From Candidatus Tayloriibacteriota bacterium (GTDB lineage Bacteria > Patescibacteriota > Minisyncoccia > Phycocordibacterales > CAIRYW01): a stretch of 50,448 nucleotides of DNA. The DNA lies in the NCBI GenBank assembly GCA_028286725.1, contig JAQBQZ010000005.1, forward strand, positions 1 through 50,448, in the 5' to 3' direction. Every line of letters starts with the position of its first letter. Position 1 is the first letter of the stretch. The position numbers and the translations under genes are program-made. Below, piece by piece: positions 1-50,448 of the stretch. Under the pieces are notes generated by a model. The model did no database searches and was not told where the DNA came from. It saw only the letters and a program-made list of their open reading frames with translations.

Positions 1-117
1 ATAATCTGGTAGTCGTCAATTACTACGGCCGTAGGAATTGACGACTACTCCACTTCACTCTTTCAATTAGATATACAGTATAGCATTTTTCAAATATTGA
101 TTATAATTATGAGTATT

Positions 118-984
118 ATGGATAAAAGGAAGAAAATAGCATTTGTTTTTCTCGGTATTCTTGTTTTGATATCCGTTTCTTTCCTTTTTATATCAAGGTC
201 AACTGGGCATCATGGCAGACTCTTCATTTCCTTTTTGAATATTGGTCAAGGAGATGCAATCTATATCGAAGCACCGAATGGCAGACAGATAATGATAGAC
301 GGAGGGCCTGATGAGGTTGTGCTTCGTGAGCTCGGCCGTGTAATGCCAATGTTTGATCGTAGTATTGATGCGATACTCATCACCAATCCTGATAAAGATC
401 ATATCGGAGGATTCATAAATATTATGCAAAAATATAAAGTCGATGACATCATTGAACCTGGAACTATCTCACCTTCTGATACATATAAGACTGTCGAGAG
501 TTTGGCAAAGAAAGACGGACTTCGGCAAACTATTGCGCGACGGGGGATGAATATAATGCTCGACAAAGATCGAAATATTTATTTACATATTCTTTTCCCA
601 GATCGAGATGTGTCGAAGCTTGCGACGAATGATGGATCGATTGTGGCAAAGCTTGTGTACGGTGATACTTCGGTTTTGCTTCAAGGTGATTCTCCACAAA
701 ATATCGAAAAGTATTTGCTCACGCTCAATCCTGCAGAACTCGATACTGATATTTTAAAAACAGGACATCATGGTTCGCGGACTTCGACGAGCAAAGAATA
801 TGTCGAAGCTGCATCGCCTGATTTTGCGGTGATATCATGCGGAGTCGATAATTCATATGGTCATCCACACAAAGAGACTTTGGATACATTGAATAGTCTG
901 AACGTTCCGATACTTCGAACAGATCTCTTGGGGAGAATTAGTTTTGAATCAGATGGAAAGGTATGGGAGAGAACGAACTTCTGA
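118..984 (+). CDS. MBL-fold hydrolase, ComEC/Rec2 C-terminal-like, N-terminally anchored
   Basis: ORF 97-984. Motifs FLNIGQGDAIYIEAPNGRQIMIDGG, NPDKDHIGG, LKTGHHGSRTSTS. The ATG at 118 is preferred because TATAAT lies at 102-107. Confidence 0.8.
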   Translation: MDKRKKIAFVFLGILVLISVSFLFISRSTGHHGRLFISFLNIGQGDAIYIEAPNGRQIMIDGGPDEVVLRELGRVMPMFDRSIDAILITNPDKDHIGGFINIMQKYKVDDIIEPGTISPSDTYKTVESLAKKDGLRQTIARRGMNIMLDKDRNIYLHILFPDRDVSKLATNDGSIVAKLVYGDTSVLLQGDSPQNIEKYLLTLNPAELDTDILKTGHHGSRTSTSKEYVEAASPDFAVISCGVDNSYGHPHKETLDTLNSLNVPILRTDLLGRISFESDGKVWERTNF

Positions 985-1056
985 TAAATTTAAAATAAAA
1001 AAATCTCGCGTTCCAACTTGTGGGCACGAAAGATTGTGAAATTGAACAAAATGATC

Positions 1057-1341
1057 TCAACTGAAAGGTGCGACACCATAGATACCGATGTCACTGCCTC
1101 CAATAACGATAACGGTGTCATCATCTTCAATTGCATGATGTCTGTCCGAAACAACACACCCATTTGGGAGTTGAATATCATGTATGGAGAACAGAAAGTC
1201 TCGAACAGTTAAAGTAGCTTGCACTGGTGTAGTGGCCCACGCGGCAATCGCTTCTTGAAGTTTGCTTAAAAAATCCATGTTGGAGTGGACAAATTCTGAT
1301 CCTGGAGGACATTCCGGAAGACTTGTTGTTATGTAGATCAT
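1057..1341 (-). CDS. hypothetical protein (94 aa)
   Basis: Intact ORF. On the minus strand a TTGACT-N16-TATAAA promoter lies upstream (about 1388-1415), with a CA-rich leader before the ATG. Confidence 0.5.
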   Translation of the reverse strand: MIYITTSLPECPPGSEFVHSNMDFLSKLQEAIAAWATTPVQATLTVRDFLFSIHDIQLPNGCVVSDRHHAIEDDDTVIVIGGSDIGIYGVAPFS

Positions 1342-1540
1342 GTAGGTAGAGGTGGCTTGTGTGTTGCGAAAACCTTTATTTTCTACTTGTATTTATACTT
1401 TAAATAGAAAGAAAGTCAAAACCCGGTTTTTAAGTGCGATCGGGAATTATAAAATATTTACATATCATATATTTTGTGTTATTATAAATCCAATTGTTAT
1501 TTGTCAATTCAGAACCACAAACCCTTGGAGAATATTCAGT

Positions 1541-2440
1541 ATGCTCAAAATCTTTGGACAGACACGGAAACATGAAGGAGATGGAGATAAGCCAAACGAG
1601 GATGTGTTCGGTTTCAATCGCTGGGGATTCGTCGCCTTGGGTGACGGAGTGACTCGTTCTCGCGCCACAGATGGGACTTATCCTGTTCATGTGGCAAAGG
1701 TTGCTCCCAACACATTCCTTGCTGCGATGCTCGCAGAATACTGTGAGTTTCAAGGAGGTGTCTTGGAAATGTTTCTTCGGAACGCTTTCAAGAAGGCTAA
1801 CGAGACTATCACTATCGCAAGCGAAGAGCAGGGTGTTACTTCCCATACGGTTGATTATGGTGTCACCGACTATCTTGGAACAACGGGTGTATGTCTTTTG
1901 GTCCATGAGGGTCGCGCGGCACTTGCCTACATTGGTGATCCAATCGCTCTCTACTTGCCGAAAGGTGGAACGCCAAGATTGCTTACAACCGATCAACTCA
2001 AGCCTTGTCATCGCTTCGGAAAACCTCATTTTTCTGCAATGGTCTCATCGACCGTCAGCCAGAAGGAGGTTAACAATCGCCGAACATTTTGGCAACGGAG
2101 TCAGGTTCGAAACAATCCTGCGGCCATTGATCCGTCCGGTAATCTCATTGGCTTTGGCGTTTTGACGGGCGAACCGTCTGCACTGGAATTTCTTCAAATT
2201 GTTGAACTTCAGGTGCAACCTGGAGATCGATTCATTCTTTCATCTGATGCTTTGCGTGCCGCCGGCTGCTTTGATAATGATGATGAGGGTGTTCACTCAT
2301 ACGCTCCTGCACTGGAGGCCATCTCCAGTATTCCTTTCGAGGGGTGGCCGAGTGCACTGATTGATCTTATTCGTCACTGCGAGGTGAGGGATAAGGTTCG
2401 CAGCGATGATGCGACGGTTGTGGTTGCTGAAGTGATTTGA
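1541..2440 (+). CDS. PP2C-like protein phosphatase family protein
   Basis: MLKIFGQTRKHEGDGDKPNEDVFGFNRWGFVALGDGVTRS, plus DRFILSSDAL and SDDATVVV motifs. The ORF track start at 1352 looks like a spurious extension. TTTACA-N17-TATTAT promoter at 1457-1485. Confidence 0.65.
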   Translation: MLKIFGQTRKHEGDGDKPNEDVFGFNRWGFVALGDGVTRSRATDGTYPVHVAKVAPNTFLAAMLAEYCEFQGGVLEMFLRNAFKKANETITIASEEQGVTSHTVDYGVTDYLGTTGVCLLVHEGRAALAYIGDPIALYLPKGGTPRLLTTDQLKPCHRFGKPHFSAMVSSTVSQKEVNNRRTFWQRSQVRNNPAAIDPSGNLIGFGVLTGEPSALEFLQIVELQVQPGDRFILSSDALRAAGCFDNDDEGVHSYAPALEAISSIPFEGWPSALIDLIRHCEVRDKVRSDDATVVVAEVI

Positions 2441-2458
2441 AGAAGTTCTTTAAGTGTT

Positions 2459-2500
2459 CAAGGGTATTTCGCGCACGCGGAATACCCTTGTTTTATTTCT
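2459..2500 (+). terminator. intrinsic terminator
   Basis: CAAGGGTATT...AATACCCTTG followed by TTTTATTT. Confidence 0.8.
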
Positions 2501-2516
2501 ATAGTATAATCTTCAA

Positions 2517-3542
2517 ATGTATTCATTAGAAGAAATTCTTACTTTATATGATATAGGAACAGTTACTGGGGTCACTCCTCTTGAAGGAGGGATTATAAAT
2601 AAGACTTGGAAAGTAAAGGCATCTACAGGAATATTTGTACTTCAAAAAGTAAGTGCTATCTTTGCTCCCTCTGTCATGAATGATACGGAAGCTGTGCTTA
2701 ATTATTTGAGAGCCAAAGGCCAGAATGTTATGTCTATAGTGAAGACCAAGAGTAATGATTTTTTGGTAAATGATACGAATGGGTTTTGGAGAATGTTTAC
2801 TTTTATCGAAGGGAAAGTGTTTTCTGAAATTGTGACTCCAAAAGTTGCATATGAAGCAGGTAAGTTGCTCGGTACTTACCACTTACTTTTGTCAGATTTT
2901 GTTTACGACTTCAAACACATTAGAGGTATCAAACATAATATCCCCGCTCTTTTTAAAGCGTATAAAAAAGCTGTAGAACATAATACTAATCCTGAGATTG
3001 AGGTTATGTTACCCATTATAAACCAAATGATCGAACTGGATCTTCCTTCACACCTCAGAAAAACCGTTAATCATGGCGATCCAAAAATATCTAATTATAT
3101 TTTTGAATCAAAAGATAACCCTCAGGCTGTTGCAATGATTGATTTTGACGATTGTGGCAAAAATTATAATGTACTCCACGAGCTCGGTGGAGCTTTTCGT
3201 TCTTGGGCATGGAGAACTGATAAGGGTGAAAATTGTTTTGATATCGAGCAGTTCACTGCTGCTCTAAAAGGTTATTATGCTGGATCTAAAGGATTTTTAA
3301 CAGATGAAGAATGGGGTTTGATACCACAAGTTATTAAACTCAATCTATTGGAATTATCATCGCGGTTTGTGAGAGATTATTTTGAAGATTCATACTTTGA
3401 ATGGGACCCTCTTTTGTATTCTTCACGCAAAGAACATAATCTCAAAAGAGCAAAAGACCATTTGGCACTATATAAAGATATTTGTATGAAAGAAAAGGGT
3501 ATTATTGATTCAATAAAACTATTATTAGGATCAAATAATTAA
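2517..3542 (+). CDS. APH-family phosphotransferase (homoserine kinase II / N-acetylhexosamine kinase-like)
   Basis: EGGIINKTWKV, TVNHGDPKISNYIF and AMIDFDDCG match the APH Brenner and DFD motifs. Confidence 0.75.
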   Translation: MYSLEEILTLYDIGTVTGVTPLEGGIINKTWKVKASTGIFVLQKVSAIFAPSVMNDTEAVLNYLRAKGQNVMSIVKTKSNDFLVNDTNGFWRMFTFIEGKVFSEIVTPKVAYEAGKLLGTYHLLLSDFVYDFKHIRGIKHNIPALFKAYKKAVEHNTNPEIEVMLPIINQMIELDLPSHLRKTVNHGDPKISNYIFESKDNPQAVAMIDFDDCGKNYNVLHELGGAFRSWAWRTDKGENCFDIEQFTAALKGYYAGSKGFLTDEEWGLIPQVIKLNLLELSSRFVRDYFEDSYFEWDPLLYSSRKEHNLKRAKDHLALYKDICMKEKGIIDSIKLLLGSNN

Positions 3543-3545
3543 TTT

Positions 3546-4295
3546 TTATAAAGATTTCCAAAGTGAATCAAAAATAAAGAGCTGTGTTTTGTAAATGGCT
3601 TGATCTTCAATAATAAGTCCATGAGGGATATCATTTTCACCAACAGAGATCATTGCAACTTTGCCGGCATAAATAAGTGTATAGGTAGGCGGGCTTTCCC
3701 TTTTTGTGAGCCATTTTCGTTCATCTTTGCCGGAAGTTTCTCCTCCTGGGCCATTAGCGATTGTTCGAACGAATATTTTTCTTTTTATTCTTTCGTCTGT
3801 GAAGTTTGGAAATGCATTTTTGTTATAAAGATAAGGTCTGATCGTTGAAGAAGAATAGACAACATATTTTTTATCCTTAATCCTTTCTGTTTCGTCCAAA
3901 ACATCATTCAATATTGATCGAACCCCGCTGTAATCTTCGTAAAATTTTACAACTGGTTGATCGCTAACCCCTTTTGAGAGAATCGATAGCTCAGGAATGA
4001 TGTTCTCGATGTCTTTCGATACTTCATCGATCTCATTCTTTTTTCGAGTAAGGATCTTGGAAAGAACTTTTGGATTTTCGGCAACAAAGTGCTGGTGCCT
4101 TTCTTTGTGATAATACGAAACGAGCCCTTCTTTTTGAAGTGTTTTTAGAATTTCGTAAGTTGTTCCACGATTAATGCCTGATTTCTCTGCGAGCTTTCTG
4201 ATTGCGATGGGTCCTGAAGAAAGGAGGGAGAGATAGACTGCTGCATCTTTATCTGTGAGGCCAAGCTTTTTAAATATAGTTTCTATAGTTGTCAT
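3546..4295 (-). CDS. TrmB-like transcriptional regulator
   Basis: N-terminal wHTH: IFKKLGLTDKDAAVYLSLLSSGPIAIRKLAEKSGINRGTTYEILKTLQKEGLVSYYHKER. Internal ATG at 4295 preferred as start. Confidence 0.8.
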   Translation of the reverse strand: MTTIETIFKKLGLTDKDAAVYLSLLSSGPIAIRKLAEKSGINRGTTYEILKTLQKEGLVSYYHKERHQHFVAENPKVLSKILTRKKNEIDEVSKDIENIIPELSILSKGVSDQPVVKFYEDYSGVRSILNDVLDETERIKDKKYVVYSSSTIRPYLYNKNAFPNFTDERIKRKIFVRTIANGPGGETSGKDERKWLTKRESPPTYTLIYAGKVAMISVGENDIPHGLIIEDQAIYKTQLFIFDSLWKSL

Positions 4296-4345
4296 TTTTA
4301 TTGACTTAAATATATCATTGATAGCAACTTGTAACAAGTGGAATG

Positions 4346-4368
4346 TTTGTCATAAATAAAATGACAAA
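4346..4368. promoter_or_regulatory. candidate operator (perfect 8-bp inverted repeat)
   Basis: TTTGTCAT-AAATAAA-ATGACAAA between divergent TrmB-like and 4543 genes. Confidence 0.6.
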
Positions 4369-4421
4369 AGTATAAATAATTAAATATAGATATATTTAAT
4401 AAGGTATTATTGGACAATATA

Positions 4422-4444
4422 TTTGTCATAAATAAAATTGACAA
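4422..4444. promoter_or_regulatory. second candidate operator copy overlapping a -35 box
   Basis: TTTGTCATAAATAAAATTGACAA shares 17 nt with 4346-4362. Its TTGACA (4439-4444) is followed by N16 and TAAAAT. Confidence 0.55.
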
Positions 4445-4542
4445 TAAGTAGTTTTGAATTAAAATGTACTATGAATTAATTGACCTGTTCTTTACAATCA
4501 AGGAATAAGTCAGGAGACAAACCACTCACCAAGATACAGACT

Positions 4543-5415
4543 ATGACAACAAGGGAAGTGGTCTATCACCACTCAATTTTAAGAACCTTCAATGGTTCGG
4601 TGCAGAAGCAAATTGAACCAGGATTTCAATTCGCAGAAGGGGGTCAAGTGGCTCTCATGGATGATATGCTTATGTTTCGTGCCATGCTGCAACATGCAGG
4701 TGTGCCGGTTGCGGTTAACTACGATCTCCGAGTGGAGAACGGGATTATCCAAGAAACAACCGACAATTGTGGCATGGATGGCTACGCTATCATTCGGTGT
4801 CCGCGGGCAGAACTTAGCGCTGAAGATGTTATTCGCAAAATTGCGTTAGCTTTGCGGGGAACATTCAATGCAGATAAGATAACTGTTGTACCTGATCCGC
4901 ACCCGGCAAACTGGTGTTTCGATGAGAGTGGAAATATTCGCTACATTGATTATCAGCCTGCACGGTTTCTAAAAGACTCTGTGCACTTGGTGGGATTTCC
5001 TCAGCCAGTTGGTGAGGAGTACGAATGGTCTGCGAGACGTTACTATTCTAAGCTGGGTATCTTTCGAATGCTCCGTTTCAATGTGATGCGCGCCGGGGGA
5101 ATTTGTCTCGGAGAGGTATTGAATAAGATAATTCGTGCAGAATATTCAGCCGACCTCGTTCGTGAGATTGAGGGAGGTATGGAAAAACTGCTCGTGTATC
5201 GAGTTCAGGCTGGGCAATTGTCCTTGCGAGATGCCTTGGCCAAGTGTGATGCTTGGCGTGTGGATGATATTCGCGAAATCGCGCTGTCAGTCACGGAGAG
5301 CGAGGATCTACTAAACCAGGTGCTCAAACTTACTCGAGGCGATTTCAATCTCTCACTTGAGATACGGCATGCAAGGGCTCTTGAGGCTTGTGATCTGATC
5401 CTGTCAATTCCTTGA
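4543..5415 (+). CDS. hypothetical protein, possible kinase-like fold
   Basis: ORF with DPHPANWCFDESGNIRYIDYQPAR, resembling an H-P-x-N...D catalytic-loop pattern. Confidence 0.5.
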   Translation: MTTREVVYHHSILRTFNGSVQKQIEPGFQFAEGGQVALMDDMLMFRAMLQHAGVPVAVNYDLRVENGIIQETTDNCGMDGYAIIRCPRAELSAEDVIRKIALALRGTFNADKITVVPDPHPANWCFDESGNIRYIDYQPARFLKDSVHLVGFPQPVGEEYEWSARRYYSKLGIFRMLRFNVMRAGGICLGEVLNKIIRAEYSADLVREIEGGMEKLLVYRVQAGQLSLRDALAKCDAWRVDDIREIALSVTESEDLLNQVLKLTRGDFNLSLEIRHARALEACDLILSIP

Positions 5416-5497
5416 TTCCTGCGGATGGTTCTCTAGATCTTTGCAGACCTAGTGAGCCATTCATTTTTAATACAATAATTAATGATATAATTTTTTT

Positions 5498-6358
5498 ATG
5501 AAATTCGAAATTGACTGCCAAACACATTCTCATTATTCACCAGATGCTGAGAAAAGTCCCCTCGCTATTTTCGAGCGTGCTAGAAGTTTGGGTTTAAAAG
5601 GGGTTATTGTTACAGACCATAATACAACCAGTCACTTTTTAAATATTAAAAAGGTTGCCAAAGCTACTGGTTTAATGACTTGTCTTGCTTTAGAAATTAC
5701 AGCAACTTACGAGAATTCTGATATACATATATTGGCATATGGAAACAATATGGATGCAAAGATTCTTGAGTCGATGCTGAAACGTATTAGAGAAAGTTAT
5801 AACAAGCGATCTAAAGCTATGATTCAGAAATTAAGTAAAGCTGGAATTGCTCAGATCGATTTTGAGAAACTTTTGAAAAAATCAAAAAGCGCATGTGTGA
5901 CAAAACCGGCAATTGCAGACGCATTTGCTCATATAAAAAAGATAGACCAAAAGAGTGCATTAGCGTTTTTTGAGCGAGGAGGGGTAGCATATGTGCCATA
6001 TGGAACTTGGATACCAACTCCAGAAGCTGTCGTAAAATTAATTTGTAAAGCGGGAGGTAAAGCGGTGTTTGCGCATCCTGGAGATTTTTTTGGTAAAAGA
6101 AGTTCATTGCCGGAAGAGAAGAGAGAGCCCGCTTTTTTAAAGTTGATGGATATTCTTTTAGGGGCAGGGCTTGCTGGAATTGAAGTGTGGTACCCATCAC
6201 ATACAAAAGAGCTAGAAAATAAATTTAAAAAAGTGGCTAAAGAAAATGATCTGCTTACCACGGGAGGAAGTGATTGGCACGGACCAAAATTCACTCCAAA
6301 TCGTGAAGTGGGGCAAAGAGGAATAAGCGTTTCTCAGTTTAAAAAACTGATTTCTTAA
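5498..6358 (+). CDS. PHP-domain metal-dependent phosphoesterase
   Basis: DCQTHSHYSPD, GVIVTDHNTTSHF, FAHPGDFFGK, TGGSDWHGPKF. Confidence 0.85.
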   Translation: MKFEIDCQTHSHYSPDAEKSPLAIFERARSLGLKGVIVTDHNTTSHFLNIKKVAKATGLMTCLALEITATYENSDIHILAYGNNMDAKILESMLKRIRESYNKRSKAMIQKLSKAGIAQIDFEKLLKKSKSACVTKPAIADAFAHIKKIDQKSALAFFERGGVAYVPYGTWIPTPEAVVKLICKAGGKAVFAHPGDFFGKRSSLPEEKREPAFLKLMDILLGAGLAGIEVWYPSHTKELENKFKKVAKENDLLTTGGSDWHGPKFTPNREVGQRGISVSQFKKLIS

Positions 6359-6367
6359 TATTTAAAT

Positions 6368-6404
6368 AAAATACACCGAGCCCTTGGGCTCGGTGTATTT
6401 TATT
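6368..6404. terminator. bidirectional terminator between PHP gene and rpmB
   Basis: AAAATACACCGAGCC CTTG GGCTCGGTGTATTTT. Confidence 0.85.
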
Positions 6405-6410
6405 TTGATC

Positions 6411-6650
6411 TTATATAAGTCCTGCTTTCTTGAGTGTTTTGAACGCTCCGTTCTTGTTGATAGTCTTGATACCTCGAGCAGAGAGCACGAGAGAGATAGA
6501 CTTCTGGAGTTCAGGAATGAAGATTCTTTTCTTCTGGAAGTTAGCGTACTTTCGAACATTGCCGCAAGGGTTAAACTGCGTCGCACGAGTACGGTTTGAG
6601 TATCTTCCTCCCATTTGTGATGATTTATTTGTGATTGGGCAAACTTTCAT
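6411..6650 (-). CDS. rpmB: 50S ribosomal protein bL28
   Basis: MKVCPITNKSSQMGGRYSNRTRATQFNPCGNVRKYANFQKKRIFIPEL... LSARGIKTINKNGAFKTLKKAG. Confidence 0.96.
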   Translation of the reverse strand: MKVCPITNKSSQMGGRYSNRTRATQFNPCGNVRKYANFQKKRIFIPELQKSISLVLSARGIKTINKNGAFKTLKKAGLI

Positions 6651-6698
6651 ATAATTTGAATTTATTTAACAGTGAAATGTATGTTATCATAATAAACT

Positions 6699-7316
6699 AT
6701 GGAAATCAACTTTTATTTTCAAATCGCTGTTATTATTGTTTCGATTATATTTCACGAGCTTGCCCATGGCTACACCGCCTATTTTCTCGGTGATCCTACT
6801 GCCAAATATGAGGGAAGACTGACTCTTAATCCTTTAAAGCATTTGGAGATCTTTGGATCTATTCTTGTGCCGATTATTACTTACGCTCTCGGAGGAGTGG
6901 TCTTCGGGTGGGCGAAGCCTGTGCCTTACAATCCTTATAATATAAAGAACAAATATGGTGAGGTGATGGTGGCAGTTGCAGGACCTATCTCAAACTTCCT
7001 TGTGGCTTTTGTATTTGCATTGTATTTCAGAACTTTGGATGCTGCAGGAATGATTGCTCCAAATGGACAGCTTGCACTCCTCATCATAATGGTGAACATT
7101 ACACTTGGTGTATTTAATATGATCCCAATCCCGCCTTTGGATGGATTTAAGGTGTTTACTGGACTTCTACCTTATAATTTCAGATATATAAAGGAATATA
7201 TAGAGAAAAACATACTTTTGTTTATCGTTATCTTTATATTTGGATTTTCTTTCGTTATGGATCCTATTGTTGCTTGGTTATTTAGGCTTATGACGGGGAT
7301 TGGGGGAGGAATATAA
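6699..7316 (+). CDS. site-2 protease-like M50 membrane metalloprotease
   Basis: FHELAHGYTAYFLGD (HExxH) and NMIPIPPLDGFKV (NxxPxPxLDG). Confidence 0.92.
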   Translation: MEINFYFQIAVIIVSIIFHELAHGYTAYFLGDPTAKYEGRLTLNPLKHLEIFGSILVPIITYALGGVVFGWAKPVPYNPYNIKNKYGEVMVAVAGPISNFLVAFVFALYFRTLDAAGMIAPNGQLALLIIMVNITLGVFNMIPIPPLDGFKVFTGLLPYNFRYIKEYIEKNILLFIVIFIFGFSFVMDPIVAWLFRLMTGIGGGI

Positions 7317-7356
7317 TTCTGAGGACAATACATCAAACTTTTTGATTATAATCAAT

Positions 7357-7415
7357 TTGCAATTTTTATTAACTTATAGTACATTACTGCAATAGCCCAT
7401 AAGGGCCTTTTAATT
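7357..7415 (+). promoter_or_regulatory. rpsL promoter with start-proximal hairpin
   Basis: TTGCAA(7357-7362)-N17-TACATT(7380-7385), then GCCC-ATAA-GGGC (7395-7406) and CTTTTAATTT. Confidence 0.55.
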
Positions 7416-7420
7416 TATAT

Positions 7421-7840
7421 ATGCCAACAATAAGTCAACTCGTAAAAAGAAATAGAAAGAACAAACAAGCGAAGCCAAAAGCGGTAGCTCTTCGAAAGAG
7501 TTTTAACGTGCTTGTAAACCGACCTGTATATCACAACTCTCCATTCAAAAAGGGTGTATGTACAAAAGTTACTACAAAGACTCCAAAGAAACCTAACTCA
7601 GCGGTTCGAAAGATTGCTCGAGTTCGACTTTCAAATGGTATGGAAGTTACAGCTTATATCCCAGGTGAAGGACATAACCTCCAGGAACACTCAGTGGTAC
7701 TTCTGCGAGGTGGAAAGGTAAAGGATGTTGGTCTCCGATATACTATTGTTCGAGGAGTTCTCGACTGTACAGGAGTTGAAAAGCGACGAAAGCAGAGAAG
7801 TGCTTACGGAACTAAGAGACCCAAGGCGAAAAAAGCATAA
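7421..7840 (+). CDS. rpsL: 30S ribosomal protein uS12
   Basis: [13 protein letters not shown]...[52 protein letters not shown]. Confidence 0.98.
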
Positions 7841-7843
7841 CCC

Positions 7844-7895
7844 CGAGTTTCCTGGATGATTTTTTCAGGAGTACTCGACCAATCTTTGATTGGTC
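7844..7895 (+). promoter_or_regulatory. structured rpsL-rpsG intercistronic region
   Basis: CGAGT(T)TCCTG...CAGGA(GT)ACTCG, then GACCAATC-TTT-GATTGGTC. Confidence 0.5.
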
Positions 7896-7973
7896 AGGGT
7901 GAAAGGTAAAGAAAAATTTAATTAATAAAATAAGTGGAGTATCCCAAAAGGGAGAAAACATTACACTAAATAT

Positions 7974-8444
7974 ATGCGAAGAAAACTAAAAGCAAAGCCA
8001 GTTATAAGACCAGACATTCAGTACAAATCTGAAAAAGTTTCAAAGTTTGCTAACTACATAATGGAAAGCGGAAAGAAGCGAGCGGCTCAGAAGATTGTAT
8101 TCGAAGCACTCGATGCTATCAAAGAGAAAATGCAGGTAGAAAACCCTCTTGAGATCTTTGAATCAGCTCTCAAAAACACAGGTCCGCTTATGGAAGTGCG
8201 ATCAAGACGAGTTGGAGGTGCTAACTATCAAGTTCCACGAGAAGTTCGGGCAGAAAGAAAGAACTTCCTTGCTATGAAATGGATCATTGAAGCTGCACGA
8301 GGAAAGAAAGGTCAGCCAATGCACTTGAAGCTCGCAGAAGAATTGATGCTTGCTCACAAGAATGAAGGTGAAGCTGTAAGAAAGAGAGAAAACACTCACA
8401 AGATGGCAGAGGCAAACAAAGCGTTTGCACACTTCGCTTGGTAA
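7974..8444 (+). CDS. rpsG: 30S ribosomal protein uS7
   Basis: MRRKLKAKPVIRPDIQYKSEKVSKFANYIMESGKKRAAQKIVFEAL...KNTGPLMEVRSRRVGGANYQVPREV. Confidence 0.97.
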   Translation: MRRKLKAKPVIRPDIQYKSEKVSKFANYIMESGKKRAAQKIVFEALDAIKEKMQVENPLEIFESALKNTGPLMEVRSRRVGGANYQVPREVRAERKNFLAMKWIIEAARGKKGQPMHLKLAEELMLAHKNEGEAVRKRENTHKMAEANKAFAHFAW

Positions 8445-8463
8445 TTTCAATCAAAAACTAAAC

Positions 8464-8496
8464 AAAAAGAGCGACGCCTATGGCGTCGCTCTTTTT
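8464..8496 (+). terminator. intrinsic terminator after rpsG
   Basis: AAAAAGAGCGACGCC TAT GGCGTCGCTCTTTTT. Confidence 0.9.
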
Positions 8497-8516
8497 GTTG
8501 ATTTTGGTAATAAAAA

Positions 8517-8537
8517 ATCGCAAGAATTACTTGCGAT
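8517..8537 (-). terminator. terminator of the 8527-8859 gene, with the stop codon in the loop
   Basis: Minus strand ATCGCAAG-TAATT-CTTGCGAT followed by TTTTTTA. The ORF ends at TAA in the loop. Confidence 0.65.
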
Positions 8538-8859
8538 GTGGACGAACAGTTTTTCTCTTAGATTTTTTTCCGGCATTTCGAAGCCATGCAGGAGCCTCAA
8601 CGTATCTTTTTCTTGGTGTTGTGAGCCAGTCCATCCAAGAAAGATAATTGCCTGTATCTTCTCTATCTTCTGATCTGACGATGTGGCTTCCTTCCACCCT
8701 CCAGGGAGGATTTCTCTTCCAGCGAGCTTTCTTCCTTGCCCAGGTCTCGTTTCGGTGAGGAGATACGGGCCTAGGAGGTATAGGTCGACTGAACGATCCT
8801 GGGGTTTCGAAGAGGGTTGCGATACGTATCCGCCCTTGCTGACTAAGTGGAGTTCTCAT
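8527..8859 (-). CDS. small basic Trp/Arg-rich hypothetical protein
   Basis: 110-aa ORF terminating inside its own terminator hairpin. Confidence 0.55.
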   Translation of the reverse strand: MRTPLSQQGRIRIATLFETPGSFSRPIPPRPVSPHRNETWARKKARWKRNPPWRVEGSHIVRSEDREDTGNYLSWMDWLTTPRKRYVEAPAWLRNAGKKSKRKTVRPHRK

Positions 8860-9025
8860 AATTCTATTTTCATCGTATCATGTCATACTAAGGTATTCCA
8901 CTTTCTTTTGTGGACATCTATAGATAATAGTGTATACTAGTAATTAAGTTATCTCTCGGAGGTATTTAAGGCTAAGTCTTTATATATTGAGGTAGGGGTA
9001 ATAATTAGTATTAAGCAAATATATA

Positions 9026-9319
9026 ATGGCAAAAAAATTATATGTCGGAGGACTCTCATACAGTACTAACGACGCAGGATTACGAGCAGCGTTTGAGAAA
9101 ATAGGAGCAGTTACATCTGCAACTGTTATTATCGACAGAATGTCAGGACGATCAAAGGGATTTGGTTTCGTTGAAATGGCTAACGACGCGGAAGCGGAGT
9201 CAGCTATCTCAGAATACGATGGCAAGGAACTTGATGGCCGAAAGGTTACTGTGAACGAAGCTCGACCTATGGAAGAACGACCACCTCGACGAGATGGAGG
9301 TTTCTCTCCACGACGATAA
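9026..9319 (+). CDS. RRM-domain RNA-binding protein
   Basis: KKLYVGGLSYST (RNP2) and SKGFGFVEM (RNP1), with an Arg/Gly-rich tail. Confidence 0.95.
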   Translation: MAKKLYVGGLSYSTNDAGLRAAFEKIGAVTSATVIIDRMSGRSKGFGFVEMANDAEAESAISEYDGKELDGRKVTVNEARPMEERPPRRDGGFSPRR

Positions 9320-9351
9320 TCCAATAAAAGCGCAAGCTTTTTAGGAAAATC

Positions 9352-9386
9352 AAAAAAGCACCGCCTCGAAAGAGGCAGTGCTTTTT
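9352..9386 (+). terminator. intrinsic terminator
   Basis: AAAAAAGCACCGCCTC GAAA GAGGCAGTGCTTTTT. Confidence 0.9.
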
Positions 9387-9389
9387 GTA

Positions 9390-9453
9390 TTGCATTTATC
9401 GACTTTTTAATGTATTCTCTGTACCAAGAAGGTCCTCCTTCGCTTTTTAATTT
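9390..9453 (+). promoter_or_regulatory. fusA promoter with start-proximal hairpin
   Basis: TTGCAT(9390-9395)-N17-TATTCT(9413-9418), then GAAGG-TCCT-CCTTC (9428-9441) and GCTTTTTAATTT. Confidence 0.55.
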
Positions 9454-9489
9454 GTATTAAAAATATTTATAATTTTATTTAAGTAATAT

Positions 9490-11634
9490 ATGAACAGAGA
9501 CTATCCATTAGAAAAGATTCGAAACTTCGGTATCATCGCTCACATCGATGCAGGAAAGACAACAACATCAGAAAGAATTCTGTACTACACAGGTATGTCA
9601 CACAAGATCGGTGAGGTGCACGACGGAGAGGCGACTACTGACTGGATGGAACAGGAAAAAGAGCGAGGTATCACAATTACTGCGGCTGCTATTACTTGTT
9701 TCTGGAATCCTACATATATGGGTGAGGACAAGTCTCTCATGCACCGATTCAACATTATCGATACACCAGGACACGTGGACTTTACAGTGGAGGTAGAGCG
9801 ATCTCTTAAAGTATTGGACGGTGGAGTTGTGGTATTCGACGGAGTGGCTGGAGTAGAGCCACAGTCAGAAACAGTATGGAGACAGGCTGACAAATATAGT
9901 GTTCCTCGAGTTTGTTTCATCAATAAACTTGATAGAATGGGAGCTTCTTTTGAAAGAAGCTTTGCTTCTATCGTTGAGCGACTCAACAAAAATGCTGTAC
10001 GAATGCAGATCCCTATGGGTGTTGAAGAAAATCACAATGGTGTGATCGACCTTTTGAAAATGAAGGCGTACTACTTCGAAGGAGATATGGGTATGACAAT
10101 CAAAGAAGCAGAAATCCCAGCAGAATATCTTGAAGAAGCAAAAAAATTCCGAGCAATGCTTGTAGAAAAAGTTGCTGAATTTGATGAGAAGCTCATGAAT
10201 GATTTTCTTGAGGAAAAAGAACTTTCTATTGAAGATCTTAAAAAAACTATCCGAAAGGCAACTATTGCAAACGCACTTTATCCAGTATTTACAGGATCAG
10301 CTTTGAAGAACAAGGGAGTACAGCTTGTACTTGATGCTGTGGTTGAATACCTCCCATCACCTCTTGATATTCCACCAGTAACAGGACTTGATCCTGAAAC
10401 AGGCGAAGTTATCACACGAAAGGCATCAGATGAAGAACCTTTCGCTGCACTCGCATTCAAACTTCAGACAGATCCATTCGTAGGGCAGCTTACATTCTTC
10501 CGAGTGTATTCTGGAACTATTGAGGCAGGATCATACATCTACAACTCAACAACTGGAAACAAAGAACGACTTGGGCGAATCGTACGACTTCAGGCTAACA
10601 AGCGTGAAGAAGTAAAGAAGGTTTTTGCGGGAGAGATCGCAGCTGCGGTAGGACTCAAGGAAGCAAAAACTTCACATACATTCTGTGATGAAACACATCC
10701 AATAATTCTAGATCCAATTAAATTCGCAGACTCAGTGGTGTCACTTCGAATTGAACCTAAAACAAAAGCAGATCAAGAAAAAATGGGTGTTGCACTCAAG
10801 AAACTCGCTGATGAGGATCCAACATTCCGTATTTCTTCAAACCCAGAAACTGGAGAAACTTTGATCGCTGGTATGGGTGAGCTACATCTTGAAATCATGA
10901 TCGACCGAATGAAGAGAGAATTCGGTGTTGAAGCTAATGTTGGTAAACCACAGGTAGCATACAAAGAAACTATTACGACTGAAGCTGAAGCTGAATACAA
11001 ATATGTTAAGCAGTCTGGAGGTAAAGGACAGTACGGTCACGTTGTGCTCACACTTCGACCACTTAAGCCTCTTGAAGAAGGAGAGAAAGTGTCTAAGAAT
11101 ACTCATCGAGAAGAAGGATTTGAATTCACCAACTCTATTAAGGGAGGTGTTATTCCAAACGAATTTATTCCAGCTGTTGAGAAGGGTGTACACGAAGCGA
11201 TGGATCGAGGTATCGTTGCTGGATTTAAGATGGTGGATGTCTCTTGTGAACTTACATTCGGTTCATCACACGATGTGGACTCATCAGAAATCGCCTTTAA
11301 GATCGCTGGTTCTCAGGCATTTCAGGAAGCTGCACGACGTGCAAAGCCTGTTATCCTTGAACCAGTAATGAAAGTTGAAGTGGTAACTCCTGAGAAATTC
11401 ATGGGAGATGTAACTGGAAACTTGAGTTCAAAGCGAGCTCAGATCCTTTCTATGGGAGACCGAGGGCAGAACAAAGTTGTTGCTGCGATGGTTCCTCTTT
11501 CAGAAATGTTCGGTTACGTTACAGCACTCCGATCACTTACGGAAGGACGAGCTTCATCAACAATGGAATTCGATCATTACGAAATCGTACCACCAAACGT
11601 CGAGAAACAGATTCAAGAGAATAAAACGAAGTAG
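9490..11634 (+). CDS. fusA: translation elongation factor G
   Basis: [44 protein letters not shown]. Full length, 714 aa. Confidence 0.98.
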
Positions 11635-11670
11635 AGATAGATTGGAAAGTAGAAATCAAAGATTAAAAAT

Positions 11671-11703
11671 AAATGCACCTCGGCGTAGCCGCGGTGCATT
11701 TTG
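11671..11703 (+). terminator. intrinsic terminator after fusA
   Basis: AAATGCACCTCGGC...GCGGTGCATTTT. Confidence 0.8.
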
Positions 11704-11724
11704 TATTAGTGTTATACTTCCTGC

Positions 11725-12300
11725 ATGAATGACTGGCATCAAGTTGTGGGGACTATGGGAGGATTGATTGCGTTTTTTTCTATCATTCCCTACATTAAAG
11801 ATATCCTACATGGGACTACAAGACCGAATGTTGTCTCATACATACTCTGGTGTATTTTGCTTTCCATATCTGTCTTTGCACAATATAGCTCAGGTGCATC
11901 ATGGACGATTCTGCTTGTTGGAGCAGATCTTGCTGCCGCACTCATGGTTATATTATTTTGTTTTACAGGATATGGCTACAAAAAATATGGACCTTTAGAA
12001 ATCATTTGTTTTACACTCGCGATAATTGCGATTGTTTTGTGGCAAGTCACCAATAATCCTCTTCTTGCTATTATCTTTTCACTCATTGCAGATATCTTGG
12101 CTGGAATTCCTACTATAGTGAAAACATACCGTGATCCAAAATCAGAATTACCATTGGGGTGGTTTATGGTGGCTTTTGGAGCACTATTGAGTCTTATTTC
12201 AAATACTATTTTTGATTTACCAAACCTTCTTTTTCCGGTATGGATACTGATTGTGAATACTCTTATTGGTTTTTTGGCATTAAGAAGAGTTTCTAAGTAA
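11725..12300 (+). CDS. multi-TM membrane protein, possibly PQ-loop-like
   Basis: Hydrophobic ORF with two similar segments, IPYIKDILHGTTRPNVVSYILW and IPTIVKTYRDPKSELPLGWFM. Confidence 0.6.
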   Translation: MNDWHQVVGTMGGLIAFFSIIPYIKDILHGTTRPNVVSYILWCILLSISVFAQYSSGASWTILLVGADLAAALMVILFCFTGYGYKKYGPLEIICFTLAIIAIVLWQVTNNPLLAIIFSLIADILAGIPTIVKTYRDPKSELPLGWFMVAFGALLSLISNTIFDLPNLLFPVWILIVNTLIGFLALRRVSK

Positions 12301-12351
12301 TTGATATACTTCTTTATATTAATGTGAGGTCATGATAGTATCGTGGTGGCT

Positions 12352-12543
12352 ATGAATAACGACGATTCCGAACCTTCCGAACAGTGGTCTAACAGTCAGG
12401 GTCCTTCGAAGATAATTAAAGTTGCATTGCTGGGGATGTTGGTAATCCTCATTATTGTTGCAGTCTTAATCTGTGCCTCTGGGTGGCAGATCAAAGATGT
12501 GTTTGATTGTCTCAAGGATTTTAGTTGGTACACATACCCGTAG
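12352..12543 (+). CDS. small single-TM hypothetical protein
   Basis: ATG 10 nt downstream of TAGTAT (12336-12341). One hydrophobic segment, VALLGMLVILIIVAVLICA. Confidence 0.5.
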   Translation: MNNDDSEPSEQWSNSQGPSKIIKVALLGMLVILIIVAVLICASGWQIKDVFDCLKDFSWYTYP

Positions 12544-12590
12544 CATTCATGCTCGGGGTTTTTTATTTATGCTATACTTTCGCCACATAC

Positions 12591-13502
12591 ATGAATCTCT
12601 TTATCAAAAAATATTCTCCTCTCCTCGTTTTCTTGGCTGCGATGCTCTGGGCAACTGATGCGCCGTTTCGAGTGTATTTGACAAAAGATCTTTCAAGTAA
12701 TTTTATTGTACTTGTTGAGCACTTTATAAACCTTATTTTTGTATTACCGCTCCTTTTTGTTTCTCGAGAATCAATTAAAAAGCTTACTCTTAAAGACTGG
12801 ATTCCAGTTCTTATTATTGGTGTTGGTGGTTCTGCGCTCGCATCTATTGCATTCACCCAGGCGTTTCATTATGTGAATCCATCTGTGGCTATACTTCTCC
12901 AAAAACTCCAACCTGTCATTGCGATTCTTCTTGCGGGAACAATACTTAAAGAGAAAATGCCAAAGAGATTTTGGGCTTGGGCATTCATTGCACTTCTTGG
13001 TGCATATGTTATTTCTTTCCCGAGCCTTATTCCTCGACTTTATGATGGGGAAGTGTTCAATCCGAATACTATCGGGGTATTGTATGCGCTTCTCGCGGCG
13101 CTCCTTTGGGGAGCATCAACAGTCTTTGGTAAATATGTTTTAAATACCGTAACGTTCGAAGCGATGACGGCACTCAGGTTTAGTGTTGCTTTCGTATTCC
13201 TTCTTGGTCTCAACTTCTCGACCGGAGAGTTGAGCGAGATAGGGCTTCTATCAACGACTGATATTCTTTATCTTATTATCATTGGTATTGTCTCAGGTGC
13301 AATGTCACTTCTTCTATACTATAGAGGACTCCAATACACTAAAGCATCGATTGCAACCTTGGCTGAGCTCGGGTTTGTCTTTGCGTCACTTCTCATAAAC
13401 ACTCTCTTTTTAGGTACAAATCTTGCTTTGATGCAGATGGCCGGTATCGTTCTTCTTCTTATGGCGGTACTCAGTCTCGTAAGAGTAAACAGGGAGGAGT
13501 AA
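12591..13502 (+). CDS. EamA/DMT-family transporter
   Basis: About 10 TM helices, ALLWGASTVFGKYV repeat style. Start reassigned to the ATG at 12591, after TATACT at 12573-12578. Confidence 0.85.
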   Translation: MNLFIKKYSPLLVFLAAMLWATDAPFRVYLTKDLSSNFIVLVEHFINLIFVLPLLFVSRESIKKLTLKDWIPVLIIGVGGSALASIAFTQAFHYVNPSVAILLQKLQPVIAILLAGTILKEKMPKRFWAWAFIALLGAYVISFPSLIPRLYDGEVFNPNTIGVLYALLAALLWGASTVFGKYVLNTVTFEAMTALRFSVAFVFLLGLNFSTGELSEIGLLSTTDILYLIIIGIVSGAMSLLLYYRGLQYTKASIATLAELGFVFASLLINTLFLGTNLALMQMAGIVLLLMAVLSLVRVNREE

Positions 13503-13505
13503 TTG

Positions 13506-13576
13506 TTGACATATAATTTCTCTGTGATAATATTGCTCCTAACGCGTTTGCGTGTTTTTTGTTTGAAAGAGCAATA
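13506..13576 (+). promoter_or_regulatory. tuf promoter with start-proximal hairpin
   Basis: TTGACA(13506-13511)-N16-TAATAT(13528-13533), then ACGC-GTTT-GCGT (13542-13553) and GTTTTTTG. Outer arms TATTGCTC (13531-13538) / GAGCAATA (13569-13576). Confidence 0.65.
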
Positions 13577-13702
13577 ACATTGCAAATCTAGCGCAATTAT
13601 CAAATCGTTTTTAAGTTACTTCTCTTAAATGGCTTCTCGCGCATTTTGGAGAGGATAATTAAAGACACCCGCCGAAAGGCGTTTAATCTATATAAAATAT
13701 AT

Positions 13703-14893
13703 ATGGCTGAAGCATTTAATCGTTCAAAACCACACGTAAACGTAGGTACTATTGGACACGTTGACCACGGAAAGACTACTCTTACCGCGGCTATTCTTAA
13801 TGTACTCTCACGATCAGGACAGAACGTGAAGCTCAAGGCTGTTGATCAGATCGACAACGCTCCTGAGGAAAAAGCTCGAGGTATTACTATTAACCTCTCA
13901 CACAACGAGTATGAGACAGCTAATAGACACTACGCTCACATTGATGCTCCAGGTCACGCCGACTACATCAAGAACATGATTACTGGTGCAGCTCAGATGG
14001 ACGGTGCTATTCTCGTTATCGCAGCTACAGACGGTGTTATGCCACAGACTCGAGAGCACGTTCTTCTTGCTAAGCAGGTTGGAGTGCCAAAGATCATCGT
14101 TTTCCTTAACAAGTGTGATATGGTGCCTGATACAGAGCTCATTGACCTCGTTGAAGAAGAAGTGCGAGATCTTCTTGCATCACAAGGATATGACCGAGAT
14201 TGTCCAGTTATCCGAGGTTCAGGACTCAAAGCTCTTGAAGCGACAGGTATTGATGATGAATGGTCTAAGAAAGTACTTGAGCTCGCTGACGCACTCGATA
14301 CTTACATCCCTATGCCAATTCGAGAAACTGATAAGCCTTTCCTTATGCCTGTAGAAGATATCTTCTCAATTGAAGGACGAGGAACAGTGGTTACAGGACG
14401 AATCGAGCGAGGTACAGTAAAGATCGGTGAAGAAATCGAAGTTGTTGGTATCAAAGATACTCAGAAGACTACTGTTACTGGTATTGAAATGTTCAACAAG
14501 CAGCTTAACGAAGGCATGGCAGGAGATAACGCCGGTATTCTTGTTCGAGGTCTTAAGAAAGAAGACATCACACGAGGACAGGTTCTTGCTAAGCCAGGAT
14601 CAGTGAAGCCTCATACAGAATTCGAAGGAGAAGTATACATCCTCAAGAAGGAAGAAGGAGGACGACACACACCATTCTTCACAGGTTACAAGCCACAGTT
14701 CTACATCCGAACAACTGACGTTACTGGAGAAGTAGCACTCAACGCTGGAGTAGAAATGGTTATGCCTGGAGATACAGTAACATTCAACGTAAAGTTGGTT
14801 GCCCCTGTAGCTCTTGAAGACCAGACACGATTTGCTATTCGAGAAGGAGGCAAGACTGTAGGTGCGGGAGTTGTAACAAAGATCGTAAAATAA
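13703..14893 (+). CDS. tuf: translation elongation factor Tu
   Basis: [60 protein letters not shown]. The ORF track start at 13646 includes 5'UTR. Confidence 0.98.
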
Positions 14894-14903
14894 AGATGAA
14901 TTA

Positions 14904-14942
14904 AAGTGGTAGGTGGTGAGATTTACTCACCACCTACCACTT
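14904..14942. repeat. 17-bp perfect inverted repeat between tuf and rpsJ
   Basis: AAGTGGTAGGTGGTGAG-ATTTA-CTCACCACCTACCACTT, with no T-tract after it. Confidence 0.85.
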
Positions 14943-14962
14943 GAAACTCACCACTCAAATAT

Positions 14963-15313
14963 ATGGCAGTCGAAACAAAAACAAAAAAAGAAAAAACATC
15001 AACAAGTGCTCCAAAGCTACGAATTCGAGTTCGAGCATATGATCACAAGATTCTTGATGCGTCAGTAAAGCAGATCATTGATACTGCTCTACGATTCGAT
15101 GCAGAGATTCTTGGGCCAATACCGCTTCCAACAGAAATTCGAAAGTATACTGTGAACCGTGCATCATTCGTTTTCAAAAACGCGCGAGAGCAGTTTGAAA
15201 TGAGAACTCACAAGAGACTTATTGACATTACTAACCCAAATCCAAAGATCATCGAAGCTTTGTCTAATATGTCTCTACCTTCAGGTGTGAATATTGATGT
15301 AAAAATGATGTAA
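14963..15313 (+). CDS. rpsJ: 30S ribosomal protein uS10
   Basis: LRIRVRAYDHKILDASVKQIIDTALRF...GPIPLPTEIRKYTVNRASFV. Confidence 0.97.
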   Translation: MAVETKTKKEKTSTSAPKLRIRVRAYDHKILDASVKQIIDTALRFDAEILGPIPLPTEIRKYTVNRASFVFKNAREQFEMRTHKRLIDITNPNPKIIEALSNMSLPSGVNIDVKMM

Positions 15314-15322
15314 TCCAAATAT

Positions 15323-15940
15323 ATGAAATACATTCTCGGAAAAAAAATCAATATGACACAAATGTTTGCTGAAGACGGTACAGTAAGTCCTGTTACTGTG
15401 ATTGAAGCAACACCATCTAAAGTCACACAAGTAAAAAATGTTGAAAAAGATGGTTATGTAGCAATCCAGATCGGATTTGGTGCACGAAAAGCAAAGAACA
15501 TTTCTAAGGCAGTACAGGGTCACACAAAAGATGTTGGAAACTTCCAAACACTTCGTGAATTCCGATTCGAAGGAGGAGAAACGCCTTCACGAGGAGATGA
15601 AATCACAGTCGACACTTTCAAAGAAGGTGACATTGTTGAAGTCTCAGGAATCACAAAAGGTAAAGGATTCCAAGGTGTTGTTAAAAGACACGGATTCCAT
15701 GGAGGTCCACGATCTCACGGTCAGAAGCACTCAGAGCGAGAGCCAGGTTCTATTTCTGGAGGTACAAGAGAAGGAGGGCGAGTACCAAAGGGTATGAAAA
15801 TGGCAGGACGAATGGGAGGAGACAGAGTAACTGTAAAAGGTCTTCGAATCGTTTCTATCGACAAAGAAAATAACAAGATAATGATAAGTGGTGCGGTTCC
15901 AGGTCGTCGCGGCACAGTGCTTGAAATCAGAAGTAAATAA
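15323..15940 (+). CDS. rplC: 50S ribosomal protein uL3
   Basis: GKKINMTQMFAEDG, GKGFQGVVKRHGFHGGPRSHG, RMGGDRVTVKGL. Confidence 0.97.
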   Translation: MKYILGKKINMTQMFAEDGTVSPVTVIEATPSKVTQVKNVEKDGYVAIQIGFGARKAKNISKAVQGHTKDVGNFQTLREFRFEGGETPSRGDEITVDTFKEGDIVEVSGITKGKGFQGVVKRHGFHGGPRSHGQKHSEREPGSISGGTREGGRVPKGMKMAGRMGGDRVTVKGLRIVSIDKENNKIMISGAVPGRRGTVLEIRSK

Positions 15941-15945
15941 CATTT

Positions 15946-16611
15946 ATGGAAACATCAATATATACAAAAGAAGGAAAGGCTAAAGGGAAGATAACTCTTC
16001 CAGAAGAAGTTTTCGGATTGAAATGGAATTCTGATCTCGTGCACCAGGTTGTGAACTCTCTTATGACTGCAAAGCGAATGGGTACTGCTCACACAAAAGA
16101 TCGTGGAGAAGTATCTGGAGGTGGAAAGAAACCTTGGGCGCAGAAAGGAACTGGACGAGCACGACACGGATCATCTCGATCACCTATCTGGGTAGGAGGA
16201 GGTGTTGCTCACGGACCACGAAATGACAAAAATTTTGACAGAAAGATCAACAAAAAAGTAAAGGCTAAATCAATCGCAGTTATTTTGTCACAGAAATATC
16301 GAGACGGTGAGATTATCTTTATGGATTCATTTGGATTTTCTGCTCCAAAAACAAAGGATGCCGTAGCTGTAATGAGCAACATTGCATCTGTTAAAGGTTT
16401 TGAAAAAGTGGCTACAAAGAGAACTAATGCTCTTCTTGTTGCAACTTCATCAAAGGATAAAAATACAGAAAAGAGTTTTGGAAATATTTCTAAATCTTTT
16501 GTTTCTGAGGTTCGAAATCTAAATCCTATCGATCTTATGAAATACAAATACTTGGTGATCGAAAATCCTGAAGTATCTGTCGGACTTATCAAAGAAAGAC
16601 TTGTAAAATAA
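15946..16611 (+). CDS. rplD: 50S ribosomal protein uL4
   Basis: RGEVSGGGKKPWAQKGTGRARHGSSRSPIWVGGGVAHGP. Confidence 0.97.
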   Translation: METSIYTKEGKAKGKITLPEEVFGLKWNSDLVHQVVNSLMTAKRMGTAHTKDRGEVSGGGKKPWAQKGTGRARHGSSRSPIWVGGGVAHGPRNDKNFDRKINKKVKAKSIAVILSQKYRDGEIIFMDSFGFSAPKTKDAVAVMSNIASVKGFEKVATKRTNALLVATSSKDKNTEKSFGNISKSFVSEVRNLNPIDLMKYKYLVIENPEVSVGLIKERLVK

Positions 16612-16615
16612 ATTT

Positions 16616-16900
16616 ATGAAATTCGATCCAAGTACAATCATCATACGACCACGAATCACAGAAAAAGCTGCGGCGCTTTCTGAGACTGGAAATGTGTATA
16701 CATTCGAAGTAACTCAGACTGCAACAAAGACTACTATCAAAAGAGCTATTAAAGAGATCTACAAAGTAACTCCTATAAGAGTGAACACTGTAAACCTCAA
16801 AGCTAAGGCTGTTGTGGTAAAAGGCAAGAAAGGCAGTACAAAAGCTGTGGTCAAAGCGTATGTTTATCTAAAGAAAGGGGATAAGATAGATCTCGCATAA
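16616..16900 (+). CDS. rplW: 50S ribosomal protein uL23
   Basis: IIIRPRITEKAAALSETGNVYTFEV...TKTTIKRAIKEIYKV. Confidence 0.96.
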   Translation: MKFDPSTIIIRPRITEKAAALSETGNVYTFEVTQTATKTTIKRAIKEIYKVTPIRVNTVNLKAKAVVVKGKKGSTKAVVKAYVYLKKGDKIDLA

Positions 16901-16910
16901 AACAAAATAT

Positions 16911-17753
16911 ATGAAAACTTACAAACCATACACTAAATCAAGACGAAATACTGTAACGATCAACTATCGTGACCTTCTTTCGGGCGACAAGCCAGAGAAA
17001 TCTCTCGTAGGAGGATTTACTCGAGCAATGGGACGAAACAACCGAGGACGAATCACTACTCGACATAAGGGAGGAGGAAACAAAAGACTCTATCGAGATG
17101 TTGACTTTGTTTATGACAAAAAAGACATCGAAGCGAAGATTGTTTCTGTTGAATACGATCCAAACCGATCAGGATTTATCGGACTTGCAGTCTATAAGGA
17201 CGGTGAGAAGCGATATGTACTCGTTCCAAAATCAATGAAGCCTGGAGATGCATTTATCGTGAGTGAAAGTGCTCCTGCAACTGTAGGAAACCGACTCGCA
17301 CTCAAGAATATTCCTGTAGGAACATTCGTATACAACGTTGAAATGAAGCTTTCAGGTGGTGCAAAGCTTGCACGATCTGCAGGTAACTTCGTAGAAGTTA
17401 TCGCTCAAGACCTCGGGTACACACTTCTTAAACTTCCTTCAACAGAAGTTCGAAAGGTGAAGGATACATGTTTCGCTTCAGTTGGACTCGTATCAAACGA
17501 CGAACATCACCTTGTGAAGTTCGGAAAGGCTGGACGAAGTCGATGGAGAGGAATCCGACCAACTGTTCGAGGTACAGCCATGAACCCCGTAGACCACCCA
17601 CACGGAGGAGGTGAAGGGCGACAGGGGCGAGGACGACGACGAGCTATCTCTATCTATGGTAAACCAACAGGTAAGGGGCAGAAATCTCGAAAACCAAAAA
17701 AGTACTCAAACAAGCATATTGTTACACGACGAAAAGTTGGAAAGCAGAGATAA
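16911..17753 (+). CDS. rplB: 50S ribosomal protein uL2
   Basis: NNRGRITTRHKGGGNKRLYR and VRGTAMNPVDHPHGGGEGR. Confidence 0.98.
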   Translation: MKTYKPYTKSRRNTVTINYRDLLSGDKPEKSLVGGFTRAMGRNNRGRITTRHKGGGNKRLYRDVDFVYDKKDIEAKIVSVEYDPNRSGFIGLAVYKDGEKRYVLVPKSMKPGDAFIVSESAPATVGNRLALKNIPVGTFVYNVEMKLSGGAKLARSAGNFVEVIAQDLGYTLLKLPSTEVRKVKDTCFASVGLVSNDEHHLVKFGKAGRSRWRGIRPTVRGTAMNPVDHPHGGGEGRQGRGRRRAISIYGKPTGKGQKSRKPKKYSNKHIVTRRKVGKQR

Positions 17754-17772
17754 TCTTAAAACAGAATTTAAA

Positions 17773-17810
17773 ACAAAATGCACCGTGCCTTTGGGCGCGG
17801 TGCATTTTGT
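17773..17810 (+). terminator. intrinsic terminator inside the S10 operon, after rplB
   Basis: CAAAATGCACCGTGCC TTTG GGCGCGGTGCATTTTGT. Confidence 0.85.
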
Positions 17811-17838
17811 TTGTTATTCTGCTATTCTATTAATAATA

Positions 17839-18381
17839 ATGATCAAACTAAAACAAGTCTCATATGAGGATGTTATCGAATTTTTTACAAAGGAACACCC
17901 TATCGATCTCGAGTCACCGCATTTCGCAGGGAATAAGTGGGGGAGATTGCATCTGGATCAAGCTAACAAAGAACTAGGGGGTCTCTGGGCACTTTGTGAA
18001 TTGGAAGTTGATGATATTTTGAGCCTTGTAATTCCATTTCATGCTGCAGAGCAGGGCGATTCAATTCTTGTTGAAGAAAGCGGTCTTGTTGTAATTGGTG
18101 CAATCGATAAGTTGAAAAATTCTCTTCCAGAATATGCTGAAAAAAATCCTGTTTGTTGGGCGAAAATAATGTATTGGAAAGAGAAGGATTTTTCTCCTCT
18201 TTTTCTCTCTACGGCACCTGCGACTCAAGGAAGAAGAAGTCATACAGATCCTTCTTTAGGCACTTTGTTTCATCTAGACGGCCTACATCGCCTTATGAGA
18301 TGGGGTATGGACGGACGCTTTGAGAGTGAGAATTATGCCAAAGGTCCAAAGCTCACGGCCTATGTTGCAGGCTTTAAGTAA
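17839..18381 (+). CDS. hypothetical protein inserted between rplB and rpsS
   Basis: MIKLKQVSYEDVIEFFTKEHPIDLESPHFAGNKWGRLHLDQANKELGG... LGTLFHLDGLHRLMRWGMDGRF. Start at 17839, not 17611. Confidence 0.7.
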   Translation: MIKLKQVSYEDVIEFFTKEHPIDLESPHFAGNKWGRLHLDQANKELGGLWALCELEVDDILSLVIPFHAAEQGDSILVEESGLVVIGAIDKLKNSLPEYAEKNPVCWAKIMYWKEKDFSPLFLSTAPATQGRRSHTDPSLGTLFHLDGLHRLMRWGMDGRFESENYAKGPKLTAYVAGFK

Positions 18382-18396
18382 ATCCACTTTAACCAT

Positions 18397-18453
18397 TTGA
18401 CATTATTCTAATTTTTGATAGTATATCCCCTATGCTCCTTTGGAGCTATTTTT
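18397..18453 (+). promoter_or_regulatory. rpsS promoter with start-proximal hairpin
   Basis: TTGACA(18397-18402)-N16-TAGTAT(18419-18424), then GCTCC-TTT-GGAGC (18434-18446) and TATTTTTG. Confidence 0.65.
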
Positions 18454-18471
18454 GATACAAACTTAAAACAA

Positions 18472-18813
18472 ATGACACGATCACTAAAAAAAGGACCTTT
18501 CGTAGAAGCATATCTCTTGAAAAAAATCGAGGGAAAAAGACCATCAGAAACTGGTGTTATTAAGACTTGGTCTAGACGAAGTCAGATCACTCCTGAAATG
18601 GTAGGGTTCACTTTTGGTGTTCACAACGGAAAGGTTCATACTGAAGTTTTTGCTACAGAAGATATGGTAGGTCACCGACTTGGAGAATTCTCACCAACAC
18701 GAAAGTTCACACGACACGGAGGAAAGATGCAGAAGGAGATTGACTCAGCTAAAAAGGCTGCGGAGATCGCTTCAGCTCAAACGGCAAAAGCAGCAACACC
18801 AGCTAAGAAATAA
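18472..18813 (+). CDS. rpsS: 30S ribosomal protein uS19
   Basis: [20 protein letters not shown]...[43 protein letters not shown]. Confidence 0.97.
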
Positions 18814-18824
18814 TATAATTTTTT

Positions 18825-19247
18825 ATGAAAGCAACACTTCAAACATACAGACAATCACCTCGAAAAGTAAGACTTCTTGCAGATCTTATTCGTGGAAAGA
18901 AAATTCCTGAAGCTTTGAATAACCTTGCTTTCGCAGACAAGCGAGCAGGACCTATTTTCGCTAAACTCCTTAAGAGCGCAGTTGCAAACGCGACTAACAA
19001 CGACTCTGCTAAAGCAGAAGATCTTTTTGTAAAAGAAGTATCTGTAAATCAGGGCGTTACAATGAAGCGAATGATGCCTCGAGCTCGTGGATCAGGTGCA
19101 CGAATCAACAAGCGAACTTCACACTTGAGTATTACTCTTGGAGTTAAAGAGCTTGCAAGTCCAAAAGGAAAGAAAGCAGAAGTTGCTGAAACAAAAGAAT
19201 CAAAACCAAAAGTCGTTAAAAAAACAGCTAAGGCTAAAAAAGCATAA
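18825..19247 (+). CDS. rplV: 50S ribosomal protein uL22
   Basis: YRQSPRKVRLLADLIRGKKIPEALNNL...MKRMMPRARGSGARINKRTSH. Confidence 0.96.
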   Translation: MKATLQTYRQSPRKVRLLADLIRGKKIPEALNNLAFADKRAGPIFAKLLKSAVANATNNDSAKAEDLFVKEVSVNQGVTMKRMMPRARGSGARINKRTSHLSITLGVKELASPKGKKAEVAETKESKPKVVKKTAKAKKA

Positions 19248-19256
19248 TATTTCTAT

Positions 19257-19913
19257 ATGTCACACACAGTTCACCCATATTCACATAGACTAGGTATCAT
19301 TCGAGATTGGAAGAGTAAGTGGTTTGCACTACATTCTAACTATCGAGGAAACCTCAAGGCTGACATTCTCATCCGACAGTATCTCCACAAGAGACTCAAG
19401 GGTATGTTTATTGGTGGTGTTGAAATCGAACGAGGTTCAAAGACTACTCGAATCATCATCAAGACTGGACGACCGGGCATGCTTATTGGACGATCAGGTG
19501 ATGGAACAGTTAAACTCCGAGCAGATATCCTCAAAGCTCTCAAACGAGATAAGATCGTTATGCCAGTTGATTTCAAACTCGATATTGAAGAAGTTCGTTC
19601 TCCAGAGTCTTCAGCTCCAATTGTAGCTGAAATGATCGCAGAAGGTCTTGAGAAACGAGTTCCTTTCCGACGAGTTATGAAGCAGATGGTAGAGAAGGTA
19701 ATGGCTAACCGAGAGGTTCAGGGTATCAAGATCTACATTGGTGGACGACTTGGAGGAGCTGACATGGCACGATCAGAAACGTTGAAGAAGGGACGAATCC
19801 CACTTCAGACTCTTCGAGCTGACATCGATTACGGTACAATTCGTGCATCTATCCCACAAGGTGATCTCGGTATCAAAGTGTGGATTTACAAAGGTGAAGT
19901 TTTCAATAAGTAA
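19257..19913 (+). CDS. rpsC: 30S ribosomal protein uS3
   Basis: HRLGIIRDWKSKWFA, KTGRPGMLIGRSGDGT, GRLGGADMARSE. Confidence 0.97.
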   Translation: MSHTVHPYSHRLGIIRDWKSKWFALHSNYRGNLKADILIRQYLHKRLKGMFIGGVEIERGSKTTRIIIKTGRPGMLIGRSGDGTVKLRADILKALKRDKIVMPVDFKLDIEEVRSPESSAPIVAEMIAEGLEKRVPFRRVMKQMVEKVMANREVQGIKIYIGGRLGGADMARSETLKKGRIPLQTLRADIDYGTIRASIPQGDLGIKVWIYKGEVFNK

Positions 19914-19922
19914 AATACATTT

Positions 19923-20348
19923 ATGTTATTCCCTAAAAAAGTAAAATTCAGAAAATGGCAAAAGAATAGACAGAACGAGTCTAAGCGAAGAAACGCTACT
20001 CGAGGAACTACTCTTTCTTTTGGTTCTCACGGACTAAAGGCGATGACGTTTGCCCACGTAAAGAGTAATCAGCTTGAAGCCGCACGAAAGGCTATGGCAC
20101 GAGCACTCGGTAAGACTGGACGAGCATGGGTTCGAATCTTTCCAGACCGACCATGGACACAGAAAGCTGCAGAAACACCGATGGGTAAGGGTAAGGGGGA
20201 TCTTCAGGGATATATGGTGGATGTTGAGCCAGGACGAGTTATTTTTGAAGTTGATGGTGTTACAGACGCTATTGCAGTCGAAGCGCTTCGAAAGGCTTCA
20301 ACAAAGCTTCCTCTCATTGGAAAAGTAATCGCACGAGAAACTAAATAG
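19923..20348 (+). CDS. rplP: 50S ribosomal protein uL16
   Basis: LSFGSHGLKAM, RIFPDRPWTQKAAETPMGKGKGDLQGYMVDVEPGRVIFE. Confidence 0.97.
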   Translation: MLFPKKVKFRKWQKNRQNESKRRNATRGTTLSFGSHGLKAMTFAHVKSNQLEAARKAMARALGKTGRAWVRIFPDRPWTQKAAETPMGKGKGDLQGYMVDVEPGRVIFEVDGVTDAIAVEALRKASTKLPLIGKVIARETK

Positions 20349-20393
20349 ATTACATAGACAAATCAAGAAAAATAAGTAATATAAGATATTCAA

Positions 20394-20573
20394 ATGACCA
20401 AAGTAATAAACGACAAAAAAATAGACGAACTCCTAAAGGATCTTTATGAAAAGAGAGAGGCTCTTCGAGTGATCAAGTCTAATGGTCAAGGAAAGGATAA
20501 GAACGTGAAAGCTCAAGGAACTCTCAAAAAAGAGATCGCGCGAGTACTCACAGCGATCAACGCAAAAAAGTAG
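20394..20573 (+). CDS. rpmC: 50S ribosomal protein uL29 (59 aa, below the ORF track cutoff)
   Basis: Read by hand: MTKVINDKKIDELLKDLYEKREALRVIKSNGQGKDKNVKAQGTLKKEIARVLTAINAKK*. Lies at the canonical rplP-rpmC-rpsQ position. Confidence 0.88.
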   Translation: MTKVINDKKIDELLKDLYEKREALRVIKSNGQGKDKNVKAQGTLKKEIARVLTAINAKK

Positions 20574-20595
20574 TAATAGATTTACATAAAACAAA

Positions 20596-20847
20596 ATGAA
20601 AAAAACAGATACAACACAATCAAAAAAGCGAAAACTCACAGGAGTTGTGACTTCAGACAAAATGAAGGACACTTGTGTTGTGCTTGTTCAGCGATACGTA
20701 AAGATCCCAAAGTACGAAAAGTTCATCCAGAGAAGCAAAAAGTACAAGGCAGATGACAAGGGGAACACAAAGAAAATTGGAGATAAGGCTACAATCGAAG
20801 AGTGCCGACCAATTTCAAAAGATAAACATTTTAAAGTAATCGCATAA
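20596..20847 (+). CDS. rpsQ: 30S ribosomal protein uS17
   Basis: RKLTGVVTSDKMKDTCVVLVQRYVKIPKYEKFIQRSKKYKADD. Confidence 0.96.
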   Translation: MKKTDTTQSKKRKLTGVVTSDKMKDTCVVLVQRYVKIPKYEKFIQRSKKYKADDKGNTKKIGDKATIEECRPISKDKHFKVIA

Positions 20848-20856
20848 CATTTTTAT

Positions 20857-21228
20857 ATGATACAGCCAAGATCAATAGTTCAAATAGCTGACAACTCAGG
20901 TGCCAAGATCGGCCGAATTTTCAAAGTGCTTGGATCTTCAAAGAAGCGATATGCAGAAATTGGAGAGCTCGTTATCCTTTCCGTTCAGAAAGCAGAGCCA
21001 CGAAAGGCGGTAAAGAAGAAGGATGTTCTCCGAGCTATTGTTGTTCGACAGAAGAAACCTCTACGACGAAAGGACGGTTCGTACATTCGATTTGATGAGA
21101 ATGCAGTTGTTATCCTTGAAAAGGAAAAGAATGAGCCTCTCGCAGGTCGTGTATTCGGTCCAATTCCACGAGAGATCGCTGAACTCGGTTTCCAGAAGAT
21201 CGCATCACTCGCGCCAGAAATTGTGTAA
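20857..21228 (+). CDS. rplN: 50S ribosomal protein uL14
   Basis: MIQPRSIVQIADNSGAKIGRIFKVLG...GSYIRFDENAVVILE...RVFGPIPREI. Confidence 0.97.
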   Translation: MIQPRSIVQIADNSGAKIGRIFKVLGSSKKRYAEIGELVILSVQKAEPRKAVKKKDVLRAIVVRQKKPLRRKDGSYIRFDENAVVILEKEKNEPLAGRVFGPIPREIAELGFQKIASLAPEIV

Positions 21229-21245
21229 AGTTTTAAATAAAATAT

Positions 21246-21512
21246 ATGAAAATAAAAAAAGGCGACAATGTAATAGTAATCACAGGCAAGGACAAAGGTA
21301 AGACTGGTTCTGTGGAGAAAGTATTCCCAAAAAAGGATTTGATACTTGTGTCTGGTGTAAACGTTGTAAAGCGACATCAGCGATCACGAACTGGAAACGG
21401 CAAGGGTCAAATTGTTAACAAGGCAATGCCTGTCCACATTTCTAACGTTGCTTCAACAGAGAAGAAAGCTAAAACTGTAAAGGCTCCAAAGAAGGCTGCT
21501 AAAAAAGCATAA
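21246..21512 (+). CDS. rplX: 50S ribosomal protein uL24
   Basis: MKIKKGDNVIVITGKDKGKTGSVEKVFPKKDLILVSGVNVVKRHQ. Confidence 0.96.
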   Translation: MKIKKGDNVIVITGKDKGKTGSVEKVFPKKDLILVSGVNVVKRHQRSRTGNGKGQIVNKAMPVHISNVASTEKKAKTVKAPKKAAKKA

Positions 21513-21531
21513 ACCGTAATCAAAAATTATT

Positions 21532-22065
21532 ATGAAATCAATCAAAGAAATACAAAAAGACGCATACAAGACACTCAAAGAAAAATTTGGGTACAAGAAT
21601 GTTATGCAATCTCCAAAGCTTGTAAAGGTGGTGCTTTCATCTGGAACAGGTAAAGTGACAGACAAGAAGCGAAAGGAATACATTGGCGACAAACTCACAA
21701 AGATTGCTGGACAGAAATCGGCAGTTCGAGCAGCTAAGAAATCTATTTCTACTTTCAAAGTGCGACAGGGAGACAATATTGGTTTCCAGGTAACGCTTCG
21801 AGGTGAGAAGATGTTTGCATTCCTCGACAAACTCATCCACATCGCGCTTCCACGAACAAAAGACTTCCGAGGACTCAAGTCTGCATCAATTGATGGCATG
21901 GGCAACGTAACATTTGGTATCAAAGAACACACAATTTTCCCAGAATGTGCAGACGAAGATATCAAGGATACATTTAGTTTTGCTTTCACTGTTGTTGTTA
22001 CATCAAAGAAAAAAGAAGAGACAAAAGCATTCCTCGAACTCATTGGATTCCCGTTTTCTAAGTAA
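21532..22065 (+). CDS. rplE: 50S ribosomal protein uL5
   Basis: FGYKNVMQSPKLVKVVLSSGTG, GDNIGFQVTLRGEKMFAFLDKLIHIALPRTKDFRGL. Confidence 0.97.
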   Translation: MKSIKEIQKDAYKTLKEKFGYKNVMQSPKLVKVVLSSGTGKVTDKKRKEYIGDKLTKIAGQKSAVRAAKKSISTFKVRQGDNIGFQVTLRGEKMFAFLDKLIHIALPRTKDFRGLKSASIDGMGNVTFGIKEHTIFPECADEDIKDTFSFAFTVVVTSKKKEETKAFLELIGFPFSK

Positions 22066-22083
22066 AATCAAAATAGTAAAAAA

Positions 22084-22120
22084 CAAAAAGGTCCGCAGCA
22101 TAGCTGCGGACCTTTTTGTT
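22084..22120 (+). terminator. intrinsic terminator after rplE
   Basis: AAAAAGGTCCGCAGC ATA GCTGCGGACCTTTTTG. Confidence 0.9.
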
Positions 22121-22173
22121 TATCCACATTGAATTCACTCAATTCATTTTTTTACTGTATAATTTAGCGATAA

Positions 22174-22527
22174 ATGGAACCAGCTGTTATTAATAACAAT
22201 ATTCCTAAATTTGAAACTCCGCATAGTGGGGGAGGAACAAGCAAGGTCAAATTGACTGTTATTATTCTTATAATAATTGGGGCTGTCGCTTTTAATCTTT
22301 GGTATTATTTTGGAGTTTTTTCTGCAATTCCAGTAGCGGTTGTTTCAGAAGTTGTGCTGCCTCCAGACGATAATGAGAAGACTGTGATTGCATCTGATCT
22401 GGAGAATCGGGTAGCTAAAATCAGTACTGACGATAGAGCTCAGATGATGCAAAGTCTCGCAATGAGAACTAATAGCGAGGTAAAACCAGAAGAAAGAGTC
22501 ATTGCGGTACAATCATTTCAAAATTAA
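22174..22527 (+). CDS. hypothetical single-TM protein
   Basis: ORF with TM segment VKLTVIILIIIGAVAFNLWYYFGVF. TATAAT at 22158-22163. Confidence 0.6.
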   Translation: MEPAVINNNIPKFETPHSGGGTSKVKLTVIILIIIGAVAFNLWYYFGVFSAIPVAVVSEVVLPPDDNEKTVIASDLENRVAKISTDDRAQMMQSLAMRTNSEVKPEERVIAVQSFQN

Positions 22528-22548
22528 TTATCAATTTATATATTATTT

Positions 22549-23079
22549 ATGTCTAAAAAAACACTCACCGCATTCTTTATAGGTCTTATCATCGGCACAG
22601 TTTCGCTTTCATACGCATCATGGACTTCACCTACTCAGCCGGCGCCAAACGGAAACACTGCTGCGCCTATCAACGTGAGCGCTCTCTCTCAGGATAAGTT
22701 GGGAGTTCTCACTGTTGGCGGTTTGGGAGTTTTTGGTCCAGCACTCGTCACTTCGTCGGGAGGATATGCGCTTCCGTCAAATTTGCAGCTCGGTGTTAAT
22801 GGGTATGTGGGCGCAAGAGGATATTGCGATATGAATGGGCAAAACTGTGTGACAACTCTCGGAGGAACATATGTAAATGCGGTAACGAATAATGCTTCAT
22901 CAGGAAAATCTGTTGTGTGCGGAGGATGGGATATCAAATATCCTGGAAAGACACCTATCAATATGTGGGGATGTGGATCCGCATCAATTTGTCCTGCAGG
23001 ATATAGCGATATCAAAACTTCAAATCCGACTGTAAATAATGTTGAGCAGACACATCTTTGCATTGTCTCTAGTCTCTAA
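22549..23079 (+). CDS. secreted surface/pilus-tip-like protein, Cys-containing C-terminus
   Basis: Signal peptide MSKKTLTAFFIGLIIGTVSLSYASW, then TSPTQPAPNGNTAAPINVSALSQDKLGVLTVGGLGVFG. C-terminal Cys residues. Confidence 0.6.
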   Translation: MSKKTLTAFFIGLIIGTVSLSYASWTSPTQPAPNGNTAAPINVSALSQDKLGVLTVGGLGVFGPALVTSSGGYALPSNLQLGVNGYVGARGYCDMNGQNCVTTLGGTYVNAVTNNASSGKSVVCGGWDIKYPGKTPINMWGCGSASICPAGYSDIKTSNPTVNNVEQTHLCIVSSL

Positions 23080-23153
23080 TTGATAGAAATAATATTTTTG
23101 TGAAAAGGAAAAGTACCAATTCTTGCGAATTGGTACTTTTGAAAACGAGGTCG

Positions 23154-23339
23154 TTAGCGAGGCATTACTGCATGCGGGTAAACCATGGCTGTCTGGTCTG
23201 CGAGATGCGGGACTTGTCCCAATGCGTCACTTAAGACACTAAAGAGCTTTACAAGGGTGCTCTCCAACCCTTCGAAAACATCGGGCATCATAACTCTGAT
23301 GATGATCAGCGTGATACCAAATCCAATTGCGCGTAGCAT
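23154..23339 (-). CDS. small hydrophobic hypothetical protein
   Basis: MLRAIGFGITLIIIRVMMPDVFEGLESTLVKLF... ATG at 23339, with a minus-strand promoter TTGCAA-N16-TATAAT (23515 to 23488) and a long leader. Confidence 0.45.
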   Translation of the reverse strand: MLRAIGFGITLIIIRVMMPDVFEGLESTLVKLFSVLSDALGQVPHLADQTAMVYPHAVMPR

Positions 23340-23412
23340 ATTGGTTGTGTTCAAAGGGTGCTGGATAATTGTGACTGACTAGTCCACAACCATGAAGAAA
23401 TAATGTCTTCAC

Positions 23413-23467
23413 GTGCATCCCCCGCCTCTATAGTCCATACTATGGACCATAGAGGCGGGGGATGCAC
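23413..23467. repeat. 27-bp near-perfect inverted repeat (1-nt centre)
   Basis: GTGCATCCCCCGCCTCTATAGTCCATA-C-TATGGACCATAGAGGCGGGGGATGCAC. The single mismatch becomes G-U on the minus-strand RNA. Confidence 0.9.
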
Positions 23468-23579
23468 CCTCTTTTTATCTGTATTATATTATACCATATT
23501 TATAAAATATTGCAATAGCATACATTTATTCCCGCATGGTCTATAATATAGTTAATTAATCACATTATCTACTTAAAAA

Positions 23580-23804
23580 ATGTTTAATCTAGAAGCAGGG
23601 TTTGGATCAAGAAATAATGAAGAACCGGGAAGAGTGCCTGAACGAGAGGTTATTGAACTTAGTAAGGAGGTAGAGCTCGATAAGGGTGTTGTTATTGAAC
23701 CTCAAACCTCAGTCTCGGATTCTATAGAGGAGGCTCCTACCTGGCCAGCAGCTGATGAAGATACTGGAAAGATTCCTGATGCTGATCTTAAGGATTGGAA
23801 CTAG
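23580..23804 (+). CDS. hypothetical acidic protein
   Basis: 74-aa ORF with upstream TATAAT. Confidence 0.4.
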   Translation: MFNLEAGFGSRNNEEPGRVPEREVIELSKEVELDKGVVIEPQTSVSDSIEEAPTWPAADEDTGKIPDADLKDWN

Positions 23805-23821
23805 GGTAGATATTTTTCCTG

Positions 23822-23880
23822 TTGACATTCACTATAGACCCTGCTAATATAGACAAATCAAGCTCATTTGAGCTTTTTGT
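23822..23880 (+). promoter_or_regulatory. rpsN promoter with start-proximal hairpin
   Basis: TTGACA(23822-23827)-N17-TAATAT(23845-23850), then AAGCTC-ATTT-GAGCTT (23860-23875) and TTTGTTTT. Confidence 0.7.
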
Positions 23881-23987
23881 TTTACTTGTAAGTGGTAGAT
23901 TACTTTGGTTTGGCTTTAGTATGCTAAAACCTACATCAAATCTTCCATACTGCAAAATAGAACGCTAATACTAAAATAATTTAAGAA

Positions 23988-24173
23988 ATGGCAAAAACAT
24001 CAGTAATTGCAAGGTCAAAAAAGACACCAAAATTCAAAAGCCGCGTCGTAAGACGATGTTTTCGATGTGGACGAAAGCACGGATATATGCGAGATTTCGA
24101 TCTCTGCCGAATCTGCTTCCGAGAATTAGCAAACGAAGGAATGATTCCTGGTATCAAAAAATCATCATGGTAA
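23988..24173 (+). CDS. rpsN: 30S ribosomal protein uS14, zinc-binding type
   Basis: [37 protein letters not shown], with CxxC...CxxC. Confidence 0.96.
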
Positions 24174-24562
24174 AAGATAATATTTCAAACCTCATAATCA
24201 AGATCAAGAACGGAAGTATGGCTCATAAAACAGCTATCACTGCTCCTTATTCAAAGATGACTGACGCGATCCTTACTCTTCTTCAAAAAGAAGGTTACAT
24301 CAAATCTTTCTCAAAAGTAGGAAAGGGTCTTATTAAGACTGTAGACATCGAGCTTGCATACGATGAAGAAAATACTCCAAAAGTAACAGATGTATACCGA
24401 GTATCAAAGCTTTCAAAGCGAGTGTACACACCATCAAAAAAGATCAAACCGGTACGAAACGGATATGGAACACTTGTATTATCAACACCAAAAGGAATTC
24501 TTAACCAAACAGACGCAAGAAAAATGAATGTTGGTGGAGAAGTTCTATTTAAAATCTGGTAA
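24167..24562 (+). CDS. rpsH: 30S ribosomal protein uS8
   Basis: [31 protein letters not shown]...[31 protein letters not shown]. Overlaps rpsN by 7 nt (ATGGTAA). Confidence 0.96.
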
Positions 24563-24574
24563 TCAAATACATTT

Positions 24575-25108
24575 ATGTCACGACTCGGAAAAAAAGAAAT
24601 AGCGATCCCATCTGGAGTAGAAGTAAGTCTCAAAGACCATTCTATTGTTGTTAAGGGTCCAAAAGGAGAACTTACACGAACAATCGACAACAGGCTTGCG
24701 GTTGTTATCGAAGGATCAGTCTTGAAAGTTGAAGTAAAGAAAACAAAAGAAAATCTTTCAGCACTTTGGGGTGCATACGCATCACACATCATGAACATGA
24801 TCGAAGGTGTAACAAAAGGTTTTGCAAAGAAGCTTCAAATCGAAGGTATTGGATACAAAGCAGAACTTAAGGGTACTGAGATTGTATTCGGACTTGGATT
24901 CTCGCATCCTGTTATTGTTAAAGTCCCTGCAGACCTCGCAGCTCTTGTAGAAAAGAACATCATCACTATTTCAGGAATCGACAAAGAAAGAGTGGGTGCA
25001 TTCGCAGCGGGTATTCGAGATCTTAAGAAGCCAGAACCATACAAGGGTAAGGGTATTCGATACGAAGGAGAATATGTACCACAGAAGCAAGGTAAAAAAT
25101 CAGCGTAA
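24575..25108 (+). CDS. rplF: 50S ribosomal protein uL6
   Basis: MSRLGKKEIAIPSGVEVSLKDHSIVVKGPKGELTR...PEPYKGKGIRYEGEYV. Confidence 0.97.
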   Translation: MSRLGKKEIAIPSGVEVSLKDHSIVVKGPKGELTRTIDNRLAVVIEGSVLKVEVKKTKENLSALWGAYASHIMNMIEGVTKGFAKKLQIEGIGYKAELKGTEIVFGLGFSHPVIVKVPADLAALVEKNIITISGIDKERVGAFAAGIRDLKKPEPYKGKGIRYEGEYVPQKQGKKSA

Positions 25109-25127
25109 AGTTTAGTATAAAAATATT

Positions 25128-25472
25128 ATGAAAACATCACCAAAAACAATCAAGAGACAAGTTCGAAAAAACAGAATCAGATCTAAAGTATCTGGGACTT
25201 CTGAAAAGCCACGACTTGCCGTTTTCAAATCTAACAAATACATCTACGCTGAACTCATCAATGATGATCTCGGTGTTACATTGGCTTCTGCATCAAGTCT
25301 CAAAATTACAGGAAAGAAAGCAAATCAGGCGCAGCTTGTAGGTGAAGCTATCGCAAAGAAAGCTATTGAGAATAAAATTTCAAAGGTTGTATTTGATCGA
25401 GGGGGTTATATTTATACAGGAAGAGTGAAAGCTCTCGCAGATGCTGCTCGAAGCGGTGGATTAGAATTTTAA
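25128..25472 (+). CDS. rplR: 50S ribosomal protein uL18
   Basis: [34 protein letters not shown]...[28 protein letters not shown]. Confidence 0.96.
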
Positions 25473-25482
25473 ATAATACTTT

Positions 25483-26118
25483 ATGTCTGACGAAACACAA
25501 AAAATCGAAGAAACTACTACTAATGTAACAGAATCTACTGTTGCTGAAGTTTCTACTGCCGGAGTTCAAGCTCATAATCCACGATTTGGTGGTAACAGAG
25601 GGGATGCTCGGAAGAATGATCGAAAGCCAAGACGAGAACCTCGGGCAAAACCTGAATTTGATCAGAAGATTCTTGCTATCAGACGAGTGACTCGAGTGTC
25701 ATCAGGAGGACGACGATTCAGTTTTTCAGTTGCAATCGTTGTTGGTAACCGAAAGGGAATGGTAGGAGTTGGAACAGGAAAAGCTGGAGATACTTCACTC
25801 GCTATCGACAAAGCTGTTCGAGATGCAAAGAAGCATTCTATTGTTGTTCGAACTACAAAGTCTATGTCTATTCCTCACGAAATAAAGGCAAAATTCAAGA
25901 GTGCAGTTGTACACATTCAGCCAGCTCGTGGAAAGGGTATCATTGCTGGATCATCTGTTCGAGATGTTATTGAACTCGCGGGTCTTAAAGACATTAACGC
26001 AAAGCTCCGATCACCATCAAAGAACAAACTTAACTCTGCTCAAGCTACAATCAAGGCACTTCTTTCACTTAAGATGCCAAAGGTTAGCATGAAAAAAGAG
26101 GCAGGAGACGTTAAATAA
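25483..26118 (+). CDS. rpsE: 30S ribosomal protein uS5
   Basis: VTRVSSGGRRFSFSVAIVVGNRKGMVGVGTGKAGDTSLAIDKAVRDAKK. Confidence 0.97.
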   Translation: MSDETQKIEETTTNVTESTVAEVSTAGVQAHNPRFGGNRGDARKNDRKPRREPRAKPEFDQKILAIRRVTRVSSGGRRFSFSVAIVVGNRKGMVGVGTGKAGDTSLAIDKAVRDAKKHSIVVRTTKSMSIPHEIKAKFKSAVVHIQPARGKGIIAGSSVRDVIELAGLKDINAKLRSPSKNKLNSAQATIKALLSLKMPKVSMKKEAGDVK

Positions 26119-26141
26119 TATTTAAAATTTAAATTACTAAA

Positions 26142-26582
26142 ATGCAAATTCACGAACTAAAAAGAAAAACAAAGAACAAGAAAAGCGTCCAAGTAGGTCG
26201 TGGAGGCAAGCGAGGTAAGACTGCTGGCCGTGGTACAAAAGGTCAGGGTGCTCGTGCTGGACGAAAGATTCGACCAGAAATCCGAGACCGAATCAAAAAG
26301 ATTCCTAAACTTCGTGGATATGCGTTCAATACTATCCAAGTAAAACCTCTCCCAATCATCATCTCATCTATTGAGAAGAACTTTGAGAATGGTGCAGTTG
26401 TTGATATCAACACTCTTATAGCTGCAAAGCTCGTAGAGATCTACAAAGGACGAAATCCAAAGGTTAAGATTGTTGGGGACAAAAAAGGAAACATTCTTAC
26501 AAAGAAGGTGACAATCGTAGGTATTCCAGTGTCAGGAGCAGTTAAAGCTGCGGTAGAAAAAGCGGGAGGAGAAGTTAAATAA
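26142..26582 (+). CDS. rplO: 50S ribosomal protein uL15
   Basis: GRGGKRGKTAGRGTKGQGARAG...GIPVSGAVKAAVEKAGGEVK. Confidence 0.96.
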   Translation: MQIHELKRKTKNKKSVQVGRGGKRGKTAGRGTKGQGARAGRKIRPEIRDRIKKIPKLRGYAFNTIQVKPLPIIISSIEKNFENGAVVDINTLIAAKLVEIYKGRNPKVKIVGDKKGNILTKKVTIVGIPVSGAVKAAVEKAGGEVK

Positions 26583-26625
26583 TTCTCGTGAGAAATATAT
26601 TTCTCACCACTCATAACTAAATACA

Positions 26626-27900
26626 ATGCAATCATTTTTTTCAAAATTAAAGTTAGTTTTTAGCGACGCGGTTTTGCGAAGAAGAATCATTTCAACTATT
26701 GTGCTTCTCGGTCTTTTTCGAGTGCTTGCAGGGATTCCTATTCCTGGTATTGATGCTCAAAAGCTTGCACAATTCTTTGGCAACAACCAATTCTTCGGAC
26801 TTCTCGATGTATTTTCTGGAGGAGGGCTTTCAAATCTCTCTATCGTAATGCTTGGAGTGGGACCATATATTACTGCATCTATCATAATGCAGCTTTGTAC
26901 TATCATGTTCCCAAGACTCAAGGCAATGTATCAGGAAGAAGGTGAGGCTGGGCGAAAGAAATTCAGCCAGATCTCTCGATTGATCTCAATTCCACTCGCG
27001 CTTCTTCAGGCGGTGAGCTTTATTATACTTCTCGAAAAGCAGGGAATTGTAGGTGAGCTCAGTACTTTCCAGCTTATCGTAAACACGCTTGTAGTAACTG
27101 GAGGTTCAGTTCTTCTTATGTGGATCGGTGAACTTATTACTGAGTTTGGAATCGGAAACGGTGTTTCTCTTATCATCTTCGGGGGTATCGTTGCAACACT
27201 TCCTACAAAGCTCAGTCAGATACTTTATGCCTATGACCCATCAAAGCTTCTTTCATATCTTTTCTTTGCTGCTGTGGCGTTTGTTATTGTCTATGCGGTT
27301 GTATTCATTACAGAAGCAGAAAGACCAATTCCAGTCACCTATGCAAAGCGAGTGCGAGGAAACAAGGTGTATGGAGGCATCTCAACTTATATTCCACTTC
27401 GACTTAATCAGGCTGGAGTGATTCCAATTATCTTTGCACTTTCTATTCTTCTTTTTCCACAGCTCATTTTGAATGTGGTCAAAGGTGCAGTAGCAAATCA
27501 GAGTGTCAAAGATGTTGCGGACACGCTTCTCTCATGGGTTGCCAATCAATGGATCTACGGAATCACATACTTCCTCTTTGTCTTTGTCTTTACTTATTTT
27601 TATACTGCGATCACTTTTGATCCACATCAGATGGCTGAGAATCTTCAGAAGAATGGTGCATTCATTCCAGGTGTTCGACCGGGTACATCAACATCAGAAT
27701 ATGTAGGAAAGGTTCTTACTCGCATTACACTCGTTGGAGCGCTCTTCTTAGGCTTTATTGCGGTCTTGCCGCTCATTGTGAAAGGTCTTACAGGTATTAC
27801 ATCTGTAGCGGTTGGAGGTACAGCGCTTTTGATTGCGGTCTCTGTGATCTTGGATCTTGTGAAGAAAGTTGAGGCTCAGATCTCGATGAGAGAGTACTAG
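26626..27900 (+). CDS. secY: preprotein translocase subunit SecY
   Basis: GVGPYITASIIMQL, RPIPVTYAKRVRG, NGAFIPGVRPGTSTSEYV. Confidence 0.97.
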   Translation: MQSFFSKLKLVFSDAVLRRRIISTIVLLGLFRVLAGIPIPGIDAQKLAQFFGNNQFFGLLDVFSGGGLSNLSIVMLGVGPYITASIIMQLCTIMFPRLKAMYQEEGEAGRKKFSQISRLISIPLALLQAVSFIILLEKQGIVGELSTFQLIVNTLVVTGGSVLLMWIGELITEFGIGNGVSLIIFGGIVATLPTKLSQILYAYDPSKLLSYLFFAAVAFVIVYAVVFITEAERPIPVTYAKRVRGNKVYGGISTYIPLRLNQAGVIPIIFALSILLFPQLILNVVKGAVANQSVKDVADTLLSWVANQWIYGITYFLFVFVFTYFYTAITFDPHQMAENLQKNGAFIPGVRPGTSTSEYVGKVLTRITLVGALFLGFIAVLPLIVKGLTGITSVAVGGTALLIAVSVILDLVKKVEAQISMREY

Positions 27901-27918
27901 AGTTAAATCAAAACTCAA

Positions 27919-27943
27919 AGCAGTAGCGAATACCCGAGAGGGT
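27919..27943. repeat. 25-bp dispersed element, copy 1 (intergenic)
   Basis: AGCAGTAGCGAATACCCGAGAGGGT, identical to 37160-37184. Confidence 0.85.
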
Positions 27944-27956
27944 AAAAAGTAAAAAT

Positions 27957-28000
27957 CAAAAATAGAATACCGCATCCAAGGATGCGGTATTCTATTTTTG
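27957..28000 (+). terminator. intrinsic terminator of the spc cluster, long stem
   Basis: CAAAAATAGAATACCGCATCC AA GGATGCGGTATTCTATTTTTG. Confidence 0.85.
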
Positions 28001-28062
28001 ATTTAATATCTTTGATTTTTGAGTCATTTTCGGGTATCATGTGGGTATAATCAAATACACAC

Positions 28063-28644
28063 ATGAACAAAAAAGTCTTTATTTTTATAGGTAAAAGTGG
28101 AAGTGGGAAGGGTACTCAGGCGAAACTTCTTATTGAAAAGCTTGGACAAAAAAGTGAGAGTGTTTACTATGTTTCAACAGGGGATGAATTTCGAAGGGTG
28201 TTTAGTATGAATACATACAGTTCGAATTTGGTGAAAGGAATTGTTGATCAAGGGCTCTTTTGCCCTTCGTTTGCAGCGGTTTCAATGTGGACCAACGCGC
28301 TCTTCAGAGATCTTAAAGAGAATGAGCATATCATTATTGATGGAACACCGCGAAGTGTTTCTGAGGCGATGGTTTTGGACACCCTTTTTCCTTTTTATGA
28401 GGCAGAACCGGTTGTGATCTATATTGATGTAACTCGAGAGTGGGCGACAGAAAAGCTTCTGGGGCGAGCACGTCATGATGATACAAATGACGGAATTACT
28501 TCTCGACTGGATCTTTTTGATTCTCAGATTGTTCCAATTGTTGATATGTATAAATCAAGAGAGAGTATTGTTGTTCATCATATAAACGGAGAACAAGCTG
28601 TTGAAGCAGTGCACAAAGATTTGATGACGGCGCTCGAAATTTAA
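28063..28644 (+). CDS. adk: adenylate kinase family protein
   Basis: IFIGKSGSGKGTQAKLLIEKLG (P-loop), STGDEFR, IIIDGTPRS, GRARHDD. Canonical secY-adk-map neighbourhood. Confidence 0.88.
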   Translation: MNKKVFIFIGKSGSGKGTQAKLLIEKLGQKSESVYYVSTGDEFRRVFSMNTYSSNLVKGIVDQGLFCPSFAAVSMWTNALFRDLKENEHIIIDGTPRSVSEAMVLDTLFPFYEAEPVVIYIDVTREWATEKLLGRARHDDTNDGITSRLDLFDSQIVPIVDMYKSRESIVVHHINGEQAVEAVHKDLMTALEI

Positions 28645-28761
28645 TTTCGAAATTCTTCACCCTCTAAAGTTTTATCTATCGTTATGCAATATGGTCAAGT
28701 TTTGCAAAAGGAATTTAGATAATAATAGGTAATATGTGTATGATGAGAATATAATTATTAA

Positions 28762-28868
28762 TATTGCACAACAAGAAAAGCTGGTTTTAATAAATTATCA
28801 TGAAGAGCGATCTCCCTTTCATGTGGTTTACTTTCCAGAATATGCTGTCTAATACAACCAGCTTTTTA
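28762..28868 (+). ncRNA. candidate structured RNA / leader upstream of the homoserine dehydrogenase-like gene
   Basis: Outer arms AAAAGCTGGTT(28776-28786)/AACCAGCTTTT(28856-28866) then a T-run. Inner CATGAAGAG-CGAT-CTC(CCT)TTCATG. TATAAT at 28750-28755. Confidence 0.45.
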
Positions 28869-28892
28869 ATAGATAAAATTTTCTAGGGTAAA

Positions 28893-29738
28893 ATGAAAAA
28901 CGCGATTCTTTTTGGATTTGGAAATATTGGAAAAGTTTTGGCAGAACAAATTCCAAAAGAGAAAATTGATCTTAAATATATTGTAAACTCAAAAGGAGTA
29001 TTTGATTCTAGCCTTTCAAAACAAGGTGATTTGAGTGATTGGAAGATCTTCGCAAATGATATAGGAATTGTATTCATTACAATCCCAACAGTTAGTGACG
29101 GCGCTAAAGCTTTGGAATACGCTTCATTTTTTCTTGAGAAAGATATCCCTGTAGTGACTTGTGAGAAAGCATCGATCGCAAATCACTTTGAATATTTTAA
29201 AAAACATGAAAATATTTTTAAGTTCACAGCATCTGTTGGTGGTGGAACGAAAATGTTAGAACGATTGTCAAAATTTGATGGAGAAGTTTTTGAAATAAAG
29301 GGAATTGTAAATGGAACTCTTAATTTCATAGGAGACAGTTTGAAAAAAGGAATCAATAAAAATGAAATAGTGAAAGAGATCTTAGAAAAAGGTTTTGCAG
29401 AGCCGGGAGCAAATACATTTGAAGAAATTATCGAAGGAGAGTTGAATGACATTCGGCTCAAAACAGTGATCCTTGCGAATAGTTCGGGAATGTTTGAAAA
29501 AATAATTGGACCTCAAGACATAAAGATCGCTCGAAAAGATCTCGCTAAAAGATGTATCGTGAAAATTTCAAAAGAAAAAATCGAAGCCGGGTTCTTGGAA
29601 GATAACGATGCTGAGTGGCTTCCGGATGGGGTGAATAATGTGTTGTATATAAACACTAAAAAAGTATGTTTTGGTCCTGGGGCAGGGGCTGTGGCAACAG
29701 TTGAATCAATGCTTGGAGATCTAAAAAGTTTGATATAA
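28893..29738 (+). CDS. homoserine dehydrogenase family protein
   Basis: AILFGFGNIGKVL (Rossmann), TASVGGGTKMLERL, IKGIVNGTLNFIGDSL, GFAEPGANTFEEIIEGELNDIRLK. Confidence 0.8.
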   Translation: MKNAILFGFGNIGKVLAEQIPKEKIDLKYIVNSKGVFDSSLSKQGDLSDWKIFANDIGIVFITIPTVSDGAKALEYASFFLEKDIPVVTCEKASIANHFEYFKKHENIFKFTASVGGGTKMLERLSKFDGEVFEIKGIVNGTLNFIGDSLKKGINKNEIVKEILEKGFAEPGANTFEEIIEGELNDIRLKTVILANSSGMFEKIIGPQDIKIARKDLAKRCIVKISKEKIEAGFLEDNDAEWLPDGVNNVLYINTKKVCFGPGAGAVATVESMLGDLKSLI

Positions 29739-29754
29739 TAACAGAAATAAAAAA

Positions 29755-30522
29755 ATGGTAACAATCAAGACAAAAGAAGAAATAGCAAAGCTTAAAAAAG
29801 GGGGAAAAATCCTTCATGATCTTTTACATTTCCTTGCGGCAGAAGTAAGGGAGGGTGTTTCGACTAAATATTTGGAGACCTTGGCTCGAAAAAAGATTGA
29901 GGAAGTGGGGGCGACGCCCGCATTTCTCAATTACACTCCTCATGGCGCTGCGAGACCTTTTCCTGCGGCACTGTGCGTTTCCGTTAATGATGTGGTTGTT
30001 CACGGTATTCCAAATGAAAACCCAATAATACTTAAAAATGGAGATATTGTAACGATCGACACGGGAATCTGTTTCGAGGGACTCTACACTGATTCAGCAA
30101 TCACGGTCCCGGTAGGCGAGGTGAGTAAAACTTCGGAGCTACTTCTTAAGGCGACAAAAGAGGCTCTAAATATGGCTATAAAAGTGGTCAGGGACGGTGC
30201 GACAACAGGAGATATTGGGATTGCTATTGAACGCGTAGCGAAAAAATATGGATTTTCTCCTGCAGAAGATTTGGGTGGTCATGGAGTCGGATATTCTCAA
30301 CATGAAGATCCATTCATTCCGAATTTCAAAATGCGGGGCAAAGGTGTAGTGCTCAAAGAGGGGATGGTTTTGGCAGTTGAACCAATGCTAAACGAGGGAA
30401 CATCGAGAGTGGAATTTCTCTCTGATGGATACACTGTGGTGACTGCAGATGGAAAACGAAGTGCGCATTTCGAACATACGATCGTGGTAACAAAAAATGG
30501 AGCAGAAATTCTAACTCTTTAA
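29755..30522 (+). CDS. map: type I methionine aminopeptidase
   Basis: INTERVAL: VNDVVVHGIPNE, DIVTIDTGICFEGLYTDSAIT, GHGVGYSQHEDPFIPNF, GMVLAVEPMLNEGT, FEHTIVVT. Confidence 0.97.
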   Translation: MVTIKTKEEIAKLKKGGKILHDLLHFLAAEVREGVSTKYLETLARKKIEEVGATPAFLNYTPHGAARPFPAALCVSVNDVVVHGIPNENPIILKNGDIVTIDTGICFEGLYTDSAITVPVGEVSKTSELLLKATKEALNMAIKVVRDGATTGDIGIAIERVAKKYGFSPAEDLGGHGVGYSQHEDPFIPNFKMRGKGVVLKEGMVLAVEPMLNEGTSRVEFLSDGYTVVTADGKRSAHFEHTIVVTKNGAEILTL

Positions 30523-30535
30523 GAAATTTTTCATT

Positions 30536-30580
30536 AAAAATGCATCGAATGTTTCTGGCTTTTGATGCATTTTTTCTTTT
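30536..30580 (+). terminator. intrinsic terminator after map
   Basis: AAAATGCATC...GATGCATTTTTTC. Confidence 0.65.
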
Positions 30581-30856
30581 TACAAAAAAAGTCAGTTTTT
30601 ATCCAAAATTGATTCGATTTTAGAAAAATTTCATCCCATTTTTTGTTATATTTTATATTTTATATTTTTGATTCCATATTTTCGATTTTAACTTTACTTA
30701 TCACGACGAGCGAGAAGCGCGTGTACGAGTATTTTTTCTCTCGTCCACAGCGTTCGAGTCGATGTCGGGACAAATAACATCATTCCGAATTCAAGGTTAT
30801 TTATCCCCATTTTTTAATAAAAATAATAGTGATTTTCGTGCTAAAATAAGAGTTAA

Positions 30857-33800
30857 ATGCGACTTGTATTCCGCACAATTTTCTTTGTTGTTTTCTCACT
30901 GATTTTTATATCAAAGCCTCTTGTTGCCGACGCCTCTATTGCGACAGAAACTGCCAAAAATATTGGAATATTTTATGCAAACTCGACTATCTCTCTTGCC
31001 GACAAGACAGGTGAGAAAATTTCTGGAGTAAAAGATTTTTATACTCCACTTTTTGTACATACCAGAGAGGATCTTAAAGGGATCTTCGATGGGGCATTTA
31101 TGGTTTCTAATACTGCGCTCAATTCTGTGATCGGTTTGGGAAGGGGAGTTCTCGATACGAGTGCATACCAGATTCAACATACTGGAGAAAATGTTGGAAG
31201 TGTTGTCGCATCTGCAGGTTCTGTACTCGATGATGTGAATAATGTTCTTTTTACAAAAACACCGGAGGTTATTTCAAAGGCAGATATTGCTAAAGTGGAA
31301 GTTACAATACAGGCTGAAGCTACTCCTGACACAAGCGTGTCGACCAAAAAAACAATTTCAGTTGAGAATTTTGCAAGTGCACAAAATGCGATTCACTTTG
31401 CTCTCCCGAGTGCGGAGGATCTTGGAAGTAAAGTTTTGAATGTATATCAAAATATTGGTAATGCGTTTTTGGATTCTGTCGCACACAATACGAATGAAAC
31501 AGTTTCTTCTTGGAAAGGTATGATCGACAAAACGAGAAATGTGGTCGCTGTAGTGAACAGCAACATCAACGAGGCGACAAACGCTCTCGGCAATGTGGGA
31601 TATATCGGAACTAAAAATGTTTTAGATGGTGGAATAGTCATTGGAAATGGAGTATTGAAAACAAGTGAAAAAGTTATTACAAAAACAGGAGATGTGGTTG
31701 CGAGTGCATTTGTTGGCACCAACAATCTTTTACACAACTCAAAGAATGTTTTGTTGGGTTCTGTGACATCTCTAACAGGGTCTTTGACACAGAGTAAAAA
31801 TAATTCCGTTGCGGGAGTTGGTGCGATCTGGGATTTTATAATTGACAAGATCTCAGCGCCTCTTGTGCCTCTCTTTTTCAATTCTTCAAACTCAGATGAG
31901 ACTTCGATAAATGTCATCGACTCAAAAAGTGGTACTGTTCAAAACGGTGTGGCAAATAACCAAAATTCAATAGCTGTAATAAAAAATAGTACAGGAAATA
32001 ATTCTGTCATTGAAAGGCTTGTTAGTAAAAACTCTTATTTCACTATTGATAATTCCGCAGAAATAAACAAATTGCGAGCTGAGATGATCACGCTCAATAC
32101 AAATACGATAAATTATCTCACTGATCGAATTGCGCTTCAGGGATACCACAGTGTGGGTGGTATATCAAATACGATCAATAATATTATCCAAAATGGAACT
32201 GGTACAAGTAACGCGATAAGTATCGATGCTTCAGGAGGGACAACAGGATTTTCATTTTCAGGGGGACCGATCACTTCATCTGGAACATTCACACTAGGGG
32301 GCATACTTAATATTGCAAATGGTGGCACCGGAACTTCGACGCTGCCTATCTATGGAAAGGTTTTGATCGGCAATGCGAATGGATCTTATGATCTTGTCGC
32401 AACATCAACGCTTGGTCTTGGAGGAAGTGGCGGGACAGTAACAAGTGTCGATCTTTCTGTGCCAACAGGGCTCACTGTTTCAGGTGGTCCTGTTACAACT
32501 TCGGGAACATTCGCACTCGGTCTTCAAAGTGGATACACGATCCCGCTTCTCGCATCAACGACAGAGTGGAATTCTGCATATTCAAATCGAATCACATCAG
32601 CATCAAGTCCACTTTCAATTGCGAACAATGTTATCTCACTTTCAACAGGCGGAGATTGGGCAGGAACTTTGGATGGGCAAAGCGGAAGCTATTACACGAA
32701 TGCCAATAATCTCACAAATTTTGGCACACCTTTTTATTCGTACTTCCACGCAACAACAACTGATGCACTTGCGCAAGGTTCTACAAACAAATATTATTCT
32801 TCGGCTCTTTTTGCAAACGATCTTACTGCAACAACATCACTCTCACATATTCAAACACTTGGGGGACTTAGTTCTTTTGGAATATCGGGGGCGACAACAA
32901 CTTCAACAGGAAATTTAAATGTTGCAGGAAACATTAATTTCAACGGTTCATTCCTCCAAAACGGCTCTCCATTTGTCGGAAGTCAGTGGAATACAAATGG
33001 ATCTGATATTTCATATTCTGCGGGGAATGTAGGAATTGGGACATCTACCCCTTCGGCAAAATTAGCAATTACTGGTAGTAGTTCAGGAGATGTGTTTACT
33101 GCCGCCTCTTCTTTTAATGCCCCTTTGTTTACAATTGGAAATACAGGGGTTGTCAAAGTTGCTGCTGTCAATTCAGCAGCAGGATCAATACAAGGACTTG
33201 ATAATTCAAGTTCTGGAATTGGCATATCGAGCGGAAATTTTAATTTTGGAAATTATGCCTACATAGTAGGAACACAAAACACTTTCAGAGTAAATTCGAA
33301 TCTTGCTTTCGGCTTTAGTACTGATATATTTAATAATACAAACGATGTCGCTGTATCTAGAATCTCATCTGGTGTTCTTGGTATTGGCACTGGTTTGGCG
33401 GGGAATAGTTCTGGCACATTGCTTGCAGGCAACATTGGAATCGGTACAACAACTCCGTGGAAGAATCTTTCAGTCGTAGGTGACATGGTTCTCACTGGAG
33501 GATTCTATGATTCACTTTCATCATCTGGTACAAACGGCATGGTACTTCAATCTACTGGATCAGCCACAAAATGGGTGGCAACAAGTACGCTTGGTCTTTC
33601 GTCAACACTTACTGGAACTACCGGTCAATTTGCATATTTTAGTGGGACTAATAATGCGGTGGGCACTTCGTCAATCTTTATTTCAACAGTAGGGAATGTA
33701 GGGATTGGCACAACGAATCCTAGTGGAAAGCTCGATGTTCAAGGAGGTTATACATACTTGAATGGTCTAAGAATTTCAGGATCTGACAACACAAACACCA

Positions 33801-36800
33801 TCTACCAACCTTCAGGAGCAATTGGAATCACTGCAGGAGGCGGAGGTCAAGGATTATTCGTAACAGCTAGTGGTGCAAGTTATGCGAACGGTGCTTTTGG
33901 TGCTGGAACAGCTTCGCCTGGGTATGCCTTACATGTAAGACCACTTGCAACTGATAAATATGGATTATATATCGATGGACTGTCAGCTCAAACTGCAAAT
34001 CTTGCGCAATTTAATGTCTCTGGCGTTCAAAAAGCTTACATCGATAAAGATGGAGGGGCATATTTTGGTGGCAATGTAAGTGTAGGTACAACAACTCCTT
34101 GGGGCCAGCTCTCAGTAAACCCCAACGGCATCACAGGACCATCATTCGTTGTTGGATCTTCAACTGCAACGAACTTTATTGTGACAAATGGAGGGAATGT
34201 GGGGGTAGGAACAGCAAATCCGACTCAAATGTTTGATGTCTTGGTGCCAACAAATGCCGATAAAGGATTTACATTCAGGTCAGGATCAGGGACTATTTTG
34301 ACTGGTACTAATGGATCATCTGGAAATTATGGCTTAACTTTAGCAAATGGCTTGGTGGCGATTGATAATTTTTATGGTCTCAGAATGACGAGTGGAAGTC
34401 TTCCAATTCAAGGTTTGGATAGCTCAGCAACTATTGCTCGCGATCTTTCAATTAGAGGAAAAACTCTGGAATTTAAAACTGGTAATAGTGGTTCTGCGTT
34501 TCCAAATACAGCTATGACAATAGATGTTAATGGTAATGTTGGTGTAGGTTCTACAACTCCTTGGGGTCAATTCTCTGTAAATCCAAACGGTATCACCGGC
34601 CCTTCATTTGTCGTCGGTTCTTCGACAGCGACGCAGTTTGTTGTATCAAATGGGGGAAATGTGGGAATTAACACTGCAGCCCCATCTTCAACATACAAGC
34701 TTGATATAAATGGTGGAGCGCGAATAACAACTGGAAATAGTCTTATTGTTGATACAGTATCTCCAAATGCGGGTGCGAATCTTACTCTTATTGCAGGGTC
34801 TTCTAACCGCGCTTACTTTGGAGGTAGTGGTGTGTTTGGTGGACAGCTCACAGCTGCTACCGGAGAACTTGGGATATCTGGTACGACTGTGCTTCGGTGG
34901 ACCAATGATGCAACATCATACGGTACGGCTGATATTGGATTTTCTCGAGGAGCTTCAGGAAAATTATATTTAGGTAACGGTACAGCAAGTGATTACACAG
35001 GAACGCTTATTGCGGGAAATATTGGTATCGGCACAACAACTCCTTGGGCTCAGCTCTCAGTAAATTCAAATGGAATTACAGGTCCTTCATTTGCTATCGG
35101 CTCTTCAACTGCAACAAGCTTTATTGTGACAAATGGAGGATATGTGGGAATTGGAACTTCTGCTCCAACTCGAAACTTTGTTGTTACCAATAATATTGCT
35201 GGCGCAGGTACGATATCCATTAGTCCAGGTGATCCAACATTAAGTACGGCAATTGGGGCTACTGTAATGCGAACAAATTCTACTGGTAATTTCGATTTTG
35301 ATAACCCAAAGACTATTAATTTTAACTTCAATACTGGAGATAATACTGGCGCAACCAGAAAATTCACCATAAATTATGGATCGGCCCAAACTAATGCATT
35401 AACGGTAGTTGGTGGCGTCGACCAAGCGAATGCAGGGTTTGTTGGTGTAGGTTCTACAACTCCTTGGGGTCAGTTCTCAATAAACCCAAATGGAATAACA
35501 GGGCCATCATTTGCAATCGGTTCATCAACGGCAACACAATTCATTGTGACAAATGGGGGATATGTTGGAATCGGAACCTCAACGCCAAACAACACACTTT
35601 CTGTAGTAGGTGCGGGGTATTTTACAACGGGGCTTTCAGTTGGAGGATCAAATGCGACGACTACTGGCACGCGAGTGTCCATGACACCTGGAACTTTCTC
35701 TTTATACAACAGTAGTGATACAAGCGCGAGATTAAGCCTCTCGCCTGGTGGAAGCGGTAGTTTGCCTAATGGTGTTCCTGGGATTGTTGTAAATTCGCAA
35801 AGTGGCGCTGGCAGTGCAAACTTGTATGGGGCAGCCATTGCTCAAAATGGTACACAAAATACTCTCTCTTTCTATGTCTCCAATGGCACGACGCTCATGA
35901 CCGAGCGTGCGAGGTTTGATAGTAATGGAAACTTTGGTATCGGAACAACTTCACCTCTTGCGCGCCTTGATGTTGTTGGTATTAACAACGGCACGTCACC
36001 GCTCTTTCAAGTTTCAAGTCTCGCTTCTTTTGCAACAACAACGAGATTTCTTATAGACTCAAGTGGAAATATAGGAATCGGAACTTCAACTCCAGCATTT
36101 CCACTTGATGTATATAGTACTGTGAACTCAACTCAAACATACGGATTTTTGAATGCGAGTGGAGTGGTTGGTACTGCAGGTCCAGGATCAAATGGTTATT
36201 CTATTCGTGCGCAAGGAAGAATTATGGCGCCAGAATTTAATGCAGTGTCGGACGCTCGTTTGAAGAATGTGAATTTTGAGCTTACTTCAGATGTGGCATT
36301 GGGAGCTCTTTTGAAACTTCAGCCTGTATCATTTAATTGGAAAAATGAACCAAATGGTCAACCTATTTTAGGTTTCCTTGCTCAAGATGTTGAAACTGTT
36401 ATTCCAAATGCAGTATCGAAAATAGCAACAGAAAATTTTGCAGATCAAAGAATGCTTGATTACAACCAGATTACGGCTGTGATGGTAGGAGCGGTTAAGG
36501 AGATCAAGATCGAGCTTGATGCTTTGAGTCAAAAGATCTCAAGTATGATGCCATGGTTTGTTGACGGTAAGTTCAAGGTCCAAAGTGACGTTTGTGTTGA
36601 TGACGTTTGTGTGACAAAGCAGCAATTCAAGCAAATGCTTTTGAACAGCGGTGCATCACATACGACAGTAAGTGTTCCAAATCCAAATAATACTTCAACC
36701 ACCACAGAATCCACATCAACAACAACTGAGTCAACTTCTACAACTACTCCGCCAAATGAAGATGTAAATACTCCTGTAGAAACTCCATCAGAACCAATAC

Positions 36801-36853
36801 CTGAACCTGCTTCAGCAGATGCGGCTCCGGCACCAGAGACTATAACCCCTTAA
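30857..36853 (+). CDS. giant secreted repeat adhesin/fibre-like protein with S74 intramolecular chaperone domain
   Basis: Signal peptide MRLVFRTIFFVVFSLIFISKPLVADA. Repeated GNVGIGTTTPWGQLSVNPNGITGPSFVVGSSTAT modules. S74-like SDARLKNVNFELTSDVALGALLKLQPVSFNWK...LGFLAQDVETVIP. Thr/Pro-rich tail. Confidence 0.85.
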   Translation: MRLVFRTIFFVVFSLIFISKPLVADASIATETAKNIGIFYANSTISLADKTGEKISGVKDFYTPLFVHTREDLKGIFDGAFMVSNTALNSVIGLGRGVLDTSAYQIQHTGENVGSVVASAGSVLDDVNNVLFTKTPEVISKADIAKVEVTIQAEATPDTSVSTKKTISVENFASAQNAIHFALPSAEDLGSKVLNVYQNIGNAFLDSVAHNTNETVSSWKGMIDKTRNVVAVVNSNINEATNALGNVGYIGTKNVLDGGIVIGNGVLKTSEKVITKTGDVVASAFVGTNNLLHNSKNVLLGSVTSLTGSLTQSKNNSVAGVGAIWDFIIDKISAPLVPLFFNSSNSDETSINVIDSKSGTVQNGVANNQNSIAVIKNSTGNNSVIERLVSKNSYFTIDNSAEINKLRAEMITLNTNTINYLTDRIALQGYHSVGGISNTINNIIQNGTGTSNAISIDASGGTTGFSFSGGPITSSGTFTLGGILNIANGGTGTSTLPIYGKVLIGNANGSYDLVATSTLGLGGSGGTVTSVDLSVPTGLTVSGGPVTTSGTFALGLQSGYTIPLLASTTEWNSAYSNRITSASSPLSIANNVISLSTGGDWAGTLDGQSGSYYTNANNLTNFGTPFYSYFHATTTDALAQGSTNKYYSSALFANDLTATTSLSHIQTLGGLSSFGISGATTTSTGNLNVAGNINFNGSFLQNGSPFVGSQWNTNGSDISYSAGNVGIGTSTPSAKLAITGSSSGDVFTAASSFNAPLFTIGNTGVVKVAAVNSAAGSIQGLDNSSSGIGISSGNFNFGNYAYIVGTQNTFRVNSNLAFGFSTDIFNNTNDVAVSRISSGVLGIGTGLAGNSSGTLLAGNIGIGTTTPWKNLSVVGDMVLTGGFYDSLSSSGTNGMVLQSTGSATKWVATSTLGLSSTLTGTTGQFAYFSGTNNAVGTSSIFISTVGNVGIGTTNPSGKLDVQGGYTYLNGLRISGSDNTNTIYQPSGAIGITAGGGGQGLFVTASGASYANGAFGAGTASPGYALHVRPLATDKYGLYIDGLSAQTANLAQFNVSGVQKAYIDKDGGAYFGGNVSVGTTTPWGQLSVNPNGITGPSFVVGSSTATNFIVTNGGNVGVGTANPTQMFDVLVPTNADKGFTFRSGSGTILTGTNGSSGNYGLTLANGLVAIDNFYGLRMTSGSLPIQGLDSSATIARDLSIRGKTLEFKTGNSGSAFPNTAMTIDVNGNVGVGSTTPWGQFSVNPNGITGPSFVVGSSTATQFVVSNGGNVGINTAAPSSTYKLDINGGARITTGNSLIVDTVSPNAGANLTLIAGSSNRAYFGGSGVFGGQLTAATGELGISGTTVLRWTNDATSYGTADIGFSRGASGKLYLGNGTASDYTGTLIAGNIGIGTTTPWAQLSVNSNGITGPSFAIGSSTATSFIVTNGGYVGIGTSAPTRNFVVTNNIAGAGTISISPGDPTLSTAIGATVMRTNSTGNFDFDNPKTINFNFNTGDNTGATRKFTINYGSAQTNALTVVGGVDQANAGFVGVGSTTPWGQFSINPNGITGPSFAIGSSTATQFIVTNGGYVGIGTSTPNNTLSVVGAGYFTTGLSVGGSNATTTGTRVSMTPGTFSLYNSSDTSARLSLSPGGSGSLPNGVPGIVVNSQSGAGSANLYGAAIAQNGTQNTLSFYVSNGTTLMTERARFDSNGNFGIGTTSPLARLDVVGINNGTSPLFQVSSLASFATTTRFLIDSSGNIGIGTSTPAFPLDVYSTVNSTQTYGFLNASGVVGTAGPGSNGYSIRAQGRIMAPEFNAVSDARLKNVNFELTSDVALGALLKLQPVSFNWKNEPNGQPILGFLAQDVETVIPNAVSKIATENFADQRMLDYNQITAVMVGAVKEIKIELDALSQKISSMMPWFVDGKFKVQSDVCVDDVCVTKQQFKQMLLNSGASHTTVSVPNPNNTSTTTESTSTTTESTSTTTPPNEDVNTPVETPSEPIPEPASADAAPAPETITP
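34077..35575 (+). repeat. four dispersed copies of a ~130-nt coding module
   Basis: Near-identical GTAGGTACAACAACTCCTTGGGGYCAG...GGTCCTTCATTTG...GGTTCTTCAACWGCAAC... at about 34080, 34549, 35030 and 35446. Confidence 0.8.
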
Positions 36854-36877
36854 ATTTTATTTAAGAATTTAATTAAT

Positions 36878-37387
36878 ATGGCAACAGTTAATCGTTTTGA
36901 AGATTTGGTTGCGTTTCAAAAATCTCGAGAGTTAGTTAGGGAAATATACAAATCTCTTCGTGATTGTCGAGATGGAGGATTTAAAGATCAGATACAAAGA
37001 GCTTCTGTCTCGATACTTTCAAATATTGCAGAAGGTTTTGAGAGTGGGACCAAAGAGGGATTTTTGAACTATCTTTATATTGCCAAAGCTTCTGCAGGAG
37101 AGGTGAGGGCGCAATTGTATGTGGCACTGGATGTAGGATATTTAAATCCAGAAACATTAAGCAGTAGCGAATACCCGAGAGGGTGCAAATATTTACATGA
37201 GTTGGTTTTATCTTGCTCGAAGCTTGTGGCTAGTTTTATCGAAAAACTCAAACAAAACGGCATGGGTGGACTTCAAAGAAAAACGGTAGATAAGAAAGAC
37301 GTGCTCGCGGATTTGATGAAAGAAAAAGGATTTGAATACAAAGATGGGAAAGTGGTGAAGATTGATAACGGGAAATTTCAGCATTAA
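36878..37387 (+). CDS. four-helix-bundle protein (S23/IVP-like family)
   Basis: FEDLVAFQKSRELVREIYKSL...DQIQRASVSILSNIAEGFESGTKEGFLNYLYIAKASAGEVRAQLYVALDVGYL. Confidence 0.88.
   Translation: MATVNRFEDLVAFQKSRELVREIYKSLRDCRDGGFKDQIQRASVSILSNIAEGFESGTKEGFLNYLYIAKASAGEVRAQLYVALDVGYLNPETLSSSEYPRGCKYLHELVLSCSKLVASFIEKLKQNGMGGLQRKTVDKKDVLADLMKEKGFEYKDGKVVKIDNGKFQH
37160..37184. repeat. 25-bp dispersed element, copy 2 (inside four-helix-bundle CDS)
   Basis: AGCAGTAGCGAATACCCGAGAGGGT, encoding SSSEYPRG within ETLSSSEYPRGCKYLHEL. Confidence 0.85.
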
Positions 37388-37390
37388 GCT

Positions 37391-37406
37391 GATACCCGAG
37401 AGGGTG
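37391..37406. repeat. dispersed element, partial copy 3 (just after the stop codon)
   Basis: GATACCCGAGAGGGTG, sharing the ATACCCGAGAGGGT core. Confidence 0.75.
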
Positions 37407-37470
37407 AAATATATAAAGATTTAAGAATTCAAGATTTAAATATTTAACATTTCAGAGTATAATTAAACCT

Positions 37471-40386
37471 ATGGCGGAAAATCTACAACAAAACGAAATA
37501 AATAAATTCTCTTCACCTCTTGAAGAGATAGAATATCTTCGTGCCAAAGTTGTCACTGCAGAAAAAAACTATCTTGAAAAATTCGGCGCTGCAGATCGTG
37601 AGAGTATTGTGCGTGAAGAGATTCGTAGATACGCACAGGCGAATCCTGATGAAGTGCTCGCCAAGGGACACAAGATGCTTGAGGTGCATCAAAGAGAGAT
37701 CGTGCTTGAGCTTGCGCCAGAAAACCATGACACCAAAATGGAGGAACTTTTGGCGATTCTTGCAGAACGAGGTCTCCGAAATACCCTTGATATCATTACA
37801 CTTTTGAACAATCCGCACCTCGAAGATGATTTTCATCGATTCCTTGTTCAATACATCAAATCAGGCCTTCCTATAAATGACATAAAAGGGGTTGAAAAAT
37901 ATACCAAAGCTCTCAAGCACACTCTCTTTGAGATTTCTTTACCGACAGCTGAGGGTGAAGAAGAAAAACAAAAAGCACTCAAAGAACTGGTCTCATCAAT
38001 GGAGCAATTTTATGCAGGTATGGTATCTGTTGCTCATCAAAACGATGAATCATTCACAATCGAGCTTGCCAATCCTGAAGGATCGCTCGAGTCTGTTTTT
38101 TATGTTTCGGTTCCCGGTGATATGTCACATCTTTTCGAAAAACAAATTCTCTCTATATTTCCCAAAGCAAAACTCCTTGAGAAAAAAGATGATTACAATA
38201 TTTTCAACTATGATGGAGCAACTGTTGCGATGGAAGGGAAGATCCAGGGCAATCCCATCTTTCCAATCAAGTGCTATGACAAATTCGACTTCGATCCTTT
38301 GAATATTCTTCTCAATACTTATTCAAAGATTGATGAAGATGGTGAGGGTGCGTGTGTACAGATCATTCTTCGGCCTGACCATGAGAAATATCTTGAACAT
38401 TATCAAGAGGCGCTTCGAGATCTTGAAAAAGGAGGAGTGGCAAAAAAAGCGTTAGATGTTAGGCACACCCTTCTTGGACAGTTTTCAAAAACATTCAAAG
38501 AGTTTGCGTTTGAAGGTGTGAAGGAAATTTTCGGACCTGCACCAGGCAAGAATCCACAGATGACTTCTCCTACAAATCGGGCTACAGAAAACCAGACGAT
38601 CATCGAGCAGATAAGAGAGAAGATCTCAACTCCAATCCTTCAGTCCAACATTCGAATCATCGCTTCTGCAAAAAATAGCCAGCGAGCATACAAGATCGCA
38701 TTCGACCTTGCTTCGTCATTCAATCAATTTGAAAATACTCGAGGAGCAAAGATTGTATTTGAAGAAATTGTTCAAAAAATGCAGGCAGAATTTCTAAAGA
38801 AATTTATCTATCGTGTCTTTGATGATACGAAAAACCTTCCGCTTTCAATCAAAGAGGTGACGAGTATTATGCACTTTCCACAGCACAATATTTCATCTCC
38901 TCAACTCAAAGTCTCAAAAGCGGCAACAGCTCCTGCACCGCTTGGACTTGCGTCAAAAGGAACATTGCTCGGTATCAACAGTGATAGAAATCAAAATACT
39001 AATATATTCACCACAGATGAGGATCGTCTGCGACATTTCTATGTTATCGGACAGACTGGTACTGGTAAGACGACACTTCTAAAAAACATGATCACTCAAG
39101 ATATTCTTGCGGGCAATGGTGTCTGTATGATCGATCCACACGGATCAGATATTCAAGACATCCTCGCCATCATTCCAAAAGAACGATATGAGGATGTGAT
39201 CTATTTTGATCCTGGATATGCGCCGCGACCGATGGCTTTGAACATGCTCGAATACGATGTGAACTACCCAGAACAAAAGACATTCGTCGTAAACGAACTT
39301 CTCTCAATCTTCAACAAACTCTTTGATATGAAAGTGGCAGGAGGTCCGATGTTCGAACAATATTTCCGAAATGCTGTGTTGCTTGTAATGGATGATCCTG
39401 CGAGTGGTAATACACTACTCGATGTTTCTCGAGTGCTGTCGTCAAAACCATTTCGTGAACTGAAACTCTCGAAATGTAAAAATCCAACGGTGACACAATT
39501 CTGGAGAGAGATTGCAGACAAAGCGGGAGGGGAGGCATCGCTTCAAAACGTTGTGCCGTATATTACTTCAAAGTTCGATGTGTTTCTCTCAAACGAAATC
39601 ATGCGGCCGATCATTGCTCAAGAGCATTCAACATTCAACTTCCGTGAAGTAATGGATACAAAGAAAATTCTTCTCGTGAATCTCTCGAAGGGAAGACTCG
39701 GAGATATTAATGCCAACCTTATTGGACTTATTCTTGTAGGAAAGATCCTCATGGCGGCGCTTTCACGTGCAGACTCTTTTGGGACATCTCTTCCATCGTT
39801 TTATCTTTATATTGATGAATTCCAGAACATTACGACAGATTCGATTTCACAGATTCTTTCTGAAGCGCGAAAGTATAAACTGTCTCTCACGATCGCACAC
39901 CAATTTATCGCTCAGCTTGAGGAGAAGATCAAAGATTCTGTATTTGGAAACGTCGGATCCATAGCAGCATTCCGAGTTGGTGCTGATGATGCAGAATATC
40001 TCGAAAAACAATTCTCTCCAGTCTTTAATGCAAAGGATCTTTTGAATCTAGACAACAGAAATGCATACATGAAGATGCTTTCAGATGGGAGACCTGTGCG
40101 ACCATTTAGTATAGCGACGATGCCGCCTTTGAAAGGGGATGAGGGAATTGTGGCAAAGCTCAAAGAACTCTCATATCTCACCTATGGGCGAGAGAGAGGT
40201 TTGATCGAAGCAGAGATCGCAAACAAATTCAAAAAAGAACCACCAAAGGAAATTCCACCAAGTTCTCCGTTCGGCACGCCGGTTCCTGTGACACCAATTG
40301 TAGCTCCAGTTGTTCCTGTTACACCAACTCCCGCTGTCACACCTGCACCTGCGCCCGCGACGAAGAATAATCCATTTGCGGTATAA
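37471..40386 (+). CDS. TraG/VirB4/FtsK-HerA-like ATPase, type IV secretion/coupling-protein-like
   Basis: FYVIGQTGTGKTTLLKNMITQDILAGNGVCMIDPHGSDIQDIL, LYIDEFQNITTDSISQILSEARKYKLSLTIAHQFIAQL. C-terminal Pro-rich tail. Confidence 0.85.
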   Translation: MAENLQQNEINKFSSPLEEIEYLRAKVVTAEKNYLEKFGAADRESIVREEIRRYAQANPDEVLAKGHKMLEVHQREIVLELAPENHDTKMEELLAILAERGLRNTLDIITLLNNPHLEDDFHRFLVQYIKSGLPINDIKGVEKYTKALKHTLFEISLPTAEGEEEKQKALKELVSSMEQFYAGMVSVAHQNDESFTIELANPEGSLESVFYVSVPGDMSHLFEKQILSIFPKAKLLEKKDDYNIFNYDGATVAMEGKIQGNPIFPIKCYDKFDFDPLNILLNTYSKIDEDGEGACVQIILRPDHEKYLEHYQEALRDLEKGGVAKKALDVRHTLLGQFSKTFKEFAFEGVKEIFGPAPGKNPQMTSPTNRATENQTIIEQIREKISTPILQSNIRIIASAKNSQRAYKIAFDLASSFNQFENTRGAKIVFEEIVQKMQAEFLKKFIYRVFDDTKNLPLSIKEVTSIMHFPQHNISSPQLKVSKAATAPAPLGLASKGTLLGINSDRNQNTNIFTTDEDRLRHFYVIGQTGTGKTTLLKNMITQDILAGNGVCMIDPHGSDIQDILAIIPKERYEDVIYFDPGYAPRPMALNMLEYDVNYPEQKTFVVNELLSIFNKLFDMKVAGGPMFEQYFRNAVLLVMDDPASGNTLLDVSRVLSSKPFRELKLSKCKNPTVTQFWREIADKAGGEASLQNVVPYITSKFDVFLSNEIMRPIIAQEHSTFNFREVMDTKKILLVNLSKGRLGDINANLIGLILVGKILMAALSRADSFGTSLPSFYLYIDEFQNITTDSISQILSEARKYKLSLTIAHQFIAQLEEKIKDSVFGNVGSIAAFRVGADDAEYLEKQFSPVFNAKDLLNLDNRNAYMKMLSDGRPVRPFSIATMPPLKGDEGIVAKLKELSYLTYGRERGLIEAEIANKFKKEPPKEIPPSSPFGTPVPVTPIVAPVVPVTPTPAVTPAPAPATKNNPFAV

Positions 40387-40425
40387 AAGATTGAGTATGA
40401 TTATGTTGTAGAATAAATAAAATTT

Positions 40426-40460
40426 GCACAGTTCGCTTCGCGAACTGTGCATTTGTTTAT
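40426..40460. terminator. intrinsic terminator between convergent genes
   Basis: GCACAGTTCGC TTC GCGAACTGTGC. Confidence 0.8.
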
Positions 40461-40819
40461 TAACCACTCTTATCTTCGCTCCAAGATGTTGAGACTCTCA
40501 TCTCGTTTAAATGACCAAGCTCTGATGCGATAACTCTGAAAACCCTCCTCGATTCATCTTTCCATTCTGGTGAGACAGACCGGTTAAGATTACTCATAAG
40601 AATTGTCTGAAGTTGTCGCATAGCATTTGCCACTTCATTTAAGACTTCAAGTGATGGTTCGTGACCTAGCTTTTCAAGCTCTCTTGATATTAATGGCGGC
40701 AAACTCCAGATCATTTCTCCAAAGCGGGAAGAGGGCGGTTCGTCAGCACCATCTTGGAGTGCTAGCAAATATGTTACGCCTCTTTTTGTGACGATGTATG
40801 GTTTTGGGATATCTGGCAT
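40460..40819 (-). CDS. hypothetical protein
   Basis: 119-aa ORF MPDIPKPYIVTKRGVTYLLALQDGADEPP... with a CA-rich leader (CAACCACCACAAACAT-ATG). Confidence 0.5.
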   Translation of the reverse strand: MPDIPKPYIVTKRGVTYLLALQDGADEPPSSRFGEMIWSLPPLISRELEKLGHEPSLEVLNEVANAMRQLQTILMSNLNRSVSPEWKDESRRVFRVIASELGHLNEMRVSTSWSEDKSG

Positions 40820-40897
40820 ATGTTTGTGGTGGTTGAATGTACACCTCAGAGTAGTTTAGGGTAATGCGGGGGTTTAGTTAATTTTATTGTATGTTTA

Positions 40898-40919
40898 TAC
40901 ATTTTTGACACAAAATGTA
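40898..40919. promoter_or_regulatory. perfect palindromic operator centred on a -35 box
   Basis: TACATTTT-TGACAC-AAAATGTA. TTGACA(40905-40910)-N17-TACAAT(40928-40933), ATG at 40941. Confidence 0.65.
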
Positions 40920-40940
40920 ATATTTGATACAATATGGCAA

Positions 40941-41585
40941 ATGATAAAAATTCCCGACATAGTAAAAGAAATTTTGTATTCATCTGAAGTGGCACTCAGT
41001 GCTTTTTATGAGGGCTATTTAAATCTTTCTTCGTACGCGGTATCAATAAAAGCGGAAGTTGAAAGTAAGACAAAAAAGAAAGTAAGACTCGGAACTATTG
41101 TTGTCGCACTGTCTAGATTAAAGAAAGGTCTTCGTATACCTAAAAAAATTATCCCAGATGTAAAAATAGAGGATTTATCAATAAGGCAAGGATTGATTGA
41201 GATAACTTTCAATAAAACTCCTGAAAATATATCAAAGTTGAAATTATTGAATGATAAAAGTGATACTCATAATAAATATATTTTAGTGAGTCAGGGTGCC
41301 GGGGAAATATCAATTATTACTCATGTTGCAATGAAAGATTATATTCTTAAAGTGTTCAAGGATAGTCCAAAGGCAATTATTGATTCTTTATCAAGTGTCA
41401 CAATTAGATTTGGTGCTGATTACATTAATACTTCAAATGTTATTTATAAATTTGTGAGGGAATTAGCTTTGAAAACAGTAGTTATTGTTGAGATTATTTC
41501 TACCTACTCCGAATTAAGTTTTATTGTTTTTGATAGAGATGGTGCCAAGGTGCTAGAGATACTTGGAAAAAATATTGTCAGATAG
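40941..41585 (+). CDS. putative ACT-like regulatory protein (HTH-like N-terminus)
   Basis: N-terminal SYAVSIKAEVESKTKKKVRLGTIVVALSRL. C-terminal VVIVEIISTYSELSFIVFDRDGAKVLEIL resembles ACT domains. Confidence 0.5.
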   Translation: MIKIPDIVKEILYSSEVALSAFYEGYLNLSSYAVSIKAEVESKTKKKVRLGTIVVALSRLKKGLRIPKKIIPDVKIEDLSIRQGLIEITFNKTPENISKLKLLNDKSDTHNKYILVSQGAGEISIITHVAMKDYILKVFKDSPKAIIDSLSSVTIRFGADYINTSNVIYKFVRELALKTVVIVEIISTYSELSFIVFDRDGAKVLEILGKNIVR

Positions 41586-41606
41586 GTATTTGTGAATAAA
41601 TAAACT

Positions 41607-41645
41607 CAAAATGCGCAGCATCCAAAGAATGCTGCGCATTTTGTT
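41607..41645 (+). terminator. intrinsic terminator
   Basis: AAAATGCGCAGCATCC AAAG AATGCTGCGCATTTTGTT. Confidence 0.85.
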
Positions 41646-41777
41646 GACAGAAGTTGGAAATGCTATATAAATAGAGAAATCGAGTTCTTTTAAATGTGTG
41701 TACCACAGCCAAAAGTCTTTTAAAATAGAAGTTTTTTGGCTGTGGTAATGAATACTATGGTCAACTAATCAATTCTT

Positions 41778-42248
41778 ATGAAACTTTTTTTTGCAATTTC
41801 AGTTTTGAGGCATGGTGAACGTGCTTACTTTCGGGAGTTTGAGGATCTGCTGGTGACGGCACTCGAGCACTCCCATCTCCAGATGCCGACATTGGATGAT
41901 TACGAAAAACTGTTGCTTCCCAAAATTCCGCCTAAATCTGACGTTCCGTTTTTTGATGAGTATTTGGAAATCGTGCATGCAAAAAATGCCGCACTCTTTC
42001 CTCAACTCGTCTGGCTCCCAGATCGCCGGTGGCAAGACTCAGAGATTCAGGGTAAATTTAGCTCACTTGGTTGTGCTGGGGACAGGCTTGTGTTTCATCG
42101 ATCTGTTGTGAGGGGTACCCACCCTTACACTCCACATTCAATGATATCTTTTGTCTTTCGAAACGGAAGGTGGATTCATGATGTGATCGGTCCGTTGACA
42201 AAGTTAACCGATCGCTGTTTTGGATTGATTGTCTTGCCGGAGAAGTAA
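41778..42248 (+). CDS. hypothetical protein
   Basis: 156-aa ORF. TTGACA(41644)-N16-TATAAA promoter and a 14-bp hairpin in the leader. Confidence 0.5.
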   Translation: MKLFFAISVLRHGERAYFREFEDLLVTALEHSHLQMPTLDDYEKLLLPKIPPKSDVPFFDEYLEIVHAKNAALFPQLVWLPDRRWQDSEIQGKFSSLGCAGDRLVFHRSVVRGTHPYTPHSMISFVFRNGRWIHDVIGPLTKLTDRCFGLIVLPEK

Positions 42249-42478
42249 TCATACACATTTATTCTCGAAGTGACGCGTAGCAATACGTGCCACTTTTTTT
42301 TATTCAAAATTTTAATAATAATTTTAGGATAAAATGCGAGTCCTAAGTTTAATTTAAAATTAAGTAATAATCGTCTGTAACACCGGTGCGGAGTTTGTAT
42401 TTACCCTTATTTTGTAATATAATCCTCATATTATTCTTAATTCGTAATACTTGATTAGTATCGATATTTTATACATAT

Positions 42479-43078
42479 ATGCACCCAAAAAAGGAACGAA
42501 CATTTGTGATTATTAAACCAGACGGAATCCAGAGAAGTCTCGTAGGAGAGATTATTGGACGATTCGAAAGAACTGGACTCAAGGTTGTGGGAATGAAATT
42601 CGGAATGCTCGACAAGGCAAAGATCTGGACGCACTACGGTAAGGACGATGCGTGGTTCCTCAAAAAAGGAACAAAGATTGCAGAAGACCGAAAGGCTGCA
42701 GGAATGGTTGTAGACAAAGAACCAATTGATTACGGAAAAGATATCATCCGAGCTCTCGAGAAGTTTATGACAGCTTGTCCTGTTGTATCTTTGGTACTTG
42801 AAGGTAACCAGGCAGTAGCGGTAGTGACAAAGCTTGTGGGAACTACAGAGCCAACTACAAGTGATGTAGGAACTATCAGAGGAGATCTTACTCTCGATAG
42901 TTATCAGATCGCTGCAGTAGATGACCGAGCAGTGCGAAATCTTATCCACTGTTCAGATACAGTAGAGAATGCAAACAATGAAATCGCTCTCTGGTTCGAA
43001 GAAAAGGATCTTTTCAACTACCGAGTAGTTGCAGATGCGATACTTTACGATATTAACTTGGATGGAATCCTAGAGTAG
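42479..43078 (+). CDS. ndk: nucleoside diphosphate kinase
   Basis: KKERTFVIIKPDGIQRSLVGEIIGRFERTGLKVVGMKF, GTIRGDLTLDSYQ, NLIHCSDTVENANNEIALWF. Confidence 0.93.
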   Translation: MHPKKERTFVIIKPDGIQRSLVGEIIGRFERTGLKVVGMKFGMLDKAKIWTHYGKDDAWFLKKGTKIAEDRKAAGMVVDKEPIDYGKDIIRALEKFMTACPVVSLVLEGNQAVAVVTKLVGTTEPTTSDVGTIRGDLTLDSYQIAAVDDRAVRNLIHCSDTVENANNEIALWFEEKDLFNYRVVADAILYDINLDGILE

Positions 43079-43091
43079 GAAGTAAAAAATA

Positions 43092-43133
43092 AAAAAGCAC
43101 CGCGGCAAAGCCTCGGTGCTTTTTTTATTTCTT
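43092..43133 (+). terminator. intrinsic terminator after ndk
   Basis: AAAAAAGCACCGCGGC AAA GCCTCGGTGCTTTTTTT. Confidence 0.85.
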
Positions 43134-43146
43134 CTTGTCTTTCAAT

Positions 43147-43183
43147 AAAAAAATACCACACCTTTCGGTGCGGTATTTAGTTT
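43147..43183 (-). terminator. intrinsic terminator after rplT
   Basis: Minus strand AAATACCGCACC GAAA GGTGTGGTATTTTTTT. Confidence 0.8.
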
Positions 43184-43188
43184 TGGGA

Positions 43189-43533
43189 TTACTTCGTCTT
43201 CTCTACGATCTTACTGAAGATTGCTGGATGACTTTCTGCAAGTCCTGAGAGGATCTTTCGGTCGAGAGCGATGTTCGCTTTCTTGAGTCCTCCAATAAAC
43301 TTACTGTATGAGATTCCAGAACCTAGAAGTCCTGCTCCAATTCGTACATTGAAAAGCTGTCGTCGATCAGTCTTCTTGTCTCGTCGGTGTGCGAAAGCGT
43401 AAGTACCAGCGTGAGCGATAGCTTCGATAGCCATTTTCTCCTTTGTACTTCGTCCAAATCGGTATCCTTTAACCTGTTTGAGGACATTCTTTCGTGATTT
43501 ATTTGCGTTTACTCCTTTTTTTACTCTTGTCAT
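43189..43533 (-). CDS. rplT: 50S ribosomal protein bL20
   Basis: MTRVKKGVNANKSRKNVLKQVKGYRFGRSTKEKMAIEAIAHAGTYAFAHRRDKKTDRRQL. Confidence 0.97.
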   Translation of the reverse strand: MTRVKKGVNANKSRKNVLKQVKGYRFGRSTKEKMAIEAIAHAGTYAFAHRRDKKTDRRQLFNVRIGAGLLGSGISYSKFIGGLKKANIALDRKILSGLAESHPAIFSKIVEKTK

Positions 43534-43565
43534 ATTGTTTTCTTAATTTTAGTAGTGGTCCGTAA

Positions 43566-43754
43566 TTACTTACTTTTTGTGATAAATCTTCGAATGTCTC
43601 TCTGTGACATAGGGAAGTCTGTTGATCGTTTCTTATTCAACTGCTTGTTTCGAGATTCCTTCGCATTAAAATGGTTTTGACCAGCTTTTCGAGCTTTGAT
43701 CTTACCGTTCTTTGTGACCTTTAGTCTCTTTGCAAATGATTTGTTTGTTTTCAT
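43566..43754 (-). CDS. rpmI: 50S ribosomal protein bL35
   Basis: MKTNKSFAKRLKVTKNGKIKARKAGQNHFNAKESRNKQLNKKR; infC-rpmI-rplT order. Confidence 0.94.
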   Translation of the reverse strand: MKTNKSFAKRLKVTKNGKIKARKAGQNHFNAKESRNKQLNKKRSTDFPMSQRDIRRFITKSK

Positions 43755-43773
43755 CTTGTTATTTTATAAATTA

Positions 43774-44280
43774 TTATTTGTCTTTTTCTATGACGATACT
43801 GAGTCCTTTTGGAGATTTCTTTGCTTCTTCTGTGATCTTGAATGATACAGATATAAGGCGAAGAATTCTATCAAGTCTCTCTTTCAAAAAATTCACTTCA
43901 AGATACTTTGATCTACCTGTAAGGAATAGATCTATTCTGATCTTATTGCCTTCGGCAAGCCATTCAGATGCTTTTTTAGCCTTGAGAGCCAGGTCATGGT
44001 CGCCTGTACCTATCTTTACTTGGAGATTTTTAACCTCTACTGTATGAGATTTTGACTTCTGGACCTTGAGTTTTTTGTTTGCCTCGTATAAGAATTTACC
44101 ATAATCTGAGATTTTTGCAATAGGTGGAACGGCATTAGGGGAGATCTCAATGAGATCGAGGCTTGCTTCATGAGCTTTGTCCATTGCCTCAGAAAAGCTT
44201 AAAACACCAAGGTTTTCGCCTTGAGATCCAATTACTCTGAGTTCCTTTGCTCTTATTTGATGATTTATTCTTGCGTCCAC
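43774..44280 (-). CDS. infC: translation initiation factor IF-3
   Basis: INHQIRAKELRVIGSQGENLGVLSFSEAMDKAHEASLDLIEISPNAVPPIAKISDYGKFLYE. GTG start; upstream promoter TTGTCA-N17-TATATT. Confidence 0.95.
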   Translation of the reverse strand: MDARINHQIRAKELRVIGSQGENLGVLSFSEAMDKAHEASLDLIEISPNAVPPIAKISDYGKFLYEANKKLKVQKSKSHTVEVKNLQVKIGTGDHDLALKAKKASEWLAEGNKIRIDLFLTGRSKYLEVNFLKERLDRILRLISVSFKITEEAKKSPKGLSIVIEKDK

Positions 44281-44378
44281 TGTTGTTGTAGGTCTTATTG
44301 ACTATAAATATAGCAGAAAATTTGCAAAATGACAATAAGTCCTGTGCTTTGTGACTCATTTTTTGGTATAATTTCTCC

Positions 44379-44690
44379 ATGCCCATTATACCCAAAAGCT
44401 CAAAAGTTAAGTTTGTACTCATTGTTCTTTTTTTACTTATTATCGGTTCTGGATTTTATTTCAAAGCTCGAGATGCGAGAGCTCCAATTGTAGTCAGTAT
44501 ACCTGTTGCAGAAGATGATTCGAATGCGAGCTATCTCGATGGTCAGATGGAGGATGGAGTACTCTTTGATGATTCGAATGTTTCCACTTCGACTGCTACG
44601 AGTACAACAGCAACAACTACTAAAGGTAGCAAAAACACTAAAGAACTTGCCACTACAACTACCACAACGACTACAAAAACAGGTATATAG
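44379..44690 (+). CDS. small membrane-anchored Thr-rich hypothetical protein
   Basis: TM VLIVLFLLIIGSGFYF and a low-complexity T-rich C-terminus. TATAAT 6 nt before ATG. Confidence 0.55.
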   Translation: MPIIPKSSKVKFVLIVLFLLIIGSGFYFKARDARAPIVVSIPVAEDDSNASYLDGQMEDGVLFDDSNVSTSTATSTTATTTKGSKNTKELATTTTTTTTKTGI

Positions 44691-44716
44691 ATATCACTTT
44701 GGTTCAAAAAAAACAT

Positions 44717-44736
44717 ATGTAAGGTTAACTTTACAT
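44717..44736. promoter_or_regulatory. candidate Xre operator, copy 1
   Basis: ATGTAAGGTTAACTTTACAT, near-perfect palindrome upstream of the xre gene. Confidence 0.7.
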
Positions 44737-44764
44737 GCCGAGGTGGCTATGCAATAGTATTGTC

Positions 44765-44968
44765 ATGTCACAAGTAATCATAAATAAACTTATTCATTAT
44801 AGAACCAGTCTGAATCTGACTCAGGAGGACTTGGCAGTGAAACTTGGTGTCACTCGTCAGACGATTATTGCGATTGAGAAGGGTAACTACACACCATCCC
44901 TCCTTCTCGCTCTCAAGGTATCTGGTTTCTTTAAGGTGCCAGTTGAAAAGATTTTTAATTTAAAATAA
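44765..44968 (+). CDS. Xre-family HTH transcriptional regulator
   Basis: MSQVIINKLIHYRTSLNLTQEDLAVKLGVTRQTIIAIEKGNYTPSLLLALKVSGFFKVPVEKIFNLK. Confidence 0.93.
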   Translation: MSQVIINKLIHYRTSLNLTQEDLAVKLGVTRQTIIAIEKGNYTPSLLLALKVSGFFKVPVEKIFNLK

Positions 44969-44973
44969 TAATT

Positions 44974-45327
44974 ATGAAAAAAGAAATTATCATTACATCC
45001 CTCCTTACTGCACTCCTCGCATTTTTTACAATCGGAGGTGATAGGCTGCTCTCTCATTTTATGCTGATGTGGGTCTGCATTGCTTTTACTTTTATCTTTC
45101 TGTTTGGAGTAATCTTTTTTCTTAAAGAAAAGCCACAAGACGAAAGAGAGCTTCAGCATTACATGGATGCGGACAGAAAGGCTTATATGTTTGGAAGTAT
45201 TTGTTTGGCTGTGGTTATTGTTCATCAGGGTATATGGGGCGTGATTGAACCGCTTTTTCCCGTGGTGCTTTTGGCTATGGTTTTATCTCGCGCAATCTTT
45301 CTTGGTTCAAATAGAAGTCACCATTAA
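44974..45327 (+). CDS. small membrane protein, DUF2178-like
   Basis: 4-TM-like 117 aa with KEKPQDERELQHYMDADRKAY, directly after the Xre gene. Confidence 0.6.
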   Translation: MKKEIIITSLLTALLAFFTIGGDRLLSHFMLMWVCIAFTFIFLFGVIFFLKEKPQDERELQHYMDADRKAYMFGSICLAVVIVHQGIWGVIEPLFPVVLLAMVLSRAIFLGSNRSHH

Positions 45328-45330
45328 TTT

Positions 45331-45350
45331 ATGTAAAGTTGACTTTACAT
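45331..45350. promoter_or_regulatory. candidate Xre operator, copy 2
   Basis: ATGTAAAGTTGACTTTACAT. Contains -35 TTGACT(45339-45344), N16, TATAAT(45361-45366). Confidence 0.75.
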
Positions 45351-45394
45351 TTGGAAGTCATATAATTACTCTATATCAAGTAATTAAATAATTT

Positions 45395-47206
45395 ATGTTT
45401 TTTGTACTCATCTCATTTGTTGCCGGTATTCTTACGGTTCTTGCACCCTGCGTACTTCCGCTTCTACCTGTCATTATTGGAAGTTCAGTTTCAGATGTGC
45501 GTTCAAAATTAAAGCCATATATAATTACACTCTCGCTTACTGTGTCTGTGATTTTGTTCACGCTTATTTTGAAGGTTGCGACAATTTTTATTGATATTCC
45601 TCCAACGTTCTGGCAATATCTCTCGGGTGGAATTTTGATCATATTTGGACTCATTACTTTGTTTCCAACACGATGGGAAAAGTTTTCAATCAAACTCAAT
45701 CTCATGTTGAGCAGAAAATCTAACAAGTTGCTTGCTCAAGGTGTAAAGAAAGAAAGTTTTTGGGGCGACATTATTATCGGCGCATCTTTGGGTCCCGTGT
45801 TTTCTTCTTGTAGTCCTACATACTTTGTGATTCTTGCCACTGTGCTTCCTCAGAGTTTTGGAAAGGGTCTTATTGATTTAATTGCATATTCGCTCGGGCT
45901 TTCTCTCTCGCTTCTTCTCATTTCAAAACTTGGACAAAAGCTTGTTGGACGACTTGAAGGTGTTTCAAATCCAGAAGGGTGGTTCAAAAAAACGCTTGGA
46001 GTAATATTTCTTCTTGTTGGTATTTTTGTGGCGACAGGTTATGACAAAGTGGTTCAGTCTTATCTCATAGAGCACAGCGTTTTTGATGTTACAAGGATTG
46101 AAGAGAATTATCTTCTACCAAATGCAACGAACAATACTCAAAATTCTATTTCTACAGGATCGGATGCTTCAACAACAAATGAAGATACTTCAAATGCAAT
46201 GGCGGCAACAAGTACATCGAATGCTGCTGGAGAAAAAGTTTCAAAACCTTCATTTCTTACATCTGCTCAAAAAAGTCTCAAATATTCAAAATACAAGGAA
46301 CTCGTCAATCCAAGCGGGTTTGTAAACAGTGATCCGTTTCAGCTCAAGGATATTGTTGGCAAGAAAGTGATACTTCTCGATGTGATGACTTATAGTTGTA
46401 TCAACTGCCAGCGAACATTTCCATACGCAAATGCGTGGTATGAAAAATATAAAGACAAAGGACTTGAGATTATTGCAATCCATACGCCAGAGTTTGCATT
46501 CGAACACAAGATAGAAAATGTTCGTGAAGCTATGGCGAAGTTCGGAATCAAATTCCCGGTTGTACTCGATAATGATTATGGAACTTGGAATGCATACGGT
46601 AATCAGTATTGGCCACGAAAATATCTTATTGATATTGATGGATATGTGACATATGATCATATTGGAGAAGGTGGATATGATGAGACTGAAGCGCAGATCA
46701 AAAAAGCACTCGAGGAGCGAGCAGAAAGACTTGGTAATACAAATGATGTGAAACAAATAAGTAATTCAGATGTGAGCTCAGGGATAGTTCCAGCAAAACC
46801 AGACGCGAAAAGCCAGGAGACATATTTCGGAGCATTTCGAAATGATAATTTCTTTGGTAATGGGAATGGTGGAGCGATGTACACTGACACGTTCACACTT
46901 CCAAAAACATTTGAGCCAAATCAATTTTACCTTGATGGTGATTGGACCGTGAATGATCAGTACATAGAGTCAAATGGAAATGCTATTCTCGTATTTAATT
47001 ATGATGCCACAAAGGTGCATCTCGTGGCAGAAGCTCCAAATGGAGCAACAATCAGAATCCAAAACGGACAAGTGAAAAATACCACGTGGATGGATATCAA
47101 AGACGCAACACTCTATACGATAGTAGACAATCCATCGTCACAAAAAAATATTTTTTATCTTTCGGTACCAAAAGGGGTGAGGTTGTATTCGTTGACATTT
47201 AGTTAA
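45395..47206 (+). CDS. DipZ-like CcdA/DsbD membrane domain + thioredoxin-like + C-terminal domain fusion
   Basis: LAPCVLPLLPVIIG, GPVFSSCSPTYFVILA, then VILLDVMTYSCINCQRTFPYANAWYEKYKDKGLEIIAIHTPEFAFE...VLDNDYGTWNAYGNQYWPRKYLID. Confidence 0.88.
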   Translation: MFFVLISFVAGILTVLAPCVLPLLPVIIGSSVSDVRSKLKPYIITLSLTVSVILFTLILKVATIFIDIPPTFWQYLSGGILIIFGLITLFPTRWEKFSIKLNLMLSRKSNKLLAQGVKKESFWGDIIIGASLGPVFSSCSPTYFVILATVLPQSFGKGLIDLIAYSLGLSLSLLLISKLGQKLVGRLEGVSNPEGWFKKTLGVIFLLVGIFVATGYDKVVQSYLIEHSVFDVTRIEENYLLPNATNNTQNSISTGSDASTTNEDTSNAMAATSTSNAAGEKVSKPSFLTSAQKSLKYSKYKELVNPSGFVNSDPFQLKDIVGKKVILLDVMTYSCINCQRTFPYANAWYEKYKDKGLEIIAIHTPEFAFEHKIENVREAMAKFGIKFPVVLDNDYGTWNAYGNQYWPRKYLIDIDGYVTYDHIGEGGYDETEAQIKKALEERAERLGNTNDVKQISNSDVSSGIVPAKPDAKSQETYFGAFRNDNFFGNGNGGAMYTDTFTLPKTFEPNQFYLDGDWTVNDQYIESNGNAILVFNYDATKVHLVAEAPNGATIRIQNGQVKNTTWMDIKDATLYTIVDNPSSQKNIFYLSVPKGVRLYSLTFS

Positions 47207-47232
47207 ATAAAAAACGTTAGAGGGGTTTTCCT

Positions 47233-47826
47233 TTAACGTTTAAGTTGGCCTGCTGCACTGAGCAATCCCAAAAGGTACTGTCTCACATAAAATATCCTAG
47301 AACTCACTGTCCCCAGAGAGATATTGCACTGACGTGCAATCTCGAGGTAAGACATGCATTGGATAAATGAAAGACGGAAGATTGTCTGGTGATCCAAGCT
47401 TAATTCAGCAAAACCCATGTTAATAATGGTTAGTACATCTCCGAATTCCGCCACTTCCGAGGGGGAGCTGGCATGTGTGGGTACACTTTCGATGAATGGT
47501 CCTTGGTCTTCATCTTGAATTAAGCGACCTGCGTGATGTCTTTTTTCGGCTCTGTTGGCATCGAGGGTCACATGAATCGCGATAGTGAAGAGCCAGGTTT
47601 TAAAAGCGGACTCTTTCTTAAATTGATGGCGAAATCTCCATACTTTTAGCATTACCATTTGCACAATGTCATCGATCATATTTTGGTGAGGAGTATGACC
47701 TCGACAGATGTTCTCGATGTAATGAATATTATCTTGCATCAGCTCATTGAAAGCTTCCTTGTCACCAGCTTGCATTTTTTCGACAAGTTCCATCTCACTT
47801 GGGTTCTGTGGTTGTTCGGTTTGCAT
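47233..47826 (-). CDS. ECF-like RNA polymerase sigma factor
   Basis: VEKMQAGDKEAFNELM, DIVQMVMLKVWRF, AFKTWLFTIAIHVTLDANR, FRLSFIQCMSYLEIARQCNISLGTVSSRIFYVRQYL. Confidence 0.87.
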   Translation of the reverse strand: MQTEQPQNPSEMELVEKMQAGDKEAFNELMQDNIHYIENICRGHTPHQNMIDDIVQMVMLKVWRFRHQFKKESAFKTWLFTIAIHVTLDANRAEKRHHAGRLIQDEDQGPFIESVPTHASSPSEVAEFGDVLTIINMGFAELSLDHQTIFRLSFIQCMSYLEIARQCNISLGTVSSRIFYVRQYLLGLLSAAGQLKR

Positions 47827-47948
47827 AGTGCTGTGGGTTGGTTCGTGTTCTACCTAAAAGCCTACTCCTCCCATATTCTTTGTCAATTTACTACAGTGCA
47901 TATCTTTTTCTCCTTTATACTTTCCATTTTCTCCCTTATACTAACCAT

Positions 47949-48389
47949 ATGTCATATATAGTGAACAAAAAGGCGCATTTCGACTATGAGATCCTGGAGA
48001 AATTCGTAGGAGGAATTGAATTAATCGGAATCGAAGTCAAATCGATCAAGAATAACCAAGGGTCACTCCTCGGGGCACATGTTGGTATTCGAGGTGGTGA
48101 AGCCTTCCTTTTGGGTTCTGATATTCCTCCGTATCAGATGACTAATACTCCAGAGAGTTACGAAAGAACTCGTGCACGAAAATTACTCCTCACTAAAAAA
48201 GAAATCAAAACACTCGCGGATGCAGAAAGCAAAAAGGGGACGACAATAATCCCGATTTCGCTTTTTCCAAAGGCAAACAAAATAAAAATAGAAATAGGAA
48301 TCGCTCGCGGCAAGAAAAAGTTTGATAAACGAGAATCAATAAAGAAAAGAGATGGTGAAAGGGAAATGAGGAGAGACATAAAAGCTTAG
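47949..48389 (+). CDS. smpB: SsrA-binding protein
   Basis: IVNKKAHFDYEILEKFVGGIELIGIEVKSIKNNQGSLLGAHVGIRGGEAFLLG...RTRARKLLLTKKEI. Confidence 0.95.
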   Translation: MSYIVNKKAHFDYEILEKFVGGIELIGIEVKSIKNNQGSLLGAHVGIRGGEAFLLGSDIPPYQMTNTPESYERTRARKLLLTKKEIKTLADAESKKGTTIIPISLFPKANKIKIEIGIARGKKKFDKRESIKKRDGEREMRRDIKA

Positions 48390-48432
48390 AAGTAAAGAAG
48401 CTTAGGGCTTAGAAGGAGGAAAAATAAATATT

Positions 48433-48470
48433 AAAACAATACAGTGTACTAGTACACTGTATTGTTTTTT
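48433..48470. terminator. 36-bp perfect palindrome / terminator after smpB
   Basis: AAAACAATACAGTGTACT|AGTACACTGTATTGTTTTTT. Confidence 0.8.
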
Positions 48471-48527
48471 AGGAAATAAAAAAAACGACAGGGTATTTCA
48501 CCTGCCGCCGTGTGATGATTGTGCTCA

Positions 48528-49226
48528 TCAAGCTTTTTGCTTTTGCTCGTCGAGGAACCGCTGACCATGACCGAGACGTGTGTCGATCAGTACATCCCTT
48601 TTGCAGAGAGGACATTCTTCGCCTTTCGGCACATCCCATTTCTGAAGATTGAGATCGATGAGTGAGACGACGAACCTGACTCCCAGCTTGTCAGCTGTGA
48701 CTCCTCCACGATTACAGAGGGCGCCGACCCCGATGGCTTTTCCACCACATTTTTCGATGATGTCGATGGTTTTTTGCGCACTTCCGCCACTGTTAAGGAT
48801 GTCTTCGATGGCAATCACTCCGTGTTCTTTGATTTTCTCAGCATAGGAAGAGCGGAGTTTAAACGGAGCTTTGTCATCAGTGAGACTTGTCTTCTCCGCA
48901 TAAAGCGATTGAATGACGATACCGTCTTCACGGGGGAAGAGGGTGTTCAGCCAATATGCAGTGAACGCACCGAGGGAGATTGCTCCCATTGGGGCTCCGA
49001 CAAGAGCAACAATGTCATTGTCTTCGAGACGGCATACCTCATTGATACGGTGAGCAAGTTCATGTCCGAGATGCATCAGATGAATCGGGTGGCTTCCTGG
49101 CGCGTCTTTGTCGATGTAAGTGTCCAGATGGGCTCCGGATGCACCAACGAAGTGGCCCGTGTTGACCGCGTCCATCAGTTCAAGGATCTGTTTGATCTCA
49201 GTATCACTGAGTCTTTTGAGTTTCAT
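48528..49226 (-). CDS. orotate phosphoribosyltransferase-like PRTase
   Basis: VIAIEDILNSGGSAQKTIDIIEKCGGKAIGVGALCNRGG (PRPP-binding style). Neighbouring PyrF. C-terminal CPLC. Confidence 0.75.
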   Translation of the reverse strand: MKLKRLSDTEIKQILELMDAVNTGHFVGASGAHLDTYIDKDAPGSHPIHLMHLGHELAHRINEVCRLEDNDIVALVGAPMGAISLGAFTAYWLNTLFPREDGIVIQSLYAEKTSLTDDKAPFKLRSSYAEKIKEHGVIAIEDILNSGGSAQKTIDIIEKCGGKAIGVGALCNRGGVTADKLGVRFVVSLIDLNLQKWDVPKGEECPLCKRDVLIDTRLGHGQRFLDEQKQKA

Positions 49227-49358
49227 GAGTTTGGTGTTTGTAAAAGTACGAGAGGGCTACCCTCGCACATTTGTTGTTGAGTTTGGGTGAAGCCTGTTTG
49301 GCTATCTCAAATACTACTCACTTTCTAACTTGGTGCAAGTGTAAATATAAAAATAAAA

Positions 49359-49387
49359 AAGGGGATGATTCTTGCGAACCATCCCCC
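49359..49387 (-). terminator. intrinsic terminator after pyrF
   Basis: Minus strand GGGGATG...CATCCCC then TTTTTT. Confidence 0.75.
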
Positions 49388-49400
49388 GTATACCTCTTTA

Positions 49401-50279
49401 TTATTTGAGGTATTTTGCGATCTCTTCATGAAGACGTTTTGCCTCGGTGGCCGCCGCTGCTTCGAAGTCTGTGCCTGCTGAGGCAAAGATGATGCTGCGT
49501 GATGAATTCACGAGGAAGTTTCTGCCCGCCACAGGCACCACGTCTTCCACTTTTGCGCCCTGAGCACCAACACCTGGAATGAGGATCGTCATTTCCGGCC
49601 CCACGAGTTTTCGAACTTCTGCCAATTCAGCGGGCGCAGTTGCACCAACGACGAGAAGACAATTCCTGTTTCGGTTCCAGGAGTGTTTTACTTGGAGTGC
49701 GATTCGCTGGTAAAAGCGAACCTCCCTCGCATGCCCGAGTCCCCATTGCCTGGACTGTTCCGAAGTAATGGTGGTCCAGAGATCCTGAAATTCTGCAGCA
49801 CCAGGATTTGATGTGCGACAGAGAATGATGATGCCTTTTTCGATGCGGTTCAAAAATGGCTGCAATGATTCGCTACCCATGTAAGGGGCGACAGTGATCG
49901 CATCAGCGCCGAGATCTTCGAAGGCGGATGTCACATAGCCGTCATTGGTGTTGCCGATGTCGCCGCGTTTTGCATCCAGGATGACCGGGATATGAGGAGC
50001 GACATGTTTTGCGTAACCAATCACGAGCTTCAAAGCTTCAATTCCGGCCGGACCATGCGCCTCAAAGAATGCGCTGTTCGGTTTGAAGGCTGCAGCATAA
50101 GGTGCTGTTGCTTCGATGATTTTGGTGCAAAATTCAACGAGTCTGCCTTTTACCGTGACAGCATTGAGACTTTGAGGAATCTTTCCCAGTTCGGGATCGA
50201 GTCCGACGCAGACGCGGAAGCCTTGCGCGAATCGTGTTTGAAGTAATGCGTGGAAGTTGCGGGATGATGTTGGTTTCAT
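49401..50279 (-). CDS. pyrF: orotidine 5'-phosphate decarboxylase
   Basis: VCVGLDPELGKIP, AFKPNSAFFEAHG, VILDAKRGDIGNTNDGYVTSAFEDLGADAITVAPYMG, LIPGVGAQGA. Confidence 0.92.
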   Translation of the reverse strand: MKPTSSRNFHALLQTRFAQGFRVCVGLDPELGKIPQSLNAVTVKGRLVEFCTKIIEATAPYAAAFKPNSAFFEAHGPAGIEALKLVIGYAKHVAPHIPVILDAKRGDIGNTNDGYVTSAFEDLGADAITVAPYMGSESLQPFLNRIEKGIIILCRTSNPGAAEFQDLWTTITSEQSRQWGLGHAREVRFYQRIALQVKHSWNRNRNCLLVVGATAPAELAEVRKLVGPEMTILIPGVGAQGAKVEDVVPVAGRNFLVNSSRSIIFASAGTDFEAAAATEAKRLHEEIAKYLK

Positions 50280-50448
50280 GGATGTGTTTGTAATGAAGGG
50301 ATGTAAACGAACGGAGTAACCCGTTCATTTACGGATTTAACTTAGCCATCTCAAATACTACTTAGTTTTTAAACTTATACAAGTTTTGTATTGACAAAAA
50401 AATAGGGAAGAGTAACATATTATTTATGCAATTTAACAAAGCAAATCT

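Follow-up and report, generated by a model that had tools for sequence, protein, structure and literature searches.

The structured stretch directly upstream of the homoserine dehydrogenase-like gene is probably a non-autonomous copy of a mobile element of GIY-YIG type, hitherto undescribed, that has start codons as its target. The stretch lies within the 50,448 nucleotides of Candidatus Tayloriibacteriota DNA analysed here (contig JAQBQZ010000005.1), which we refer to as the window. That this copy is a decayed, ORF-less derivative and a member of a family of GIY-YIG elements is very likely. The chances seem to us evenly balanced that such elements represent a new class of DNA mobile element, in which an autonomous unit of about 290-305 bp encodes an 84-aa GIY-YIG nuclease that reads its own three-way junction and inserts by start codons. 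Other subfamilies of this class would reside in the hairpins of genes for rRNA, RNase P RNA and tRNA, and the class would be widespread in CPR/Patescibacteria and account for the so far unexplained GIY-YIG insertions in their rRNA genes.

The element copy in the window and its relatives in the same genome

An earlier note on this DNA had proposed a candidate structured RNA or attenuator at 28735-28893. The TATAAT at 28750-28755, the stem arms AAAAGCTGGTT (28776-28786) and AACCAGCTTTT (28856-28866, followed by T28867) and the ORF MKSDLPFMWFTFQNMLSNTTSFLIDKIF (28800-28886) are present as described, and RNAfold recovers the 11-12 bp stem from this interval (z -2.3, 6 of 200 shuffles being equally good). 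The stem is real, but the interval covers only the right-hand two thirds of the structured unit (Table 1). Folded as a whole, the unit gives a three-way junction as its minimum free energy (MFE) structure (z -4.2, reached by 0 of 200 shuffles).

Table 1. Features of the element copy in the window and of the adjoining genes
Feature	Position	Strand	Remarks
Upstream host gene, adenylate kinase-like	28063..28644	+	PF00406
Element with conserved flanking letters	~28656-28892	+	TTCA on the left, TAAA on the right
Whole ORF-less element	28660..28888	+	229 bp; same ends as the copies in its own genome
P1 left arm CCCTCTAAAGTTTTATCTAT	28660..28679	+	pairs with 28869-28888 save for a 2x2 internal loop
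P2 left arm GTTATGCAATAT	28681..28692	+	corresponds to the ORF start (ATG CAA TAT) of intact GIY-YIG copies
Remnant of the GIY-YIG ORF 5' end ATGCAATATGGTCAAGTTTTGCAAAAGG	28684..28711	+	aligned with ATGCAATATGTTTACATTTTGCAAAGTA in L014
P2 right arm ATATTGCACAAC	28761..28772	+	corresponds to the I-L-H-N codons of the intact ORF
P3 left arm GAAAAGCTGGTT	28775..28786	+	5' stem arm of the earlier note; corresponds to the K-K-K-V codons
P3 right arm AACCAGCTTTTT	28856..28867	+	3' arm and T-run of the earlier note; corresponds to the N-F-F codons near the ORF end
Remnant of the ORF end, AAT AGA TAA (Asn-Arg-stop)	28868..28876	+	
P1 right arm ATAGATAAAATTTTCTAGGG	28869..28888	+	ends in SD-like AGGG (28885-28888)
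Downstream host gene, homoserine dehydrogenase-like, 281 aa	28893..29738	+	PF00742, E=1.6e-10

A similarity search of the window's own genome (G000) with the noted stretch returned many matches to the right end and to the box preceding the stem, and at least 13 copies of the element are present. Allowing up to three mismatches, the 23-nt sequence of the right end, TAATAGATAAAATTTTCTAGGGT, is found at 13 places and its reversed control at none. In nearly all cases a left counterpart (reverse complement ATAGATAAAACTTTAGAGGG) precedes it by about 200-290 bp, with the box AATATTGCATAACAAGAAAA between the two. The ends covary between the sides, CCC being matched by GGG or TCC by GGA, and ATAGG, ATAGAC or ACAGC appears on both. 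A start codon follows 3-5 nt after the right end in all 13 copies, 4 nt past the element in the case of the window, and opens ORFs of 85-553 aa; family members in G001, G010, G033, G018 and G014 also sit directly before an ATG. Among the genes downstream of the copies in G000 are those for GMP synthase, FtsA, riboflavin synthase, a ComM/YifB-type ATPase, BacA, the DNA polymerase III delta subunit, a PIF1-type helicase, a methyltransferase, an MFS transporter and a PLD-domain protein, which are unrelated and form no obvious regulon.

The earlier note had likened the 3' arm and the T-run to a terminator, and had suggested that the stretch could be a small RNA or a leader of an isolated amino-acid gene. 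We rejected the attenuator and terminator reading because the same element precedes many unrelated genes and because hom orthologs, namely those in G001 and G039, lack it. A stem and a T-run do precede the homoserine dehydrogenase-like gene, but the T-run closes the P3 arm and passes directly into P1, the element is also found before 12 other unrelated genes, and no Rfam family matches it, which makes an amino-acid attenuator, a terminator or a small RNA serving this gene highly improbable. The copies have conserved the three stems, but neither the inner hairpin nor the loop 2 TATAAT nor the 28-codon ORF; this ORF occurs in the window copy only and contains no regulatory codon run and no Thr/Met/Ile run. 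Scanning the window with the Rfam 15 covariance models yielded 0 matches above the gathering score, a tRNA scan of the window gave no match, and an Rfam scan of 14 element loci returned tRNAs only.

Regarding the adjoining genes, the homoserine dehydrogenase-like gene is short, stands alone between adk and map and is rare (3 of 60 genomes, its own included), and its context differs in G001. Following map, the window encodes at 30857-36853 a repetitive 1998-aa protein, whose C-terminal end resembles endosialidase chaperones (S74).

A covarying three-way junction shared by the family

The three-way junction made up of P1, P2 and P3 is likewise the MFE structure of a copy from G001 (z -5.4) and of the intact copy L010 (z -6.1). 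As a gene-based contig search for hom orthologs found none, covariation of the leader across orthologs was replaced by a comparison of copies within and across genomes. The resulting alignment comprises 19 elements from five genera and 40 pairs, in which 96.2% of the cells are paired, compared to 39-50% in slid controls. Compensatory changes on both sides are seen at 25 of the 40 pairs (8 of 18 in P1, 10 of 12 in P2 and 7 of 10 in P3) and in 0 of 500 shuffles, a count that is not a probability since the alignment consists of hand-chosen segments placed in register and of related sequences. One extra T-A pair of the longer P1 stems was left out, and unalignable P2 ends and one missing P1 arm were entered as N. 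The covariation argument is carried by the slid controls and by whole-arm replacement. In L044, the ends TTCA|TCC...GGA|TAAAATG are kept around a 21-bp P1 that is entirely different, and the copies in G001 and G014 have compact P2 hairpins of unrelated sequence. The claim of a structured element, to be abandoned according to the earlier note if homologous regions held no compensatory changes, thus stands. We regard the structure, the copies and the family membership as demonstrated, and likewise the derivation of the conserved boxes from the ORF, the adjacency to start codons and the lineage-specific presence described below.

RNAalifold predicts the same topology, made of other sequences, in two sister subfamilies. 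In GIY-YIG ORFs located in tRNA, rRNA and RNase P genes, P2 and P3 were mostly absent in the windows tested. A covariance model built without loops (R1) missed most copies, as the real loops measure about 70 nt, whereas a model with N-filled loops (R2) found them and scores the window copy, itself a member of the R2 training set, at 96 bits. We infer which strand folds from two conserved G-U (G-T) pairs, one located in P1 and one at the base of P3, which point to the sense strand but may be inherited.

Loop 3 of the ORF-less copies is shortened to 65-72 nt, versus 127 nt in intact copies, and the length of loop 2 is unchanged (68-73 nt; 45 nt in one copy). The loop sequences mostly have no mutual homology (median z about 0). 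The loops are thus scrambled while their lengths (65-73 nt) and the stems persist, a pattern more suggestive of selection acting in place than of recent copying, which counts against the mobile-element reading. Two elements in G000 deviate in layout. In L017 (C5:83212-83375, 164 bp), the interior with P2 and P3 is inverted relative to the outer P1 ends, as if flipped between terminal repeats, and L134 (C1:49946-50031, about 90 bp), located before a DoxX-like gene, has three short hairpin arms between the same ends as the family (TTCA|CC...GG|ATAAAA) and is possibly a minimal form of the element.

The GIY-YIG gene, probable mobility and a proposed mechanism

The intact copies L010 (C6:11692-11982) and L014 (C12:62572-62862) of G000 are 291 bp each and encode intact ORFs of 84 codons, which are 80% identical. 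The L010 product, MQYVYILQSKKDLDLYIGCTGDIKSRLILHNKKKVESTKSRTPLILIHYEAYLDPEDAFMREKYLKTQWGRKFINKNLSNFFNR, is a GIY-YIG domain protein (PF01541, 44 bits against a cut-off of 22.6, E=2e-11) and, judged by this match, is a member of the nuclease superfamily. Homologs are encoded in 42 of the 60 genomes searched, the window's own included, with Ca. Taylorbacteria among them. The nearest solved relative by sequence is PDB 1zg2 (E=0.008), a UPF0213 GIY-YIG protein; we know of no link between UPF0213 proteins and terminal repeats or mobility. The boxes kept in all copies of the element are codons of this ORF, namely the start region (MQY), ILHNKKKV and NFFNR-stop. In the intact copies, the start codon lies in P2, the HN-KKK codons in P2 and P3, and the last codons and the stop in P3 and P1, the stop itself falling inside the P1 right arm.

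GIY-YIG is a fold of homing nucleases, and one might therefore suspect that a homing endonuclease gene entered a structured leader that was already there. We consider this very improbable, as P2 and P3 are part of the ORF itself, where, in the intact ORFs of most members of the window's subfamily and of one sister subfamily, they surpass shuffles with synonymous codons, and as the insertion sites are unrelated genes rather than one allele.

Mobility of the family is strongly supported, and the presence of the element at the sites tested is lineage-specific. At guaA, G000 carries an intact element and G001 none. An element sits between glyA and tmk in G001, whereas in G000 and G033 the two genes abut, with overlapping stop and start or 4 nt between them, and no element is found. 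Seven sister elements (L062, L070, L071, L079, L082, L092 and L102) repeat the ATGN(N) of the host gene at their left end; the window's own subfamily shows no clear target duplication, the best candidate being a TAA seen in some of its copies. An IS200-type transposase was considered as the mobilising enzyme and rejected, as none was found in G000; a search for Y1/HUH transposases (PF01797) was negative in G000 and G014. On a Ca. Yanofskybacteria contig, two near-identical GIY-YIG elements (L153 and L154), apparently recent copies, sit at the codons of the GFT|LIE processing site of two pilin-like genes.

The fold could instead be a domesticated regulatory 5' leader, in which an mRNA three-way junction controls the translation of a set of genes, since P1 pairs the SD-like AGGR with YCCT. 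The terminal C-G/U-A pair of P1 covaries perfectly (10 versus 8), the stems are kept although the loops are scrambled, and part of the copies have -10-like boxes beside their left ends, all of which would suit a leader. However, the conserved boxes derive from a nuclease-coding sequence, the downstream genes form no obvious regulon and the sites tested are lineage-specific; as the sole explanation, a leader is therefore unlikely. Such a role is compatible with mobility and could come in addition to it, and the persistence of the stems in gutted copies, which mobility alone does not explain, may reflect a leader function.

The intact unit (about 290-305 bp) consists of terminal inverted P1 arms around a single gene for an 84-aa GIY-YIG nuclease. 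The coding sequence also forms P2, in which the leader and the start codon pair with the LHN codons, and P3, in which the KKK codons pair with the last codons, so that one strand folds into a three-way junction. In the mechanism we propose, the nuclease, presumably structure-selective like Slx1/UvrC-type enzymes, would recognise the folded strand and start transposition, acting on the three-way junction of its own strand as single-stranded DNA or RNA, and could act in trans on the ORF-less copies. Insertion would take place immediately 5' of start codons, with the gap between the -10 box and the start codon as the putative target; the downstream gene would keep its own ATG, and the right end of the element would supply it with an SD-like AGGR. 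Since the ORF of intact copies stops within the right arm of P1, P1 could be opened when the nuclease is translated, which would make the SD of the host gene accessible. GIY-YIG proteins are known as homing or repair nucleases, and to our knowledge no transposon relying on a GIY-YIG protein only has been described. The GIY-YIG nuclease is the sole protein of the element, and we infer with about even confidence that it is the mover and acts through the three-way junction. A published study describes GIY-YIG enzymes of the SLX1 lineage as structure-selective on branched DNA (PMC9071465).

A -10 box at the left end scores at least 3.6 in 8 of 12 copies in G000, compared to a share of about 0.2 of the shuffles that score at least 3. 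Over 37 elements, it is found in 38% versus 22%, and as a universal target it is suggestive only. A -10-like box is also seen in loop 3 of several ORF-less copies and could perhaps start mRNAs past the left P1 arm, a weakly supported idea; the mean gives p of about 0.008, a modest signal, and most copies taken singly are not significant.

Comparison with known systems

The window family resembles MITEs and other non-autonomous palindromic elements. It consists of several short, ORF-less copies with inverted ends, has autonomous, ORF-carrying relatives with matching ends (L010 and L014) and offers an empty site, as the tmk element of G001 is missing in G000 and G033. It differs from them in that the related ORF encodes a GIY-YIG nuclease and not a DDE or HUH transposase, in that ends and interior form a covarying three-way junction, and in its fixed position at start codons. 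With IS200/IS605 and REP/RAYT elements it shares the small size and the strand-folding hairpins near the ends, but neither the element nor G000 encodes a Y1/HUH protein. Free-standing GIY-YIG homing endonucleases of the phage T4 seg type are likewise a single small selfish GIY-YIG gene; the element, in contrast, is not engaged in allelic homing, has a DNA fold and ends of its own and occupies many unrelated sites.

A survey from 2024 reported GIY-YIG-encoding insertions in CPR rRNA genes that match no intron and seem to lie outside a homing context (PMC11270868). Those insertions share with the element the small GIY-YIG ORFs, the lack of a group I or group II intron and the same radiation. They differ in that they were reported in rRNA genes only, and neither an end structure or three-way junction nor a preference for start codons or copies lacking the ORF was described for them. 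One could imagine that the element is an RNA intervening sequence, which is cut from transcripts by an RNase III-type enzyme or spliced, the fold serving removal or insulation. The same broad family has GIY-YIG ORFs inside 16S rRNA, 23S rRNA and RNase P RNA, and P1 would keep the flanks together. Directly before a start codon, however, there is nothing to rejoin, and Rfam contains no match to a group I or II intron core or any other intron family, which makes this explanation quite improbable.

Our literature search, which was limited in coverage, found no description of this class of element. If the GIY-YIG mobile element is what we propose, few autonomous mobile elements known would be as small, and its movement would depend on a nuclease fold that is not known to have such a role in transposition, with the codons of its gene doubling as the recognition structure. 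It would account for the small GIY-YIG genes and insertions commonly seen in CPR genomes, show how insertions are tolerated by streamlined genomes, namely at start codons and at the tips of hairpins, and provide a compact, testable system in which Slx1-like structure-selective cutting is used for movement.

GIY-YIG ORFs were also found in RNA genes. L103, L106 and L068, as well as L046 by sequence, have such ORFs inside 16S rRNA, 23S rRNA and RNase P RNA. In the set made up of these four loci, L048 and L096, GIY-YIG ORFs with inverted ends lie within hairpins of these RNAs, and two more are located near tmRNA genes. Among the relatives, L032, L033, L035, L050, L052 and L053 carry GIY-YIG ORFs directly upstream of tRNA genes. 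At several of the tRNA-adjoining loci, the left flank is a partial copy of the tRNA 5' part, which is interrupted at the D-loop by a GC-rich palindrome.
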